Source of the DNA: an uncultured Flavobacteriales bacterium
GTDB taxonomy: Bacteria > Bacteroidota > Bacteroidia > Flavobacteriales_D > Sanyastnellaceae
Direction: 5' to 3'
DNA: 64,000 nt
Assembly: GCA_937881575.1 (NCBI GenBank)
Contig: CALGEI010000199.1
Location: 1-64,000, forward strand
Below, one piece after another: positions 1 to 64,000 of the stretch. The notes beneath the pieces are model-generated. The model ran no database searches. It was not told the origin of the DNA and saw only the letters and a list, made by a program, of their open reading frames with translations. Numbering within the stretch: the stretch's first letter is position 1; each line of letters begins with the position of its first letter. The position numbers and the translations under genes were made by a program.

Positions 1-1
1 G

Positions 2-1924
2 AACAATGAAGTTTATAATTTTCTAGAATCTGTTTCGAACAAGTTCGGCATTGGCTTTTGGAAGCCTGGAGCTGGCATCATTCACCAAGTTGTCCTAGAG
101 AATTACGCTTTTCCAGGAGGCATGATGATCGGTACAGATTCTCATACGGTCAATGCTGGAGGTTTGGGTATGGTTGCGGTTGGAGTTGGTGGAGCGGACG
201 CCGTGGATGTCATGGCAGGCATGGCTTGGGAATTGAAATTCCCGAAATTGATTGGCATTAAACTGACCGGTCGTTTAAGCGGCTGGACCTCTGCAAAAGA
301 TGTTATCCTGAAAGTGGCTGGAATTTTGACCGTGAAAGGAGGAACAGGTTGCATCGTGGAATATTTCGGCGACGGAGCTGAATCATTGAGCTGCACAGGA
401 AAAGGCACGATTAGTAACATGGGGGCTGAGATCGGGGCGACGACGTCCACCTTTGGATACGACGACAGCATGGAACGCTACCTGCGTTCAACAGGAAGAG
501 CGGATGTCGCTGAATTGGCCAATGGAATACGGGAGCACTTGACTGGTGACCCGGAAGTCTATGCCAATCCTGAAGCGTATTTTGATCAGGTCATCGAAAT
601 CAATTTGGATGAGTTGGAGCCGCACATCAATGGCCCCTTTACGCCGGACTTGGCCACGCCAATCAGCCAAATGAAAGAAGCGGCGGCAGCCAATGGCTGG
701 CCCACAAAAATTGAGTACGGCTTGATAGGGTCTTGCACGAATTCGAGCTACGAAGACATCAGCCGTTCGGCGAGCATCGCACGGCAAGCTGTTGAAAAAG
801 GCATTGAAGCGCAAGCGACTTTGACGATTACACCCGGTTCTGAGCAGGTGCGCTATACCATTGAGCGCGACGGCTTCATTTCAACCTTTGAGGCCATGGG
901 CGGCAGCGTGTTTGCCAATGCTTGTGGACCTTGCATTGGTCAATGGGCTCGTGAAGGTGCTGAGAAAAAAGAAAAGAATTCGATTGTTCACTCATTCAAT
1001 CGCAATTTCTCGAAGCGGGCCGATGGGAATCCCAATACCCACGCGTTTGTCGGCTCGCCCGAATTGGTGACGGCTCTGGCAATCGCCGGGGATTTGACCT
1101 TCAACCCATTGAAAGATACGTTGAAGCTTCCTGACGGAACAGAAGTCATGCTCGAAGAGCCTCAAGGTGAGGAGTTGCCTTCCAAGGGCTTTGCGGTTGA
1201 GGATGCCGGTTATCTCGCTCCAGCAGAGGACGGAAGCGGTGTCGAAGTGACGGTCAATCCCACCTCAGAACGTTTGCAATTGCTCACTCCTTTTGCTCCT
1301 TGGAATGGCGCGAACATTGAGGGAGCGCGCTTGCTGATCAAAGCCGATGGCAAGTGTACGACGGATCACATTTCCATGGCAGGTCCCTGGTTGCGTTACC
1401 GTGGACACCTGGATAACATCGCCAACAATACCCTGACGGGTGCGATCAATGCCTACAACGGTGAAGTGAATTCTGTGAAGAACCAATTGAACGGTTCATA
1501 TGGCGAAGTACCTGCTGTGCAGCGGGAATACAAAGCAGCGGGCATTCCAACCGTCGTGGTGGGCGACTCCAACTATGGAGAGGGAAGTTCACGTGAACAC
1601 GCTGCGATGCAACCTCGGTTTTTAGGGGTCACTGCGGTGTTGGTGAAATCATTTGCTCGGATTCATGAGACCAATCTCAAAAAGCAAGGCATGCTGGGAA
1701 TCACTTTTGCCACGGAATCGGACTACGATTTGATTCAGGAGGATGATCAATTCCACTTTGTAGATCTGGCTGAGTTTGCACCGGGCAAGCCGCTCACCAT
1801 TCAGTTGCAACATGCGGATGGGTCCGTGGACACCATCCAAACCAATCATACGTACAATGTCCAACAGATTGACTGGTTCCGCGCAGGTTCTGCGTTGAAT
1901 CTAATCAAGCAGCAACAACATTAA
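2..1924 (+). CDS. acn: Aconitate hydratase, 5' end missing
   Basis: Isomerises citrate to isocitrate through cis-aconitate in the cytoplasmic TCA cycle. The reading frame is open from base 2, before the first in-window ATG at 122, and the residues before that ATG (for example [20 protein letters not shown]) are aconitase sequence, so the gene starts outside the window. About 640 residues are present of a family usually near 750. The three 4Fe-4S ligands are visible as Cys in GSCTN and the CGPC pair. The C-terminal swivelling domain is present with [13 protein letters not shown]. The size and sequence fit the mitochondrial-type aconitases common in Bacteroidota rather than AcnB. A hairpin terminator follows the stop codon. 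Confidence 0.96.
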
Positions 1925-1949
1925 GTGATGTGCTGAATGGTTGGGGAAG

Positions 1950-1972
1950 AACGGCCTTTTGGGGCCGTTTTT
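1950..1972 (+). terminator. Rho-independent terminator after aconitase
   Basis: A seven-base-pair stem (AACGGCC with GGCCGTT) closes a six-base loop and runs into five T's, 25 bases after the aconitase stop. It separates aconitase from the phosphoesterase gene. Confidence 0.85.
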
Positions 1973-2006
1973 CGTTCTCGAAAATGCGGACGCAATAACG
2001 TGCACT

Positions 2007-2663
2007 ATGAAGTGTTTGATCGGTAAGAATACATGGGAGCTGCTGCCGGAAAAGGCCATTCATTGGGCTGAACAGAGCACGTTGATTGTGTCCGACATTC
2101 ATCTGGGCAAAGCGGGACACTTTCGCAAGCATGGAATCGGTGTGCCGGTTGATGCGAACTTGGAAAATTTAGCCCGTTTAACACGCTTGTTAGATCAAAC
2201 GAAAGCAGTGCGACTCTTGGTTTTGGGAGACCTGTTCCACAGCGATCAAAATCCCGAATGGGATGTGTTTAAGGAATGGTTGGCAGCCGAATTAGAAGGT
2301 GGTTCATTGGAAGAACTACTCTTGATTCAAGGCAATCACGATGTTTTGCCTCCCGCTGAATGGAACCAAAAAGGAATGCGCATTGAAGCCGCATTGCTGG
2401 AAGACGATTTGTTCTTTGTGCATGATAGCCAAGAACATGAACCGGTGGGTGGAGCATGGACCGTGTGCGGTCATGTGCATCCCGCTGTCCGTTTGATTGG
2501 TGGAGGCAAGCAGGCGCTGCGTGTACCTTGCTGGTGGCTCAATCAAGAAAAGCGGCAGTTGACATTGCCTGCCTTCGGAGCCTTTACAGGATCATTCACG
2601 GTGAAGCCGAGCAGAAAGGACACTTGTTGGGTGACGACAGGAACTGCCATCCTCGCTGTTTAA
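2007..2663 (+). CDS. pdeM: PdeM-like metallophosphoesterase
   Basis: Calcineurin-like phosphoesterase of 218 residues, resembling the ligase-associated DNA damage response endonuclease PdeM. Metal-binding motifs appear in order: SDIHLGK, GDLFHS, GNHD and GHVHP. The frame can be extended upstream to a TTG at 1941, but that stretch covers the aconitase terminator, so the ATG at 2007 is the better start. In many bacteria this family sits beside an ATP-dependent DNA ligase, helicase and exonuclease; none is adjacent here, so the DNA-repair role rests on family resemblance only. It converges with the lipoprotein gene after a six-base gap. Confidence 0.8.
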   Translation: MKCLIGKNTWELLPEKAIHWAEQSTLIVSDIHLGKAGHFRKHGIGVPVDANLENLARLTRLLDQTKAVRLLVLGDLFHSDQNPEWDVFKEWLAAELEGGSLEELLLIQGNHDVLPPAEWNQKGMRIEAALLEDDLFFVHDSQEHEPVGGAWTVCGHVHPAVRLIGGGKQALRVPCWWLNQEKRQLTLPAFGAFTGSFTVKPSRKDTCWVTTGTAILAV

Positions 2664-2669
2664 GTCCGC

Positions 2670-3209
2670 TTATTCAATGATTGCAGTAAAACTGCCAGAA
2701 TAAGAAATGGGGAATCCAACCGAACTGCCATTCACCTGTTCTCGAACCTCCACATCAAAAGTGACCGTTTCGGCGCCTCCCGCATAAGCCGGGTCAATGA
2801 CGATAGAACCGGCTGTGCAGAGGTAATCCCGAACAGGGAACTGATCGTCACCGTGGTTGATTTCTTGAATGAGATGGGTCACGGAATCCTGCTGGATGTA
2901 ATACACCACATCATCCAACGATTCGAATGCCATGTAGAATGTAAGGTCGTGCGCGGCGGCGTGTGCATCAATGTCCTCGGGGGTGCGCATATCAGCGACC
3001 ATGTGATAGGTGCGCGATAGTTCATCGGTAGAATCAGGGATGACGGCCTCTGCCATCTTCAAAGAAAACGTGCTTCCATTGAATTCAACCTCACCACAAG
3101 CGCAGTCGTATGCGGGATTGATGAATTCGGTCGCTTGATAACAGCCAGTAACTAATGTCAACAAAGCCAATGCAATTCCGGCGAAGGCCGCGGTGTTGAA
3201 GCGAGTCAT
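2670..3209 (-). CDS. Hypothetical lipoprotein
   Basis: A 179-residue protein that I do not recognise. It starts with a short positively charged segment and a hydrophobic stretch ending in a lipobox (LVTGC), so it is probably exported and lipid-anchored. The mature part is acidic, with two cysteines near the start (CACGE) and a C-terminal half rich in beta-prone segments. The frame extends further upstream, but the lipobox fixes MTRFNTAAF as the natural start. A TATCTTGC box, which resembles the local -7 element, lies about 30 bases upstream. It is downstream of the NamZ-like gene on the same strand, with a 56-base gap. Confidence 0.75.
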   Translation of the reverse strand: MTRFNTAAFAGIALALLTLVTGCYQATEFINPAYDCACGEVEFNGSTFSLKMAEAVIPDSTDELSRTYHMVADMRTPEDIDAHAAAHDLTFYMAFESLDDVVYYIQQDSVTHLIQEINHGDDQFPVRDYLCTAGSIVIDPAYAGGAETVTFDVEVREQVNGSSVGFPISYSGSFTAIIE

Positions 3210-3265
3210 GAGGTTCAAATTCGATGATGAGCGTGCAAGATACGAGCAAGGATACAAATGCACCC

Positions 3266-4561
3266 TCATCGTTGCATTGGATACAGCCAATAGGGGGCTT
3301 GCTTCTTATGAAAGTCAATCAATTCAGCCGTCCAGTCAGGCAATACAATGGGGGAAGGCGAGTGCTGGTCGAAGGCCTCAACGAATGCGTCTGACCCCGA
3401 TAACCGCCCAAACGATGAAGGGGTTTTGACAAACGGTTGTTGGGGATGAACTTCGTTCCAAATGTCCGCATAACGCGCGACCCAATTCAAATCGAATCCG
3501 GAAGAACCTTCAATCCAGCTCCTTCCCAGAGATTTCAAATTTTGCCCGGAGCACAAGATTCCGTCGTGCTTGGGAAAAGGAGCAGCGCCCTCCACAGGTT
3601 GAGGGGTGAAGGCATATGACCCGGTCGGCATGCCTGGAAATCCAATGCATTCGAATGGATATGGGGTTCCTCTTCCAATGCTGGCTTGTGTCGGTTCGAA
3701 TAAACACAGAGACGGGTAGAGTGCAATGGACTCGTCTGTTGGTAAGTTGGGGCTGGGGGAGATGGTGGGAAACCACCGATCACTATGTGCATAGCCTTCG
3801 CAGGGAATGACGATCAAATCACAGGCGATTCCGTTGGAAAGCCATCCTTCTCCATTGATCATTTGGGCCATTTCCCCCAAGGTCATTCCATGCAAAATCG
3901 GGACCGGAATTTTTCCGACAAAGGAAGTCCACTTGGACTCCACGATGGGTCCTGCCAATTGATGTCCATGTGGATTGGGGCGGTCCAAAACAACCAGCAC
4001 TTTGCCATTTTCCGCCGCGGCCTCCATGGCCAAAAACAGCGTACTCAGGTACGTGTAGAATCGAGCGCCAACATCTTGGATATCGAACAAAATCATCCGA
4101 ACATCAGCAAGCATTTCGGGTGTTGGTTTTTGGAACGTTCCGTGCAAGCTGATTAAAGGCAAGCCCGTTTTCACATCGAATTCATCTTCAATGTGCGCTC
4201 CATTGTGTGCGTCTCCTCTAAAACCATGTTCTGGAGCAAATACCTTTCGGATGTCCATCCCAAGGGAGAGCAAGCTGTCGGCCAAATGGGTGGATTGTCT
4301 TCCCCCGGTTTCAGGTATTCTTGATGTGTGGTTGGCGATCAGGGCAATAGGGGCTCTGCTGCAAGCTTCATAAATGGCCCGGATGTTTTCGTTTCCCAGG
4401 CGGATTGGGTGTGGCGCGTCCGTGCGATTAACTGCATGGAGGACGCCATGGAGGGAGTCCAACTCCCAGGGCGATCCGGCAGTAAAATTGTTTCCACTTT
4501 GAGCGAACGCCACCTGCGCGAGTGCAACGATCCAAAAGGTTATTCCAAGGAAACGAATCAT
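3266..4561 (-). CDS. NamZ-type exo-beta-N-acetylmuramidase (DUF1343)
   Basis: Exported protein of 431 residues of the DUF1343 family, whose characterised member NamZ removes terminal N-acetylmuramic acid from peptidoglycan fragments. The first 20 or so residues form a signal peptide ending AQVAFAQS. Family hallmarks seen are ANHTS near residue 70, APEHGFRG, FDIQDVGARFYTY and LDRPNP followed by GP. The start is placed at MIRFLG because it begins the signal peptide and lies four bases after a -7 box; longer versions run into the divergent permease gene. A role in periplasmic wall recycling is inferred from the family. Confidence 0.88.
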   Translation of the reverse strand: MIRFLGITFWIVALAQVAFAQSGNNFTAGSPWELDSLHGVLHAVNRTDAPHPIRLGNENIRAIYEACSRAPIALIANHTSRIPETGGRQSTHLADSLLSLGMDIRKVFAPEHGFRGDAHNGAHIEDEFDVKTGLPLISLHGTFQKPTPEMLADVRMILFDIQDVGARFYTYLSTLFLAMEAAAENGKVLVVLDRPNPHGHQLAGPIVESKWTSFVGKIPVPILHGMTLGEMAQMINGEGWLSNGIACDLIVIPCEGYAHSDRWFPTISPSPNLPTDESIALYPSLCLFEPTQASIGRGTPYPFECIGFPGMPTGSYAFTPQPVEGAAPFPKHDGILCSGQNLKSLGRSWIEGSSGFDLNWVARYADIWNEVHPQQPFVKTPSSFGRLSGSDAFVEAFDQHSPSPIVLPDWTAELIDFHKKQAPYWLYPMQR

Positions 4562-4573
4562 CTGACGAAGGTA
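4562..4573 (-). promoter_or_regulatory. -7 box of namZ-like gene, leaderless layout
   Basis: On the minus strand TACCTTCG is followed by four bases (TCAG) and then the ATG at 4561. It matches the Bacteroidota -7 consensus TAnnTTTG with one change. Transcription would start at or next to the A of ATG. No clear -33 TTG is visible. Confidence 0.6.
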
Positions 4574-4608
4574 GGAACGTAATTTGCCATAGGAGAATTG
4601 GATGCGGA

Positions 4609-6129
4609 ATGAAAAATAAACCATCACGGAGATCAACTTTTTTGCCTCGCCGCTTGGCTGCGAGGCTTTCTGGGTCGCAGGCGGCTTCCTCTTGGTCGCG
4701 TCCCGTGGTTCAAATTGCGACGGCTGGCGTTAGCCTGGGCATAGCGTTGATCATCGTGGCGTCCTCCATTGTGCATGGCTTTCAGTCTGAAGTGCGCGAT
4801 CTCGTCGTTGGATTTGGATCGGATATACAGATTTTGTCGACGTTACCGCAGGCTCAGCAGGTAGTCCTTGATCCAGAAACAGCGCACCGTGTGGCGGAAT
4901 TGGACGCTGTGCAGGCCATTCACCCTTTTTACACGAAGCCGGGGTTGCTTCAATCCTCAGAAACATTGGAGGGCGTTATGGTCAAAGGGATTGGTTCTGA
5001 CACCTACCAGGACATGCTGTTGCAATCCATGCAGGCAGGGAGGATTCCGGTGCTTGCTTCGAGTGATTCTGTCGTCCTGTCTGCGGTGCTTTTAAATCAA
5101 TTGGAACTGGAATTGGGTGACCGTGTTTCGATGTATTTAATCGGCGGGCCAACCGGTATGCGTGCGAAAACACTCACGGTAGGGGGGGTGTATGAGACCG
5201 GTTTGTTGGAATATGATGCGTCTTTCGTTTTTATTCCGAAGGGCAATATCCAGCAAATGGCGGGGTGGGGACTGGAGGCGCAGGTGAGAATATCCAACAA
5301 TCAGCAAGCTGAGGCGCTCGTTTTTGGGGCGTCTTATCCGGTTCAATATAGCTGGACGGGTTTCAGAGCGAATGCAGACCGTGTTCCATTGTCTTGGCGT
5401 GGAAAGGGGCCGCACAATTTGGATGAAGCGGCGTCCATGTCCTCTGTTGAGTTGGTCGTGACAGCGCGAGATTCCGATCCTTATCTCACAGCCGACACCG
5501 TGATGTTGCGATTCGGTGAAGGGGGGTGGTTGGCCATTCCTGCGGGAGGAGGCTGGCGTTTCCATGCCAGTGGTTACGAAGTTTTTTTAAAGGAGGGTGC
5601 CAATTTGGGTGCTGCGGATGAAGCTGTTTATGCGGCTCTTCCCTTGGGATGGGGGACGGAAACAGTCCTGGAGCAAGCTCCGGAAATGTTCACTTGGCTG
5701 GGCATGTTGGACTTGAATGTTGAAATCATCATTGGGCTAATGGTGCTCATCTCCGTGATCAACATGACGTCTGCCTTGCTCATCATCATTCTGGAGAGAC
5801 GCGCTATGGTAGGCATGTTGAAGGCGCTGGGAATGGCGGATGGACAGGTGCTGATGATGTTTTTCTGGCAGGCGGTGCGGATTCTTGGCCGTGGATTTCT
5901 TTTCGGAAACATCATTGGTTTTGCCGTGGTCACCCTACAGCACGAAACAGGATTGATTACGTTGGACCCACAGGCATATTATGTTCATGTGGTCCCTATT
6001 CGCGTTGATGTGTCTTCCATTTTAGGCATCGAGTTGATGGCGTTTGTAATTTGTGCCATCTCCATGTGGTTGCCAGCATGGGCCTCCATGAGGATTTTAC
6101 CGGCAGCCGCTATGAAGCTCAAGGATTGA
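4609..6129 (+). CDS. ABC transporter permease, FtsX/LolC-E type
   Basis: Inner-membrane protein of 506 residues with one transmembrane helix near the N-terminus (VVQIATAGVSLGIALIIVAS), a large extracytoplasmic domain and three helices in the C-terminal FtsX domain. This is the layout of LolC/LolE lipoprotein-release permeases and MacB-type permeases. The N-terminus is basic (KPSRR, RRLAARL). The ATG at 4609 is chosen because an ATG at 4602 with a nearer AGGAG is out of frame and stops after five codons. The ATPase partner is not in the window, so the substrate cannot be assigned; lipoprotein sorting is the most likely job. Confidence 0.82.
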   Translation: MKNKPSRRSTFLPRRLAARLSGSQAASSWSRPVVQIATAGVSLGIALIIVASSIVHGFQSEVRDLVVGFGSDIQILSTLPQAQQVVLDPETAHRVAELDAVQAIHPFYTKPGLLQSSETLEGVMVKGIGSDTYQDMLLQSMQAGRIPVLASSDSVVLSAVLLNQLELELGDRVSMYLIGGPTGMRAKTLTVGGVYETGLLEYDASFVFIPKGNIQQMAGWGLEAQVRISNNQQAEALVFGASYPVQYSWTGFRANADRVPLSWRGKGPHNLDEAASMSSVELVVTARDSDPYLTADTVMLRFGEGGWLAIPAGGGWRFHASGYEVFLKEGANLGAADEAVYAALPLGWGTETVLEQAPEMFTWLGMLDLNVEIIIGLMVLISVINMTSALLIIILERRAMVGMLKALGMADGQVLMMFFWQAVRILGRGFLFGNIIGFAVVTLQHETGLITLDPQAYYVHVVPIRVDVSSILGIELMAFVICAISMWLPAWASMRILPAAAMKLKD

Positions 6130-6208
6130 GATGGCTTTTCTCCTTTAAAAATTGGAATCTGTTGGCATGCTTTTCACATTCATCCCTTTCAGGCGGCCGT
6201 CTGCATAG

Positions 6209-6222
6209 TACCTTTGTCCCCA
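6209..6222 (+). promoter_or_regulatory. -7 box of the CBS-like gene
   Basis: TACCTTTG, an exact TAnnTTTG match, ends six bases before the ATG at 6223. The predicted 5' leader is two bases or none. Confidence 0.65.
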
Positions 6223-7212
6223 ATGGAAAGCAACGCTAAAATCCACTCCAACATTCTATCGACCATTGGCAACACGCCCATGATCCGACTGAATCAAATC
6301 GCCTCTGACTTTCCTTGCGAGGTCCTGGCCAAAGTTGAATATTTCAATCCAGGCCACAGCGTCAAGGATCGAATGGCATTGCGCATGGTGGAGGATGCAG
6401 AGAAGCAAGGGCTTTTATCGCCAGGCGGCACGATCATAGAGTGCACGAGCGGCAATACGGGCATGGGCTTGGCGCTAGCGTGTGCCGTAAAAGGGTACCG
6501 CTTGATTTGCACCATGAGTGATAAACAATCCAAGGAAAAGGTCGACATATTGCGGGCAATGGGAGCAGAGGTGCATGTCTGCCCCACCAACGTTGAGGCG
6601 GATCATCCGGATAGCTATTACAGCATCGCCAAGCGGTGTTCAGAGGAAATTGAGAACAGCTTTTGGTGCAATCAGTACGACAACTTGTCGAACCAACGGG
6701 CGCATTATGCATCGACCGGTCCGGAGATTTGGGAGCAAACAGAAGGGCGCATCACGCATTTCGTTGTGGGCGTTGGGACGGGAGGAACGATCAGTGGTAC
6801 CGGCAAATTCCTGAAGGAACAAAACCCGGACATTCAAATTTGGGGAATCGACTCCTATGGGAGTGTCCTAAAGAAGTACCACGAAACAGGCGAGTTCGAT
6901 GCGAATGAAATTTACCCGTACATCACAGAAGGCGTTGGGGAAGACATTCTGCCTGAGAATGTGAATTTTGATACCATTGACCACTTTGAAAAAGTAACGG
7001 ATAAGGACGGTGCATTGGCCGCCCGTGAAATGGCTCGAACAGAGGGGTTGTTCCTTGGTTATAGCTGCGGCAGTACGTTTCAAGGCTTGCGCCAATTGAA
7101 AGACAAGCTGAAGCCAACAGATGTCGTGGTGTGCTTGTTCCACGACCACGGCTCCCGGTATGTCGGAAAAGTATACAATGATGACTGGATGAAAGAGCAA
7201 GGGTTTTTGTAA
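6223..7212 (+). CDS. Cystathionine beta-synthase-like PLP enzyme
   Basis: PLP-dependent beta-replacing enzyme of 329 residues that makes cysteine or cystathionine from activated serine or homocysteine. The PLP lysine is in SVKDR, followed by TSGNTGMGLAL and the phosphate-binding loop GTGGTISG. Sequence around EKVDILRAMGAEV and the SYGS and ITEGVGED segments are closer to catalytic domains of cystathionine beta-synthase than to CysK, but the regulatory CBS domain pair is absent because the protein stops just after the fold. The upstream TTG at 6214 lies inside the promoter box, so the ATG at 6223 is used. Whether it is CysK-like or Cbs-like in reaction cannot be settled by eye. Confidence 0.85.
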   Translation: MESNAKIHSNILSTIGNTPMIRLNQIASDFPCEVLAKVEYFNPGHSVKDRMALRMVEDAEKQGLLSPGGTIIECTSGNTGMGLALACAVKGYRLICTMSDKQSKEKVDILRAMGAEVHVCPTNVEADHPDSYYSIAKRCSEEIENSFWCNQYDNLSNQRAHYASTGPEIWEQTEGRITHFVVGVGTGGTISGTGKFLKEQNPDIQIWGIDSYGSVLKKYHETGEFDANEIYPYITEGVGEDILPENVNFDTIDHFEKVTDKDGALAAREMARTEGLFLGYSCGSTFQGLRQLKDKLKPTDVVVCLFHDHGSRYVGKVYNDDWMKEQGFL

Positions 7213-7240
7213 CCCGTACGGTGCATCATCCGCGCGATTT

Positions 7241-8521
7241 TTACTTGCGCTTGAACCCTAAGACGGTATTTCGAATGATGTCAATGCAGGCATCCATCTC
7301 TTTCTCAGAAATGACCAAAGGAGGAGCGAATCGGATGATGTTACCATGGGTTGGTTTGGCCAGTAGCCCGTTGTCTTTCATGGCAACACAGAGGTCCCAA
7401 GCGGTTGAGCTTTCAGGAGAATCATTGATGATAACGGCGTTGAGCAATCCGCGCCCACGCACTTTGGTAATCAACTCGGATTCTTGCGCAAGTTGAGTCA
7501 TGGCTGATCGGAAACGTTCCCCCATCTTCCGTGCATTTTGCGCTAGATTCTCGTCCTTGACTACGAGCAGTGCCGCAATTCCGACTTCTGCAGCGACAGG
7601 ATTGCCACCGAAAGTGGATCCATGCTGCCCGGGATGAATGACGTCCATAATGCCGTTGTCAGCAAGAACAGCGGAAACAGGGTAGGCTCCACCAGAAAGT
7701 GCCTTTCCGAGGATCAACACATCTGCCTTCGCATACGTGGCTTGTCGCTCGCAAGACTGGGTACAGGTGCATTTCCCGCAAGTCGCTAACAACGCTCCTG
7801 TTCGAGCGATGCCTGTTTGGACCTCATCAGCCATGAAGAGCACATTGGCCTCTTTGCACAAGGCAGCAGCCTGTATCATATACTCGTCATCAGGTGTGTT
7901 GACTCCGGCCTCTCCTTGAATCGGTTCCACTAAAAATCCAGCGACGTTGGCGTCGGAGAGTGCAGCTTTGAGGGCCGCTAAATCATTGTAAGGAATGACT
8001 TCAAAGCCTGGCGTGTATGGGCCAAAACCACCCGTGGCATCCCCATCCGTACTGAAACTAACAATGGTCGTGGTTCGGCCATGAAAATTTTCACTGCACG
8101 TTATGATTTTGGCTTGATCGGCCGGAACGCCTTTCACATCATAAGCCCACTTCCGAGCAATTTTTATGGCCGTTTCGACCGCCTCTGCTCCGGTGTTCAT
8201 GGGCAGTACCTTGTCATAACCGAAATACGACGTCACGAATTGCTCGTACTTGCCAAGATTGCTGTTGAAAAAGGCTCGGGATGTGAGGGTCAGTTTTTGC
8301 GCCTGATCCGTCATGGCTTGGACAATACGCGGATGGCAATGCCCTTGGTTGACGGCTGAATATGCGCTGAGGAAGTCAAAATACTGCTTGCCTTCAATGT
8401 CCCAAACATTCACGCCCTCGCCACGGTCCAATACCACAGGTAGTGGATGGTAATTGTGCGCGCCATGCGCATTCTCTAAGGCCATCGCCTCTTGTGATGA
8501 TTGCGGGTTGTTGATTTCCAT
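7241..8521 (-). CDS. rocD: Ornithine aminotransferase
   Basis: Transfers the delta-amino group of ornithine to 2-oxoglutarate, giving glutamate semialdehyde (arginine and proline metabolism). It is a class III aminotransferase of 426 residues. NTGAEAVETAIK, the ADEVQTGIARTG segment and the PLP lysine in LGKALSGG (about residue 273) are seen. An unusual cysteine cluster lies at about residues 248-257 (CGKCTCTQSC), between the cofactor aspartate and lysine, where many homologues have a shorter loop. The start at MEINNPQ is supported by a promoter box four bases upstream; the longer frame reads through that promoter. It converges with the CBS-like gene. Confidence 0.93.
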   Translation of the reverse strand: MEINNPQSSQEAMALENAHGAHNYHPLPVVLDRGEGVNVWDIEGKQYFDFLSAYSAVNQGHCHPRIVQAMTDQAQKLTLTSRAFFNSNLGKYEQFVTSYFGYDKVLPMNTGAEAVETAIKIARKWAYDVKGVPADQAKIITCSENFHGRTTTIVSFSTDGDATGGFGPYTPGFEVIPYNDLAALKAALSDANVAGFLVEPIQGEAGVNTPDDEYMIQAAALCKEANVLFMADEVQTGIARTGALLATCGKCTCTQSCERQATYAKADVLILGKALSGGAYPVSAVLADNGIMDVIHPGQHGSTFGGNPVAAEVGIAALLVVKDENLAQNARKMGERFRSAMTQLAQESELITKVRGRGLLNAVIINDSPESSTAWDLCVAMKDNGLLAKPTHGNIIRFAPPLVISEKEMDACIDIIRNTVLGFKRK

Positions 8522-8533
8522 GGTGCAAAGATA
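8522..8533 (-). promoter_or_regulatory. -7 box of rocD, leaderless layout
   Basis: On the minus strand TATCTTTG is followed by CACC and then the ATG of rocD. A TTG 17 bases further upstream could be the -33 element. Confidence 0.7.
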
Positions 8534-8733
8534 GGGCTCGTGTTCTGAGCCAATCCGATGCGGTCCCCCCTGTTTGCTCAAGAACGATGCTAAGAAAACC
8601 AATACTGACCGAGCGAAGCGCGTGACTTGGCCATGGAGACGAACAAATGTAGAATGCACATCTGCGATCATTCGATTGCTCTGAGGCATTCGCGAAGAAC
8701 GGGTTGTGTCCCGCGTAAATCGAAATTAAAGAA

Positions 8734-8749
8734 TTGGTGACTACTTTTG
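8734..8749 (+). promoter_or_regulatory. -7 box upstream of ndk
   Basis: TACTTTTG at 8742-8749 matches TAnnTTTG and lies 23 bases before the ndk ATG. The roughly 250 bases between rocD and ndk otherwise hold only the rocD promoter; I see no gene there. Confidence 0.6.
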
Positions 8750-8772
8750 CGCCCAATTTGAAATTCAACACC

Positions 8773-9192
8773 ATGGCTACCAACCGCACCTTTACCATGA
8801 TCAAGCCAGATGCAACTGGCGCCGGTCATACCGGAAAAATCATTGACCGCATCATTGCAAACGGCTTCTCCATCAAAGCGATGAAATGGACAAAGCTTTC
8901 TCTCGCTGATGCTCAAGCGTTTTATGGAGTTCATGCAGAACGCCCGTTTTTTGGAGAACTCACAGAATACATGTCCAGCGGACCGATCGTTGCGGCAATT
9001 CTTGAAAAAGAAAATGCGGTCAGTGACTTCCGAGAACTGATCGGAGCAACCAACCCGGCTGATGCCAAGCCAGGAACCATCCGCGCGGACTTTGCAGAAA
9101 GCATTGCTGCCAACGCGGTCCACGGTTCGGATAGCGACGAAAATGCTGCGATCGAAGGGTCTTTCCACTTCAGCGAACGGGAGTGGGCTTAA
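8773..9192 (+). CDS. ndk: Nucleoside diphosphate kinase
   Basis: Moves the gamma-phosphate of ATP to other nucleoside diphosphates through a phosphohistidine. It is 139 residues long, the normal bacterial size. The N-terminal TFTMIKPDA and the active-site segment NAVHGSDS, with its catalytic histidine, are intact. The start at MATNRTF is preferred over a frame extension to 8734 that would overlap the promoter. It is monocistronic, with a terminator 24 bases downstream. Confidence 0.97.
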
Positions 9193-9215
9193 ACCCCATC
9201 CGATTGCTTTCAATC

Positions 9216-9249
9216 AAGAGCTGTCCCACTCAGGGGCGGCTCTTTTTTT
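9216..9249 (+). terminator. Rho-independent terminator after ndk
   Basis: A twelve-pair stem, including two G-U pairs, surrounds a five-base loop (ACTCA) and is followed by seven T's. Confidence 0.85.
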
Positions 9250-9255
9250 GCCGCG

Positions 9256-10725
9256 TTATTCAGGCGTCTTTTCAAAAAAAGAATCTGCAAAATTGAGCAA
9301 ATACAGCTTTTCCTGCGACCGTGTGAAGGCCGTGTAGAACCAACGAAGCAGTTCGACTTGAACCATGTCATCCTGCAGATATCCTTGGTCTACGATGACA
9401 GCGGGCCACTGTCCCCCTTGTGCTTTGTGGCAGGTCAAGGCCCACGCGAATTTGACTTGCAACGCTTGGTAGCAGGGGTCTCGTGTGATGGCCTTGTGGA
9501 TGGCTTGTTTGGACCCGAGGTGAATGTGGTCTTGCGCGACCTGTTCATAAAGCGCTTGCATTTCAGCCGGAGGAATCGAAGGGCTGTCGGTGTGCAGCGC
9601 GCTGAGGTGCAGGCAGGCTTCGAACGGAGGGAGATCGGGTGAATCCAGTAGTCTCACTTCTGCTTCAGCAAAAGGGGCTCCAAACCGTTCAAATCGTTTG
9701 AGCACTTTTTGAACCACCAGCGTATCGCCATTTGCAATCAGCGTGGTATGATGTCCTTCTTGGGCAGCAAGCCAGAAGTAATTGTTCTTGACGACCATCA
9801 GACGATCGCTTGCTTCAAGAGAGTCTTCTCTCCACAGTATCCGGCTGCGAATTTGCTGGTTGAACTGATTGGCACGTTTGTTAGATCGGGTAATGATGAC
9901 CACTTGATCTTCTCCGTATTCTCCGTGCAAATCCTCAATCTTTTCTTGCAAATCGAGTCCGTTCAATCGCTGGATATCCGTGAACGAATCCAAACTCATC
10001 TGAGGGAAGCCCTCCGTTTTCGCATCGATTTGAAGCCGCAGTTGATGGGCATTCGATAGAATCCCGCTGTCCAATTCTTGCCGCACAACGTCTGTAAGAC
10101 GAACAGTGGCAACCGTCAGATTGAAATCGCGCTTCAACCTATCCTCATTCAGTGCAGGGCTTTCCGGATGGCCGACAGGCGGCAATTGGGCATCATCACC
10201 GACCAAGACCAAGCGGCAATCCTCCCCATTGAAAACATATTCCATGAGGTCGTCGAGCAGGCTGCGGTATTGAAAATTCCCTTTGTCTGATGCTCCCCCT
10301 GACTCTCCGATCATCGAGGCCTCATCGACAATGAATACCGTCCGTTCTTTGAGATTGGGAGCGAGGCCGTAAGCGGTTGAACCATCTTTGTCACGCACGC
10401 TCCGATAAATTTCCCTGTGGATGGTGGACGCAGCCCTGCCGGCATAAGTCTGCATGACTTTGGCGGCGCGCCCGGTCGGTGCTAGCAAAGCAGTGGGTGC
10501 TCCCAATTCACTCAGTGCCCGAACAAAGGCGCCTATGCTCGTCGTTTTTCCCGTTCCAGCATATCCGCGCACGATTAATGTGCAACGGGGCTGGGCGCTG
10601 AATAAAAAACGAGAAAAGGCATGAATGAGCAGCCCCTGACCAGTGGTTGGCTCATGAGGGAATTGCCCAGCTAGTCTGTCTTCGAATTGTTCAACAGGTG
10701 AAGCAGAGTTGGTGTTTTTGGACAT
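9256..10725 (-). CDS. RecD-like superfamily 1 DNA helicase
   Basis: ATP-dependent helicase-like protein of 489 residues. Walker A is GYAGTGKTT near residue 55, Walker B is IVDEASMI, and the C-terminal UvrD_C_2 type segment carries WALTCHKAQGGQWPAVIVD followed by RWFYTAFTRSQEKLY. It is shorter than RecD2 and lacks the N-terminal helix-hairpin-helix domains, so it fits the stand-alone ATP-dependent exonuclease V alpha-like helicases of Bacteroidota. The start at MSKNTNS is chosen because the extension contains the divergent promoter area. A role in DNA repair or recombination is a family inference. Confidence 0.85.
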   Translation of the reverse strand: MSKNTNSASPVEQFEDRLAGQFPHEPTTGQGLLIHAFSRFLFSAQPRCTLIVRGYAGTGKTTSIGAFVRALSELGAPTALLAPTGRAAKVMQTYAGRAASTIHREIYRSVRDKDGSTAYGLAPNLKERTVFIVDEASMIGESGGASDKGNFQYRSLLDDLMEYVFNGEDCRLVLVGDDAQLPPVGHPESPALNEDRLKRDFNLTVATVRLTDVVRQELDSGILSNAHQLRLQIDAKTEGFPQMSLDSFTDIQRLNGLDLQEKIEDLHGEYGEDQVVIITRSNKRANQFNQQIRSRILWREDSLEASDRLMVVKNNYFWLAAQEGHHTTLIANGDTLVVQKVLKRFERFGAPFAEAEVRLLDSPDLPPFEACLHLSALHTDSPSIPPAEMQALYEQVAQDHIHLGSKQAIHKAITRDPCYQALQVKFAWALTCHKAQGGQWPAVIVDQGYLQDDMVQVELLRWFYTAFTRSQEKLYLLNFADSFFEKTPE

Positions 10726-10741
10726 AAGAGGGGGCTCATGA

Positions 10742-10749
10742 CGAAGGTA
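10742..10749 (-). promoter_or_regulatory. -7 box upstream of the helicase gene
   Basis: TACCTTCG on the minus strand, 16 bases before the helicase ATG at 10725. The same octamer is used four bases before the namZ-like gene. Confidence 0.45.
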
Positions 10750-10881
10750 CATCGTCCGGCTCAATTCGATTGGACCGCCCTCTGTGCAGACGTTCAAAAG
10801 CATCATGCGTTTGACGTCCTCATTTCGTGTCGTAGATTCGCAGGCGGTAATGCATGCAATTCGAATCTCCAATCGATTCCA

Positions 10882-11763
10882 ATGGAAAAATTCTTCAGTG
10901 AAATCAACAAATATGTGATTTCCATCCTTCTCTTATTTGCTGGAGGAGGGTTCTTGGTTAAGTACTTGAGTGGTGACGAATTGGAAAGTCAGCCCCAAGC
11001 GATGTTGATTGCCTCTTTGGCCTTGATTGTGGTCGCTGCGTTGGCTACACCTTGGGTTCTAGAGAAGCTCAATCGGAAGCACTACAGGGTCCTGATGGCT
11101 TTGGGCACGCTCGCTTCACTGTGGTTGAGCTACGAGGTGTTCTACAGCGTGGATGAAGAAATTGAGTTTAGAGAGTTGAAAACGCGTGTGGACGCTGAGA
11201 CCATTCAGTCACTGAAAGACATTCGGGATGCCCAAGAAGCTTACAAAGATGTTTTCGGCACATTCTGCAGTGACTTCGATAGTCTCGAGTTGTTTTTATT
11301 CGAGCCCGTGATCCCCGTGAAATACAACATGGGGTCATTCCACGATACGTTGCCAGAAGCGAAAAGTCAGGAGGGAGGGTATATTTTGAAGCGGGCGGAC
11401 TTGGCTCAATTCGCAGAAGAAAAGGGAGTTTCAGAACAAGAACTTGTGGATCTGATTTCAGCAGACTCACTTCCATACAAGGTTCGCGATGTCATCTTTA
11501 CGACCTTCTTTGAAGAAAATTTCAAAGCTGAAGTGAGAAAAAGTAAGCGGCTTCCACCTGTTTCCGTGGATAGCCTTTGGTTCAATCCATTGAGTGGAGA
11601 GCGATTCAGACTCGCTACAGATTCGATTGAAGTGGGTGGGGTACAGCAAGCTACGATTTTGGTCAAGGATCCGACACCGTTTGGCCGTGCGAAGGTGAAG
11701 AAGGATACTTTGAGATTTGGTTCGCTCGTGGAAGCGCATACCGATGGAAACTGGCGAAACTGA
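10882..11763 (+). CDS. Hypothetical membrane protein
   Basis: A 293-residue protein that I do not recognise. Three hydrophobic segments in the first 90 residues (around ISILLLFAGGGFLV, MLIASLALIVVAALA and VLMALGTLASLWLS) anchor it in the inner membrane; the rest is a soluble, charged domain with two regions of likely helix. It starts a run with DUF3822, rsmD and coaD, so it is probably co-transcribed with them. The start at MEKFFSEINK is favoured because the upstream extension is cysteine- and histidine-rich and unlike coding sequence. Confidence 0.75.
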   Translation: MEKFFSEINKYVISILLLFAGGGFLVKYLSGDELESQPQAMLIASLALIVVAALATPWVLEKLNRKHYRVLMALGTLASLWLSYEVFYSVDEEIEFRELKTRVDAETIQSLKDIRDAQEAYKDVFGTFCSDFDSLELFLFEPVIPVKYNMGSFHDTLPEAKSQEGGYILKRADLAQFAEEKGVSEQELVDLISADSLPYKVRDVIFTTFFEENFKAEVRKSKRLPPVSVDSLWFNPLSGERFRLATDSIEVGGVQQATILVKDPTPFGRAKVKKDTLRFGSLVEAHTDGNWRN

Positions 11764-11765
11764 AT

Positions 11766-12548
11766 TTGAGCCAGTACAGCGAATTTTTAATTTTGGGTTG
11801 GGATGGTCGTTCGTTGCTATGGTCAAACGGCGCAGCAGGAAGGACTGAACAGGCGGGTGAAGTCGAAGCGACGGATCCAGCGTCCCTGAATGCAGCGTGT
11901 CTGAATTTAAAAGCCAGCGGTTTAGGCAAGGAGGTGGTCGTGTTTCATCGCCGCCATGCTTTTTTCACAGCAGCTCCAGCATCTGTTGCTGAAGGACATG
12001 AAGAACAGCTTTTGCGTCTTCATTTGGGTCCCCAAGAAGGCGCTTATTCGAATCAAGTTTTCCATTCAGAGGCATTTGGCGATGACATGGTTCTCATGGA
12101 AAGGTGGGAGTCTGAGGCTGTGCAACGGGATGTTCAGAGAGTCTGGCCTCACGCACGGTTTGAAAGCAGTACGTTGCGCTGGCTTGAAAAAATAGGGGCT
12201 GATTCTCGGGTTGGTGAAGGACCGATGATCGCTGTGGACATCGGCTTGACGAGGGCCTTGTTGGCACGACTAGAAGAAGGTCAACTGAAGTGGGCCATCG
12301 TTACGGAAGATCTGGAAGGAGATGGTTTGTTGTATCACGTGGTCAATGCCATGCATCAGGATGGATTGGAGCCGGCTGCGTCAGGTGCTCAAATCATGCT
12401 CAGTGGTGAGGTGGAACGCGGTGATGCTTGGCACAGTGTGTTCAACCAGTTTTTCAGCCAAGTAAAAATCGTGCAACCAGAAATGAAAGAGGTCGGAATG
12501 AAAACGCAACGGCTGGCCTTGCACTCAAATATCATCAAATGCGCGTAA
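11766..12548 (+). CDS. DUF3822 family protein
   Basis: A 260-residue protein resembling the DUF3822 family of Bacteroidota, which has an actin-like fold reminiscent of pilus-assembly ATPases such as PilM, but no established function. VDIGLTRALLARL in the middle resembles an actin-like phosphate loop. No ATG precedes it in frame; the start is probably the TTG at 11766, two bases after the previous stop. It overlaps rsmD by ten bases, which suggests coupled translation. The rsmD-coaD neighbourhood is typical for this family. Confidence 0.75.
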   Translation: MSQYSEFLILGWDGRSLLWSNGAAGRTEQAGEVEATDPASLNAACLNLKASGLGKEVVVFHRRHAFFTAAPASVAEGHEEQLLRLHLGPQEGAYSNQVFHSEAFGDDMVLMERWESEAVQRDVQRVWPHARFESSTLRWLEKIGADSRVGEGPMIAVDIGLTRALLARLEEGQLKWAIVTEDLEGDGLLYHVVNAMHQDGLEPAASGAQIMLSGEVERGDAWHSVFNQFFSQVKIVQPEMKEVGMKTQRLALHSNIIKCA

Positions 12549-13072
12549 CAGGAGGCGAGTTGAAAGGTCGAAGGCCGTCGCATGTCAAAGGGTTTAAGGG
12601 GCGACCTACAACGGATTTTGGCCGTGAAAGCTTGTTCAATTTGTTGCGCTCACGATTGGATGTCGACGGCGCTGATGTCTTGGACTTGTTCGCAGGAACG
12701 GGCATGGTGGGTTTGGAATTCGTCAGCAGAGGGTGCGCGTCACTCACAGCCGTCGAACAAGATGTGCGGGCTGTTCGAGCGATTCAGCAGATGTTTCGTG
12801 TTTTTGAAATGGAGCATTGTCAGGTCATTCGCGGCAATGCCTTGGACTTTATCAAACGGGCCTTGACCAGTTATGACATTGTATTTGCAGACCCCCCTTT
12901 TGGTCTCGAAGGTTTGGAGGCGATTCCAGCGAAGATCATGACGTCCGGATTATTGGAACCAGGAGGTTGGCTTATCTTGGAGCACGGTGAACGGACCGAT
13001 GTGTCGGAAGTTCAAGGGTTTCAGGAGTGTCGACACTATGGGCATGTTCATTTCAGTTTATTCAAAAAATGA
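12539..13072 (+). CDS. rsmD: 16S rRNA (guanine-966-N2)-methyltransferase RsmD
   Basis: Methylates G966 of 16S rRNA during 30S assembly using S-adenosylmethionine. It is 177 residues long, near the usual size. The N-terminal MRVTGGELKGR, the SAM-binding VLDLFAGTGMVGLE and the catalytic FADPPF are all present. The ATG at 12539 lies inside the end of the DUF3822 gene, and the end overlaps coaD at an ATGA. Confidence 0.95.
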   Translation: MRVTGGELKGRRPSHVKGFKGRPTTDFGRESLFNLLRSRLDVDGADVLDLFAGTGMVGLEFVSRGCASLTAVEQDVRAVRAIQQMFRVFEMEHCQVIRGNALDFIKRALTSYDIVFADPPFGLEGLEAIPAKIMTSGLLEPGGWLILEHGERTDVSEVQGFQECRHYGHVHFSLFKK

Positions 13073-13545
13073 TGGCAAATCAACCCTTTAAAAGAGCCGT
13101 GTTTCCCGGGTCGTTTGATCCGATTACACTGGGGCATCTGAACATTTTGCAGCGTTCTGTTTCTTTGTTTGATGAGATTATTGTGGCCATTGGAGTCAAC
13201 GGGGCGAAGGCGCCCATGTTTCCTCTTGAGCAGCGAATGGAATGGCTTCGGTCGGTCTGTTCAACTTTCCCTTCTGTTCGCGTGAAATCCTTTGAGGGAA
13301 TGACCAGCACGTTTTGTGTTGAACAAGAAGCGGGTTGGTTGCTCCGTGGCGTTCGCAACGGGGGAGACTTTGAATATGAGCGGACCATTGCTCAAATGAC
13401 CAAGGCTTTAGAACCCAAGTTGGAAACCGTCATCCTGTTCACAGACCCTGAGTTTGCGCACATTCACTCGAATGTTGTTCGTGAAGTCGTTCGCAACAAC
13501 GGGGACGCCTCAGTATTTTTGCCTTCTGAGATTGCTTTCCCTTAA
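13069..13545 (+). CDS. coaD: Phosphopantetheine adenylyltransferase
   Basis: Adenylates 4'-phosphopantetheine in coenzyme A synthesis. It has 158 residues, the normal length. AVFPGSFDPITLGHLNI carries the nucleotidyltransferase TxGH motif, and RGVRNGGDFEYE is typical for CoaD. Two adjacent ATGs (13069 and 13072) can both serve as start; the first overlaps the rsmD stop codon. Confidence 0.96.
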   Translation: MMANQPFKRAVFPGSFDPITLGHLNILQRSVSLFDEIIVAIGVNGAKAPMFPLEQRMEWLRSVCSTFPSVRVKSFEGMTSTFCVEQEAGWLLRGVRNGGDFEYERTIAQMTKALEPKLETVILFTDPEFAHIHSNVVREVVRNNGDASVFLPSEIAFP

Positions 13546-13547
13546 TC

Positions 13548-15005
13548 ATGCCCAGGACTGTTCGCTCTTTTCGGTTGTTGGTCGCTGTGCTCATCAGCTG
13601 TTGTGGCACATTGAAAATTTCCGCACAAAGCCATACCACCTTGCGTGGAATGCTTGATGGATTTGAGTCAGAAACAATCCCTGGACTGCTGCACGTTCGT
13701 CATTTTGATGCCCCTTCAGTGGGGGGCGGCTTTTGGTCCGAAGTGGCATTGGTTCATGCCGATGGATCTTTTTCTGCAGACCTTGGTTTTTTAGAAAGAC
13801 CGACGCTGTTTGAATTCTCTGCGCCTCCTTGGTCGTGGATGGCCATCGTGAGGCCTAACGAATCCAGTGAACTGAGCTTGTCTCCTTCTTCACGGGCCAC
13901 GAGCCGCTTGATGAAAGTTGCTGGACGGACTGTCTGGCGGGGTGAACATCCCAGCACTGCACTGGATTCTCTGGCGCGAAAGCAGCAGGTGTGGCTTAAG
14001 AATTTGGTCGAGCCGATGACGGCTAGAGCCTTGGGGTTTGAGTCGTCCAATACGGATTCGCTAAGACGTGTTTCGACTGATTTGGATTTGGAATTCCAGG
14101 AGAGCTGGACTGGATTGGAGCAGCAAATGAAACAACCTGTTTTTGAAGACTTGTGGTGGCAAGCTCAATGGCGATGGCAGATTGCTCTGGGTGCTGACGA
14201 GTCGACACTTGATTCGCTTTGGTCGAGGTGGCAAGATGTTCGATTGGACCTTAGCCTTGAATCGAAATTGCGCTCTCCGGGATACATCGAACCTTGGTTT
14301 GTCCGTTACGACCAATGGTGGAAGCACCGCGAAGTCGACACAGATGGACTGAGCAAAGCGGTTTACTTGTCCAACATCGATAGCTTGCGTGTGGCCATGG
14401 GGAGCCAATGGATGAATGCCTCCAAGGAAGATTTGGCCGCAGTTTGGTTGCTCAAGGCAATGAGCGACCCCGATGAATTGACTTTGCGGATTTGGGAGAC
14501 GATGTCTTTTCCTGAACCTTTTCGTGCGCAGTACAAGCGTTTAATGGAAGAACGGAGTCCACTCAATGCACAGATGGCGAGGGAGGAAATGCGGTGGACT
14601 TTGCCCAATGGTGATTTGGAGTCTTACCCAGATGTTTGCGTCAATTCATGGAAGATTATGCTCGTGGTTCGAAATGGGTCAGGAACTGCTTCGCGTGAAC
14701 GTGAACTGTTCACAGAAATCATGGAAAATGAAATCTTCTCAGAAGTTTGTTTTCTTGTTTTGAGTGCGGATGTTTCGGAGTCGGACTGGCGCGTATCCCT
14801 TTCAAAGCGTCGAAGTTTAGAGGAGCAAGTGGTGTGGCTCGGCAATGCGCCTCAAAACTATGAGGCACTGGAAGTTTCAGCCATTCCACAAATCATAGCG
14901 ATTCGCCCAAATGGTCAATTGAGCTCCAGCATTGTTTCGCTTCCCAGCAATGGTCTCGGAGCGGAATTGGAAAAGAAACTGCGCTCGTTCGGTGGCCGTT
15001 ACTGA
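13548..15005 (+). CDS. Exported protein with a degenerate thioredoxin-like C-terminus
   Basis: A 485-residue protein beginning with a signal peptide (about 26 residues, ending KISAQS). The middle is tryptophan-rich and mostly helical. The last 120 residues read like a thioredoxin-like fold, with a strand IMLVVRNGSG, a second strand VCFLVLSADV and a likely cis-proline strand AIPQIIAI, but the CxxC pair is missing. This resembles periplasmic TlpA-like proteins of Bacteroidota, and is an inference from shape only. It starts two bases after coaD and converges with the NUDIX gene with a seven-base overlap. Confidence 0.7.
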   Translation: MPRTVRSFRLLVAVLISCCGTLKISAQSHTTLRGMLDGFESETIPGLLHVRHFDAPSVGGGFWSEVALVHADGSFSADLGFLERPTLFEFSAPPWSWMAIVRPNESSELSLSPSSRATSRLMKVAGRTVWRGEHPSTALDSLARKQQVWLKNLVEPMTARALGFESSNTDSLRRVSTDLDLEFQESWTGLEQQMKQPVFEDLWWQAQWRWQIALGADESTLDSLWSRWQDVRLDLSLESKLRSPGYIEPWFVRYDQWWKHREVDTDGLSKAVYLSNIDSLRVAMGSQWMNASKEDLAAVWLLKAMSDPDELTLRIWETMSFPEPFRAQYKRLMEERSPLNAQMAREEMRWTLPNGDLESYPDVCVNSWKIMLVVRNGSGTASRERELFTEIMENEIFSEVCFLVLSADVSESDWRVSLSKRRSLEEQVVWLGNAPQNYEALEVSAIPQIIAIRPNGQLSSSIVSLPSNGLGAELEKKLRSFGGRY

Positions 15006-15613
15006 TTCGACAAGTCCAAAGATTGAACGAGCTGGATTAGGCTGGGATAGGCCTTTTGAAGGATAGAAACATCGGTGGGTTGAGCGTGCCATTTCACGGA
15101 AGTAATTCCCTCTTCAGCTTGCGGAGCACCTCTGGATTGATCTCCATCATGTCGTGCGTGAAACCAAAACGTTGTTTTCAAAATGGGACTGCCATTTTCG
15201 TCATAGGTGTGGTAGGTCTTGCCCAATTCAGAGACAATGGTCAGTTTGCCGATGCCGGTTTCCTCGGTTACTTCTCTCAATGCGGCTTGTTCAATGCTTT
15301 CGAATTGTTCCACTTTTCCTTTCGGTAAGTCCCACTTGCCATTGCGTTCAATCCAGAGCAGGTCGCCGCATTTATTCTCCACCACACATCCGGCAGCAAG
15401 AACTTCACGGTACATCATGCAGTAGCGCATCCAAAGTGACTCAACATCGGAAGCCGTCAACTCAATCCGCTCAATGTGAGGGTGCTTTCGAAGCATCGCA
15501 GGGAGATCTTTGAGACTTTTGTTGTCAGGTTCGTTGAGGACGAAAGATGAATCAGAACCCGTCCATTTTTCTATGAAAAGGACCGGGCGATTGAGCATAT
15601 AAACTTCATACAT
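14999..15613 (-). CDS. NUDIX hydrolase
   Basis: Hydrolase of nucleoside diphosphates linked to another group; the exact substrate is unknown. It has about 204 residues. The NUDIX box is complete: G, five residues, E, seven residues, REVTEETGI near the middle of the protein. The N-terminal 60 residues are an extra domain before the NUDIX fold. Two starts are possible: the ATG at 15613 (MYEVYML), used here, or the ATG at 15622, which would overlap the pyrE start codon. The gene is divergent from pyrE with seven bases between the starts, or none. Confidence 0.87.
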   Translation of the reverse strand: MYEVYMLNRPVLFIEKWTGSDSSFVLNEPDNKSLKDLPAMLRKHPHIERIELTASDVESLWMRYCMMYREVLAAGCVVENKCGDLLWIERNGKWDLPKGKVEQFESIEQAALREVTEETGIGKLTIVSELGKTYHTYDENGSPILKTTFWFHARHDGDQSRGAPQAEEGITSVKWHAQPTDVSILQKAYPSLIQLVQSLDLSNQ

Positions 15614-15620
15614 TCGCGTC
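15609..15620 (+). promoter_or_regulatory. -7 box of pyrE, leaderless layout
   Basis: TACATTCG followed by CGTC and the pyrE ATG. The box overlaps the first codons of the divergent NUDIX gene. A TTG lies 15 bases upstream of the box. Confidence 0.6.
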
Positions 15621-16277
15621 ATGACTTTGTCGGTGGAAAGCAAGCGTAAAGTAGCGGAATTCTTATTGCGAATCAAAGCAATTCAACTCCGTCCTAATGA
15701 GCCATTTACATGGGCAAGCGGTCGGAAGTCGCCCATTTATTGTGACAATCGGAAGACGTTAAGCCACCCGACGGTGCGAACGTTTATCCGACAGATGTGC
15801 TCAGAAGAGGTTGAAAGCCGATTTGGAAAGGTCGATGGAATTGCGGGAGTTGCCACAGGAGGAATTGCTCTGGGAGCCTTGGTCGCACAAGAATTGGGGC
15901 TGCCATTTATCTATGTTCGCTCAGGAGCGAAAGCGCACGGAATGGGCAATCAGATTGAAGGTGACTTGTCAGCAGTTTCTAATGTTGTGGTCATAGAAGA
16001 TTTGATTTCAACAGGTCAAAGCAGTTTGAAAGCAGTGGATGCCTTGCGGGAAGCAGGAATAGAGGTCAAAGGGCTCATTGCTATTTTTACATATGGCTTT
16101 GCGGATGCTGTTCACGCCTTTGAAAATGCCAATTGTACGTTCAGCACGCTGACTGACTATCCGACGATGTTGGATCAAGCAGCACAGGAAGGGTACATTA
16201 CACAGGGACAAAAAATGACCTTGGACAAGTGGTCTCAAAATCCGGTGGCTTGGAGCGATCAACAGACTGACAAGTAA
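15621..16277 (+). CDS. pyrE: Orotate phosphoribosyltransferase
   Basis: Joins orotate to PRPP to give OMP in pyrimidine synthesis. It is 218 residues long. FTWASGRKSPIYCDNR near the N-terminus is typical of PyrE, and the PRPP-binding motif is VVVIEDLISTGQS. The start agrees with the promoter box four bases upstream. Its last base is shared with the ATG of the SRPBCC gene (TAATG), so the two are co-transcribed. Confidence 0.96.
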   Translation: MTLSVESKRKVAEFLLRIKAIQLRPNEPFTWASGRKSPIYCDNRKTLSHPTVRTFIRQMCSEEVESRFGKVDGIAGVATGGIALGALVAQELGLPFIYVRSGAKAHGMGNQIEGDLSAVSNVVVIEDLISTGQSSLKAVDALREAGIEVKGLIAIFTYGFADAVHAFENANCTFSTLTDYPTMLDQAAQEGYITQGQKMTLDKWSQNPVAWSDQQTDK

Positions 16278-16681
16278 TGGAAATCAAAAGTCCCATCGCC
16301 GAAGTGGGTTGCACGTCGGATGTCTTATTCGATTTTGTGGCCAATCTTGAGAACTTGGAGCCTCTCTTGCCGAGCGAGCAAGTGCAGTCGTTTCAGTTGG
16401 ACGGTGATGTCTGCCGATTCAAAGTTGTGGGAGGATTTGATGTCGTCATCAAGAAGACCTCCGAAGAGCGGCCCCACTTGATTCTATTCAGTTCCCAACA
16501 GGGGACTCCCATTCGGTTTGGTTTGGAGGTTCGGATCGAATCAGTGGAGGATAGAGCGAACGTTCAAGTCGTCTGTGACGCTGATTTGAATCCCTTCATG
16601 CGGATGATGGCAGAAAAGCCGCTTCAAAATATATTTGATGGTATGGTGGAGAAAATCGTCAATCGATTTCCGGCTGCCTAG
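16277..16681 (+). CDS. SRPBCC-fold protein
   Basis: A 134-residue protein that looks like the START/SRPBCC hydrophobic-ligand-binding superfamily: an N-terminal strand and helix (DVLFDFVANLENLEPLL), a series of beta strands and a long C-terminal helix with FDGMVEKIVNRF. The ligand is unknown. It is translationally coupled to pyrE and overlaps birA by four bases at its 3' end in convergent orientation. Confidence 0.72.
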   Translation: MEIKSPIAEVGCTSDVLFDFVANLENLEPLLPSEQVQSFQLDGDVCRFKVVGGFDVVIKKTSEERPHLILFSSQQGTPIRFGLEVRIESVEDRANVQVVCDADLNPFMRMMAEKPLQNIFDGMVEKIVNRFPAA

Positions 16682-17532
16682 TCTCGTGATGGCTCTTCCA
16701 AAATCCACCGAAGCTCTCCAGCTGAAACGTGGGAGGTCGTTCGTCCGGTGAGGGGGCCGCTGGTCCAAAGGAGCTTCGCTTGTCCCGTTTCATTGATTCC
16801 CAAAAATCGTGCTGAATGGATGTCACCTTTCCATTCAAAGGGCATCACCTCATTCCATCCAAATAAGCTCTGTTGGTAATGTTCCAAATCATTGGCAGAG
16901 ATGGCTGCATGGCCTCGGGTGGAGAGTTGGAAAATCGCAGTCAGTTCATTCTCCAGAAGGGCTTGACAGGCCGCGATTGATAGTGGTTGACTTGAAAGCG
17001 CTTGCAGTGCGACCCAATCGGTTGAAGCGTCAAGCGGAGCAATGTTCAGGCCAATCCCTATGACGATTCCTTGCAAATTCGGTCCCTTCCAATGGTTTTC
17101 CAACAAAATTCCGGCGCACTTTTTCCAGGTTGAGTTGTGCTGAACCAGAAGGTCATTGGGCCATTTGATGCGAACATTCAGGGCGTCAATTGGACTCAAC
17201 GATTTGATTATACATTGTTTGACCGCTTCCGAAATCAGCATATTCAGGTGCAACCAGAAGGACGGATTGATGGATTGTGCGTTCAGTGGAGTGTTGAAGT
17301 GCAAGGCCATGCTCCAAGCGAGATCTTGTTGCGCGCGGTGTTCCCAGATTTTTCCGTGTTGCCCGCGTCCCTTTGTTTGATGCGCCGCAGTAAAAACGCC
17401 AACTTGCCCGGGTTGGCTTGTCCTGAGCCAGTTCATCGCAGCAACATTGGTGCTCGGGATTTCAGGGAAATGAAACCGAAAGACGTCATCCCAAGGGGTC
17501 GATTTCGGCGATGAATCTGCAGCTCCTGACAT
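16678..17532 (-). CDS. birA: Biotin--[acetyl-CoA-carboxylase] ligase, no repressor domain
   Basis: Attaches biotin to the carboxyl carrier protein through biotinyl-AMP. The catalytic domain is recognisable by GRGQHGKIW (the loop is GRGRRG in many homologues) and KWPNDLL, with GIVIGIGLN further on. It is 284 residues long and starts directly with the catalytic domain, so it has no DNA-binding domain and cannot act as a biotin repressor like the E. coli protein. The ATG at 17532 is chosen because a promoter box lies four bases upstream; the longer frame starts at a TTG and reads through that box. Confidence 0.9.
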   Translation of the reverse strand: MSGAADSSPKSTPWDDVFRFHFPEIPSTNVAAMNWLRTSQPGQVGVFTAAHQTKGRGQHGKIWEHRAQQDLAWSMALHFNTPLNAQSINPSFWLHLNMLISEAVKQCIIKSLSPIDALNVRIKWPNDLLVQHNSTWKKCAGILLENHWKGPNLQGIVIGIGLNIAPLDASTDWVALQALSSQPLSIAACQALLENELTAIFQLSTRGHAAISANDLEHYQQSLFGWNEVMPFEWKGDIHSARFLGINETGQAKLLWTSGPLTGRTTSHVSAGELRWILEEPSRD

Positions 17533-17544
17533 GCCTCGAAAGTA
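17533..17544 (-). promoter_or_regulatory. -7 box of birA, leaderless layout
   Basis: On the minus strand TACTTTCG is followed by AGGC and the ATG at 17532. This box decides the birA start. Confidence 0.6.
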
Positions 17545-17666
17545 ACGAAATTCAGGAACGGTATCCTCAGAATTCAATTGGGATGTTTTCGCATGTTGTC
17601 GTCTGTTCGATGGATTCTAGCTTCGTATCTTGCGACGTGTTTTCACTTGATTAAGAACCCGAACTA

Positions 17667-18026
17667 TTGGTCGTACAGCCCCCCTTGCTCGAAGCAGTGA
17701 TCGAAGGACTTCAAGAAGTCAAAGCTCACGGGATTACCGTGCTCGATTTAAGAGAGATTCCTCATGCCGTGGCCGCATGGTTTGTCGTTGCACATGGGAC
17801 AAGTAGGACCCAAGTGGATGCGCTTGCTCGCTCTGTAGAGTACACGACGCGTGAAAAGCTGGATGAGCGCCCTTGGGGCAAACAGGGTTTGGGGAACGGT
17901 GAGTGGGCCATTCTAGACTACAGCGACATTGTCGTGCATGTTTTTCACGAAGAAGCTCGGACACGTTATGCATTAGAGGAATTGTGGGGCGATGCAGCGA
18001 TTCATTCCATTGAAGAAGTGACTTGA
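17667..18026 (+). CDS. rsfS: Ribosome silencing factor RsfS
   Basis: Binds L14 on the 50S subunit and blocks subunit joining during starvation. It has 119 residues, as usual. LLEAVIEGLQEVKAHGITVLDLRE is shortened here only by its start, and WFVVAHGTSRTQVDAL, ERPWGKQGLGNGEW and YSDIVVHVFH are family segments. No in-frame ATG precedes the conserved part, so the start is probably the TTG at 17667. A TATCTTGC box at 17626-17633 is a likely promoter. It leads the ftsH run, 15 bases upstream of ftsH. Confidence 0.92.
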   Translation: MVVQPPLLEAVIEGLQEVKAHGITVLDLREIPHAVAAWFVVAHGTSRTQVDALARSVEYTTREKLDERPWGKQGLGNGEWAILDYSDIVVHVFHEEARTRYALEELWGDAAIHSIEEVT

Positions 18027-18041
18027 AGGACCTGATACACC

Positions 18042-20120
18042 ATGGAAGAAAAAAAACAGAACACTCCGACTGAAAAAGACGGAAAGAAGCAGAATCTCAA
18101 TTTTTATTGGGTGTATGCGATCATAGGCTTCTTGTTGTTGGGCATGTTGGTGCTCAATTCTGGACAGGATGGCCGTCAAATTCAATGGTCAGAATTTACT
18201 GATTACATTGAAAAGGGCGAAGTGAAACGCGTTGTTTTTGATGGGCAACGAGCCACGATTTTGCTCAATGATGCCGCGCGCGAGGACCTGAATGGCCATG
18301 AAGATGATCAGTCTTTGCTCAATACGGTGTATCGTTCTTCGGATTTTTGGTTGAATATTCCTGTCGGAGATGCTTACTTGGATGAGTTGAAGGAATTGTC
18401 TGAGCAATACGATTACGAGTACGTTTACGAACCGGTCAACGAATGGGGGCAGCAAATGCTGACCTACGTTTTGTTTTTTGCCGTGATGATTGGAGTTTGG
18501 GTCCTCATCATGCGTCGCTTAGGTGGAGGCGGACCTGCAGGAGGCCAAATTTTCAACATTGGAAAATCCAAAGCGCAGCTCTTTGAGAAGGGCCAAGGCA
18601 CGGATGTGAATTTTGGCGACGTGGCTGGCTTGGACGGTGCGAAGGAAGAATTGGAGGAAATTGTAGAGTTTCTCAAGTCCCCCGATAAGTACACCAATTT
18701 GGGAGCGAAAATCCCAAAAGGGGCGCTACTTGTAGGACCACCAGGAACGGGTAAAACGTTGCTAGCGAAAGCCGTGGCAGGGGAAGCACAGGTGCCATTT
18801 TTCTCTTTGAGTGGTTCTGATTTTGTCGAAATGTTTGTCGGAGTTGGTGCCTCAAGAGTGCGCGACTTGTTCAAGCAAGCGAAAGAGAAATCTCCGGCCA
18901 TCATTTTCATAGACGAGATTGACGCCATCGGACGTGCTAGAGGCAAAAATGCCAGCATGGGATCGAATGACGAACGAGAGAACACGTTGAACCAGTTGCT
19001 CACAGAGATGGATGGTTTTGGCACGAACAGCGGCGTGATCATCCTGGCGGCAACGAACCGTGCAGACATTTTGGACAAGGCATTGATGCGGGCGGGACGT
19101 TTTGACCGGCAGATCTATGTGGATATGCCTGATTTGACAGAGCGCAAGGAGATTTTTGACGTACACCTGCGTCCGATCAAAATAGACGACTCCATTGATG
19201 TGGATTTCCTATCCCGTCAAACACCGGGCTTCAGTGGTGCAGACATTGCGAATGTGTGCAATGAAGCGGCCCTATTTGCAGCTCGGAAAGGAAGCGACAA
19301 AGTGACGCATCAGGATTTTTTGGATGCAGTAGATAGAATAATTGGCGGTTTGGAGAAGCGCTCTAAGATCATCTCCGCATCGGAAAAGAAGACCATCGCG
19401 TACCATGAAGCGGGTCATGCTTTGGTGAGTTGGTTGGTCGAATACGCTTCGCCTTTGGTGAAGGTCAGCATTGTGCCTCGCGGGCAGTCCTTGGGCGCCG
19501 CCTGGTATTTACCCGAGGAGCGTCAAATCACGACGACTGAGCAGCTTGTAGACGAAATGTGCGCGGCGTTAGGAGGTCGCGCTGCTGAAGAGGTTATGTT
19601 CAACAAGATTTCGACGGGGGCGTTGAGTGATTTGGAAAAAGTCACAAAGCAGGCATATGCCATGGTCACCGTATATGGACTGAACGCCCGGATTGGGAAC
19701 AGAAGTTATTATGATAGCACCGGTGACCAGTCGTTTACGAAGCCTTACAGCGAGGAGACTTCTCGAATTATCGATGAGGAGGTCAGTATTTTGATTGAAG
19801 GCGCGTATGACCGAGCCAAAGATATTCTTCGAACGAACAAGGAGAAATTGGAGGGCTTGGCTGAATCGCTTCTTGAGAATGAGGTGATTTTCAAAGAAGA
19901 TTTGAAAAGAATTTTGGGTGAACGACCGTTTGCATCCGCTTCAGAAAACGCGATTGGGGATTCTGCTAAAATTGGAATTGATTCCGTTCAACCCGAGTCC
20001 AACTCAGTGACCAATACCGATGATGTGGCTTCCAGTGAAGGTCCATCGGAAGAGATAAAACCAGCGGACATGGACAATTCTTCTGCTCCGTCAGATGAAT
20101 CGCCGAGTAAGGGAGCATGA
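18042..20120 (+). CDS. ftsH: ATP-dependent zinc metalloprotease FtsH
   Basis: Membrane-bound AAA protease that removes damaged membrane proteins and regulatory proteins. Of 692 residues, helices at about 22-39 and 140-158 flank a periplasmic domain. Walker A (GPPGTGKT) lies at 232-239, Walker B (IIFIDEID) at 287-294, and the zinc site HEAGH at 455-459. The last 60 residues are acidic and serine-rich and probably disordered. It overlaps the DUF2007 gene by four bases (ATGA). Confidence 0.97.
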   Translation: MEEKKQNTPTEKDGKKQNLNFYWVYAIIGFLLLGMLVLNSGQDGRQIQWSEFTDYIEKGEVKRVVFDGQRATILLNDAAREDLNGHEDDQSLLNTVYRSSDFWLNIPVGDAYLDELKELSEQYDYEYVYEPVNEWGQQMLTYVLFFAVMIGVWVLIMRRLGGGGPAGGQIFNIGKSKAQLFEKGQGTDVNFGDVAGLDGAKEELEEIVEFLKSPDKYTNLGAKIPKGALLVGPPGTGKTLLAKAVAGEAQVPFFSLSGSDFVEMFVGVGASRVRDLFKQAKEKSPAIIFIDEIDAIGRARGKNASMGSNDERENTLNQLLTEMDGFGTNSGVIILAATNRADILDKALMRAGRFDRQIYVDMPDLTERKEIFDVHLRPIKIDDSIDVDFLSRQTPGFSGADIANVCNEAALFAARKGSDKVTHQDFLDAVDRIIGGLEKRSKIISASEKKTIAYHEAGHALVSWLVEYASPLVKVSIVPRGQSLGAAWYLPEERQITTTEQLVDEMCAALGGRAAEEVMFNKISTGALSDLEKVTKQAYAMVTVYGLNARIGNRSYYDSTGDQSFTKPYSEETSRIIDEEVSILIEGAYDRAKDILRTNKEKLEGLAESLLENEVIFKEDLKRILGERPFASASENAIGDSAKIGIDSVQPESNSVTNTDDVASSEGPSEEIKPADMDNSSAPSDESPSKGA

Positions 20121-20317
20121 AGGATTGGAGTACAATTTATGTTGGGAGTTTTTTGCCAGCGGTGGAATTGCGGAGGTCTGTCTTGGAAAAGCACGCCATC
20201 CCCGCCGTTGTTTTAAATCAGCGTGATAGCAGTTATCATTTTGGCACCATCGAACTGAAAGTCCGTTTGGAAGATGTCGAACGCGCTGCAGCACTCATTG
20301 CAGACACCGATTCCTGA
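20117..20317 (+). CDS. DUF2007 domain protein
   Basis: A 66-residue protein of the DUF2007 type (putative signal-transducing domain, ferredoxin-like fold with beta-alpha-beta pattern): WSTIYVGSFLPAVELRRSVLEKHAIPAVV is shortened family pattern, with the second half ELKVRLEDVERAAALI. Function is not established. It is coupled to ftsH by a four-base overlap. Confidence 0.75.
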   Translation: MKDWSTIYVGSFLPAVELRRSVLEKHAIPAVVLNQRDSSYHFGTIELKVRLEDVERAAALIADTDS

Positions 20318-20323
20318 AGGGCA

Positions 20324-20974
20324 ATGAAAGAAACGGGAATTCGAAGCATCACCGGTTTGTTGTTTGCTGCCGTGGTGCTGTTCTCTGTGACCTGGAGCTT
20401 TTGGTCAAACGTCCTTTTATGGGGTGGGGTCGCCTTGGTGGGAGTGTCAGAATGGCGCCGTCCTTTGAGCCCCAAGCGTCTTGTTCCTTCTTTGTTATTC
20501 TCTGTTTTGATGGTCCTTTTGTCCGGTGTGATGATGATGTTGGTCTGGGATTCACAGAACGGCTTCAATCCGGTCCCATTGCTCACCTTCATTGCTTTGA
20601 TTTGGACCAATGACACGGGGGCTTATTTGGTGGGCAAGCCGCTTGGCAAACACAAGCTCATGCCGCGTGTCTCTCCGGGTAAATCTTGGGAAGGCTTGAT
20701 CGGCGGAGTGGTCTTGGCAAGCATTGTCGCGGGGCTCCTAATCGCTTGGGAGTCTGCTTGGGTGGGAGCGTTGATGGGGTTGACCGCAACGACTGGAGAC
20801 TTGGTTGAAAGCGCTTGGAAAAGAGGTCATGGGATCAAAGATTCGGGGGCGATTCTTCCAGGACACGGTGGCGTTTTAGACCGGTTTGACGGATTTCTTT
20901 TCGCAGCCCCCGTTTTTGCTCTGATCGTACATTTTGGAGGGTTTGACTTTTACTTAAATTCTTGGTTTTCATGA
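20324..20974 (+). CDS. cdsA: Phosphatidate cytidylyltransferase
   Basis: Makes CDP-diacylglycerol from phosphatidate and CTP in the inner membrane. It has 216 residues with about six hydrophobic segments. The CdsA signature is present in the C-terminal third: GDLVESAWKRGHGIKDSG, then LPGHGGVLDRFDG. It is shorter than the E. coli enzyme, as in other Bacteroidota. It overlaps psd by four bases, linking the two phospholipid steps. Confidence 0.95.
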   Translation: MKETGIRSITGLLFAAVVLFSVTWSFWSNVLLWGGVALVGVSEWRRPLSPKRLVPSLLFSVLMVLLSGVMMMLVWDSQNGFNPVPLLTFIALIWTNDTGAYLVGKPLGKHKLMPRVSPGKSWEGLIGGVVLASIVAGLLIAWESAWVGALMGLTATTGDLVESAWKRGHGIKDSGAILPGHGGVLDRFDGFLFAAPVFALIVHFGGFDFYLNSWFS

Positions 20975-21627
20975 CATTTCATCGCGAAGGCATTGCGACC
21001 CTGGTGGTCGTTCTTCTTTTCAATGCCGGACTTTTATGGCTGGCAGCAGTCTTTTTTCCGCTCTGGCTCCTCGTGATCACGGCAGTGGCTGCATTGGTGC
21101 TGCTTGGACTGATCTTGAATTTTTTCAGGATGCCCAATCGCCCCGTGGGTGATTTTGATGAACGGCAGGTTGTATGTCCAAGTGACGGCAAGGTGGTCGT
21201 CATCGAAGAGGTCGAGGAAACGGAGTGGTTTCATGATCGCCGCATTCAGGTGAGTATTTTTATGAGTCCTCTAAACGTGCACGCTCAATGGGCACCGATT
21301 GCGGGCAAAGTGCTGGCGGCACGCTACCATCCTGGGAAGTTTTTGGTGGCTTGGCATCCTAAGAGCAGCACAGAAAACGAGAGAACGACTCATGTTATAG
21401 AAGGAAAACACGGCGTTGTTTTGTTTCGGCAGATTGCGGGGGCGGTTGCTCGAAGGATTTGTTGGTATTTGAAGGAAGAGGAAAAGGTCGGCGCTGGTCA
21501 GGAAATCGGCTTCATAAAATTTGGATCGCGGGTGGATGTTTTTCTTCCCATTGGCGCGACAATTCAGGTGGAATTGGGGGATGTGGTTGTTGGGCGACAG
21601 ACTCCGTTGGCACTTTTGCCTGAATGA
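20971..21627 (+). CDS. psd: Phosphatidylserine decarboxylase, PSD-A-like
   Basis: Converts phosphatidylserine to phosphatidylethanolamine. It has 218 residues, the short form with an N-terminal hydrophobic segment. SDGKVVVIEEV, SIFMSPLNVHAQWAP and FGSRVDVFLP are family segments; the last has the GS pair where the proenzyme cuts itself to form the pyruvoyl group. The ATG at 20971 overlaps the cdsA stop codon; an upstream TTG in the same frame is less likely. Confidence 0.94.
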   Translation: MTFHREGIATLVVVLLFNAGLLWLAAVFFPLWLLVITAVAALVLLGLILNFFRMPNRPVGDFDERQVVCPSDGKVVVIEEVEETEWFHDRRIQVSIFMSPLNVHAQWAPIAGKVLAARYHPGKFLVAWHPKSSTENERTTHVIEGKHGVVLFRQIAGAVARRICWYLKEEEKVGAGQEIGFIKFGSRVDVFLPIGATIQVELGDVVVGRQTPLALLPE

Positions 21628-21702
21628 GTGTATAAATTCTGATTGATTTGGGGTGATTAATTGAGTCAATTGGGGTACTTTTTCGACGCAAAACCCTATT
21701 TC

Positions 21703-23616
21703 ATGAAGCATTTTACATTCGTTGCCATTGCGCTAGGCCTCGGCTTAGCAGCAATCGCACAATCTCCTGCGAAGACAGGAGGTCAGTTGTTGAACGGGAT
21801 TCCTCAAATGGCGCCAGCCCTTCGAACGAAAGCACCCATGCCAACCATGGCCATTTCGGACTTTTCAGAGCGTCCACAGCTTCCTATGGAAAGCCAGTCC
21901 TCTACCGATGTGGAGCATTATCTATCACGAGAATTGGTCGTTGAGCGCCAAGTGATTGGATACACACAGTACGATCTACAGTCCAATGCGGCCATTGATG
22001 ACCGGATGGCGGGTGGTGCTGATGCGGTGTCAGCGGCTTGGACAATGAGCCTTGAATTGACTCCATTTAGTGATCGCGGCACGGGATACAACTTTTTTGA
22101 TGGCGGTGTGTGGGACGAAATCCCGTATGAGCGCATCGAAACAACGCGCATTGGATGGCCTTCGATTGTTCATACAGCCAGTGGTCGTGAAGTGGTTATG
22201 AGCCACGCGGGCATCGATACACCATTGCATATGGCATGGCGAGACGCGGGATCTGGCGCTTGGTCAGAGACGTCCATCGCAAGCGATTTGACCGTGGGTA
22301 AACTGTGGCCACGAATGGCTGCTGGAGGAGAAGATGGCAACAGCCTGCACGTCATTTGCGTTTCTACGCCAGCGGCCAATGGAGGTGAGGTGTTGAATGG
22401 CCAAGATGGCGCTTTATTGTATTACCGCTCGCTCGATGGCGGCGATACTTGGGATATCACGGACATGACGTTCCCAGAACTCGACAATTCGGCATTCATT
22501 GCTTTTAGTGGTGACACCTATGCAATCCACGCAAGGGGAAACACGGTGGCCTTCGCCTCCTTCAATGATTTTGCAGACTCGTTTGTGATGATCAGCCAGG
22601 ACAACGGAGACACTTGGGAACAGCAGTTGTTGGTAGACTTCCCTGTGGATCTTTACGAAGCGGACATGGGGCTGCCGGAGATCGGAGAAGATTACAATGA
22701 CGATGGCTTATTCCAAGAGTTCTTCAATACCGATGGAGCGGGTGATGTGCATGTAGACGGTTACGGTCAGGTGCACGTTTCTTACGGTTCCATGTATTAC
22801 ATGGACGCGGATACGGTTGATGGAACGACGAGCTATTTTCCTGGAACAAATGGTTTGGCGTATTGGAACGAAACCATGGGGCCTGATAGCGCGCAAATTG
22901 TAGCCTATTCTTATGACATTGATGAGAGTGGAACTCTCGACTTCGAAGATGAAATTGCAGCTTATTTTGTAGGTTGTGCGGCGTTTCCTTCTATGGCTTC
23001 CGATGCTTCAGGCAACATGTACATCACGTACTCGGCCATTATGGAGAACTTCAGCACGGGGGCGCAGAATTACCGTCACCAGTACGTAATCCGTTCATTG
23101 GATGGTGGCATGACGTGGAATACGGAAGAAGCGTGTGACCTGACTCCTGATGTTGATTTCGATGGATACGAGTCGGTATTTGGAAGCGTTGCGCCCGATG
23201 TTGTGAATGGCATGTTGGAGATCATTTACCAACGTGATTTTGAGCCAGGTCTGCACGTGCGTGGAGATGAGGATCCTATCGATATCAACGACATCGTTCA
23301 CCTGCGCGTACCGACGGAAGATTTGGGCGACTGTGTGGATGTGAGCTTTGAAGATTGGGTGGGGGTTTCGGAGGCCATGGATGCGCAGGACATCATGCTG
23401 TATCCAAACCCGGCTGCTGATCAAGTGGAGTTGATCATCGATCGCCCTGGATCTCATCTGATTACCGTTTGGAGTTCAACAGGCCAGGTGGTGGACTCAT
23501 TCCAAACGACGGCCGTTTTGGAGCGATTGGATGTGAGCGACTGGACTGCAGGCATTTACTTCGTGCATGTGGCGCAAGGTGATCAAAGTACAGTTGTGCG
23601 TTTGGCTGTTCAATAA
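21703..23616 (+). CDS. Exported Asp-box beta-propeller protein with type IX sorting domain
   Basis: A 637-residue protein with a signal peptide (ending AAIAQS). Three Asp boxes of sialidase type (SLDGGDTW near residue 243, SQDNGDTW near 298, SLDGGMTW near 465) suggest a six-bladed propeller. A canonical calcium loop, DIDESGTLDFED, lies near residue 405, and a second candidate, DYNDDGLF, near 331. The last 75 residues (from LYPNPAADQ) form a type A C-terminal sorting domain, so it should cross the outer membrane by the type IX system. True sialidase activity is not shown: I did not find the full catalytic set. Its own promoter may be a TACTTTTT box at about 21676. Confidence 0.82.
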   Translation: MKHFTFVAIALGLGLAAIAQSPAKTGGQLLNGIPQMAPALRTKAPMPTMAISDFSERPQLPMESQSSTDVEHYLSRELVVERQVIGYTQYDLQSNAAIDDRMAGGADAVSAAWTMSLELTPFSDRGTGYNFFDGGVWDEIPYERIETTRIGWPSIVHTASGREVVMSHAGIDTPLHMAWRDAGSGAWSETSIASDLTVGKLWPRMAAGGEDGNSLHVICVSTPAANGGEVLNGQDGALLYYRSLDGGDTWDITDMTFPELDNSAFIAFSGDTYAIHARGNTVAFASFNDFADSFVMISQDNGDTWEQQLLVDFPVDLYEADMGLPEIGEDYNDDGLFQEFFNTDGAGDVHVDGYGQVHVSYGSMYYMDADTVDGTTSYFPGTNGLAYWNETMGPDSAQIVAYSYDIDESGTLDFEDEIAAYFVGCAAFPSMASDASGNMYITYSAIMENFSTGAQNYRHQYVIRSLDGGMTWNTEEACDLTPDVDFDGYESVFGSVAPDVVNGMLEIIYQRDFEPGLHVRGDEDPIDINDIVHLRVPTEDLGDCVDVSFEDWVGVSEAMDAQDIMLYPNPAADQVELIIDRPGSHLITVWSSTGQVVDSFQTTAVLERLDVSDWTAGIYFVHVAQGDQSTVVRLAVQ

Positions 23617-23638
23617 ACGAGACAACCTGAATGAATTT

Positions 23639-23670
23639 CGGCCTGCCCTGATCAAGGGTGGGCCGTTTTT
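23639..23670 (+). terminator. Rho-independent terminator after the Asp-box protein
   Basis: An eleven-pair stem including two G-U pairs, with a five-base loop (GATCA), followed by five T's. Confidence 0.88.
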
Positions 23671-23682
23671 CGTTTCGGCCGG

Positions 23683-23716
23683 TTGTGTGCGGAGCGGCCA
23701 GGCGTAATTTCGCAGC
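23683..23716 (+). promoter_or_regulatory. Promoter of cinA, leaderless layout
   Basis: A TTG at 23683-23685, then 19 bases, then TAATTTCG at 23705-23712, then CAGC and the ATG. This is the best complete -33/-7 pair in the window with a predicted leaderless start. Confidence 0.7.
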
Positions 23717-24976
23717 ATGCTTGCTGAAATTATAACGGTTGGAGACGAATTGTTGTTGGGACAAACCATTGATACCAATTCGGCTTGGATGGGAGAGCAC
23801 TTGGCACTCTCTGGCATTGCTGTGGATCGAATTTCCACCATCTCGGATGCGCCCAACGCCTTGGTTGATGCATTGGATTTAGCCCTGAAATCAGTAGACT
23901 TGGTTTTGATCACCGGAGGATTGGGGCCCACTTTGGATGATCGGACGAAGCAGGTGCTCTCCGATTATTTCGACACACCATTGGTTCAACATGATGGCGT
24001 GTTGGCTAACATCACACGCTGGTTTGCCCATCGAGGATTACCGATGTTGCCTTCGAATGTCGAGCAAGCTCTGCTGCCTGAGGCTTGTGAGATGTTGCCA
24101 AACCCACTAGGGACGGCACAAGGAATGTGGTTTGGAGTGAAGGGAGGCCACCAAGTGGTTGTGAGCATGCCGGGCGTTCCTTATGAGATGAAAGGGATCA
24201 TGACCGATGAGGTCATTCCCCGGTTGCAGGATCGTTTCGCGCTGCCCACGCGCTATCATCGCACCATCTTGACCCAAGGAGTAGGAGAGAGTTTTATGAG
24301 CGAACATGTGGCCACCTGGGAAGAGGGACTTGCGGCTCGTCAGGTGTCGTTGGCGTATTTACCCGCGCCAGGGCAAGTGCGGGTTCGCTTGAGTTCGGAA
24401 GGAGAGAATCAAGAAGAAGTCGTTCGGCGCGTGGAGCAAGAAGTTGTCGCGTTCAAAGCCTTGTGTGAACATTGGATCGTGTCTGAACGAGAAGGAGAGT
24501 CGGTTGCGACTGCCTTGACGCGTGAGTTAATTTCATCTGGAAAGACGTTGGCTTTAGCAGAATCTTGCACGGGGGGTGCGATTGCCAGTTCCATGACGGC
24601 AATTCCGGGTTCGAGCGCTTGTTTTCTTGGTGGAGTTGTGGCGTATGCCAATGAGGTGAAGGTTGATTTGTTGGGAGTTTCCAAGGATGTCATTGAGGCC
24701 CATGGAGCGGTGAGTGAAGAAGTTGTGAAGGAGATGGCTCAAGGTGTGAGGAGGCGCATGGCGGCGGATTATGCGCTCGCTACATCGGGTGTGGCGGGTC
24801 CTGGTGGTGGAACAAAAGAAAAGCCGGTGGGTACAGTTTGGATGGCGCTTGCGGGACCGGATGGGGTGCAAGCTCGGGTTCTCAATTTTGGACAAAGCCG
24901 AAGTCGGAACATTGAAAAGGCCCGATTGGAGTGTCAAGCTTGGCTTCTGAGGGAATTGCGAGAAGATAAAAGGTAA
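23717..24976 (+). CDS. cinA: CinA family protein, NMN deamidase-like
   Basis: Two-domain protein of 419 residues. The N-terminal half is a MoaB/MogA-like COG1058 domain (EIITVGDELLLGQTIDTNS, then LVLITGGLGPTLDD). The C-terminal half is the PncC nicotinamide-nucleotide amidase domain (ALAESCTGGAIASSMTAIPG and ATSGVAGPGGGT). The family recycles NMN produced by DNA ligase and cleans up damaged NAD. Length and domain order are normal. Confidence 0.95.
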   Translation: MLAEIITVGDELLLGQTIDTNSAWMGEHLALSGIAVDRISTISDAPNALVDALDLALKSVDLVLITGGLGPTLDDRTKQVLSDYFDTPLVQHDGVLANITRWFAHRGLPMLPSNVEQALLPEACEMLPNPLGTAQGMWFGVKGGHQVVVSMPGVPYEMKGIMTDEVIPRLQDRFALPTRYHRTILTQGVGESFMSEHVATWEEGLAARQVSLAYLPAPGQVRVRLSSEGENQEEVVRRVEQEVVAFKALCEHWIVSEREGESVATALTRELISSGKTLALAESCTGGAIASSMTAIPGSSACFLGGVVAYANEVKVDLLGVSKDVIEAHGAVSEEVVKEMAQGVRRRMAADYALATSGVAGPGGGTKEKPVGTVWMALAGPDGVQARVLNFGQSRSRNIEKARLECQAWLLRELREDKR

Positions 24977-24994
24977 TCCGATTGGTTGATTGAG

Positions 24995-25025
24995 TTGTAT
25001 GGATGGCTTTTATTTCGTTTCTTTG
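24995..25025 (+). promoter_or_regulatory. Promoter of rpmB
   Basis: TTG at 24995-24997, 20 bases, then TTTCTTTG at 25018-25025, close to TAnnTTTG. The rpmB ATG is 20 bases further on. Confidence 0.5.
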
Positions 25026-25045
25026 CGCTCTCTAAAAGTGAAGCT

Positions 25046-25285
25046 ATGAGCCGCATTTGTCAACTCACCGGTAAAAAGGTAATGGTCGGAAATAATGTAT
25101 CGCACTCCAAGCGGAGAACAAAGCGTACGTTCTATCCCAACCTACAAAAGAAGCGTTTTTTCAATGAAACAGACGGCACGTTTGTCACGTTGCGCGTTTC
25201 TGCTGCTGCAATGCGAACCATTAGCAAGCTGGGATTGGGAGCAGCCATTGCTCAGTCCAAGGAAAAGGGATTGTTCAGCGAATAA
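25046..25285 (+). CDS. rpmB: 50S ribosomal protein L28
   Basis: Ribosomal protein of 79 residues, normal size. MSRICQLTGKK, NNVSHSKRRTKR and VTLRVSAAAMRTISK are conserved L28 sequence. The frame is open further upstream, but the family start fixes the ATG at 25046. In many Bacteroidota rpmG (L33) follows directly; here a terminator follows instead and no L33 gene is seen in the window. Confidence 0.97.
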   Translation: MSRICQLTGKKVMVGNNVSHSKRRTKRTFYPNLQKKRFFNETDGTFVTLRVSAAAMRTISKLGLGAAIAQSKEKGLFSE

Positions 25286-25321
25286 GCTGATAGGTCCCTC
25301 TTTCAATCGCTTCATTGCGAC

Positions 25322-25352
25322 AAAAAAAACCCGCTATCAGGCGGGTTTTTTT
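25322..25352. terminator. Bidirectional terminator between rpmB and the prohibitin gene
   Basis: CCCGC and GCGGG flank a six-base loop, with eight A's before and seven T's after, so it can end transcripts from both converging genes. Confidence 0.9.
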
Positions 25353-25387
25353 GTGTTCATATGTCTCGTTATTCAACGCCTTAGGCA

Positions 25388-26218
25388 TCAATTGTTTCCG
25401 AGAATCAGTGGCAGGCCGTCCTTCGCGGAACCAATCACAACCACCTTGGTGTTCGGACTATTGGCCAAAGCGGATGTCGCTTCAATTCCCTTCCATTTCA
25501 ACAGCTCTTGGCTAATGCCTTTAGAGACAATGGCTTGATAGTCGCGGATTCCTTCTGCCTCAATGCGCATGCGGTCGGCTTCTTTGGATGCTTTTTCCAA
25601 ACGGAACTCATACTCCAATGACTCTTGCTCCTGCTGCAATTTGCGCTCGATGGCTCCTTCCAATGTTTTCGGCAAACGAATATTCCGAATCAAGACGTCA
25701 TTGAGTTGCAAGTAGTTTTCAGAAAGCTTCTCCCGCATCCGGGCGTCGATTTCAGTTTGAATCTCGTCACGGCGTGTCGTGTTGAATTCTTCAGGTAAAT
25801 ACTTCGCAATGACCTCTCGGGCTACAGATCGCATGGCCGGAACGACGACCTTCTCTTCATAACTTCGACCGCGCTGAATTTCAAGCAACCCCAAATTCTC
25901 GAATTGTGGTTGGTAAAACACGGTGAGGTCCATTTCAATCTTGAGCAAATTGGAGCTTAAGACTTCAATGCGCTCCATGCGCTCCTTTTGACGGATTTCA
26001 TACTCGTAAACCTTATTCCAAGGCGCCTTGAAATGAAAACCACTGCCAAGAGGAGTTTCCGTCGTGTCGACTCCACTGCTGAAGGTGTGGAAGACCAAGC
26101 CAGCGTAGCCGGATGGAATCGTAATGGTGAGGGATCCCCAAAGAAGGAGGATGGGGCCGACAATGATGGCCGCGATCATAAGACCACGAACGCGAGCGGG
26201 ATTGGGTTGTTGTGACAT
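25388..26218 (-). CDS. Prohibitin/SPFH family protein
   Basis: A 276-residue membrane protein with one N-terminal helix (MIAAIIVGPILLLWGSLT), an SPFH/band 7 domain (residues about 35-210, with VGWNTTE-like SGVDTTETPLGSGFHF) and a C-terminal coiled-coil stretch (ERKLQQEQESLEYEFRLEKA shortened here). Such proteins form large membrane rings and in many bacteria associate with FtsH; ftsH lies 5 kb away on the other strand. The promoter box sits four bases before its ATG. Confidence 0.88.
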   Translation of the reverse strand: MSQQPNPARVRGLMIAAIIVGPILLLWGSLTITIPSGYAGLVFHTFSSGVDTTETPLGSGFHFKAPWNKVYEYEIRQKERMERIEVLSSNLLKIEMDLTVFYQPQFENLGLLEIQRGRSYEEKVVVPAMRSVAREVIAKYLPEEFNTTRRDEIQTEIDARMREKLSENYLQLNDVLIRNIRLPKTLEGAIERKLQQEQESLEYEFRLEKASKEADRMRIEAEGIRDYQAIVSKGISQELLKWKGIEATSALANSPNTKVVVIGSAKDGLPLILGNN

Positions 26219-26230
26219 GGGGCGAATTTA
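26219..26230 (-). promoter_or_regulatory. -7 box of the prohibitin gene, leaderless layout
   Basis: On the minus strand TAAATTCG, then CCCC, then ATG. No -33 TTG is evident. Confidence 0.5.
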
Positions 26231-26304
26231 CACGGAGGGACCTCCACCGGAAAGCGGTTTGTGCTTTTTTAGGGGCAAAAACTTGAATTGGTTAACGACT
26301 GAGC

Positions 26305-28506
26305 TCAGTAACCGAAAGCACGTCGTCTGATGACCCACTCAATGGTGAGCATGGCGAGTATGCACCACAAAATCCAATCCCAAGCGATGAGCTCATCTAG
26401 CTGAATTTGTTCGTGGAGAATTGCCGATGGGATGCCCGCTTTTTGCATGGCGGTGACAACCCGGTCAGCAGTCGAGTTGTCCAAGGTGCCGCAAAAGGAG
26501 CCGCCTTTGCTTTCTGCGAGTCGAAGCAACAGATCATGGTCTGCTGGTTTGCTCGTGAGCTCAGCTTGATTGGCCAGGACAATGAAAGTACCGGTTTGTT
26601 CGTAGGCCTGTTGATCCAATTGACAGGAGGCTGTCCAGGTATAGCTTCCTTCTTGAAGTCGTCCTGCGTCCAGTGCATACCGTTGGTTGCGTGCGCTGAA
26701 TTCAAAGGGGAATTCAGCGCCATCATCGGATTTTAAGAGCAGACGAATGCTCGCTCCGACAACTGGCATGAGGGCCGCATCGTAGACTTCGGCTGTTAAC
26801 TCTAACCGCTGATCGACTTCGATGGACTTGGGTGCGGATACATTGAGACGGTTCCTTTTGTTTTGAGAACCGAGGAATTGGACGTGTTTTTGAACGAGAT
26901 CATTGAAGTTTTTATGATTCTCATATTGCACGTAGTTGCGCATGCGCCAATTCCAAAAGCCTTGACCTATGGTCACGGCCATTCTTTGGTCTCCAGATGA
27001 TTCTCGGACAGCCCAGCAGGATTGATCTGTCTCCAGTGTCCCTAGCTGGCGATAAAGCAGTGGGCTCCATGCGGGTGACCATGTCAATGAGCCGAACGGT
27101 CCCTGCATCGGTGGCCATTGCCTGCATGCGGACTCAAGTGCTTCGGGAATGTCAAACAACCCAAAGTTGGAGTTGACGCGGACTTGGTGTCGCTCGCTCA
27201 AACCGGCGGATTGTTCAAGGCGGATGCCCCACTGTGTCATCGACCTCAGCGACGATTGAGAAGCTTCATCGCTAAGAATCCACCAGCAGGGCTTTTGGTT
27301 GGCCTGAATCAATTGTGGCCAAGTTGAAGCGCCGAAAAACTGGCCCAGTACATTGTGAGCGATGAGCACATCGGCTTTTTCAATGGCTTGCAATAAACGA
27401 GAAGCGTCCTGCAGATTGGTTGTGTGAAAGATCGTTACTTCTGTTTGCTCTTGATCCTGAAGAGCCAAAACAATGGCGTTGATGTCCGGATGCGGTGCGT
27501 CGGAAATCACGACCACTTGGCGTTTGCTTTCTAAGACCTCCACATAAAAAGGAAATCGATTGTTTTCGAGATTGACTTCACGGGAGTCGATGCTACAACG
27601 CATTTCATACCGCTGCAGTCCAAGTCCTTCAGCGGGCAGTGTGAATTCAAATCGTTTCGAGGTGCTATTGGAGGAAGGCCTCCACGTTTTCGATGCCAAT
27701 GCACTCGATCCAATATGCACAGAGATGGTGATCTCAAGCTCAGCCATTCCTTGCGCTTGCACAACGGTTTCGACAGGGAACGAGTTGCCTAAATATGCCA
27801 CACGATTGTGGTCGACGCGTTCAATCCAACGGTCCTTTCGGATGGTTGTATCGCCCAAACCGATGGTATAGAGTGGAGTCGAAGGCCAATGATCACTGAA
27901 CTCCGGCTGGGCTCCGCGATTGATCAATCCGTCACTGGCGAGCACGAATCCGGCCAAATTCCGATTTTCAAAGCGAGCTTCAAGTGCTGCAAGAGCGGTT
28001 TCGAGATTGGTCTGGTTGCCTTGCCATTGCGCGGTGGGCCAGTGATCGAGATTGTGAAAGGTCAGTTCATCAGAAAAACCAAAGGTTTCCAAATTCACGT
28101 CTAGGACCTGAAGAGATTCAGACAAGGAAAGAGGCCAAGCTCGGAGATCTGATTGAGAGCGAAGAGAGTCAGATGATTTGAGGATGGAGGCGCTTTCATC
28201 CATTAAGAGAATGACAACGGCTTCCTCCCGGTCCAGTTGAAAGCTTCGAATCAATGGTTCGAGAAGCAGCAAGACAAGCGTGGAAATCAAGGCTGCTCGC
28301 AACAATCCCAATGCAATGCGCCCGCCGGCGGACATGCCTCCTCCTGTGGTTGTCCTCTTGGTACCTGATCCGCGTCCGTACATCCACCAAGCTGCAGCAA
28401 TAGGCAGCCCAATGACAAGAGCCCATTGCCATGCAGCGGCTTCAATTAACCACTGGTTTGGCGGAGTAAACGCGAGAAGCGAAGTGAAGGAGAGAAGGTG
28501 GGTCAA
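26305..28506 (-). CDS. VWA-like membrane protein
   Basis: A 733-residue protein with two N-terminal helices (about residues 22-42 and 68-86), a von Willebrand A-like domain with the metal site DESAS near residue 107, a long beta-rich extracytoplasmic part, and a C-terminal helix (WDWILWCILAMLTIEWVI) before a short basic tail. Similar proteins occur widely in Bacteroidota, sometimes near aerotolerance-type genes, but their function is not established. It starts nine bases after fabG and is probably the last gene of that run. Confidence 0.72.
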   Translation of the reverse strand: MTHLLSFTSLLAFTPPNQWLIEAAAWQWALVIGLPIAAAWWMYGRGSGTKRTTTGGGMSAGGRIALGLLRAALISTLVLLLLEPLIRSFQLDREEAVVILLMDESASILKSSDSLRSQSDLRAWPLSLSESLQVLDVNLETFGFSDELTFHNLDHWPTAQWQGNQTNLETALAALEARFENRNLAGFVLASDGLINRGAQPEFSDHWPSTPLYTIGLGDTTIRKDRWIERVDHNRVAYLGNSFPVETVVQAQGMAELEITISVHIGSSALASKTWRPSSNSTSKRFEFTLPAEGLGLQRYEMRCSIDSREVNLENNRFPFYVEVLESKRQVVVISDAPHPDINAIVLALQDQEQTEVTIFHTTNLQDASRLLQAIEKADVLIAHNVLGQFFGASTWPQLIQANQKPCWWILSDEASQSSLRSMTQWGIRLEQSAGLSERHQVRVNSNFGLFDIPEALESACRQWPPMQGPFGSLTWSPAWSPLLYRQLGTLETDQSCWAVRESSGDQRMAVTIGQGFWNWRMRNYVQYENHKNFNDLVQKHVQFLGSQNKRNRLNVSAPKSIEVDQRLELTAEVYDAALMPVVGASIRLLLKSDDGAEFPFEFSARNQRYALDAGRLQEGSYTWTASCQLDQQAYEQTGTFIVLANQAELTSKPADHDLLLRLAESKGGSFCGTLDNSTADRVVTAMQKAGIPSAILHEQIQLDELIAWDWILWCILAMLTIEWVIRRRAFGY

Positions 28507-28515
28507 TGGGGAGGG

Positions 28516-29262
28516 TCAAGCGGTGATCATGCCTCCATCAATGCAAATGGTTTGCCCTGTGATGTACGAACTCATGTCACTGGCTAAGAATGTGCAAAGT
28601 TGAGCTACGTCTTCCGGTTTGCCTCCGCGCTTCAACGGAATCGCATCGCGCCAACCTTGCACGGTACTCTCATCCAAGGCTGCTGTCATCTCCGTTTCAA
28701 TAAACCCTGGCGCAACGGCATTGCAGCGAATGTTCCGAGAACCCAATTCCAATGCAACAGATTTGGTGAAACCCAAAATCCCTGCTTTGGAAGCCGCGTA
28801 ATTGGCTTGCCCAGCATTGCCTTGAACGCCTACAACTGAACTGACATTGATGATGCTGCCAGAACGCGCCTTTAACATGGTCCGCAAAACGGCTTTGGTC
28901 AGGGTAAAACACGACTTGAGATTCACCTCCACCACGCGGTCCCATTGGTCTTCACTCATGCGCATCAACAACGTATCATCGGTGATGCCCGCATTGTTGA
29001 CGACGATATCGACTGTTCCAAAGGCTTCTACGACACTGGCAACCAGTTTTTCAGCTTCATCCATCTTGGAAGCGTCTGATTGGAACCCCTTCGCTGTTCC
29101 ACCTTCAGTTGATAGCTCGGCTTCAAGTGCACGGGCTTTTTCCTCGGAAGAACGATAGGTAAAGACTACCGTCGCGCCCTGGCGAACAAATTCTTGTGCA
29201 ATGGCTTTTCCAATCCCTCGAGAGGCACCGGTAACGATGGCGACTTTTCCATTCAATAACAT
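28516..29262 (-). CDS. fabG: 3-oxoacyl-[acyl-carrier-protein] reductase
   Basis: NADPH-dependent reductase of the fatty acid elongation cycle. It is 248 residues, normal size. The Rossmann motif TGASRGIGKAIA is at the N-terminus, NNAG follows, then the catalytic serine (SSVVG), YAASKAG with the Tyr and Lys pair, and the C-terminal ITGQTICIDGGM typical of FabG. It lies 29 bases after the Fe-S protein gene on the same strand. Confidence 0.95.
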   Translation of the reverse strand: MLLNGKVAIVTGASRGIGKAIAQEFVRQGATVVFTYRSSEEKARALEAELSTEGGTAKGFQSDASKMDEAEKLVASVVEAFGTVDIVVNNAGITDDTLLMRMSEDQWDRVVEVNLKSCFTLTKAVLRTMLKARSGSIINVSSVVGVQGNAGQANYAASKAGILGFTKSVALELGSRNIRCNAVAPGFIETEMTAALDESTVQGWRDAIPLKRGGKPEDVAQLCTFLASDMSSYITGQTICIDGGMITA

Positions 29263-29291
29263 GCGATGATTCTGTTTGTTAGGTAGTTTTT

Positions 29292-30110
29292 TTAAATCAA
29301 ATCGGCTGCCTCGGCAATCAATTCAGCGACGTCTTTCACGATGATCTCACCCTCTTTATTGGCGTGCTTTACACCGTCGGTCATCATGGTGTTGCAAAAG
29401 GGACAACCTGTAGCTACGATGTCCGCCTTGGACGCTACGACGTCTTCCGTTCTTGCGTGGTTGACCTCACCCGTTCCGTTTTCTGCTTCTTTGAACATCT
29501 GAGCGCCACCTGCACCGCAGCACAAGCCGTTTTGCTTGCAACGACGCATTTCAATCAATTCTGCATCCAAGGAAGCGATGACTTCGCGGGGCGCGAGGTA
29601 TTCTCCGTTTCCTCTTCCGAGATAGCAAGGGTCGTGGAAGGTGATTTTCTTTCCCTTGAAAACACCTCCATCCGCCATGCGCAATTTTCCTTGTTCAATG
29701 AGCTCTCGTATGAACTGCGTGTGGTGTTGCACTTCGTAGTTGCCCCCCAATTCAGGGTACTCATTCTTCAAGACGTTGAAGCAGTGCGGGCAACCGGTGA
29801 TGATGCGGTTGATTCCATATCCGTTCAATATGGCGATGTTCTGCGCGGCTTGCATCTGGTACAAGAATTCGTTTCCTGCGCGCTTGGCCGGATCACCGGA
29901 GCAGCTTTCTTCTTGGCCCAATACCGCAAATGAGGTGCCTGCAGCGTTCAATATTTTGGCAATGGCCTTGGTGATGCGCTTGGCGCGGTCGTCAAAACTG
30001 CCGGCGCAACCAACCCAGAAAAGCACCTCAGGTGTGTTTCCGTTGGCGGTCATTTCGGCCATGGTGGGAATGTGGAATGAAGTCATCTTCGGTTCGTCTG
30101 TTTCAAACAT
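29292..30110 (-). CDS. CCG-domain Fe-S protein (HdrB/GlpC-like)
   Basis: A 272-residue soluble protein with two cysteine-rich CCG domains: CSGD with CPHCFNVLKNEYPELGG in the first, then HDPCYLGRGN, CCGAGGAQMF and GCPFCNTMM in the second. These bind an Fe-S cluster in HdrB, GlpC and LutA proteins. Its partner is the membrane protein encoded just upstream, with an eight-base overlap. Together they look like an electron-transfer pair between the quinone pool and an unknown soluble acceptor. A start eight codons later (MTSFHIP) is also possible. Confidence 0.87.
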   Translation of the reverse strand: MFETDEPKMTSFHIPTMAEMTANGNTPEVLFWVGCAGSFDDRAKRITKAIAKILNAAGTSFAVLGQEESCSGDPAKRAGNEFLYQMQAAQNIAILNGYGINRIITGCPHCFNVLKNEYPELGGNYEVQHHTQFIRELIEQGKLRMADGGVFKGKKITFHDPCYLGRGNGEYLAPREVIASLDAELIEMRRCKQNGLCCGAGGAQMFKEAENGTGEVNHARTEDVVASKADIVATGCPFCNTMMTDGVKHANKEGEIIVKDVAELIAEAADLI

Positions 30111-31425
30111 CTTGCGTCCAGTCTCCGCGACTTTCAGCAGGAAAAGCCCAAGGGGCTCCGTTGTTTTCGATGTTGTTGAACATGGAGGTGATCGATTCGG
30201 GGGACTTGCTGTCCTCCATGATCAAACTGCGGCGCATGTCCAGAATGATGCCCATGGGACTGATGTTGATGGGGCAGGCTTGCACACAGGCCTGACAACT
30301 TGTGCAGGCCCAGAGCTCCTCTTCAGTGATGTAGTGCCCGAGCAGAGTCTTGCCGTCGGATTCCCATTGGCCTCCATTCGCGTCACGCGCCTTGCCAATC
30401 TCTTCGATGCGATCGCGGGTGTCCATCATGATCTTCCGGGGGCTGAGGAGCTTACCGGTTTGATTGGCAGGACACTCGGAAGTACATCGACCACATTCTG
30501 TGCAGGAATAGGATTCCATGAGTTGTTTCCACGTCAAGTCCGTGGCGTCCTTGGCGCCGAATGGCGCAGGCGGCTCCGCTGACTCGGCCGGAGTGGCATA
30601 CGGATCTGCCGATGGGTCCATCATCAGCTTGACTTCTCGCGTGACAGATTCCATGTTGTTCATGGCGCCGGCGGGCGTCAAATCAGAAAAATATGTATTG
30701 GGGAAAGCGAGGATGATGTGGAAGTGCTTGGAGTATGGGACGTACACCAAAAAGGCCAATACTCCTGCGATGTGGAACCACCACATGCCCCGTTCTACCG
30801 CGACAATTCCCGCATCACTCAATCCGACGTACAACGGCATCAGCCATTGGCTCACGGGAAAGGAGCCAGCGTTCACATAATGAGGCAATCCACGCATCTG
30901 CGCAATGCCGTCTGTCGCGTTCATGCTCAAAAAAGCAAACATGAGGAGCACTTCTACGACTAAGATGATGTTCGCGTCCAGGGTTGGCCATCCCGCCAAT
31001 TCACGTGAGCGCAACCGGGCAATGGCCATGGCGTTGCGACGAATGAAGAAGACGACGCAAGAGAGGATTACACCGGCGGCAAGCCACTCAAAAGAGCCAA
31101 TCAAAACATTGTATACCCGTCCTAGAGGTTGGGCGAATATGCGGTGCGTTCCCAGTAGGCCGTCTAGCAGGATTTCGAGCATTTCGAGATTGATGATCAC
31201 GAAGCCGACATAAATGAGGATGTGCATAATTCCAGCCACCGGACGTGCGGTCATTTTACCTTGTCCCAAAGCGACCCGTGCCATGGTTTTCCAGCGTTTG
31301 ACCTTTTGGTCGCTCACATCGACATCCCGTCCGGAGCGAATGTTGCGCTGGATGAAGCGGATTCTTCGTGCGAAAAAGAAAATGCCTGTGGAGAGAAGAA
31401 GGAGGAAGATCAATTGACTCATCAT
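30103..31425 (-). CDS. Membrane Fe-S oxidoreductase subunit (HdrE/HdrC-like)
   Basis: A 440-residue protein. The N-terminal 240 residues have about six hydrophobic segments resembling the NarI/HdrE cytochrome b-like domain, with histidines inside helices that could bind heme. The C-terminal part has two 4Fe-4S motifs, CTECGRCTSECP and CTSCQACVQACP. It passes electrons between membrane quinol and the CCG protein encoded next to it; the physiological donor and acceptor are not known. It follows the MCE gene by 21 bases. Confidence 0.87.
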   Translation of the reverse strand: MMSQLIFLLLLSTGIFFFARRIRFIQRNIRSGRDVDVSDQKVKRWKTMARVALGQGKMTARPVAGIMHILIYVGFVIINLEMLEILLDGLLGTHRIFAQPLGRVYNVLIGSFEWLAAGVILSCVVFFIRRNAMAIARLRSRELAGWPTLDANIILVVEVLLMFAFLSMNATDGIAQMRGLPHYVNAGSFPVSQWLMPLYVGLSDAGIVAVERGMWWFHIAGVLAFLVYVPYSKHFHIILAFPNTYFSDLTPAGAMNNMESVTREVKLMMDPSADPYATPAESAEPPAPFGAKDATDLTWKQLMESYSCTECGRCTSECPANQTGKLLSPRKIMMDTRDRIEEIGKARDANGGQWESDGKTLLGHYITEEELWACTSCQACVQACPINISPMGIILDMRRSLIMEDSKSPESITSMFNNIENNGAPWAFPAESRGDWTQDV

Positions 31426-31446
31426 GCGATCAGGCGCTTTTTCCCA

Positions 31447-32505
31447 TCAACGATTGTCATCAGCCTGAGCCTCCAATTCTTCTTGAATCAGATCGCGCAG
31501 GCGATTCATCTCTTTTCTGGAAAGATTCTTTTCTTGTTTTTTGCCAAAGACAGAAACCCGGACATATCGCCAGGGGTTCAGGTACAAATCGTTGATGAGG
31601 TATTGCAGTTCTTGATTGGTCGCCATCAAGTCGTCGTGCAAAGAATCGCTGTTGACCAGCTTGCCCAAACTGCCTTGTCCTTCGGAAATCTTTCGGGTAA
31701 TCTCTTCAACGTGGGCCAGAGAACGATCCGCTCGGCCAATGGTTTCTGCGAAATTCACGGCAGCGAGTGAATCTGAAATGTCAGAGAAATTCTCCATGAC
31801 ATTCGCCAACTCTTCATTGTGGTTTTTGAAATTGGTGGTGATTCCGTCCACGTTTTTCATGATGCTGCTCAACGTCGAGCGGTTTTCAGCCACCATGGCA
31901 TCGAGCTGAAGCGAAGTTTGTTCGAGACTCTCAACAGTTCTTTGAATGCTTTCAAAGGCGGTCGGCAAACCGAGGGTCGCGTCTGCCTCGAAAACAGCTT
32001 TTAGGTTCTCCAAGATGTCATCGACACCATCAATGAGCTGGTCCGTCTTGTTTTTCAAGGGCATCAATTCGATGCGCACCGCCTCCGCAATTCCAACCTC
32101 AAGATCACTCAAGAGCGTGTCGCCAGGAACGGCTAGATTGAGACTTTCGCCCGCAATCAAGTCAATGGCTTTGGTTCCGAAAAGATCGCTTGAGAAGATA
32201 CGCGCACGGGTATCATCGGGCATTTTCAAATTGGATTCTTCGATATCAAAAGCGACCAGTAGCGTGCCATCACCTGCTTCAGAAAACCCCACCTTGGTGA
32301 CCTGGCCCACCTTGAATCCATTCACCAAGACCGGATTGGAAACGGCGAGCCCGTCGATTGCATCGTACTTGGCGAAGTAGCCGTTCGATGGTTGGAAAGG
32401 ATTGGAGCCTTTCAGGTAGTTGACTCCCAGTACAAGCAGGATTAAGCCTGCTGCTACCAGGACCCCGATGCGAAATTCTTTGGAGAGATGGGTCACGTGA
32501 ATCAA
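31447..32505 (-). CDS. MlaD/MCE family protein
   Basis: A 352-residue protein with one N-terminal helix (RIGVLVAAGLILLVLGVNYL) and an MCE domain (about residues 38-115, with DGLAVSNPVLVNGFKVGQV), followed by a long helical region rich in heptads (residues 150-300). This is the layout of periplasmic MlaD proteins, which bind phospholipids moved between the two membranes. The ATPase and permease partners are not in the window. It overlaps the amidase gene by four bases. Confidence 0.88.
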   Translation of the reverse strand: MIHVTHLSKEFRIGVLVAAGLILLVLGVNYLKGSNPFQPSNGYFAKYDAIDGLAVSNPVLVNGFKVGQVTKVGFSEAGDGTLLVAFDIEESNLKMPDDTRARIFSSDLFGTKAIDLIAGESLNLAVPGDTLLSDLEVGIAEAVRIELMPLKNKTDQLIDGVDDILENLKAVFEADATLGLPTAFESIQRTVESLEQTSLQLDAMVAENRSTLSSIMKNVDGITTNFKNHNEELANVMENFSDISDSLAAVNFAETIGRADRSLAHVEEITRKISEGQGSLGKLVNSDSLHDDLMATNQELQYLINDLYLNPWRYVRVSVFGKKQEKNLSRKEMNRLRDLIQEELEAQADDNR

Positions 32506-33662
32506 TTTCCTGTGATGGATACAACGCCTTGATTTTCGAGCGAAGTCCCCTCAAATTTGACCACGAACGCGTCCGGGAAATCCCCGTTTCGCATGGATTC
32601 TTTGAGGAGCCGAGCTTCTTGCATCGTCGGCGCTGCTCCAACAGCGTATTTGTAAAGTCCGTTACGAAGATACTCAACCACCGGTGAGAGACCCGAAAAC
32701 CGAGGGTCTTCTTTCGAAATACGGTGAGTGGAGGCCAATATTTGCACGCGGAAAGTCGGAGAGGTCAGACTCGGATTCTCGAAGGAGGAGGGCGCGCTGC
32801 TTCCGGAAGACGCGATTGAGGTCGCAGCCGCCTGCGGAAGAATGGCAGGTTCCGAGGTGGTAAGAACTGCAGGGTGGTGCTTCTCTTTGTAGCTCCGAAA
32901 TGCACGAAGCAATGCTGAGGCCATCAATTCCTTGCCTTCATCGGAGTTTAAAAAATCTTCTTCCGTAGGATTGCTGAGAAACCCCAGTTCAACCAACACG
33001 GAGGGCATTTGAGTAAAACTGATCACATAATAACCTGCTTGGCGCACGCCGCGGTCTTTTCTGCCAACACGTTGTTTGAATTGTCCTTGAATGAGACTGC
33101 CCAATTCGAGGCTTTTATTGAGAAAAACGGATTGTCGGAGTGACAAGGCGATGTAGGTGTCAGGGTCGCTGGGGTCAAAACCCTCGTACTGACTCTGATA
33201 GTCCTCCTCTTGGTAAATGGAGGCGTTTTCTTGCATGGCTACCCGCAAGCTTTCCTCACTCTTGTGCATGCCCATGACAAAGGTGCTCGAGCCAATGGCG
33301 TGCGGAGAGGTGAAGGCATCGCAATGGATGCTGATAAACAAATCCGCCTGGGACTCATTGGCGATGCGAACCCGGTTTTTCAATGACGGATAGGCATCGT
33401 TGGTTCGGGTCATCACAATTTTCACATCTGGAAATCGTTCGGTGATGTAATCACGCAAGCGCAAAGCGACATCCAAGGTGACATTTTTTTCAGTCGATGC
33501 AAAACGACCGGTTCCCAAATTGCCGGGGTCTGATCCGCCATGGCCTGCGTCAATGACTACGATCATGTTGGGCGGAAGTGGCGCAAAAGCGATCGACAGC
33601 ATTACTGAGGTCGCTATGGCGCACAGGACGGCTCGTTTCGTTAGTTTTGACTGCAGTTTCAT
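32502..33662 (-). CDS. N-acetylmuramoyl-L-alanine amidase
   Basis: Zinc amidase that cuts the bond between muramic acid and the peptide stem. A signal peptide covers about the first 25 residues. The Amidase_3 domain has VIDAGHGGSDPG (zinc histidine), the ligand glutamate in STEKNVTLD, SIHCDAF and VLVELGFLSNP. The C-terminal 80 residues have the FRVQILAST pattern of a SPOR domain, which binds denuded peptidoglycan at division sites. The ATG at 33662 is used; 33671 is an alternative nine bases upstream. Either start overlaps the divergent lptD start. A TAGATTTG box on the minus strand (33672-33679) is a likely promoter. Confidence 0.9.
   Translation of the reverse strand: MKLQSKLTKRAVLCAIATSVMLSIAFAPLPPNMIVVIDAGHGGSDPGNLGTGRFASTEKNVTLDVALRLRDYITERFPDVKIVMTRTNDAYPSLKNRVRIANESQADLFISIHCDAFTSPHAIGSSTFVMGMHKSEESLRVAMQENASIYQEEDYQSQYEGFDPSDPDTYIALSLRQSVFLNKSLELGSLIQGQFKQRVGRKDRGVRQAGYYVISFTQMPSVLVELGFLSNPTEEDFLNSDEGKELMASALLRAFRSYKEKHHPAVLTTSEPAILPQAAATSIASSGSSAPSSFENPSLTSPTFRVQILASTHRISKEDPRFSGLSPVVEYLRNGLYKYAVGAAPTMQEARLLKESMRNGDFPDAFVVKFEGTSLENQGVVSITGN
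33642..33649 (+). promoter_or_regulatory. -7 box of lptD
   Basis: TAGTTTTG, an exact TAnnTTTG match, lies 11 bases before the lptD ATG and inside the coding sequence of the divergent amidase signal peptide. Confidence 0.6.
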
Positions 33663-36123
33663 GCTCTTCATCAAATCTAAAACGTCCAGGTCAGTGCTTG
33701 TCCTCTTGTGTCAAGGGATTTTCCGTGTCGTTTTGTGGATAAGCCTTTCCGGATCAGTGTTTGCTCAAGGCACAGATTCACTGCAAGTTGAGGTGCCCGA
33801 GAAGTCTGAAATGGCCCCTGTAAAATGGGGGGCTCAAGATTCTACGCGCGTAATCGCTGCCACTTCGGAAGTGCAGTTGTTTGGCCAAGCGTTTGTTGCG
33901 ATGGATGATATTCGGTTGGAGGCGGATCGCATCGTTTACACTGCGGAGACCAATCAGGCCTGTGCGTATGGAAGAAAGGACTCTCTTGGAGAATGGATCG
34001 GCCGGCCTGTGCTCAATCAAGGAGATCAAGTTTTTGAACAGGATGAGCTGTGCTTTGATTTGAAAACGCGCCGAGGGTTGAGCCGACATGCGGTGACAAT
34101 GCAAGGGGGGACAGTCTTTCATGCAGGCCTCGCCAAACGGCAAAGCGACGAGCGCATTCATGTGGCTGATGCCAAATTCACGACTTGTGATGCGCCGAAT
34201 CCGCACTATCATTTTCACATCAAACGGGCCATCATGGTGCCTGGGGAAAAGATTGTTTCGGGACCGTTCTACTTGAAATTCCGTAAAATCCCAACGCCGC
34301 TCGCCTTGCCATTTGGATGGTTCCCAACACCGCCAGAAAAACAAAGCCATGGATTGTTGATGCCGGGGTATGGCAACGGTGGCTCTTTGGGCTTTTTCTT
34401 GAAGGATTTGGGATACTATTTGCCACTGGGTGAGCAAGCGGATACGCGCTTGCTTGGAGATCTCTATTCAGGGGGGTCTTGGGCGCTTCGGAGTATCACG
34501 AATTACAACATGCGTTACAAGGCTTCTGGCAGTCTAAATCTCAGTTTTCAGCGATTGCGGGATGGCTTTTCAGGCGATCCAGAGCTGTCGCTTCAGAATC
34601 AGTTTTTTGTTCGTTGGAGCCACAACCAGGACAGCCGAGCCCGTCCCAACAGCCGATTCAGCGCCAGTGTCAATTTTGGTTCATCGAAGAATTTCCAAAG
34701 CAATGTGACCAGTTCACAACAGGACTTCCTGTCCAATACGTTCCAGTCGAGCGCGCAGTGGTCCAAGTCGTTTCCGGGAAAACCCATCAACCTTGCGGTC
34801 AGTGCACGACACGCGCAGAACTCCTTGACAAACCAGGTCGATGTGACCTTGCCATCGTTAACGGCAAATCTGCAACGAACCAGTCTTTCGGATCTGCTGG
34901 GATTGAAGAACAGTTCGATGGGTCTTTTGAATGACATTGCTGTGAGCGCTTCGACGCGTTTTGAGCAGATGGTGCAGGCGCCAGACAGTGTGTTCGCTTC
35001 AGGAGATTGGGATTCGATGAGTTTTCGCAATGGCATCAAACATTCTGCGGCCGCTTCGAGTCAGTTGAGGCTCGGATTTATCAGCATCACGCCCAATTTC
35101 CAATACAATGAGTTTTGGTCATTTCAAGAAGTCGAGGGCCGGTTGGAAGAGGTGGAACCCGGAGTGATTCAGCAAGTTTCGGATACCTTGCAGGGCTTCA
35201 ATGCGACGCGAGACTGGCGGTTTTCAACCAATGCGTCCACGCGGTTTTACGGCACCTTCAACATGGGGCCAACCGGGCGCTTAGCCGCGATCCGCCATGT
35301 CGTCAGTCCGAGCGTGGGAATTAGCTATACCCCTGAGAACACGCGAACGAAGTTTGCCACGCTGGGAGATGAGAGTTGGGAGTACAATCCGTATCAATTG
35401 AATCGGTTCAATCCACAAAATATTGGCGCTTCGGGAGCCTTGAACTTTTCAGTTTCTCAGAACTTAGAGGCTAAGGTCCGTGACCGTGAAACCGGAGAAT
35501 CTCGGAAAGTGCGCTTGATTGACAATTTGATCACGTCAGCGAGCTACAACATGATCCGTGATTCTCTGAACCTGAGCGATATATCGACACGGGCCAATAC
35601 AGATCTGTTCAACAAAGTGCGATTGAACGTGGGGGTGACCCACAGTGCATACGATCGTGATTCAACGGGCCAGCGGGTCAACATGTTCCTGAAGGATACA
35701 GGGGAGAATTGGCTGCGACTTACTCGGGCCAATGCCGCGTTAGGATCAAACTTTCAAGGGGGTGAAGACACAGATTGGCCTTGGAACTTTCGTGTGGATT
35801 ACAACTTGGATTTGCGCAATCAATGGATGCCTGCGACACAAAGGGATAGCTTGGTGATGACACAGTCAGTGCGGTCCCGCGGGGGGGTGCTGCTGTTCGA
35901 TGTCTGGAGAGTGGACGTCAGCACGGGCTATGATTTTATTCGGCAAGAATTGACGACGACCCAATTGGATTTGTACTGGGACTTGCATTGCTGGGAGCTC
36001 GCAGTCAACTGGGTGCCATTCGGCTTGCGGCAGAGTTTTTATGTTCGTCTGAACATCAAGGCTTCCATGCTGAAGGACTTGAAGGTGGAATACCGTAAGT
36101 ACTCACAGCAAGGTTTTTTCTAG
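33661..36123 (+). CDS. lptD: LPS assembly outer-membrane protein LptD
   Basis: Outer-membrane translocon that inserts lipopolysaccharide. The 820 residues begin with a signal peptide (about 36 residues, ending SVFAQG), then an OstA/LptA-like domain (residues about 60-200), then the long beta barrel, ending in an aromatic residue. The ATG at 33661 gives a proper signal peptide; the frame is open 180 bases further upstream but those codons are the shadow of the amidase gene. The gene stands alone, divergent from the amidase. Confidence 0.87.
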   Translation: MLFIKSKTSRSVLVLLCQGIFRVVLWISLSGSVFAQGTDSLQVEVPEKSEMAPVKWGAQDSTRVIAATSEVQLFGQAFVAMDDIRLEADRIVYTAETNQACAYGRKDSLGEWIGRPVLNQGDQVFEQDELCFDLKTRRGLSRHAVTMQGGTVFHAGLAKRQSDERIHVADAKFTTCDAPNPHYHFHIKRAIMVPGEKIVSGPFYLKFRKIPTPLALPFGWFPTPPEKQSHGLLMPGYGNGGSLGFFLKDLGYYLPLGEQADTRLLGDLYSGGSWALRSITNYNMRYKASGSLNLSFQRLRDGFSGDPELSLQNQFFVRWSHNQDSRARPNSRFSASVNFGSSKNFQSNVTSSQQDFLSNTFQSSAQWSKSFPGKPINLAVSARHAQNSLTNQVDVTLPSLTANLQRTSLSDLLGLKNSSMGLLNDIAVSASTRFEQMVQAPDSVFASGDWDSMSFRNGIKHSAAASSQLRLGFISITPNFQYNEFWSFQEVEGRLEEVEPGVIQQVSDTLQGFNATRDWRFSTNASTRFYGTFNMGPTGRLAAIRHVVSPSVGISYTPENTRTKFATLGDESWEYNPYQLNRFNPQNIGASGALNFSVSQNLEAKVRDRETGESRKVRLIDNLITSASYNMIRDSLNLSDISTRANTDLFNKVRLNVGVTHSAYDRDSTGQRVNMFLKDTGENWLRLTRANAALGSNFQGGEDTDWPWNFRVDYNLDLRNQWMPATQRDSLVMTQSVRSRGGVLLFDVWRVDVSTGYDFIRQELTTTQLDLYWDLHCWELAVNWVPFGLRQSFYVRLNIKASMLKDLKVEYRKYSQQGFF

Positions 36124-36129
36124 GCGCAT

Positions 36130-36294
36130 TTAACGTGTCAACCAGCGTACCGTCATCACCACGACGCCAACAAGGAATAGCAAGAAACTAATTTTGTTGA
36201 CTCCGTGCATCATGCGCAAGCTGGTGTCGACATTTTCGTCCCGGTGAAATAAGTTCAACGGGTTCAAGTAGTAGAGGACTTTCTTTAAAAACAT
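36130..36294 (-). CDS. Small membrane protein, DUF6728-like
   Basis: A 54-residue protein: an amphipathic start (MFLKKVLYYLNPLNLFHRDE), a short loop and one transmembrane helix (FLLFLVGVVVMTVRWL). It resembles the small DUF6728 proteins of Bacteroidota, of unknown function. The true start is the internal ATG at 36294; the longer frame overlaps ridA. It follows ridA by 22 bases on the same strand and converges with lptD. Confidence 0.65.
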   Translation of the reverse strand: MFLKKVLYYLNPLNLFHRDENVDTSLRMMHGVNKISFLLFLVGVVVMTVRWLTR

Positions 36295-36316
36295 AGCGTT
36301 TGAATTGAATGTGCGA

Positions 36317-36700
36317 TCAACGGTTACGGTGTGCGATGACTGAAATTTCGACACGGGCCCCTTTGGGCAGGCCCTTGACAAAGACCGCTTCCCGTGCCGG
36401 AAATGGTTCTGGGATGAGGCTTCGGTAGGTGGAGTCCATTCCCGCGTAATCCGCCGAATCAATCAGGAAAACAGTCGCCTTGACCACATGCTGAAGGCTC
36501 AATCCGGCTGCCTCAAGAATCCGTTCGACATTGGAAATGCTCTGCGTTGTGGCCAATTCGATGGTTTGAGCAACGAGTTCTCCCGTTTTGGGGTTCAGCG
36601 GGATTTGTCCGCTAACGAACAAGAGGTCACCTGCTTCAACGGCCTGGCTGTAGGCTGCGACAGGGGCTGCGGCTTGTGAGGATTGAATCGGCTTTGACAT
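36317..36700 (-). CDS. ridA: RidA family 2-iminobutanoate/2-iminopropanoate deaminase
   Basis: Hydrolyses reactive enamine and imine intermediates formed by PLP enzymes. The 127 residues match the usual size, with YSQAVEAGDLLFVSGQIPLNPKTG shortened as family N-terminus, the catalytic arginine in EAVFVKGLPKGARVEISVIA (ARVEI), and VFLID before it. It has its own promoter box four bases before the ATG. Confidence 0.94.
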   Translation of the reverse strand: MSKPIQSSQAAAPVAAYSQAVEAGDLLFVSGQIPLNPKTGELVAQTIELATTQSISNVERILEAAGLSLQHVVKATVFLIDSADYAGMDSTYRSLIPEPFPAREAVFVKGLPKGARVEISVIAHRNR

Positions 36701-36712
36701 GGTGCGAAACTA
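36701..36712 (-). promoter_or_regulatory. -7 box of ridA, leaderless layout
   Basis: On the minus strand TAGTTTCG, then CACC, then ATG: almost the same string as before cinA (TAATTTCG, CAGC, ATG). Confidence 0.6.
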
Positions 36713-36751
36713 CGCAGGGATTTCCCACCTTTGCACCTGAGCAATGCACCC

Positions 36752-37393
36752 ATGCGGATCTTAATCATCGACAACTACGATTCCTTCACTTGGAATTTGC
36801 AACATCTCCTGGTCTCCCAGGGTGCGACCGTGGATGTTTATCGGAACGATGAGGTTTTTCCGGCAGGGGTGGTCCATTACGACGGCTTGGTGCTTTCGCC
36901 AGGACCAGGGCTGCCTGAGGAGGCGGGGCAATTGATGCGGATTATCACCGTAGCATCGGCGCATGCCATTCCCGTTTTGGGAGTTTGCTTGGGAATGCAG
37001 GCCATAGCACAACATTATGGTGCCACCCTTCGCAATCTGGATGAGGTGCTACACGGGCGAACAACCCCGTTGACGACGATGATTCTGGAAGGAATCTTTG
37101 AAGGTCTCAAGTTGCCCTGTTCGGTCGCGCATTACCACAGTTGGGTAGTGAATGAATTGGATTTCCCCCCGAACCTGGAGATCACAGCGCGCAATGAACA
37201 GGGATTGCCCATGGCGCTGCGGCACCGGACTTTGCCTGTTGAAGCAGTTCAATTTCATCCGGAATCTGTTTTAACACCTGACGGTCCACGAATGGTGAGC
37301 AATTGGCTCAAAAGCGCGGCACGATATCGAGAGGTACACCCTGTTCAGCCTTCGATTGCGAGGCTTTGGATGGGTGAGTCAACGGACGATTGA
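36752..37393 (+). CDS. Anthranilate/aminodeoxychorismate synthase glutaminase subunit
   Basis: Class I glutamine amidotransferase of 213 residues that passes ammonia to chorismate for tryptophan or folate synthesis. The N-terminal ILIIDNYDSFTWNL, the nucleophile in GVCLGMQAIA and the His-Glu of VQFHPES are in place. TrpG and PabA cannot be told apart by this sequence, and no synthase subunit is next to it. A CACCTTTG box about 18 bases upstream is a possible promoter. Confidence 0.92.
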   Translation: MRILIIDNYDSFTWNLQHLLVSQGATVDVYRNDEVFPAGVVHYDGLVLSPGPGLPEEAGQLMRIITVASAHAIPVLGVCLGMQAIAQHYGATLRNLDEVLHGRTTPLTTMILEGIFEGLKLPCSVAHYHSWVVNELDFPPNLEITARNEQGLPMALRHRTLPVEAVQFHPESVLTPDGPRMVSNWLKSAARYREVHPVQPSIARLWMGESTDD

Positions 37394-37412
37394 ACCCTTC
37401 GATGCGGCCCAC

Positions 37413-37445
37413 AAAAAACCCCCTCCAAGCTCAGCTTGAAAGGGG
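37413..37445 (-). terminator. Terminator of the lipoprotein operon
   Basis: On the minus strand a G/C-rich stem with an interior mismatch is followed by six T's. It ends the three-lipoprotein run. Confidence 0.75.
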
Positions 37446-37469
37446 TGCATTGATGCGTGGTTTTGAATG

Positions 37470-38048
37470 TCAATCCCGATAGGTCGACATCACTTCCTCA
37501 AATGTGTCTTTGAACTGATCGTAGTTGTATTCTGCGCGAATGCGTTCTTCTTGCTTTAAACCGTCGACGTAGGCATCGGCAATGTTTTGGCCGCTCAATT
37601 CGACCGCCAAATAAGCGATGTATTTCGTTCCTTCCGTCATGGTCAACTCCTGACAGATGGTAATGGCTCCTGTGAGCTGCTTGTTCACAATCGTTCGAGA
37701 CAATTCGTTGAATTTGCTTGTGGCTTCCTCCGTGTTGTTGAATCCCAGCTGAGTTGCTTGGTTTTCTGCAACGATTTCTATGGTGGCTTCGACCGCTCGA
37801 GCCAACGTAGCTTCTGCATTTTGCCGCGCGATTTTCTTGGCAATTTCACGCTGTGGGCTGGTTCCTGTTGCTGAAGCTCGGAAGTATTCACCGTTCGTTA
37901 AGAATTCAGGCCCCGAGCAGTACTCGACGATGCGCACCTCTCCTCGACTATCCGGTGTTGATGTGGTTTCTTTTTCTCCTTTGCAACTTGTTAATCCAAG
38001 GGCAAGGATGGCTGCACAAGCAGCGAGGGTTTGGGTTGATTTCATCAT
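37470..38048 (-). CDS. LPP20-like lipoprotein
   Basis: A 192-residue protein with a signal ending in a lipobox (LGLTSC). The mature part, with an IAKKIARQNAEATLARAVEA segment after a short strand, resembles the LPP20 family of outer-membrane lipoproteins (the fold of Vibrio FlgP). The C-terminal 60 residues are acidic and tyrosine-rich. Two adjacent ATGs (38048 and 38045) can start it. It lies 70 bases after the larger LPP20 gene and is the last gene of the run. Confidence 0.72.
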   Translation of the reverse strand: MMKSTQTLAACAAILALGLTSCKGEKETTSTPDSRGEVRIVEYCSGPEFLTNGEYFRASATGTSPQREIAKKIARQNAEATLARAVEATIEIVAENQATQLGFNNTEEATSKFNELSRTIVNKQLTGAITICQELTMTEGTKYIAYLAVELSGQNIADAYVDGLKQEERIRAEYNYDQFKDTFEEVMSTYRD

Positions 38049-38118
38049 AGTAGCGGGTTGATCTTTAGATGTGACAAGCCAATAAGCGTGCCAAACAATT
38101 TTCAGGAAATTTAGACAA

Positions 38119-39504
38119 TTATTGATACAAAGAGGTTAAAAGTTCTCGGACGAATGACCCCTGAATTTCGACTTGTGCTTTCCGGTAGGCTTCATTGTGG
38201 GCGGCGTCCCAATTCAATTGGACGCCCTTGATGTTTTGCAAATTTCGTTGCAACACCGCTGATCCTTTGCTTGTTTCCAAAACAATGCGAGCGTCTAGCA
38301 ACGCGGTGAAGAATCCGTTTCCTGAACCAGCGCGGCGCGTATCCGATTCCAATGTGAGCACCAGGTCGGCTTGTTGAGCCGCATTGACCCACTGGATGCC
38401 TGCATCATTGAGCCCTTGTGCCAAGGCATCGCGAAGCTTTGATTGACTCGATTGTCTGCCGGCAATCAGCTCAGTAGATTCAATGAATATGGTCGGTGGC
38501 GGCAACAGGATGGGCCAGGTCTGTTGCGGTTCTATGAGCGTGCCGAGTAGCTTAGAGACTTTAGAGTCTTGCAAAGTGGGCATCAGCTCATCCAGTGGAA
38601 TCGTCGCTTTCAATTCGCTTCGTTTCAATCCTGTTTCGAACCCCTCTAGCAGGATTTCAGACCAACCATTTTCCCCCACAGTGAGCGAAGCCTTCCGTGG
38701 TAAGGTTCCTCGATTATAGGTCCACTCGATGGGAATCCCTGCGACTGCGATGTTGTTGAATTGGACTTGGCAACTCCCTGTTCCTGAATAACGTTGTTGG
38801 AACGCCAAGGTGATTTCTGGCGTTTGTCCAGTAAGACGCAATCCTCCGATGATTCCGCTCATACCATCCAAACAAGCCCGGTCTAAGGCCATCGTTTGAC
38901 CGTCGGAAGATTTCCAGAGATTGACTTCGCCCCAGTATTTCTCGATGGACTCCAAGCTGCGAATGAATCGATCCAGGGCTTGTTGGATATCGCCAATTTT
39001 TGCAGCTTCTTGCGCTGAAACCCAATAATCTCCGGCGAGCTCAAGGGCAGCAGTTTTTCGTTCCTTTCGGATGCGGTCGTAGGTTGCTTGACTGAGGCGG
39101 TAATAGGTCCAGACCTCGTTTTCGTTTTCAAAATATCCAACGCGCTCATACCCTTCGAGATCTTCTGCGGAAGAACTGGTGATTGTCTCCGAGAAACTCT
39201 GTCCAGCGACGCCTTGGAATTGGGTGGAATTCAAAACAGATTTAGAGTCGATGCTCACACGAATTTGACCTGCTAACTCAGACAAAGCCTGTTTTTGCGC
39301 CCGTTCAGAAGCGTCGGCCGGGAATTGTAGTTTGCTTGCGCTTGCTACACCGACATAATACCCCGGGATTTGAGGGCGTGATTGCACCCAATCCGGGAAA
39401 GACTCAGCCAACTCTTTGCTTCCTGTGCAACCGCTCAAAAGCACAATGCCCGCGAGTACCCACAGCCACGTGAATGCGATAAAGGGGCGAACGTGACTTC
39501 TCAT
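38119..39504 (-). CDS. LPP20 family lipoprotein
   Basis: A 461-residue lipoprotein (lipobox LLSGC). After FPDWVQSRPQIPGYYVGVAS, shortened from the family's first strand, comes an alternating helix with RAQKQALSELAGQIRVSI, characteristic of LPP20 proteins. The middle 200 residues are beta-rich, and a C-terminal domain (from residue 350) has ADLVLTLESDTRR followed by LLDARIVLET, like a second, TolB/FlgO-related fold. Function is unknown. It overlaps the CsgG-like gene by four bases. Confidence 0.72.
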   Translation of the reverse strand: MRSHVRPFIAFTWLWVLAGIVLLSGCTGSKELAESFPDWVQSRPQIPGYYVGVASASKLQFPADASERAQKQALSELAGQIRVSIDSKSVLNSTQFQGVAGQSFSETITSSSAEDLEGYERVGYFENENEVWTYYRLSQATYDRIRKERKTAALELAGDYWVSAQEAAKIGDIQQALDRFIRSLESIEKYWGEVNLWKSSDGQTMALDRACLDGMSGIIGGLRLTGQTPEITLAFQQRYSGTGSCQVQFNNIAVAGIPIEWTYNRGTLPRKASLTVGENGWSEILLEGFETGLKRSELKATIPLDELMPTLQDSKVSKLLGTLIEPQQTWPILLPPPTIFIESTELIAGRQSSQSKLRDALAQGLNDAGIQWVNAAQQADLVLTLESDTRRAGSGNGFFTALLDARIVLETSKGSAVLQRNLQNIKGVQLNWDAAHNEAYRKAQVEIQGSFVRELLTSLYQ

Positions 39505-40871
39505 GGAATCAGTAAATGCAATTTATTTTCGATTTGTGCTCGAATGTCACGGGTCAAAATCTCCACGTTGTTGTTGACCATGACAGATTCATCGGATAAG
39601 GAATTACGGGCTTTGAGCAAGGCTTCAAGACTGCGCTTGCCCAACCGATTCACACCCCCAATTTTGAAGGCTGGATAGACGTTGTTGTTGTTTCCTTGGT
39701 ATTGTGCAAAGTGTATTTTATCCATGGTCTCTGAACTCAGCATCTCAGACATCAGGTTTTGTCCGGTTTCCAATGAAATGAGCGTGATGCGAAATGTAAT
39801 TCGAACTTGGCGATTCGCAGTATACTCGCTGTATTGAATCTCGCGGAATTTCTTTTCATAGACTTTTTTCCCTTCCTCTGTAATGCTCTTTTCACGGTAG
39901 CTTTCATAACCGCGCTTCTCCTCTCGTTGAACGTTCGATGTGATGACCTCGCAATTGACAACCTGTCCCTTTAAAAGTGTTTTGGCCCCTAACAACTCGC
40001 CCACTTCAACCACCGAATTTGCATTCAAGACACCGCTCAAAGCGAGCTGTTGTTCTTGCAAAATCAAGGCTTGATTCTCGCGGTCAACAATTTCTAGAAA
40101 GGGGTCTGAAGACTTCATCAAGGCTTGCTCGACGTACGATTGAAATTTTGAATCCAATCCGGGCTGACTCGTTCCGTTTTCAAAGGGGAGCAATGCGATG
40201 GTGAAAACACCATTTGACAGGGCCTTTTCTCGGAAGGTTTGAGCTTCCTTATAGGTGGGATCTCGCGCTATGATTTCGGAAAAGAGCGCGTGAGCGGCTC
40301 GCCACTTTTCACCTTCAAAATCCACCATGGCCTGGCGATACCGCGGCTCACAAAACGCAATGTTTGACCACTGAACGGCATCCTCATGCGCAGGCTCCAG
40401 GCGCACAATTTCATCGAAGAAAGCTTGCGCAAGCTCGAATTGCTCCTTTTCGAGTGCGGCCATCCCGTCGTCGTACAATTCCTGCATGTGGGCTTTTCGG
40501 ACCTGTTGGTATGCCGCCTTCGCAGATTCTAACACGATGAGCTGGACGCCCGCCCGCTCAACGCGTTCAGTATATTTCAATGCATCTTCATAGGAGAGGA
40601 CTGCCTCTGATCGATTTCCCCTCAACTGAGCTTGCTCAAAACGATCGATTTTCTCATTCAATACCCACTGGCCGGCACGCTGCAATGCCAAGATCGCATC
40701 GGGATTTCCGCGATCTTTCATCACCGCTGTGAAGTAGTAGTCTGCCGCTTGATGCATCAAGCCCACATCCTCCATTTTTTGGCCTCGTTTGACAAAGGCT
40801 TTCGATCCATTGCAGCCTACGGCCAAGAGTGCGATGAAGAAAATCAGGAAAGGTTTGATCAGAAGGCGCAT
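39501..40871 (-). CDS. CsgG-like lipoprotein with helical repeats
   Basis: A 456-residue lipoprotein (lipobox AVGC). Residues about 30-235 are helical TPR-like repeats (QAADYYFTAVMKDRGNPDAI is shortened, then ELAQAFFDEIVRLEPAHEDA, then ALFSEIIARDPTYKEA). Residues about 245-350 are a CsgG-type domain: IALLPFENGT, EIVDRENQALILQEQ and LLGAKTLLKGQV. CsgG itself forms the curli secretion pore in the outer membrane; related domains occur in FlgT and other envelope proteins. The real start at MRLLIKPFLIFF is set by the signal peptide. It is the first gene of the three-lipoprotein run. Confidence 0.78.
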   Translation of the reverse strand: MRLLIKPFLIFFIALLAVGCNGSKAFVKRGQKMEDVGLMHQAADYYFTAVMKDRGNPDAILALQRAGQWVLNEKIDRFEQAQLRGNRSEAVLSYEDALKYTERVERAGVQLIVLESAKAAYQQVRKAHMQELYDDGMAALEKEQFELAQAFFDEIVRLEPAHEDAVQWSNIAFCEPRYRQAMVDFEGEKWRAAHALFSEIIARDPTYKEAQTFREKALSNGVFTIALLPFENGTSQPGLDSKFQSYVEQALMKSSDPFLEIVDRENQALILQEQQLALSGVLNANSVVEVGELLGAKTLLKGQVVNCEVITSNVQREEKRGYESYREKSITEEGKKVYEKKFREIQYSEYTANRQVRITFRITLISLETGQNLMSEMLSSETMDKIHFAQYQGNNNNVYPAFKIGGVNRLGKRSLEALLKARNSLSDESVMVNNNVEILTRDIRAQIENKLHLLIP

Positions 40872-40970
40872 GGTTGAATTTGGAGACAGCGATGTGCGAG
40901 CTTTAAGAGCGCAATTTAACGTCATCCGGACGTGTTCAAAGCGAAATTCATGCCAAGCTTTCGGTTGCTG

Positions 40971-40978
40971 TACCTTTG
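40971..40978 (+). promoter_or_regulatory. -7 box upstream of the saccharopine dehydrogenase-like gene
   Basis: TACCTTTG, an exact TAnnTTTG match, 21 bases before the ATG at 41000. Confidence 0.6.
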
Positions 40979-40999
40979 GCACGCTAGCTGACTACTCTT

Positions 41000-42343
41000 A
41001 TGGAATTAGAAAAAACAATTTTGATATTGGGAGCCGGGCGATCAAGCTCCTCCTTAATCCAGGCTCTTTTGGAGAAGGCCTCATCGGGCAATTGGAAAGT
41101 CGTTGTCGGAGATATGGACGCCGCTCTGGCGCAATCCAAATGCAACGCGCACCCTCGATCTGAATGGTTTGGGATTGATCCCAAAGACCCTTCAGACCGC
41201 AACAACCGAATAGCTCAAGCGGATCTGGTCATTTCCATGGTACCCGCATTTCTCCACCCTGAAATTGCTGCGTTGGCCATTGAATCCGGCGTTCCCGTGA
41301 TCACTCCGAGCTATGTGGGTCCTGAAATGGAAGCGTTGCATGAACGGGCTTGTGAGAAGGGTGTGCTGGTGTTGAATGAAATCGGTTTGGACCCTGGGAT
41401 TGATCATTTGAGCGCTGCTCAAATTTTAGATCGAATTCGGAATGAAGGAGGAAACATCAAAGCCTTTGAATCGTTTTGTGGAGGTTTGATTGCACCAGAA
41501 TCGGACGACAACCCGTGGCATTATAAATTCAGCTGGAATCCACGCAATGTGATCTTAGCCGGTCAAGCGGGTGCGGCTACATTCTTAGAGGGAGGCAAAC
41601 ATCGCTTGATTCCTCCCCACCGGGTCTTCAAGGATGCAAGGAGAATCGAAGTTGCTGGCGTTCCCTATGAAGGCTATCCCAACCGGGACTCCTTGGCTTA
41701 TGAGGAAAAGTATGGATTGACAGGGGTGAAAACGTTGATTCGAGGAACACTGCGAGGGGATGGTTTTTGCTCAGGTTGGGATGTTTTGGTCCAATTGGGA
41801 TGTGTTCGGGATGACGTGGAATTGGTTTGGGATGAAGGCATCTCGTGGGCGGCTTGGATGCGCTCGTTTGTTCCAGCAAGTGCCGCCAAGTTGTCATTGA
41901 GAGAAGCCATTCAGTCGATAACAGGGACGTCTGATGCGAGTTTGGATCGATTGGCATGGCTGGGGTTGATGAGCGATGACCAAGGCCCGAAAATATGCAA
42001 GGGAACGCCAGCCCGTATCATTCAAGACTTGCTTGAAGAGAAGTGGCGATTGCTGCCGGATGACCGAGATCTCGTGGTGATGTGGCATCGATTTGAATAT
42101 GAGCTCAATGGACAGATGCACGAAATCACGAGTTCACTGGTTTTAGAGGGCCGAGATTCAACATTTACAGCCATGTCGGATACGGTTGGATGGCCCATGG
42201 CATTGGCCGCGGAGGCCATACTAACGGGCAAGTTTACGCGGACCGGTGTGGAGGTGCCCTTGCATCGGGATTACTACGATGTGCTGATGCCAGGATTGGA
42301 GTCCATGGGTGTGCAATTCAAAGAAGAGCGCCGGACATGGTAA
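41000..42343 (+). CDS. Saccharopine dehydrogenase family protein
   Basis: NAD(P)-dependent oxidoreductase of 447 residues. The N-terminal Rossmann motif ILILGAGRSSSSLI, SMVPAFLHPEIA and NEIGLDPGIDHLSA are saccharopine dehydrogenase features; the C-terminal half is the Sacchrp_dh_C type. In eukaryotes this enzyme catabolises lysine via saccharopine; whether the bacterial gene acts on lysine is a family inference. No reductase partner is adjacent, so the pathway is open. Confidence 0.88.
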   Translation: MELEKTILILGAGRSSSSLIQALLEKASSGNWKVVVGDMDAALAQSKCNAHPRSEWFGIDPKDPSDRNNRIAQADLVISMVPAFLHPEIAALAIESGVPVITPSYVGPEMEALHERACEKGVLVLNEIGLDPGIDHLSAAQILDRIRNEGGNIKAFESFCGGLIAPESDDNPWHYKFSWNPRNVILAGQAGAATFLEGGKHRLIPPHRVFKDARRIEVAGVPYEGYPNRDSLAYEEKYGLTGVKTLIRGTLRGDGFCSGWDVLVQLGCVRDDVELVWDEGISWAAWMRSFVPASAAKLSLREAIQSITGTSDASLDRLAWLGLMSDDQGPKICKGTPARIIQDLLEEKWRLLPDDRDLVVMWHRFEYELNGQMHEITSSLVLEGRDSTFTAMSDTVGWPMALAAEAILTGKFTRTGVEVPLHRDYYDVLMPGLESMGVQFKEERRTW

Positions 42344-42786
42344 TCCTCAGCGGAGTGATTTGTTGCCTTTGTTGGGGAGCTCCGGCATGGCCAACAGATG
42401 GCGTCGCGTCGAGGGATTGGGTGGTCGATGCGCTGCAATGGCGTTTCCATCGTGGTTTGGATGATTGCGATGAGATCGTACCAGCCTTGGATGCCATGAC
42501 ATTGGAGTGGATTTCCGAATCAACGGAGCTGACACTGGAGATTCAGCAATCGGAATGGCCTTTTTTGGAAAAAGCTCCGGAACTGCTGCCCGTGCTAATT
42601 CAAGCGAAAGCCATGGGCACGATGCTGGAGATAAAAGGGGACGAAAAAGCACAGCGTAACGTGGTTCGAAACGTACGCCGGGTTGTCCGAAAAACAGCGG
42701 GATTGCCCGTCAGAGCTCTGCGCTCCGACTTTCGCTCTTTGCTTCGTTCAGCCGAATACAAACGTGGTCACCGAAGCAACAAATAG
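42337..42786 (+). CDS. Hypothetical exported protein
   Basis: A 149-residue protein that I do not recognise. A hydrophobic start (MVILSGVICCLCWGAPAWP) is a likely signal peptide, followed by an acidic and then a basic helical region ending in arginine-rich RNVRRVVRKT. The ATG at 42337 overlaps the previous stop by seven bases; the longer frame upstream is a shadow of the saccharopine dehydrogenase gene. Probably co-transcribed with it. Confidence 0.6.
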   Translation: MVILSGVICCLCWGAPAWPTDGVASRDWVVDALQWRFHRGLDDCDEIVPALDAMTLEWISESTELTLEIQQSEWPFLEKAPELLPVLIQAKAMGTMLEIKGDEKAQRNVVRNVRRVVRKTAGLPVRALRSDFRSLLRSAEYKRGHRSNK

Positions 42787-42957
42787 AAAAATGACAAGCG
42801 CATAAAAACGCAATGGAATGCTGTGCATGCTCTTGTTTACGTACGATGCGTCTGAGGGTTGCAATGAATCCGTTTCTTTTTTCGTTTCCAACAACAATTT
42901 TTCAGCCTGTCGGGTTAGGTTTGAACATTCCTAGTTTCAATTTCGCCTACACGAGTC
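42787..42957. other. Spacer before ispH
   Basis: About 170 bases. On the plus strand a CAATTTCG box resembling the -7 element lies about 12 bases before the ispH ATG. On the minus strand a short frame (42748-42897) reads as a single-helix membrane protein; see the findings. I see nothing else. Confidence 0.35.
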
Positions 42958-44223
42958 ATGCGTTCATTTGAGGTTCCTGCGTTTTACCAAAGTCCGATCA
43001 TTGCCCGCATCAAACACGCTCGAAAAGTGCGGGATCCGCGCAAGCAAGATTTCACGCCATCCGTCCTTGATTTTGGCACGGTGAAGTTTGTTTTGTCTCG
43101 CCATTTTGGGTTTTGCTATGGCGTCGAAAATGCCATCGAAATAGCCTATAAAGCCATTGAAGAAAATCCGGGCAAAAGGATATTCCTATTGAGTCAAATG
43201 ATTCACAATCCAGAGGTCAACTCAGACCTGCAAAGCAGGGGTGTAGAGTTTTTAATGGATACCGAGGGGCGGGAACTCATCCCCAGAACCGAGCTGAAGT
43301 CGGAGGATGTCGTGCTGATTCCAGCATTTGGCACCACCGTAGAAATGGAAGCTTATTTGCTGGAACTGGGAGTCGACGTATCCCGCTACAATACCACGTG
43401 TCCATTCGTTGAGAAGGTTTGGAAGCGCGCAGCGAAGCTGGCCAATGAGAGTCACACCATCATCATTCATGGGAAACCCAACCACGAAGAGACTCGGGCC
43501 ACCTTTAGCCACGCCAAATCAAAGGGGCATGCTTTGGTCATCAAAGACATGGGGGAGGCGATTGTGCTGGGGGGATTCATTTCGGGCGAGCGGCCAATGG
43601 CGTCGTTCAAAGAATATTTTTCAGGTCGGTCAACGGAAGACTTTGACCCAGAGATGCATTTAAAACGCGTGGGCGTTGTCAACCAAACGACGATGTTGGC
43701 GAGTGAAACCCAAGCGATCAGCGATCGCGTGCGTCAAGCCATTGAGGAGAGAGAAGGGAGTTCGAATTCCGGTCATTTTGCACAAACCCGGGACACGCTT
43801 TGCTATGCGACCAATGACAACCAGCAGGCGACCCAAGCGGCATTGCAAACACAGTCGTTGGATGTCGCTGTCGTCGTGGGTGGTTACAACAGTTCCAATA
43901 CATCGCATCTTGTTGAACTTTGTGAAGAGCAATTGCCGACGTTTTTCATTCGAAATGAACTGGAATTCCAAGAGGATGGGCTAGTGAATCACTTTGATTG
44001 GCGCACAGGATTGCATCAACAAACGATGTCGCCTTGGCCTGAGTCAGGGGGTGCGAATATTCCGACAATCTTAATTACCAGTGGAGCCTCGTGTCCAGAC
44101 GCTTCCGTCGACCGTGTGGTGCAATCTATTTTGGGCTTTTATCCAAATAGTCGGAATGTGGAAGACGTGTTCATTGAATTTGAACAACGTCATGCGTTGA
44201 AAGCGAGTGCCACTGAGACTTGA
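42958..44223 (+). CDS. ispH: 4-hydroxy-3-methylbut-2-enyl diphosphate reductase
   Basis: Last step of the MEP pathway: reduces HMBPP to IPP and DMAPP, using a 4Fe-4S cluster. The three cluster cysteines are in GFCYGV, NTTCPFV and SGASCPD. At 421 residues it is of the long type (E. coli IspH has about 316), with an insertion in the middle (around SFKEYFSGRSTEDFDPEMHL, shortened) that is also known from plants and cyanobacteria. It supplies precursors for the carotenoid operon 6 kb downstream. Confidence 0.95.
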   Translation: MRSFEVPAFYQSPIIARIKHARKVRDPRKQDFTPSVLDFGTVKFVLSRHFGFCYGVENAIEIAYKAIEENPGKRIFLLSQMIHNPEVNSDLQSRGVEFLMDTEGRELIPRTELKSEDVVLIPAFGTTVEMEAYLLELGVDVSRYNTTCPFVEKVWKRAAKLANESHTIIIHGKPNHEETRATFSHAKSKGHALVIKDMGEAIVLGGFISGERPMASFKEYFSGRSTEDFDPEMHLKRVGVVNQTTMLASETQAISDRVRQAIEEREGSSNSGHFAQTRDTLCYATNDNQQATQAALQTQSLDVAVVVGGYNSSNTSHLVELCEEQLPTFFIRNELEFQEDGLVNHFDWRTGLHQQTMSPWPESGGANIPTILITSGASCPDASVDRVVQSILGFYPNSRNVEDVFIEFEQRHALKASATET

Positions 44224-44227
44224 ATCC

Positions 44228-44241
44228 TACCTTTGGTCGAG
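44228..44241 (+). promoter_or_regulatory. -7 box of the mutL run
   Basis: TACCTTTG at 44228-44235 (exact TAnnTTTG) ends six bases before the ATG at 44242. Confidence 0.55.
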
Positions 44242-44604
44242 ATGCAAGCTCCTAGACTCCGTTCCATGTTTCGAAACGTTCGCGTTGAGCCGCGGAAGTT
44301 TACTTTTCGCTCCCGGCATTTGCCAGAATTGGATGGCACATGGATGGAGCGCAAGGAAAGAATCGAGCAAGAACTTCAAGGAGTTGAGGGGCCAACGCAC
44401 CGACCAATTAGACTTCGGAAGTCGGCTCCAACGGCGGCTTCAGATCGTTTGGAACGGCGCCAGGCCCAAATCCAGTCGTCCAAGTGGGCCATGCTCCGCG
44501 CCGCTCTGATTGCGGTCGGTTTGGTTTGGTTGGCGTGGAAGGGTTTGCAGTGGGTTGAACAAAGTGATTTCAGTGGCGTGCTAAAGTGGATGGAAGATGC
44601 CTGA
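44242..44604 (+). CDS. Small membrane protein upstream of mutL
   Basis: A 120-residue protein that I do not recognise. The first 80 residues are basic and probably cytoplasmic (RNVRVEPRKFTFRSRHLPE is shortened, then MERKERIEQELQ); one transmembrane helix follows (WAMLRAALIAVGLVWLAW). It overlaps mutL by eight bases, so it is coupled to it. The ATG at 44242 is supported by the promoter; 44266 (MFRNVRV) is an alternative. Confidence 0.65.
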   Translation: MQAPRLRSMFRNVRVEPRKFTFRSRHLPELDGTWMERKERIEQELQGVEGPTHRPIRLRKSAPTAASDRLERRQAQIQSSKWAMLRAALIAVGLVWLAWKGLQWVEQSDFSGVLKWMEDA

Positions 44605-46465
44605 AGTCATTCGACAATTGTCAGATTTGGTGGCCAATCAAATCGCAGCAGGTGAGGTGGTGCAGCGCCCGGCCTCTGTTGTCAAGGAATTGATGGAAAA
44701 TTCGGTAGATGCCGGAGCCAAGCGCATTGATGTGCGAGTAGTGGATGCCGGAAGAACGCTGATCCAAGTGACGGACAACGGAGAGGGCATGGTACGCAAT
44801 GATGCGCGACGATGTTTTGATCGGCATGCGACATCGAAGATTTCCACAGCGGAAGATTTGTTTGCCATTGTTTCCAAGGGGTTTCGCGGAGAAGCCCTGG
44901 CGTCCATTGCGGCCATTGCACATGTCGAACTGAAAACAGGCCATGACGAAGAGGAGGAGGGCACGCGCATCCAAATGAAAGGCGGGCAGGTGGTTGAAGA
45001 GCTGCCATGTCCGTTAGAATCGGGAACGACCATTGCGGTGAAGCATTTGTTTTTCAATGTTCCTGCGCGACGTAATTTCCTGAAATCCGATGCGGTCGAA
45101 ATGCGCCATGTCTTGGACGAATTTCAGCGTGTCGCTTTGGCGCATGAAGGGGTTCACTTCACCATGCAGCACAACCAGTCCGAGTTATTCAATTTGAAGC
45201 CCGGATCCCAAAGACAGCGTGTGGTCGGTGTATTCGGTTCGAAATACGACGAGCGGTTGGTTCCGATTGAAGAATCAACCGATGTGTTTTCTGTCGAAGG
45301 CTTTGTCGGGAAGCCCGCCTTTGCGCGAAGAAGCCGCGGTGAACAGTTTTTGTTTGTGAATCAGCGATTTGTCAAGCATCACGTGCTCAATCGGGTCATC
45401 ATGGAGGCTTATGCAGGTCTGCTACCGCCAGGACAATTCCCCTTGTACGTGCTTTTCCTGACCATTGATCCATCGCGGTTAGACATCAATATTCATCCGA
45501 CAAAAACGGAAATAAAATTTGATGAAGACCGCACAATTCAAGCATTATTGTTGCCTGCAATTCGACGGGGATTGGGGAAATATGCGGTTGCGCCTTCCTT
45601 GGATTTCGATCAGGAATCTTCACTGAATATCGCGCCATTGGACGCTGGGCGCGTGGTGACTGAGCCGGTCGTGCGGGTCAACAAGGACTACAATCCTTTT
45701 CATGCCCCGTCCGATTCAAAAGCGCGCGGCGGGCTGCGACCTGGAGGTGGACAGATTGATGCTTGGAAGTCGCTTTATGGACAAGACCGTTTGAGTTCGG
45801 AAGAGCCGAAAGGGCAGGCATGGAGGGCGCCAGAATCATCTTCAGAGGTGATTGTCCCTTCGGTCGACCTGGTTGAAGGTCGAACGTTGGAAGAAGAGGC
45901 CGGAAGTGAGGTGCGCCCCATGTTTCAATTCCAGAAGCGGTACATCGTTACAGCAACCCAATCAGGCATGTGGATGGTCGATCAGCACCGTGCCCACCAG
46001 CGCGTGATTTACGAAGCGCTGGTAGTCCGATTGGAATCCAATGAAAGCGCAGTGAGTTCGCAACAATTGCTGTTCCCTGAATTGGTCGTGCTACCGAAGG
46101 TTGACCGGGACTTTATATTGGAGTCATCATCTTGGTTGAACCAGTTGGGGCTGTTCTTTCAGAGCCACGAAGACGGGGTCGAGATTACCGGAATGCCGGC
46201 TGAAGGAGAAACGCGCCCGATGGATTTGGTTGAGGCCGTGATGAGTGAAAAGGACAGTGAGGCTTCAGGAATCAGCCGTCCAGAGCGGGTGGCCGCGCAA
46301 ATGGCACGTGCCTTGGCTGTCAAGCCTGGTCGGATCATGAATGCCCAAGAAATGGAAGATCTGTTGGATCGATTATTTGGCTGTTCCACTCCGAGTTTGG
46401 ACCCCTTTGGCAAGCCTGTCATCGCTACCTTTGAGCTGAAAGAAATCGAGCAACGATTCAACTAA
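44597..46465 (+). CDS. mutL: DNA mismatch repair protein MutL
   Basis: Links MutS to downstream repair. The N-terminal GHKL ATPase has ENSVDAGA, DNGEGM, RHATSKI and GFRGEAL. The C-terminal dimerisation domain is present (622 residues in total). Where endonuclease-type MutL has DQHA, two residues, E, here it is DQHRAHQRVIYE, and the CPHGRP-like motif is DPFGKP without Cys and His, so the nicking site appears to be absent. It overlaps the rhomboid gene by one base. Confidence 0.95.
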   Translation: MPEVIRQLSDLVANQIAAGEVVQRPASVVKELMENSVDAGAKRIDVRVVDAGRTLIQVTDNGEGMVRNDARRCFDRHATSKISTAEDLFAIVSKGFRGEALASIAAIAHVELKTGHDEEEEGTRIQMKGGQVVEELPCPLESGTTIAVKHLFFNVPARRNFLKSDAVEMRHVLDEFQRVALAHEGVHFTMQHNQSELFNLKPGSQRQRVVGVFGSKYDERLVPIEESTDVFSVEGFVGKPAFARRSRGEQFLFVNQRFVKHHVLNRVIMEAYAGLLPPGQFPLYVLFLTIDPSRLDINIHPTKTEIKFDEDRTIQALLLPAIRRGLGKYAVAPSLDFDQESSLNIAPLDAGRVVTEPVVRVNKDYNPFHAPSDSKARGGLRPGGGQIDAWKSLYGQDRLSSEEPKGQAWRAPESSSEVIVPSVDLVEGRTLEEEAGSEVRPMFQFQKRYIVTATQSGMWMVDQHRAHQRVIYEALVVRLESNESAVSSQQLLFPELVVLPKVDRDFILESSSWLNQLGLFFQSHEDGVEITGMPAEGETRPMDLVEAVMSEKDSEASGISRPERVAAQMARALAVKPGRIMNAQEMEDLLDRLFGCSTPSLDPFGKPVIATFELKEIEQRFN

Positions 46466-47154
46466 TGTTCCAGAACACTCCTGTCATTGTCCGCAACCTG
46501 ATTATTATCAACGTGTTGTTTTTTGGCGCTTCCATGCTTTTGGGGGAAGAGATGGCCATTACCTGGTTGGCAGGCACGTATCCGGGTTCGCCTTTTTTCA
46601 TGCCTTGGCAAATCGTCACTCACATGTTCATGCATGGGGGGTTGACGCATCTGTTTTTTAACATGTTTGCGCTGTACATGTTTGGGACTCAGTTGGAACA
46701 GCTTTGGGGGCCCAAACGATTCCTGAATTATTATGTGATCAGTGGATTGGGTGGGTTCTTTCTTCACGAGTTGTTCATTGGTTTGGAGTTTTACAATACG
46801 CTTGGAACCTTCTTCCCATCCCGTGAGCAGTTGGTTCCGGCCGGTGTGTCAGATCTCGTTGCTGTGCGCTACATCGAAAGCGCTTATGGCCGCGTTGTCG
46901 GTGCATCCGGAGCTGTTTTCGGGATTTTGTTGGCCTTTGGTATGCTCTTCCCCAATACGCGCCTGATGTTGCTTTTTCCTCCCATACCCATCAAAGCGAA
47001 ATATTTCGTGATAGGTTATGGATTGATTGAATTGAGCCTGGCGTTTCAAAATGGATCCGGTGACAATGTGGCCCACTTCGCGCACCTCGGTGGCATGCTT
47101 TTCGGATACATTCTCCTGAAGCAATGGCAAAAAGACCGGGGGACGTTTTATTGA
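46465..47154 (+). CDS. Rhomboid family intramembrane serine protease 1
   Basis: Membrane serine protease of 229 residues with six helices. The nucleophile is in GASGAVFG and its partner histidine in AHFAHLGG; HMFMHGGLTHLFFNM holds the oxyanion and structural histidines. An extra loop of about 30 residues (around FFPSREQLVPAGVSD) lies before the active-site helix. The substrate is unknown. It shares its first base with the last of mutL. Confidence 0.9.
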   Translation: MFQNTPVIVRNLIIINVLFFGASMLLGEEMAITWLAGTYPGSPFFMPWQIVTHMFMHGGLTHLFFNMFALYMFGTQLEQLWGPKRFLNYYVISGLGGFFLHELFIGLEFYNTLGTFFPSREQLVPAGVSDLVAVRYIESAYGRVVGASGAVFGILLAFGMLFPNTRLMLLFPPIPIKAKYFVIGYGLIELSLAFQNGSGDNVAHFAHLGGMLFGYILLKQWQKDRGTFY

Positions 47155-47170
47155 TTCAATTGGCTCAACC

Positions 47171-48106
47171 ATGTGGCAGGAAGTAAAAAAACAATGGGGG
47201 CAAGGCGGTATGCTGATGAGGCTATTGTTGATCAATGGGGGTGTTTTTTTGCTTGTGACCACTCTGCAATTGCTGACGACGCTGGGCTTTGGTCAGTCGT
47301 CTCCCTGGGAATCGGGAGCTGTGTTGGGTTTGGCCACAACATGGATGCCTGAAATCTTGTTGCGTCGTCCCTGGACCGTGATCACCCACATGTTTGTGCA
47401 CACAGGTGTTTGGCATCTGCTCATGAACATGGCGCTCTTGTATTGGATGGGCCGATTGTTCATGGTTCATTTCGGAGCACGAAAGTTGTTGAGCACGTAT
47501 GTGGTGGGAGGATTGGCAGGCTTTGCTCTTTATTTCATCGCGACCAACGTATTTCCCGGACTCCAACAAGGAACCTACGCATATGGAGCGAGCGCTGCGG
47601 TCATGGCCATCTTGGCCGCTGTCGCCACGCGAGACCCCGAACGACAGATCGGACTGGTCATTCTCGGCTCTGTTCCTTTGAAGTATGTCGCGATCGCCTT
47701 GGTCCTGCTGGATTACTTTGCATTGAGTAATGGAGACAATACAGGAGGCAATTTGGCTCATTTGGGTGGAGCTTTATTCGGATATGTGATGGTCAAGCAA
47801 GGAGATCAAGGGCGCGACTTGGTCGGGTGGTTTGAGCGTTTTTTGGATGCATTGCTTACGGCGTTCAATCCGAAGGCCAAATCAAAATTGCGGGTCGAGA
47901 AGCGGTCGAATCGAAAATCTTGGAGGCGAAAGACCAAACCAGAAACGAGATCGTCACGGGTGAAGAGCGATGAGGAGTTCAATCAAGAGAAGAAAGAGCG
48001 TTTAGCCCGAATGGATGTGATTTTGGATAAGGTGTCCAAGCATGGGTATGACAACCTCACGAAGGAAGAAAAAGCCTTTTTGTTCCAAGCATCTAAAAAG
48101 GAATGA
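47171..48106 (+). CDS. Rhomboid family intramembrane serine protease 2
   Basis: A second rhomboid of 311 residues: HMFVHTGVWHLLMNM, YGASAAVMAI with the serine, and NLAHLGGALFGY with the histidine. A basic C-terminal cytoplasmic tail (residues about 215-311) is added, ending in KVSKHGYDNLTKEEKAFLF, a short helical motif found at the end of many Bacteroidota rhomboids. It starts 16 bases after the first one and overlaps the next gene at an ATGA. Confidence 0.9.
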   Translation: MWQEVKKQWGQGGMLMRLLLINGGVFLLVTTLQLLTTLGFGQSSPWESGAVLGLATTWMPEILLRRPWTVITHMFVHTGVWHLLMNMALLYWMGRLFMVHFGARKLLSTYVVGGLAGFALYFIATNVFPGLQQGTYAYGASAAVMAILAAVATRDPERQIGLVILGSVPLKYVAIALVLLDYFALSNGDNTGGNLAHLGGALFGYVMVKQGDQGRDLVGWFERFLDALLTAFNPKAKSKLRVEKRSNRKSWRRKTKPETRSSRVKSDEEFNQEKKERLARMDVILDKVSKHGYDNLTKEEKAFLFQASKKE

Positions 48107-49260
48107 CCAAATCCAAGAAGCGAAGGTGGCCGGTGGTATTGATTTGGTTGGGGCTAGTGGGGGTATTGTCTGCTGAATTTGCTGTTCGTGTTTCTCCCGT
48201 TCTTTTCCCCTCGTTGGCGTTAGCTGGCATGGCTTTTCCCTTGAGTTGGGTGTGCCTAATGACGGGTGCAGTCGGTAGCCTTTATCAGCGGAAATGGCGC
48301 GCTCTTCGATGGGGTCTCATGGGGATCGCATTGTCCGCGCCGCATGCGAGCCAAACGTGGGGTTGGTCGTTTATGCCCGCTGGGTTGGGCGCAGAAACTC
48401 CAGCTTGGAGCTTCTCTCCGGGCGCTTCTTCTGCATTTATGGAATGGGGGGAAGACTCCAGTGATCTAGTTGATTTCAAAGTGCTGTCATGGAACGTCCG
48501 GCAATTTGACCGATTCGGTTGGTTGAACAACGATTCAGCGCGTCAAGAAATGTTGTCGTATCTACATGCAGAGGGACCTGATCTCGTCTGCATCCAAGAG
48601 TGTTTTTTAGAAGAAAACGACGCGCCTTGGATGACCAAAGAAAGGCTGAAAAAAGCTTTGGGCTTGCCGCATTGGGCGGAGGAATATAAGTTTGGAAGGG
48701 GGCAGCAGAAATTGTTTGGGCTGGGTGTGCTTTCGCGGTTTCCAATCCTCAACGTGAAGGCGATTCATTTTCCGAATGATAAAAACAACAGTGCCATGTA
48801 TGCCGATGTCCTTGTTGGGGGAGACACGATCCGTGCCTTCAATGTCCATCTGAGTAGTCTTCATTTTGAGGATGAAGATTACGAAGCGATGCGCCAAGGC
48901 CCCGATGAATCCGAGCGAATGAGACTCCTTGACCGGCTGCAAACAGCTTGGAAAAAAAGAGCCCTGCAAGCTGAGATGGTCGCGAAGCATGTGGCCAACA
49001 GCCCGTATCCCGTTGTTCTCATGGGAGATTTTAATGACGGACCGGTGTCGTACGCGAGACAGCAGTTTCAACCTTATTTGAAAGATGCATACAAGGGGCG
49101 AGGGGGGCTGCTTGGAGCCACTTATGCGGGAGATATTCCGGGCATGCGCATTGACTTCATTATGCACAGCCCTGTGCTGAAGTGTTTGGACTTCAATACC
49201 GGTGAGGTCGTGCTGTCAGACCATCGTCCAATTCAGGCGCGATTCTCGTTGCAGCAGTAA
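48103..49260 (+). CDS. Endonuclease/exonuclease/phosphatase family membrane protein
   Basis: A 385-residue protein with three N-terminal hydrophobic segments and an EEP-fold domain from about residue 120. Metal and phosphate motifs are SWNVRQF, VCIQE, GDFND and SDHRP. Similar proteins of Bacteroidota are annotated only at family level; the substrate (nucleic acid, phospholipid or other) is unknown. It converges with the carotenoid operon two bases later. Confidence 0.88.
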   Translation: MTKSKKRRWPVVLIWLGLVGVLSAEFAVRVSPVLFPSLALAGMAFPLSWVCLMTGAVGSLYQRKWRALRWGLMGIALSAPHASQTWGWSFMPAGLGAETPAWSFSPGASSAFMEWGEDSSDLVDFKVLSWNVRQFDRFGWLNNDSARQEMLSYLHAEGPDLVCIQECFLEENDAPWMTKERLKKALGLPHWAEEYKFGRGQQKLFGLGVLSRFPILNVKAIHFPNDKNNSAMYADVLVGGDTIRAFNVHLSSLHFEDEDYEAMRQGPDESERMRLLDRLQTAWKKRALQAEMVAKHVANSPYPVVLMGDFNDGPVSYARQQFQPYLKDAYKGRGGLLGATYAGDIPGMRIDFIMHSPVLKCLDFNTGEVVLSDHRPIQARFSLQQ

Positions 49261-49262
49261 TT

Positions 49263-50006
49263 TTAGTCAGCGTATGGACCCAATCCCAAGCGTTTTTTTT
49301 GCAACGCTTCGAATCCGGCTATGTGCATCCCGATCAAAAGGAAGCCATAGATTAAATCGTCTGCTGGCATACTGAAAATGCGCCAGCCCGTTGTGTGCAC
49401 ATCATTGTACCAGACGATTGAGTCCTCAATTTGACCAGCTTCATGGTGCAAAAGGGGGTACTCCCAAAAATGGATTCCCGTTAAGACGCCATTGGTCACG
49501 ATGAATGGAACAATCAGAACCAACAAGGTCACCCACATGTGATGCGTCCAAGCCGCGTATGTAGCGACAATCCAGATTAAAAACACACAGAACAGCGCAC
49601 TTGCCGTAAAAGTGTACAAAGCTTCGGCATACCAATAGGTGATTCCGCCTGTGATGGCCAGCGCGGTCATCGAAACGGTAAGCGCACTGTATCGAATCGG
49701 ATTGCGACGGACATAATGCTTGATCGTGGCGTAGGTGAAAATACTTGCGTACGGTATGCAGATAAAGAAGAGCCATTCCTCTAGGGGCAGGCCCAACCAT
49801 TCTGGGCCGAGTAGGTAATCTGGATTGAATCCCCAGATTCCCCATTCTGTGAACAGCACATCCCACGCAATGAAGAAGGCCATGACGGCAAGGTTGGTCG
49901 GCCAAAAATCTTTCCATTGACTGAAAAAATTCACGCGTTTGTCAAAACTGAGCAACAAAGGCATGGCCAAAACGCCCAAGTCGACGGCGAGGTAAAGACC
50001 GTTCAT
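49263..50006 (-). CDS. crtYcd: Lycopene cyclase, CrtYcd type
   Basis: A 247-residue membrane protein with about seven helices in two repeats, each of the lycopene cyclase (CarR-like) domain type: GFNPDYLLGPEWLGLPLEEWLFF is shortened here but shows the P-x-E-E-W signature, with a second at MPADDLIYGF. It corresponds to a fused pair of the small crtYc and crtYd subunits known from actinobacteria and archaea. It forms a beta ring on lycopene. It overlaps crtZ by four bases and is the last gene of the operon. Confidence 0.87.
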   Translation of the reverse strand: MNGLYLAVDLGVLAMPLLLSFDKRVNFFSQWKDFWPTNLAVMAFFIAWDVLFTEWGIWGFNPDYLLGPEWLGLPLEEWLFFICIPYASIFTYATIKHYVRRNPIRYSALTVSMTALAITGGITYWYAEALYTFTASALFCVFLIWIVATYAAWTHHMWVTLLVLIVPFIVTNGVLTGIHFWEYPLLHHEAGQIEDSIVWYNDVHTTGWRIFSMPADDLIYGFLLIGMHIAGFEALQKKRLGLGPYAD

Positions 50007-50515
50007 ATTGATGGGGTGTTGGACGATGAAGAAAGTTTCTTCGATTGAGCTTTTCGCGCTTCAATCCAATAACGAAAGGGTACGAATAGCATACCGAAGC
50101 ACTCACCTTCTTCCTTGGTCAAGTGCTTGTGGTGGATTTTGTGCGCCTTGCGAATGGCCATGAAATAAGCGTTTTCAGTCCGACGAAACCACTTGAATCG
50201 CTGGTGGATGAAAACGTCATGAACCAGAAAATAGGCCAAACCATAGGCGGCAATCCCCGTCCCAATCCACACGCGAAAATCCCCTCCCGCCATGGAGCCT
50301 GTAACGAAACACCCGGCGCTGGGCACAGCGAAAATCAGGAAGAAAGCGTCATTCTTTTCAAAAAAACCAGGTTGGTGAACGTGGTGGTCCTCATGGAAAA
50401 ACCACATCATGCCGTGCATTACATATTTGTGGGCGAACCAGGCGACACCTTCCATGGTCAGGAAGGTCGCAATCACAATGAATGCAGGTGAGGTTAAAAA
50501 GTTCAGGCTGTCCAT
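50003..50515 (-). CDS. crtZ: Beta-carotene hydroxylase
   Basis: Di-iron hydroxylase that adds 3-hydroxyl groups to the beta ring. It has 170 residues and four histidine motifs of the fatty acid hydroxylase superfamily: HKYVMH, HEDHH, HDVFIHQR and HKIHHK. The N-terminal helix is membrane-spanning. It overlaps cruF by 13 bases upstream and the cyclase by four. Confidence 0.93.
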   Translation of the reverse strand: MDSLNFLTSPAFIVIATFLTMEGVAWFAHKYVMHGMMWFFHEDHHVHQPGFFEKNDAFFLIFAVPSAGCFVTGSMAGGDFRVWIGTGIAAYGLAYFLVHDVFIHQRFKWFRRTENAYFMAIRKAHKIHHKHLTKEEGECFGMLFVPFRYWIEARKAQSKKLSSSSNTPSI

Positions 50516-51150
50516 TGAAAGGTGTTGAGCAGAATGAAGAAGGCAGCAAAGATGAGCACTAAGATTCCAGCACCTCTGGATTCAGTGGATGTTTTTGGGA
50601 CGAGGTGGAATAAAAAGGCCAAGCCCCACCAAGAGGCATAATTGGTCCAAGGGACGTCGATTCCATTCCAATTCCACCATCCGGCTTGAATCGCCACCGG
50701 CTCAATAAATACATCCAACACCATCATCCAAGTGGCGGCAACAATTGCGGTCATCATCTTGCGTGTTCGTGGTGTCCAACCGAAACGAGCGACCCAAATT
50801 CCAGCCCAATGACCGAATCCCAGGAGCATGACAAACCAGAGACTTCCTAAAATGAGCGGTACACCAGCGAATTTCGGGCCAAGTCCGTGCCCATACGCGT
50901 AGTGACCAAAAAGGAGCCCCGTCTGAACACCAAGGCATTCAGCACCCCAGCCGCCGAGAATGGCCAGCCACCACAACCAGCTCCGCTGGTTCCAATCGAA
51001 CGCCATGGCGAGCAGTCCGCTGATCAATAAATTCAACGCGGTAAATTGAAGGATGCGCTCACCGTAGCCCAATAGTATCCCCGCAACGCCAACGGCATTG
51101 AGCATGGCCATTGCAATGGGAATCCAACGTTGAGAAGAGGTCCAGTTCAT
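50503..51150 (-). CDS. cruF: Carotenoid 1'-hydratase, CruF-like (DUF422)
   Basis: A 215-residue membrane protein with about seven helices, resembling the DUF422 family, which includes CruF that adds water to the 1',2' double bond of the open end of gamma-carotene. Segments such as FGHYAYGHGLGPKFAGVP and TWMMVLDVFIEPVAIQAGWW are typical of the family. The start at MNWTSSQ matches the crtD stop (four-base overlap). Its presence points to a monocyclic carotenoid with a hydroxylated open end. Confidence 0.75.
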   Translation of the reverse strand: MNWTSSQRWIPIAMAMLNAVGVAGILLGYGERILQFTALNLLISGLLAMAFDWNQRSWLWWLAILGGWGAECLGVQTGLLFGHYAYGHGLGPKFAGVPLILGSLWFVMLLGFGHWAGIWVARFGWTPRTRKMMTAIVAATWMMVLDVFIEPVAIQAGWWNWNGIDVPWTNYASWWGLAFLFHLVPKTSTESRGAGILVLIFAAFFILLNTFQWTA

Positions 51151-52664
51151 GGAGCAGTGGTTCGAATCAATTCGGAGGCTATTCGAGCGCTGAGGAGACA
51201 CAGCGGGATGCCGCCACCCGGATGAACACTTCCTCCGCAAAAGTACAATCCATTGATTTGTCGCGAGCGATTTCGGTGACGAAGAAATGCAGACAATGCC
51301 TTGTTGGAACTCGCACCGTAGAGAGCTCCACGCCAGGAGCCGGTGCGTTTTTCGATGTCGCGGGGAGATAAGATGGATTCTGTTTCAATGAACTCCTCCA
51401 CGGAATGCCCCAGGGTACGGGTTATTTTGTCCAGAACGGCTTGTCTGATGGTGGGAATTTGCGACTCAATGGCATCCGGATTTGCACTCACATTGACCAT
51501 GACAAACCAATTTTCGCAACCGTTCGGTGCATCCGTAGATTGGATTTTGGAGGTGATGTTGATGTAGACGGTTGGGTCGCTCCCTGGGTGGCCCATCGCC
51601 TCAATGGATTGGAATTCTTGATGGTAATTCTGGCTAAACAAGATGTTGTGTAAATGGAGTGCGGGATGCGCTTTTCGGATGCCCCAATAAAAAATCACTC
51701 CGCTCGTAGAGCGCTCCTGATTCAAAGTTTTTTCAGGTGCTTTGAGTTCAGGCAACAGCTTTCGGTACGTTGGGTGGACGTCGGCATTGGATACCACCAC
51801 TTGCGCGGCGACATGATGCGGTTGTCCATTGATTTCCAATTCAATACCGCGGACGGTGCCATTTTGATGCGCTATTTTTTGAACAGCTTGGCCGAAATGA
51901 AATGCAACACCCAAGCTTTTCCCCAGAGCGTATAAGTGCTGGGCAATGGCTGCCATTCCGCCGTTGGGGAAGTACGTTCCTAGGCCATGCTCCAAGTGGG
52001 GGATGACGTGCAGCATGGCGGGTGCACGATGCGGATCTGAACCGTTGTACGTCGCATAGCGATCAAAAATCTGTACGAGATGAGGTTCACGCAATTTGCG
52101 TCGGTTGAGCCGATGCAACGATCCGAGCCAGGGCAGTTGATGCAAGTAGGGGGCAGCTTTCCTGAATGCGGACCAGCGAAACCGGCGCCACTCGTGGAGG
52201 CTTTGTTCCAAGAAAAGTCCGCGTGTCGCCTCAAAGATGGTTTGGCTGTGGGCTAAATGCTGGTCCAGTGCAGTCGGATCCACCTCCACGGCTTCCATCA
52301 CTTCTTTTTTAAAGGCCTTTCTGTTGGCCCACGCTTTAATCTGTGTGCCATCCTCCCAAAAATAATGCGTGGATCGATCGAGCGTTTGGTATTGAAAAGC
52401 AGGGGGCAACAAATCCATTTTCACGTGCGCACTGGAGCGCGTCAAGGCATCCAATTCCATGACCAGTTCAGGCATCGTGAAGAGTGAAGGGCCGAGGTCA
52501 AACCGGTATCCCGCAATGCGCTCTTCCTTGATTTTTCCACCGGGTTCTCCTGTGCTTTCATAAACCGACGTGTGCAAACCTTGGTCAGCCAATCGGATCG
52601 CGGCGGCCAAACCGCCGATGCCGGCGCCAATGACGACGGCTTTCTTTGCGTTTGTGCTGCTCAT
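51147..52664 (-). CDS. crtD: Carotenoid desaturase, CrtD-like
   Basis: FAD-dependent amine-oxidase-fold desaturase of 505 residues. The N-terminal FAD motif is VVIGAGIGGLAAAIRLADQG; the C-terminal signature CGGSVHPGGGIPLCLLSARI fits 1-hydroxycarotenoid 3,4-desaturases (CrtD) better than phytoene desaturases. With CruF it would act on the 1'-hydroxylated end. The assignment as CrtD rather than a second CrtI is inferred from this signature and the operon context. The start at MSSTNAK is set by the four-base overlap with idi. Confidence 0.78.
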   Translation of the reverse strand: MSSTNAKKAVVIGAGIGGLAAAIRLADQGLHTSVYESTGEPGGKIKEERIAGYRFDLGPSLFTMPELVMELDALTRSSAHVKMDLLPPAFQYQTLDRSTHYFWEDGTQIKAWANRKAFKKEVMEAVEVDPTALDQHLAHSQTIFEATRGLFLEQSLHEWRRFRWSAFRKAAPYLHQLPWLGSLHRLNRRKLREPHLVQIFDRYATYNGSDPHRAPAMLHVIPHLEHGLGTYFPNGGMAAIAQHLYALGKSLGVAFHFGQAVQKIAHQNGTVRGIELEINGQPHHVAAQVVVSNADVHPTYRKLLPELKAPEKTLNQERSTSGVIFYWGIRKAHPALHLHNILFSQNYHQEFQSIEAMGHPGSDPTVYINITSKIQSTDAPNGCENWFVMVNVSANPDAIESQIPTIRQAVLDKITRTLGHSVEEFIETESILSPRDIEKRTGSWRGALYGASSNKALSAFLRHRNRSRQINGLYFCGGSVHPGGGIPLCLLSARIASELIRTTAP

Positions 52665-53203
52665 CGTTGCCGTTCCAATTCGCGCATGCGATTCTGCACT
52701 TGATGAAAGCACAATTTGAACCACACTGTGAACCGTTCAGGGTGGGCAATCAATTCTTTTTCGAGGTCCTGTGTGGTCACGTACCGAAAATCATGGACCT
52801 CTTGTGTGTTGATTGTTGGAGGCGTGTCGGAATAGCCTAGCAGAACGTGATCGAGTTCGTGTTCAATCAGTCCGCTGGGCAACTGGCATCGGTAAGTAAA
52901 GTGAAACTGGTGTTCCAGCTGGCAGTACATTCCCATTTCTTCTTTCAATCGACGGGTGGCGGCTTCCAGAACCGTTTCTCCATCGCGCGGGTGGCTGCAG
53001 CAGGTGTTGCTCCACAAACTGGGGCTGTGGTATTTGTGCGATGCTCTTTGCTGAAGTAACCAGCGGCCATCACTATTGAAAATGAAAACGGAAAACGCGC
53101 GATGAAGTAAGCCTTTTTCATGGGCCTCCATCTTGTTCATGATTCCCGTTTTTCGGTCCTCGGCATCCACAAGGATCACCTCCTCCTCAGACTTAGTTTT
53201 CAT
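52661..53203 (-). CDS. idi: Isopentenyl-diphosphate delta-isomerase type I
   Basis: Interconverts IPP and DMAPP. It has 180 residues with the NUDIX-type isomerase core: LHRAFSVFIF, SNTCCSHPRDGE (catalytic Cys) and the glutamates of RRLKEEMG. The start at MKTKSEEE lies inside the end of the upstream gene (11-base overlap), and it overlaps crtD by four bases. It raises the DMAPP pool for carotenoid synthesis. Confidence 0.94.
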   Translation of the reverse strand: MKTKSEEEVILVDAEDRKTGIMNKMEAHEKGLLHRAFSVFIFNSDGRWLLQQRASHKYHSPSLWSNTCCSHPRDGETVLEAATRRLKEEMGMYCQLEHQFHFTYRCQLPSGLIEHELDHVLLGYSDTPPTINTQEVHDFRYVTTQDLEKELIAHPERFTVWFKLCFHQVQNRMRELERQR

Positions 53204-53738
53204 CCTTTGAATGGGTTGGGGACAATTCAAATGTTTTGAAAATTTCCCGCACAAAAGTTTCATGGCGGGAGTCTAATCCCCAAAACCCGGACTCAAGCGC
53301 CATCCAAATCATCGCACTGTCCTCATCGATGTCCCCAGAGTAGGATAGGATGGAGGGCACATGGAGTTGGACGGAAAGCCGAAAAAGCCGCAAGTCCGCG
53401 TCAGTCGGTTGGTTGGCAATGGAGGTTTCGAGTTCGGATTTCCATTTCAAGAAAGACTCCAGCTTGACCAGCAGATTCGTCATGGATTCGACCTTCATCA
53501 ATTCGGCAGTCGCGACGAATCCCGCAGCCTCCTTGCTATCAGGGTGATTGGCGGAAAATGTTGCTGCGGCCTTTTCGAAAACGGCCAGCGATGCGGACTC
53601 TTCTTTGTTGATGGACGCCAACCGATAGGATTGCCACAGTTCCAAGCGTCCTTCAACGGAAGGCATGGAGTCCTGATATGGGGACGCGTTGAGCGGCCAT
53701 CCGAAAAACAACCAACAAATTGCCAAGGACCACGGCAT
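53193..53738 (-). CDS. Hypothetical exported protein in the carotenoid operon
   Basis: A 181-residue protein that I do not recognise. MPWSLAICWLFFGWPLNAS looks like a signal peptide; the rest is helical and acidic, without cysteines beyond the signal and without a clear metal or nucleotide motif. The ATG is two bases after the crtB stop; a TTG six bases upstream overlaps that stop. Its position between crtB and idi, with overlaps on both sides, ties it to pigment synthesis or its localisation. Confidence 0.7.
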   Translation of the reverse strand: MPWSLAICWLFFGWPLNASPYQDSMPSVEGRLELWQSYRLASINKEESASLAVFEKAAATFSANHPDSKEAAGFVATAELMKVESMTNLLVKLESFLKWKSELETSIANQPTDADLRLFRLSVQLHVPSILSYSGDIDEDSAMIWMALESGFWGLDSRHETFVREIFKTFELSPTHSKDEN

Positions 53739-53740
53739 GA

Positions 53741-54583
53741 TCAAAGAAGATTGAGTTGGTGTTTCAAGTAGGAGCTAAACAGCAGCGTCAATTTGCGATA
53801 ATTCGGAATGCGGATGCGCTCTTCCATGATGCGGTCACTGGGAAGCGAACGGATTTTTTGAAACAGACGGAGGTAGTAGATGTAGGCGACATGCACCCCT
53901 AAGCGACTCGAACGAGGCAACTGGATAATGCCGGCATGGGCTGCTTTGAAATCGTCTTGAATTTCGGCTTCGATGGTTTTCTTCGTAGCCTCATCGAATT
54001 GACTCATATCCAAACCCGGGAAATAAGTGCGGCCTTTTTCCTTGAAATCGTCATTCAAATCACGAAGGAAATTGATTTTTTGAAAGGCAGCCCCCAACCG
54101 GCGGGCACTCGGAAGCAAGGCGTTGTAGCGGTCATCGTTTCCTTCCACGAAGACACGCAGGCACATCAGTCCAACGACCTCCGCCGAACCCACCACGTAG
54201 TCTTCGAATCCCTTGCGATCATATTCATTGCGGTTTAAATCCCATTCCATACTTCTGAGAAACAAATCCACGTGTTCTCGGTCGATGGAGTAGCGATGGA
54301 ACACGCGTTGAAAGGCGTGCAGAATCGGGTTGAGGCTGATGCCCTCGTCGATGGCAGCATAGGTATCTGCTTTGAATCGTTCGAACAAGTGCTGTTTGTC
54401 ATGGTCGTGAAACGAATCCACAATTTCATCTGCAAACCGCACGAAGCCGTAGATCGCGTAGACCGGAAGCCTCAATGGTTTTCCGAGCGCTCGGATGCCC
54501 ATCGAGAAGGAAGTGCTGTATGCTTTGGTGGTCTGCACACTGCATTCGTTGCAAACTTGGTCATACAATGCGATAGGGTCCAT
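53741..54583 (-). CDS. crtB: Phytoene synthase
   Basis: Condenses two GGPP molecules to phytoene. It has 280 residues. The two magnesium-binding motifs are FADEIVDSFHDHD near the N-terminus and LRDLNDDFKEKGRTYFP in the middle. YAIYGFVRFADE is a family segment. It begins 31 bases after crtI. The geranylgeranyl diphosphate synthase (crtE) is not in the window. Confidence 0.95.
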   Translation of the reverse strand: MDPIALYDQVCNECSVQTTKAYSTSFSMGIRALGKPLRLPVYAIYGFVRFADEIVDSFHDHDKQHLFERFKADTYAAIDEGISLNPILHAFQRVFHRYSIDREHVDLFLRSMEWDLNRNEYDRKGFEDYVVGSAEVVGLMCLRVFVEGNDDRYNALLPSARRLGAAFQKINFLRDLNDDFKEKGRTYFPGLDMSQFDEATKKTIEAEIQDDFKAAHAGIIQLPRSSRLGVHVAYIYYLRLFQKIRSLPSDRIMEERIRIPNYRKLTLLFSSYLKHQLNLL

Positions 54584-54614
54584 AGCGTACTAACTTCTAT
54601 AATGGTCAATTGGT

Positions 54615-56114
54615 TCAATGCTGTTTTTCAAGCCAAGACTTGGCTTCTCTGCCCGCAACTTCTCCACTGATGAGGCTTGGGGGAACACCAGGTCCAGGCG
54701 TCGTCAGTTGGCCGGTGAAGAAGAGTCCCGGAAGCTTGCTTTTCATCTTGGGTTTCCAAAATGCGGTTTGCTTCAGGGTGTTTGCCAATCCGTATGCATT
54801 CCCTTTAAACGCGCGATAGTCCTCTTGGAACTCGGCATGCGCATAGCTCCGCTGGTAAACGATGTGCGGGCGAATGTCGACACCGATGTGGGTTTCAAGC
54901 CGATCGCATAAGTGATTGAAATAGGCTTCGCGTTGGCCTTTTTCCTCCGAAAGGCCCGGGGCCAAGGGAATCAAGAAAAATAAGTTCTCGTGTCCTTCTG
55001 GTGCAACTCCTGCATCCGTTTTTGACGGAGCACTGATGTAAAACAACGGGTCCTTTGGCCAGGAGGGCGTGTCATAAATGGTTTCCGCATGCGGTCCAAA
55101 GGGTGTGTCAAAAAACAAATTGTGATGCCGCAATTCGGGCACACGGATGTTGACGCCCACATAAAAGAGCAGCGAACTGGGCGACATGACTCTGCTCTCC
55201 CAATAAGCGGCATCATAACGCCGGTAATTCGCGGGCAACAACTGCTGCTCCACATGGTGATAATCAGCCGCTGCAATGATGCTTTCGGCCTTCCATTTCG
55301 TGCCATCGCGCAACGTGACACCAGCGACTTTGCCCTGGTCTGCATCAATGGAGACGACGTCTTGCTCATAATGAAATTGCACCCCGTGACTTTCGGCCAC
55401 TCGGACCAATGCCAGAACGATTTCATGCATGCCGCCCATCGGGTACCACGTCCCCAACATGGTGTCGGCGTAATTCATCAAGCTGTAAAGCGCAGGCGTT
55501 TTCTCGGGTTTTGCTCCCAAAAAAAGGACAGGGAACTCCATGATCTGCAAAAGCCTCGGATCCGTAAAATACCGTCGCGCGTGCTTGCTGAACGATGTGA
55601 ACAAGGACAAATGTGTCGACTGTTTAACGGTCTTCCAATCGGCAAATTCCAGCACATTGTGAGCGGGCTTCCAAACGAATTCACTCATGCCAATGTCGTA
55701 TTTGACTTGGGCCTCGGCCATGAAGTCTGCGAGTCGTTGACCAGCGCCTTCCTCCATGGATTCAAAGGCGGCTTGCATGGATTCAAAAGCGGCGGGGACA
55801 TCCAATGCTTCTCCTGTGAACCACACTTTGTAGGATGGATCGAGGCGAACGAGGTCAAGTTCTTGGTTCACATCGCTTCCAAATTTGGAGAAATACGCTT
55901 CAAACACATCCGGCATCCAATACCAGCTGGGCCCCATGTCAAACGTAAATCCGGCTTCTTGAAACACCCGGGCTCGTCCGCCGGGATGGTTATGCCGTTC
56001 TAAAACAACCACTTGGGTTCCTTTCGATGCCAATTCTGTGGCGGCCGCGATGCCTGAAAACCCTGCGCCGATGACGATGGCTTGTGTGGAATGATCGGAT
56101 GAAAGAGAGCTCAT
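54615..56114 (-). CDS. crtI: Phytoene desaturase
   Basis: FAD-dependent desaturase that turns phytoene into lycopene. It has 499 residues. The N-terminal VIGAGFSGIAAATELASKG binds FAD, FDMGPSWYWMPD is a CrtI segment, and the C-terminal FTGQLTTPGPGVPPSLISGE is the usual end signature. The start at MSSLSSDH is chosen because the longer frame enters the divergent promoter. It is the first gene of the eight-gene carotenoid operon. Confidence 0.94.
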   Translation of the reverse strand: MSSLSSDHSTQAIVIGAGFSGIAAATELASKGTQVVVLERHNHPGGRARVFQEAGFTFDMGPSWYWMPDVFEAYFSKFGSDVNQELDLVRLDPSYKVWFTGEALDVPAAFESMQAAFESMEEGAGQRLADFMAEAQVKYDIGMSEFVWKPAHNVLEFADWKTVKQSTHLSLFTSFSKHARRYFTDPRLLQIMEFPVLFLGAKPEKTPALYSLMNYADTMLGTWYPMGGMHEIVLALVRVAESHGVQFHYEQDVVSIDADQGKVAGVTLRDGTKWKAESIIAAADYHHVEQQLLPANYRRYDAAYWESRVMSPSSLLFYVGVNIRVPELRHHNLFFDTPFGPHAETIYDTPSWPKDPLFYISAPSKTDAGVAPEGHENLFFLIPLAPGLSEEKGQREAYFNHLCDRLETHIGVDIRPHIVYQRSYAHAEFQEDYRAFKGNAYGLANTLKQTAFWKPKMKSKLPGLFFTGQLTTPGPGVPPSLISGEVAGREAKSWLEKQH

Positions 56115-56121
56115 GTTGTGG

Positions 56122-56129
56122 CAACAATA
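56122..56129 (-). promoter_or_regulatory. Possible -7 box of the carotenoid operon
   Basis: On the minus strand TATTGTTG lies seven bases before the crtI ATG; a TTG about 22 bases upstream could be the -33 element. The match to TAnnTTTG is partial, so this is the weakest of the promoters listed. Confidence 0.4.
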
Positions 56130-56180
56130 TGGGCCTAAAAGTTGTTCACTGCAATGGCAATTGACATTTTCATGAATCCC

Positions 56181-56192
56181 TAACTTTACCTC
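56181..56192 (+). promoter_or_regulatory. -7 box of bshB1, leaderless layout
   Basis: TAACTTTA, then CCTC, then ATG. A TTG lies 17 bases before the box. Confidence 0.6.
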
Positions 56193-56936
56193 ATGAGCCA
56201 ATCTCGAACCGATGCAATGGATGTGTGTGCTTTTGGAGCCCACCCCGATGATGTGGAGTTGTCTGCAGGAGGGACTTTGGCATCGATGACAGCCATGGGC
56301 AAGCGCGTTGCGCTGGTTGATTTAACCCTCGGCGAGCTCGGTACCCGTGGCACATCTTCTACCCGAGCTGCAGAAGCTGAGGACGCGGCTGCAATTCTTA
56401 ATGTGGTCCATCGTGAGAACTTGGACTTAGGAGATGGGTTTTTTGAAGTAGACCGATTGTCTTTGGTCAAGGTGATCGAAGTGCTGAGACGACTCCGCCC
56501 CAGAGTAGTCTTCGCGAATGCGAAATCAGATCGACACCCAGACCATGGAAGAGGGAGTGCGTTGCTGGAACGGGCCTGTTTTCTCAGTGGATTGTCTAAA
56601 ATCGAAACAATGGACAAAGCGAGTGGTGAGCAGCAATTGCCCTGGCGTCCGCAGTCTCTGTACTTCTACATCCAAGATCGGTGGAGAACCCCGGATGTTC
56701 TTGTGGACATATCGGAATTTGAAGAAATCAAGTATGCGGCCATAGCGGCGTACAAAACACAATTTTATTCTGGACCTGATGACGACGCTCCGGTTACTCC
56801 AATTAGCTCTTTAGATTTTCTGGAGCACCTCAAAGGCCGAGATGCGGCAATGGGACGTGCTGGAGGGGTTCGCAAGGCCGAAGGTTTTGAAACTGCGCGG
56901 CCACCAGTGGTAAAGGACTTATTTGACCTTCTCTGA
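56193..56936 (+). CDS. bshB1: Bacillithiol biosynthesis deacetylase BshB1
   Basis: Zinc hydrolase of 247 residues that removes the acetyl group from GlcNAc-malate in bacillithiol synthesis. FGAHPDDVELSAGGTLA and RHPDHGRG carry the zinc ligands, and LGELGTRGTSSTRAAEAEDA is a strong BshB1 mark. It implies that the organism uses bacillithiol as its main low-molecular-weight thiol; bshA and bshC are not in the window. Its end overlaps the flippase gene by 18 bases in convergent orientation. Confidence 0.92.
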   Translation: MSQSRTDAMDVCAFGAHPDDVELSAGGTLASMTAMGKRVALVDLTLGELGTRGTSSTRAAEAEDAAAILNVVHRENLDLGDGFFEVDRLSLVKVIEVLRRLRPRVVFANAKSDRHPDHGRGSALLERACFLSGLSKIETMDKASGEQQLPWRPQSLYFYIQDRWRTPDVLVDISEFEEIKYAAIAAYKTQFYSGPDDDAPVTPISSLDFLEHLKGRDAAMGRAGGVRKAEGFETARPPVVKDLFDLL

Positions 56937-58184
56937 AGACAAGAACTCGGAACCCATTTCCCTCCATTTCGGCAAGAGTTTTGACCAATGTGACTTTTCA
57001 CAATAACTCCAACCGATTACGAGGCCAATGGTTTGCATAACAGCAGCGAAGGATGCTGCAAATGCTGCACCGTTGATGCCATGGATTGGAATCCAGATCC
57101 AAGCGCAAACAATAAGAACAAACAAGCCGAGAGCAGAGGAATATGCGTTCCATTTGTGTTGTCCAATTCCTGAAAGGTGGTGCGCGATAATTGAAGCGAA
57201 TGCACCTGCAAATGCCGCTGGTAAAAGACGAATGATGACAGGCTGAATTCCGCCAAAACCCACGATGTGGGCATACCAAGGGTCAGGAACGCATGAAGCT
57301 AAAATGGCTAGAGGTAGGGTTCCCAAAAGTGCCAATCCGATGAACCGTCTCGTTTCTTGAATACGTCGCTTTTGATCTGGATTGTTAGCGGTTCGTGCAT
57401 GAACAACTGGCGCGAGTCCCCGGGCTACAAACCAAATTGCTTCAAGCGCATAGAAAGCAACTGAATAAATTCCCGTTGCTGCGGCTCCATTTCCTGCGCT
57501 GCTCGCTAGCAAACTGAAGTTTGTTCGGTTGGTGAGCATCTGCAATAGCCCGCCTGATTGCGCAGCGCTTCCATGTTTCCAAAGCAATCGAATGGCTTCC
57601 TTGAACGGTGGAGGATTTTTTGATTCTGGTAATTTTCGAATCGAAAACAACGAATAAACAGCCGTGAATATTAAGCTCAGCGCTAGAACGAAAAGAAAGG
57701 CATCCACGTGCTGCCAGCCCCAGAAGAAGTAAGCCAGAACCAGTCCAAGCGCCACGCATGAATTTTGGATCACTTGAAGGCGATTGAATGCGAGCACATT
57801 TTGGGAGGCAAGAAGCAATTGTCCATGAAAAATAACAACACCTTGCAGCCATCCTAAACCAGCGATTTCCAAAATGCGTTGTGCTGGCAAGAACCCCAAT
57901 TGAACTCCGATAGTCGTAGCTCCGACAGATGAGATAAGGAGCCACAGGTGACCCGGCAACAAGGTCGTGCGCAATGGGATTTTTGTTTTTAAATAAACCA
58001 CAGCTCCGCCTGCTATAAATCCACTGGCTCCAGTCACCAAAAGAAGCCCCAGTTGTACCCAAGCGATTTGACCTTGCCCTTCGGGACCGAGAGTGCGCGT
58101 ATTGATGAGGATAATGGCAGTGGAAAGCAATAGGAGCAAAGCGCGACTTTGAATAGACTGAAGGATTGTTCTTCGCAAGTTCAT
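56919..58184 (-). CDS. Polysaccharide flippase (MATE/MVF superfamily)
   Basis: Membrane protein of 421 residues with about 12 hydrophobic segments, like Wzx-type flippases that turn lipid-linked sugars across the inner membrane. NTRTLGPEGQGQIAWVQ at the N-terminus and the second-half helices fit the family. It overlaps the glycosyltransferase gene by four bases, so the two form a small surface-polysaccharide unit; the sugar is unknown. Confidence 0.8.
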   Translation of the reverse strand: MNLRRTILQSIQSRALLLLLSTAIILINTRTLGPEGQGQIAWVQLGLLLVTGASGFIAGGAVVYLKTKIPLRTTLLPGHLWLLISSVGATTIGVQLGFLPAQRILEIAGLGWLQGVVIFHGQLLLASQNVLAFNRLQVIQNSCVALGLVLAYFFWGWQHVDAFLFVLALSLIFTAVYSLFSIRKLPESKNPPPFKEAIRLLWKHGSAAQSGGLLQMLTNRTNFSLLASSAGNGAAATGIYSVAFYALEAIWFVARGLAPVVHARTANNPDQKRRIQETRRFIGLALLGTLPLAILASCVPDPWYAHIVGFGGIQPVIIRLLPAAFAGAFASIIAHHLSGIGQHKWNAYSSALGLFVLIVCAWIWIPIHGINGAAFAASFAAVMQTIGLVIGWSYCEKSHWSKLLPKWREMGSEFLSSEKVK

Positions 58185-59371
58185 GGCACCCTCTTTTTTG
58201 AGGCTGAATACATGCGAAGCGCTTTTTCATACGCCAAGGCGTATTGATTTGCGATGGCTTCTATGCTAAACGTTGATGTGGCAACAGCCCGTAAGCCAGC
58301 TCGATCCAGCAAAGTCGAGGGTGGGTTTGTTGCAAGGGATCGTATTGCCGCTGCAAGTGCATCTTCATCGCCACGTTGAACGAGTATGCCTCGATCAGAT
58401 GTTAGGTGTTCTGATATGCCTCCGACATCCGTTGAGATGACAGGTATTCCACTGGCCCACGCCTCGGGAATTACACAAGGGAAGTTTTCAAAGTTGCTAA
58501 AGAGCAGCAAGGCGTTTGCTGAACGCATTCGCTGGGCGACCTCAGGCAGTGAAATCTCGCCCTGAACGTGCACGCGATTTGCGATGCCCAACCTTTTGGC
58601 CAATTTTTGGTGAGGAAGGGGGTCTCCATCGCCTACAATCGTTACTCGAAGATTGGGGCACTGAGACAAAGCCTGGACAAGAGCGCGGAGTATTCCTGAG
58701 ATGTTTTTCTGCTCATCTGAGAGTGAACTGACGTGCAACAATTCAAAGCTTTCTGTTGGAACGGATTCGGATTGATTCAAATGGAATAGGTCCGTATTCA
58801 CCACGTTTGGGACAACATGAAAAGGGCTTTTCATACCAAAGTTGAGCATGCTTAAGGCTAAATCTTCCGACACGGGGCAAAGCAATGTACTGGCTTGGCC
58901 TGTGAGTCGCATGCTTCGTTTTCTCCAGAGAGGAAGCTTGTGTCTTTGGTCCGCATGGTATGCGGTCCAATGTTCGGTTACAACCAATGGTATGTTCCAG
59001 CGCATGGCCAATTGCCGGGCGGCTTGACCTGCAGGGTAGGCCACATGCAAATGAATGAGATCGAAAGGAGCCCCGGCATGCTGGCGAGCCAGTTCCAATA
59101 ACGCGCGGGTTGTTTGCCTGACAACCGGTTTCTTAGCTCTGAAATAAACGAGCCGCTCTGTCAGGTCACCGGTTGATTCAACGGTGTCGGTTGGCAATTT
59201 TGACCCTTTGGGTGCTGCTGCTGCTGCCCATACTTCCGATGGAAATTGAGTCGCAATCGCATCAATATGGCGTCGAACAAAATTACCCAACGTTCCATGC
59301 ACTGCGCTAGGGTACCAGCTTGCGAGGTGCAATACCCTCAGAGTGGATGGGATGCGGACGTTCGATTCCAT
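58181..59371 (-). CDS. Glycosyltransferase family 4 protein
   Basis: GT-B fold glycosyltransferase of 396 residues. N-terminal LHLASWYPS, then TEHWTAYH, and the C-terminal donor-binding domain with VTIVGDGDP, LLFSNFENFPCVIPEAWASG and PVISTDVGGISE. It probably transfers a sugar to a lipid-linked or LPS acceptor for the flippase encoded next to it. A GAACTTTG box on the minus strand lies five bases before its ATG, a one-change match to TAnnTTTG. Confidence 0.88.
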   Translation of the reverse strand: MESNVRIPSTLRVLHLASWYPSAVHGTLGNFVRRHIDAIATQFPSEVWAAAAAPKGSKLPTDTVESTGDLTERLVYFRAKKPVVRQTTRALLELARQHAGAPFDLIHLHVAYPAGQAARQLAMRWNIPLVVTEHWTAYHADQRHKLPLWRKRSMRLTGQASTLLCPVSEDLALSMLNFGMKSPFHVVPNVVNTDLFHLNQSESVPTESFELLHVSSLSDEQKNISGILRALVQALSQCPNLRVTIVGDGDPLPHQKLAKRLGIANRVHVQGEISLPEVAQRMRSANALLLFSNFENFPCVIPEAWASGIPVISTDVGGISEHLTSDRGILVQRGDEDALAAAIRSLATNPPSTLLDRAGLRAVATSTFSIEAIANQYALAYEKALRMYSASKKRVP

Positions 59372-59448
59372 TTTGTCAAAGTTCGACGAAGTGAATCATA
59401 ATGAAACAAAAGGCCAGTGAAATACGTTCAAAAAGGGGCACATTCGTT

Positions 59449-59462
59449 TACTTTTAGTGGGT
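59449..59462 (+). promoter_or_regulatory. -7 box of the first copper monooxygenase
   Basis: TACTTTTA at 59449-59456 lies six bases before the ATG at 59463. The predicted leader is two bases or none. Confidence 0.5.
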
Positions 59463-61052
59463 ATGAATTTTTTTCTCAAGCTTCTTGTTTTTGTAGGATG
59501 GTTGCTCATCTCAGCTTGTTCGACCTGGGCTCAGGGACCTACATTTCACGCGGATGTGGCCCCCATTATTTATCAGAATTGTACGGAATGTCACCGATCC
59601 GGAGAGATTGGTCCCATGCCATTTACGACATACAAAGAGGTGTCAAATTATGGTGCATTCATTACTCATGTGACCTCCACAGGCTACATGCCTCCGTGGA
59701 CACCGGACCCGGAGTACACATCATTTATAGGCGAACGCTTTTTGACACAAAGTCAAATTGATCTGTTGGCGACGTGGTATGAAGCGGGCATGCCGGAAGG
59801 AAATCCAAAGAAAAACCCAGGTGTACCCGAATTTCCAAAAGGAAGCCAAATAGGAGAGCCTGATTTGGTGATAAAGATGCCTGAACCTTACGCTCACGGG
59901 GGTGATATGACAGACCAGTATCAAGTATTTGTCCTGGAAACGGGTGTTACGGAGGAGAAATTTATTAAGGCGGTTGAAATACGGCCTGGAAATGCGGAAA
60001 TCGCGCATCACTGCATCCTTGCGTATACGGAAAAAGAATCTTCTATTATTGCTGCAGAAGCTCTTGATCGTGCAGATCCAGATGTCGGTTATGAAAGCTT
60101 CGGGGATCACGGAGTACCGGTGGATGATTTCAACTTTGGGGAGTGGAGCCCAGGGGCAACCACTAAACCTTACCCGCCTTTTATTGGTAAGAGAATATCT
60201 CCCGATGGGCGCTTTTTAATGCAGATGCATTATGGCCCTAATTCGATTGAACATGAGGATTTGACCAAAGTGAATCTTTTTTTCGCGGATAAGCCGGTTC
60301 AGCGCCGGGTGAAGTTATCCATGATGTTAACCGGGAGCTTGAGCGAGCCTTTTTTTATTCCTGCAAATCAAGTCAAAACATTTCATGGTAGAACCTCGTT
60401 CGCCAAGGATATAAGTGTGCTCGCGATAACGCCGCACTGCCACCTTTTGGGACAATCTTGGTTGTGTTATGCCGTTTCCGCGGACTTGAGTGATACGATT
60501 CCCTTGGTTTCAATTCCGGAATATGATTTTAATTGGCAAGGGCCTTACACATTCCAGAAGATGAAGCATATCCCCGCGGGCTATACCATTCATGCCATTT
60601 GCAAGTATGATAACACAAAAGACAATCCCCTGAATCCAAACGACCCACCGGAAATGATGACTTGGGGGGAGTTGCATAATGATGAAATGTTTCTATACTT
60701 CATGCAATACGTGGATTATCTGCCGGGGGATGAGAACTTAGATTCGAATGATTTGTCTCAAGATGAATATGTTGATTTTGACGAGGATTATTTATTTCCA
60801 GTTTGGCCTGATTCTGCAGCCTCCAATGAGAATGTTAAGATTGCTTTCTATCTGAACGAGCAAGCCCGTGTCTCATTTGAATTCATGAATGTTCGAGGTG
60901 ACGTATTGACTTCTCACAATCTCAAGAATGAACTTTCAGAGGGAATTCATTGGGATGATGTGGACTTGACCTGTCCCCAAGGCACCTACTTCTTGCGCAT
61001 GAAGACATCAACGGGGTCAGATGAGCGTATCCGTATTGAAGTGACGGATTGA
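59463..61052 (+). CDS. Heme c/type II copper monooxygenase, copy 1, type IX secreted
   Basis: A 529-residue exported protein. After the signal peptide comes a cytochrome c-like domain with Cys40, Cys43, His44 and Met76 (GYMPPW). Residues about 135-420 match peptidylglycine alpha-hydroxylating monooxygenase: His182 and His183, His256 (MQMHYG), His325 and His327 (TPHCHLLG), and Met409 (DEMFLYFMQY), where the animal enzyme has DEMCNLYIMYY. The last 80 residues are a type IX sorting domain. It should hydroxylate a substrate with copper, oxygen and electrons that reach it through the heme; the substrate is unknown. The sequence ISAC resembles a lipobox but is absent from copy 2. The first ATG after a GTG at 59457 is used. 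Confidence 0.85.
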   Translation: MNFFLKLLVFVGWLLISACSTWAQGPTFHADVAPIIYQNCTECHRSGEIGPMPFTTYKEVSNYGAFITHVTSTGYMPPWTPDPEYTSFIGERFLTQSQIDLLATWYEAGMPEGNPKKNPGVPEFPKGSQIGEPDLVIKMPEPYAHGGDMTDQYQVFVLETGVTEEKFIKAVEIRPGNAEIAHHCILAYTEKESSIIAAEALDRADPDVGYESFGDHGVPVDDFNFGEWSPGATTKPYPPFIGKRISPDGRFLMQMHYGPNSIEHEDLTKVNLFFADKPVQRRVKLSMMLTGSLSEPFFIPANQVKTFHGRTSFAKDISVLAITPHCHLLGQSWLCYAVSADLSDTIPLVSIPEYDFNWQGPYTFQKMKHIPAGYTIHAICKYDNTKDNPLNPNDPPEMMTWGELHNDEMFLYFMQYVDYLPGDENLDSNDLSQDEYVDFDEDYLFPVWPDSAASNENVKIAFYLNEQARVSFEFMNVRGDVLTSHNLKNELSEGIHWDDVDLTCPQGTYFLRMKTSTGSDERIRIEVTD

Positions 61053-61276
61053 CATATGCTATTTTCTGCCGCGAATTCACCTTCGGACTGATGCGTCGAT
61101 TCCTATTCAAAAGGCGTTTGAGATACAGATAGCGCGGTTTATGCATTAACTTTCATGAAAATCAAGCCTCTGCAAAGCGTCACGAGTCTTGCAGAGTTGA
61201 AAAATGAGTTCAATAAAGCGAACTAAAAATTCGAGGAGCTTAATTTATATTGGGTCCAGTCTGAAAAACCGAAAGC
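61053..61276. other. Spacer between the two copper monooxygenase genes
   Basis: About 224 bases. It holds a perfect eight-base inverted repeat (61168-61175 and 61189-61196) with a 13-base loop and no T-run, a 23-codon frame at 61155-61226, and a TATATTGG box before copy 2. I see no terminator of the usual kind. Confidence 0.4.
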
Positions 61277-62863
61277 ATGCAGCGATTTTTAATTTGTTTT
61301 TTTTGTGCGACTAGTTTGACTCTGTCAACGGCCCAAGGTCAAACACCAACATTTCACGCCGATATAGCCCCTATTGTGTATCAAAATTGCACCCAATGCC
61401 ACCGTGTTGGTGAGATTGGGCCGATGCCGTTCACGACCTATGAGGAAGTATCCGAGCATGGAGCCTTCATTTCTTATGTGACATCCATGGGCTATATGCC
61501 GCCTTGGACACCTGACCCTGAATTTGCGACGTTGCGAGGAGAGCGGTTTTTGACAGCGAGCCAAATTGAAGTGTTGTCCGATTGGTACGATGCGGGTATG
61601 CCAGAAGGGAATCCTGCGGACAATCCCGGATTGCCCGAATTCCCTGAAGGAAGTCAAATTGGAGAGCCGGACTTGGTGCTTGAAATGCCGGAGCCGTATG
61701 CACATGGAGGGGACATGCAAGAGCAATATCAAGTGTTTGTTTTGGAAACAGGCGTGACGGAAGAGACGGAAATTCGAGCTGTTGAAATCCGACCAGGAAA
61801 CGCTGCCATTGCGCACCACACGCTGATTGCGTACACGGAGAGCCCCACTTCAATTGCTGGAGCGGAAGCGCTGGATGCAGCGGACCCTGAACCGGGGTAT
61901 GAGAGCTTTGGTGATTATGGAGTTAACGTGGAGGACTTTCTTTTTGGGGGCTGGGTTCCCGGGTCTTCCCCCACAGAATTCCCTTCCACCATTGGAAAGA
62001 AAATTGGACCCGATGGCCGTCTGCTTTTACAAATGCATTATGGTCCATCAGCAGTCGATGAAACGGATTTGACGCATTTGAACCTGTTTTTTGCAGAAGA
62101 TCCGATCCAACGAGAGGTGGATTTATTGCTCATGACAGTCAATAGCTTGACGGAACCCTTTTTCATTCCGGCGAACGAAGTCCCAACGTTTCACGGAATT
62201 TTTGAAATTGAAGACGATATCAGCGTACTCTCGATTACACCACATTGTCACCTGTTGGGTCAAGCGTGGGAGGTGTTCGCCGTTTCTGCCAACGGAAACG
62301 ATACGATACCGATGATTTCGATCCCAGAATGGGACTTCAACTGGCAGGGTATTTTCAGTTATCCGGCGTTGAAGCACATCCCGGCGGGTTACAAAATCCA
62401 CGCGTTCTGTACGTATGACAATACCGCCAACAACCCGAACAACCCACATGATCCACCGGAGTGGATGTCGTGGGGAGATCTCACGGGTGATGAGATGTTT
62501 GTGGTGTTCTTTCAATTTGTGGATTACCTGCCCGGTGATGAGAACATTGTCATGTCTACTGCAGACGAAGACACCCGCATTGTGTATCAAACGGACAACT
62601 TGTTTCCGGCATGGCCCAACCCGAATCGATCCGGCCAGGAGGTGACCATTGGTTTTCATTTGAATGAAGGCGCAGATGTCACTTTGGACCTTTTGGATTT
62701 CCGCGGGCGCATGGTGGATACTTGGATGCCGGAGCAATCCTTTGCAGCAGGCCACCATCAGCGGACGTTCGTGCTGGGAGAATTGAATGCGGGAACGTAC
62801 TTCTACCGCATGACGACGTCTTTGGGTACGGTACGAAGTCACGTCATTCAAGTCATCGACTGA
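61277..62863 (+). CDS. Heme c/type II copper monooxygenase, copy 2, type IX secreted
   Basis: A 528-residue close paralogue of the gene before it, with every key residue kept: Cys38, Cys41, His42 and Met74 for heme; His180, His181 and His254 for the first copper; His323, His325 and Met407 for the second. Here the signal peptide (ending STAQGQ) has no lipobox. A type IX sorting domain (from PAWPNPNRSG) closes the protein. The tandem duplication is old enough for many silent and some amino acid changes. It shares one base with the redoxin gene (TGATG), which implies coupled translation. Confidence 0.87.
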   Translation: MQRFLICFFCATSLTLSTAQGQTPTFHADIAPIVYQNCTQCHRVGEIGPMPFTTYEEVSEHGAFISYVTSMGYMPPWTPDPEFATLRGERFLTASQIEVLSDWYDAGMPEGNPADNPGLPEFPEGSQIGEPDLVLEMPEPYAHGGDMQEQYQVFVLETGVTEETEIRAVEIRPGNAAIAHHTLIAYTESPTSIAGAEALDAADPEPGYESFGDYGVNVEDFLFGGWVPGSSPTEFPSTIGKKIGPDGRLLLQMHYGPSAVDETDLTHLNLFFAEDPIQREVDLLLMTVNSLTEPFFIPANEVPTFHGIFEIEDDISVLSITPHCHLLGQAWEVFAVSANGNDTIPMISIPEWDFNWQGIFSYPALKHIPAGYKIHAFCTYDNTANNPNNPHDPPEWMSWGDLTGDEMFVVFFQFVDYLPGDENIVMSTADEDTRIVYQTDNLFPAWPNPNRSGQEVTIGFHLNEGADVTLDLLDFRGRMVDTWMPEQSFAAGHHQRTFVLGELNAGTYFYRMTTSLGTVRSHVIQVID

Positions 62864-63363
62864 TGTGGAAAGTATGGGTGTTTCTAGCGCCATTGTGCCC
62901 CATTTGCCAGGACTACACGTTTTATCTCAATGCCATGCATGCGCAATGGGAACAGGAATATCCGGGACAAATTGAGTTCGTGGGATGGTTTCCGAACCCC
63001 ACGGTGTCTGCTGATCAAATCGACGTGTTTGAAGACCGGTATGCTGTAGAATGGGAATTGGCGCGCGACACGGTGGGGTGGTCAGACCGGCTCAACGCCA
63101 ACTGGACGCCCGAAGTTTTTGTGCTGGATTCACTGGGTGAAGTGCGGTATCGTGGCCGAATCAATGATTTCTATTTTGCGTTGGGAAAGCACCGGAATAG
63201 TCCCCGCAATCAGGATTTGCAGGATGCTGTGGAGGCCTTGTTGACGGGGGGAAACCCTGTGAATGCCTACACGGATGTGATTGGATGTCCCATCGAAAAG
63301 AGGATCCCTTTCAATGAATTGTATGGTCATGCAATATTCCCTGCACTGAAAAGTGCGAATTAA
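62863..63363 (+). CDS. Redoxin (thioredoxin-fold protein)
   Basis: A 166-residue thioredoxin-fold protein. The CxxC (CPIC, Cys12 and Cys15) lies in LAPLCPICQDY after the first strand; NWTPEVFVLDSLGEVRYRGRI has the cis-proline strand and the family's YRGRI segment; a third cysteine is in GCPIEKR near the end. In acidobacteria and planctomycetes I recall proteins in which such a redoxin is fused to the cytochrome c-copper monooxygenase module; here it is a separate gene. It has no signal peptide, so it appears cytoplasmic, whereas its neighbours are secreted. Its start is set by the TGATG overlap. Confidence 0.78.
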   Translation: MWKVWVFLAPLCPICQDYTFYLNAMHAQWEQEYPGQIEFVGWFPNPTVSADQIDVFEDRYAVEWELARDTVGWSDRLNANWTPEVFVLDSLGEVRYRGRINDFYFALGKHRNSPRNQDLQDAVEALLTGGNPVNAYTDVIGCPIEKRIPFNELYGHAIFPALKSAN

Positions 63364-63374
63364 AGCATCGCGAT

Positions 63375-63382
63375 TATCTTTG
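63375..63382 (+). promoter_or_regulatory. -7 box of the tRNA-His gene
   Basis: TATCTTTG, an exact TAnnTTTG match, 20 bases before the tRNA. Confidence 0.6.
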
Positions 63383-63402
63383 CGCACCCTTAGGGGTAAA
63401 AC

Positions 63403-63477
63403 GGTGGCTATAGCTCAGCTGGTTAGAGCATCGGTTTGTGGTACCGAGGGTCGTGGGTTCGAGCCCCATTAGCCACC
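63403..63477 (+). tRNA. tRNA-His (GUG)
   Basis: Complete cloverleaf. The acceptor stem is GTGGCTA with TAGCCAC; an extra G at 63403 pairs with the discriminator C at 63477, the identity mark of tRNA-His. The anticodon loop TTGTGGT carries GTG, and the T arm has GTGGG, TTCGAGC and CCCAT. CCA is not fully encoded. Confidence 0.97.
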
Positions 63478-63487
63478 CAACTTCAAA

Positions 63488-63515
63488 GCCTCGCACTTCG
63501 GTGTGGGGCTTTTTT
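63488..63515 (+). terminator. Rho-independent terminator after tRNA-His
   Basis: A nine-pair stem (with two G-U pairs) around a TTCG tetraloop, followed by six T's. Confidence 0.88.
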
Positions 63516-63694
63516 GATGGACAATGCCGATTCTTAGCAGCTTTGCTTTCAAGGAGAGAGCCAACCGAAATTGTCGAATCATCAGCATCCATATGATTCC
63601 AACCAAAACATTATACGAAAATATAAACATCGATAAAATGGTATTTTAATACGATATTTTCTTATCTTAACTGGACCATTTAATCGTCGAAATC

Positions 63695-64000
63695 ATGTTT
63701 GTCCAGCGCCTAAATAGCATTTTGCTGCCTTTGTTGTTTGTCCTGTCCTCCGGAATTGCATCTGCTCAGATGACAGGTCTCTGGGTTGAAACGGTCGTTC
63801 AGCATGACGGAATCATTGGAAATACAGATTTCTCTGGATTGACGACTTACCGCTTGCATGCTGTGATGACGTCTGAATCGGATTTCTTAGGGGCGTCTTT
63901 CGGGAATGCCGCAACTCCTTGCTCCATCTCCACATCGACAAGTTTTTATCAGCACCCAGCGGGGGGGTCGTTTGGAACCGATATCAGTGACTTCTTCACC
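63695..64000 (+). CDS. Exported protein, 3' end missing
   Basis: The first 102 codons of a gene that runs off the window. The product begins with a signal peptide (MFVQRLNSILLPLLFVLSSG with a cut after ASAQ) and continues with short strand-rich sequence, LWVETVVQHDGIIG and TTYRLHAVMTSESDF, as in Bacteroidota adhesin-like or type IX secreted proteins. I cannot name it. The roughly 180 bases between the tRNA terminator and this start hold no gene I can support. Confidence 0.7.
   Translation, partial: MFVQRLNSILLPLLFVLSSGIASAQMTGLWVETVVQHDGIIGNTDFSGLTTYRLHAVMTSESDFLGASFGNAATPCSISTSTSFYQHPAGGSFGTDISDFFT

Follow-up and report, generated by a model that had tools for sequence, protein, structure and literature searches.

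The window, a stretch of 64,000 nucleotides from an uncultured Flavobacteriales bacterium, contains two adjacent paralogous genes, 60% identical to each other, followed by a redoxin gene, all on the + strand. By fold and conserved ligands, both large proteins appear to possess the two-copper core of the animal enzymes peptidylglycine alpha-hydroxylating monooxygenase (PHM) and dopamine beta-hydroxylase (DBH), with predicted metal loading. With moderate confidence, they are read here as exported monooxygenases with a PHM/DBH fold, whose heme c would feed electrons to CuH, with the redoxin as an accessory in maturation or protection. The features of the locus are as follows:

59463..61052, + strand: copy 1, 529 aa, with signal peptide, heme c module, PHM-like two-copper core and weak C-terminal type IX tail
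61277..62863, + strand: copy 2, 528 aa, architecture as copy 1, with a type IX sorting domain above the NCBIfam cut-off
61388..61402, + strand: CTQCH heme c motif of copy 2 (C38, C41, H42), invariant in alignments
61496..61507, + strand: MPPW motif of copy 2, invariant in alignments; its M74 is the presumed distal ligand of the heme
61814..61819, + strand: H180-H181 of copy 2, equivalent to PHM CuH ligands H107/H108 (profile alignment)
62036..62038, + strand: H254 (MHYG) of copy 2, equivalent to PHM CuH ligand H172 (profile alignment)
62243..62251, + strand: H323-C-H325 of copy 2, equivalent to PHM CuM ligands H242/H244 (profile alignment)
62495..62497, + strand: M407 (DEM) of copy 2, equivalent to PHM CuM ligand M314 (structural-alignment offset)
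62863..63363, + strand: redoxin, 166 aa, with CPIC (C12, C15), TPE82-84 and GC at 141-142

The copper core proposed in the original prediction was borne out by both fold and ligand alignment. The predicted structure of copy 2 superposes on rat PHM (VIA Z 20.8, with 261 residues aligned at an rmsd of 3.4 A) and on DBH (4zel; Z 20.2), and its Foldseek match to the PHM-type fold has an E value of 3.7e-12. Profiles matched PHM and DBH sequences with E values of 1.6e-5 to 3.4e-8, with HH, HYG and HxH in register; as a single query sequence, copy 2 had no match in the PDB, PHM and DBH being reached only by profiles. The equivalence of M407 comes from a structural alignment in which residue 421 pairs with 328 of 3mlj, an offset that gives 314. 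The Pfam model Cu2_monoox_C, which has a cut-off of 23 bits, recognizes copy 1 (E 2.3e-7, 30.8 bits), whereas copy 2 scores 15.7 bits. The heme c and copper-ligand motifs claimed for both reading frames are present, and the six copper and four heme positions are invariant in 32/32 Flavobacteriales homologues (identity down to 31%) and in 56/56 rows of a second alignment composed mostly of fused homologues from other phyla; thus the named residues are not there by chance.

The N-terminal module is most simply assigned to the mono-heme c type from its CxxCH motif and methionine, with predicted heme loading. It scores below the cut-off of Pfam Cytochrome_CBB3, and the genome encodes cytochrome c assembly proteins. 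C38 and C41 of the CxxCH motif are the sole invariant cysteines of the enzyme in the alignment.

Type IX sorting domains had been proposed for both copies, and the assignment holds for copy 2, which scores 24.5 bits against the NCBIfam TIGR04183 cut-off of 23 bits and falls just under that of Pfam (26.6 against 27 bits); the tail of copy 1 is below both thresholds (15.4 and 13.7 bits). The genome encodes the T9SS component SprA.

The stop codon of copy 2 and the start codon of the redoxin gene share one base (TGATG at 62861-62865), just as originally read. Start-stop overlap of enzyme and redoxin genes was found at 7 of 10 loci of the genus, and a 1-nt gap at the other three. Across Bacteroidota, the redoxin gene adjoins the enzyme gene at 34 of 80 loci and is its sole broadly recurrent neighbour, and the pair of unfused enzyme and redoxin is a conserved operon of this phylum. 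Copy 1 was compared with 21 further genomes of this genus. A single match, the orthologue of copy 2 or part of that orthologue, was present in 17; G166 had this match together with a fragment at a contig end that is 68% like copy 1; the remaining three had no match. The tandem is therefore peculiar to this genome, and the conserved unit of the genus is copy 2 with the redoxin: the redoxin does travel with a monooxygenase, but the genus as a whole does not keep the tandem. Parts have also been lost, as there is a clade of 28 enzymes with no adjacent redoxin, and four genomes of this clade show no redoxin at an E value of 1e-6. The redoxin is thus dispensable, since a large enzyme clade lacks its gene beside that of the enzyme.

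The joining of redoxin, heme and copper modules in one chain in other phyla, as stated in the original prediction, proved to be real: the best 80 of at least 589 genome matches are all (80/80) single chains in the order redoxin, heme c, copper core. They are found in Planctomycetota, Verrucomicrobiota, Gammaproteobacteria and others, and also in Saprospiraceae. They have modules and ligands in common with the locus in the window, which differs in having separate genes rather than one chain. The order of modules in the fused chains is constant, and the junction lies directly after the GC motif of the redoxin. A model of a fused homologue (pLDDT 91) matched PHM with one half (Z 21.6) and the redoxins 2cvb and 3u5r with its redoxin half (Z 23.5). 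The first cysteine of the redoxin is kept in 51 of 52 aligned fused proteins and the GC cysteine in 50 of 52. Fused proteins form a branch separate from the unfused in the trees of both enzyme and redoxin; in the redoxin tree, the unfused redoxins make up a single clade, as do the fused ones, and the two clades are joined with 93/95 support, although alternatives are not rejected. Descent of the locus as a split version of a fused form, as originally put forward, is thus one candidate history. A plasmid collection yielded only a 24% match from Nonomuraea and a match to the sorting tail, and viral contigs yielded one partial relative of the enzyme at a contig end and no match to the redoxin.

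The redoxin of the window has the thioredoxin-like features of the 2cvb group (thioredoxin fold with CPxx, TPE and GCxI), and its profile matches 2cvb with an E value of 8.2e-22; the protein alone matched no Pfam family. A Sco copper chaperone was considered and rejected, because CxxxC and a conserved histidine are needed and the redoxin has CxxC and no invariant histidine. No signal peptide was found in the redoxin at 10/10 loci of the genus or in the nearest genera, and there is no room for one, as the redoxin of the genus begins 11 residues before its first cysteine. The short N-terminus could not be accepted as a lipoprotein signal, having no lipobox and being placed so that cleavage would destroy the first strand. 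A frameshifted fusion of enzyme and redoxin was also rejected, because the type IX tail would be buried and because in loci L039 and L041 just one codon precedes the ATG in the frame of the redoxin. Related redoxins of Bacteroidota have a signal peptide or a lipobox; thus, the mismatch of compartments that had been pointed out stands for this genus and the closest genera and disappears for the wider family.

In the favoured reading, electrons would most likely pass from heme c to CuH one at a time, the mono-heme c module built into the N-terminus of the exported chain standing in for the ascorbate of animal PHM and DBH; O2 would be activated at CuM, and an external substrate would be hydroxylated at a C-H bond. 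The redoxin, whose family is usually located with the enzyme outside the cytoplasm (by signal peptide, as lipoprotein or by fusion), would be an accessory thiol protein that probably helps in maturation or protection of the enzyme. The simplest chemistry would be a ResA-like reduction of the apo-cytochrome, given that the enzyme has invariant cysteines in CxxCH and nowhere else. The second cysteine of CxxC, normally present in such reductants, is missing from the fused redoxins (52/52), which speaks against a ResA-type role. Counting against the proposal as a whole are the redoxin of the genus, which has no signal peptide, and the enzymes with no redoxin beside them, in some genomes none at all.

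The constant module order of the fused homologues, with its junction after the GC motif, the co-occurrence of redoxin and enzyme, and the conservation of both redoxin cysteines in the fused proteins would also suit a chain of three steps, from redoxin thiols to heme c to copper, in which the operon would divide the function of the fused enzyme between separate genes, with the redoxin taking part in each turnover. This is unlikely, however, considering the clade of 28 enzymes with its redoxin-free genomes and the export of the enzyme but not of the redoxin in the window. It is possible, though doubtful, that the redoxin of this genus is cytoplasmic, has another task and is merely translationally coupled to the enzyme gene, as the lack of a signal peptide in the genus and nearest genera and the tight spacing of the two genes might suggest; yet the redoxin clade tracks the enzyme across Bacteroidota, has no second partner there and keeps its place beside the enzyme even where the gene order has changed.

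Certain copper oxygenases are able to use H2O2, and a peroxygenase in which CuM uses H2O2, with heme and redoxin dealing with peroxide rather than supplying electrons, would fit the Redoxin/AhpC-TSA fold of the partner and the single peroxidatic-like cysteine of the fused forms. We consider this improbable, because CxxCH with a conserved methionine marks the six-coordinate His/Met heme typical of cytochromes that transfer electrons, and because it is not obvious why an enzyme using H2O2 should require two copper sites, both of which are invariant here. The open-access papers searched described no characterised member from bacteria, which leaves room for a non-catalytic PHM-fold protein of copper storage or sensing, which is very hard to reconcile with complete CuH and CuM ligand sets, CuM methionine included, in every aligned sequence. 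In Cytophaga-type relatives the enzyme gene lies within SusC/SusD nutrient loci, a setting that suggests an enzyme of nutrient use, rather than storage or sensing, and points to an environmental substrate.

No model of Pfam or NCBIfam spans the whole protein, and the open-access literature yielded no description of such proteins and no family name for the fused form, although the wider literature may differ. Although the family is common across bacterial genomes, the libraries searched hold no dedicated model for it. It may, rather speculatively, represent a large undescribed class of copper monooxygenases independent of ascorbate, with a built-in electron-transfer line of thiol, heme c and two coppers that is fused in several phyla and, in Bacteroidota, encoded by an operon whose enzyme is secreted to the surface, and acting on an environmental nutrient. 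The route by which electrons reach the two coppers in PHM and DBH has long been debated and has mostly been studied with ascorbate in the animal enzymes, and a natural PHM-type enzyme with a heme in the same chain would make electron entry directly measurable by spectroscopy.

Among known proteins, the redoxins 2cvb (Thermus), 3u5r (Sinorhizobium) and 2ywi (Geobacillus) share the fold, CPxx, cis-Pro motif and C-terminal GCxI, and differ in being stand-alone proteins of solved structure. ResA and CcmG share the thioredoxin fold (fused-homologue redoxin against ResA, Z 17.9), but the alignment ends short of the C-terminal GC motif, and the fused redoxins lack their CxxC. Rat PHM (1phm/1sdw) has the two-domain beta fold, CuH (HH and H) and CuM (HxH and M) in common with the proteins described here at about 17% identity; unlike PHM, these are prokaryotic, carry an N-terminal heme c module and are predicted to be exported, in part by type IX secretion. 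Their core has no conserved cysteines, so the disulfides of PHM are absent. Nor are R240, N316 and Y318 of PHM kept, which we take to be its carboxylate clamp: the column of 240 has no Arg or Lys among the residues counted, that of 316 is mostly hydrophobic and that of 318 mostly F or Y. Lacking the clamp, the enzyme is probably not a peptide amidase and probably acts on a substrate other than a peptidyl-glycine. DBH (4zel) shares the core (Z 20.2; profile E 1.6e-5) and likewise has an extra N-terminal module, which is a DOMON domain in DBH and a heme c module in these proteins.

Two tandem paralogues (copies 1 and 2), each with a heme c module and a two-copper core of the type of rat peptidylglycine alpha-hydroxylating monooxygenase (PHM) and dopamine beta-hydroxylase (DBH), are followed by a redoxin gene:

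59463-61052, forward strand, copy 1 (529 aa)
61277-62863, forward strand, copy 2 (528 aa)
62863-63363, forward strand, redoxin (166 aa)

The last base of the copy-2 stop TGA (62861-62863) is the first base of the redoxin ATG, exactly the one-base overlap originally predicted. The Pfam model Cu2_monoox_C matched copy 1 above cut-off (2.3e-7) and copy 2 below it (0.011), the Pfam Cytochrome_CBB3 match to the heme module was below cut-off in both copies alike, the window redoxin by itself matched no Pfam family, and no Pfam or NCBIfam model covers the architecture as a whole. Of the type IX sorting domains predicted at the ends of the two proteins, that of copy 2 passed the NCBIfam cut-off and that of copy 1 did not. 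A tRNA-His gene (GTG; 63404-63478) lies shortly downstream of the redoxin, and beyond it (L032:7696-9252; window from 63695) is a gene for a protein of secreted appearance, found in 6 of 10 genus loci, with no family match above cut-off and a sub-threshold match to a Pfam calcium-binding domain. Upstream (53741-56936) are genes for squalene/phytoene synthase, a CrtI-type desaturase (NF058655) and the bacillithiol deacetylase BshB1, the latter two above cut-off.

The heme and copper residues named in the original prediction proved to be exactly the invariant set in an alignment of 32 Flavobacteriales homologues with identity down to 31%: C38, C41, H42 and M74 for heme, and H180, H181, H254, H323, H325 and M407 for copper (copy-2 numbering). 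The same ten positions are invariant across 56 rows, mostly fused homologues from other phyla. Searched against the PDB, the 32-sequence profile matched DBH (1.6e-5) and PHM (4e-5), the HH, HYG and HxH motifs aligning in register, and the 56-row profile matched PHM/DBH down to 3.4e-8. For copy 2, the structure predicted by AlphaFold2 (mean pLDDT 78.7, core mostly about 90 or higher, tail poor) superposes on rat PHM, residues 129-460 of the model lying on PHM 55-348 (Z 20.8; 261 residues at rmsd 3.4 A), and on DBH (Z 20.2), the nearest unrelated fold being PNGase F-like (Z 8.5), which supports the predicted PHM-like core. Two structural alignments stop at PHM 328, one (the 3mlj row) at model residue 421 and the other at residue 591 of the fused model; counting back from there places M407 and M577 of the fused protein exactly at PHM M314.

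The tandem is a local feature, because only one (G166) of the 21 further genomes compared from this genus has an additional, partial match resembling copy 1, with one match in 17 and none in three, and because the duplicates of loci L049-L051 fall in another clade of the copper-core tree. Copy 1 itself has a long branch inside the clade of its genus. Related genera have, at the C-terminus of the second paralogue, a dockerin-like repeat where a type IX tail would be (L049:5554-7002, L044:15848-17317, L047:6859-8358), the repeat of L049 matching the NCBIfam 'GC-type dockerin' model slightly below cut-off (1.8e-5) and the others being judged by eye.

The redoxin and monooxygenase genes do travel together. 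They directly adjoin on the same strand in 34 of the 80 Bacteroidota loci examined, with the redoxin downstream of the enzyme gene in the window genus and elsewhere either upstream of it or flanked by two monooxygenase copies (L049-L051); the pair is divergent in L103 and fused in L123, and no other broadly recurrent neighbour was found among the Bacteroidota loci compared. In phylum samples a strong redoxin match (at least 131 bits) was present in 12 of 23 enzyme-bearing genomes versus 0 of 322 others (Fisher 3e-16, uncorrected for kinship, from two overlapping draws). Counting against an essential role of the redoxin is a clade of 28 enzymes without an adjacent redoxin gene, several of whose genomes contain no redoxin at E 1e-6. 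The redoxin reading frame of one member of the genus extends to 320 aa (L040:3676-4635), possibly by frameshift or fusion with the next gene. Other Bacteroidota (L105-L121) encode a related redoxin type (CPVSN), followed in most by a TlpA-like gene, as a separate pair.

The predicted absence of a signal peptide from the window redoxin extends to all ten genus loci and the nearest genera, where the first cysteine is only 11-19 residues from the start (the start in L051 is uncertain). The redoxins of relatives L048 and L052-L058 carry a hydrophobic export signal, and those of L068, L074, L088 and L089 a lipobox-like signal (by eye) beside a lipoprotein-like monooxygenase, so the family's usual place is outside the cytoplasm, the window lineage being without the signal. 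The genome has genes for two cytochrome c assembly proteins and for SprA, which would allow both heme attachment and type IX secretion. Copies 1 and 2 are most likely exported hydroxylases that would load two coppers and receive electrons through the heme c of the same chain, and the redoxin most likely assists maturation or protection of the enzyme. As the heme pair are the enzyme's only invariant cysteines, the apo-cytochrome would be the most economical thiol target.

Peptidyl-glycine is an unlikely substrate, because the residues equivalent to PHM R240, N316 and Y318, which form the clamp for the substrate carboxylate, are not kept: column 240 has no Arg among counted residues, 316 is mostly hydrophobic, and 318 is mostly F/Y. 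Seven loci (L126-L132), from relatives that belong to different orders of the same class, have SusD genes (E 4e-60 and 3e-107 in the two tested) and SusC/RagA genes (1e-197, 4e-138 and 3e-83 in the three tested) alongside the monooxygenase gene, the others being assigned by eye, a setting that suggests surface nutrient use. Genes for an ASPIC/UnbV FG-GAP protein and a PAP2-type protein also neighbour the redoxin and monooxygenase in several of these loci.

The redoxin-heme-copper fusions that the original prediction placed in other phyla are real. A genome scan with an alignment headed by the fused L123 lipoprotein (599 aa) matched at least 589 relatives, the best 80 of which all carry the redoxin part (N-terminal), the heme motif and the copper core on one chain; these come from Planctomycetota, Verrucomicrobiota, Gammaproteobacteria (Steroidobacter group), Hydrogenedentota, Omnitrophota and Saprospiraceae. 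One branch of the copper-core tree divides fused proteins from all unfused Bacteroidota. In the redoxin tree, for which the stand-alone proteins of solved structure served as root, the unfused sequences make up one clade (100/99) and the fused ones another (99/96); the two are sisters with support of 93/95, but the alternatives were not rejected. C12, TPE and GC are invariant in the neighbouring unfused redoxins, which keep the second cysteine of CPIC in about 90%; fused redoxins have the first cysteine in 51 of 52 and the GC cysteine in 50 of 52, and the second CxxC cysteine in none. The model of a fused homologue (pLDDT 91.1) resembles 3u5r/2cvb (Z 23.5), ResA (Z 17.9) and PHM (Z 21.6). A profile of 20 neighbouring redoxins matches the thioredoxin-like proteins 2cvb (Thermus), 2ywi (Geobacillus) and 3u5r (Sinorhizobium) at 8e-22 to 9e-16, and the match extends through their C-terminal GCxI motif.
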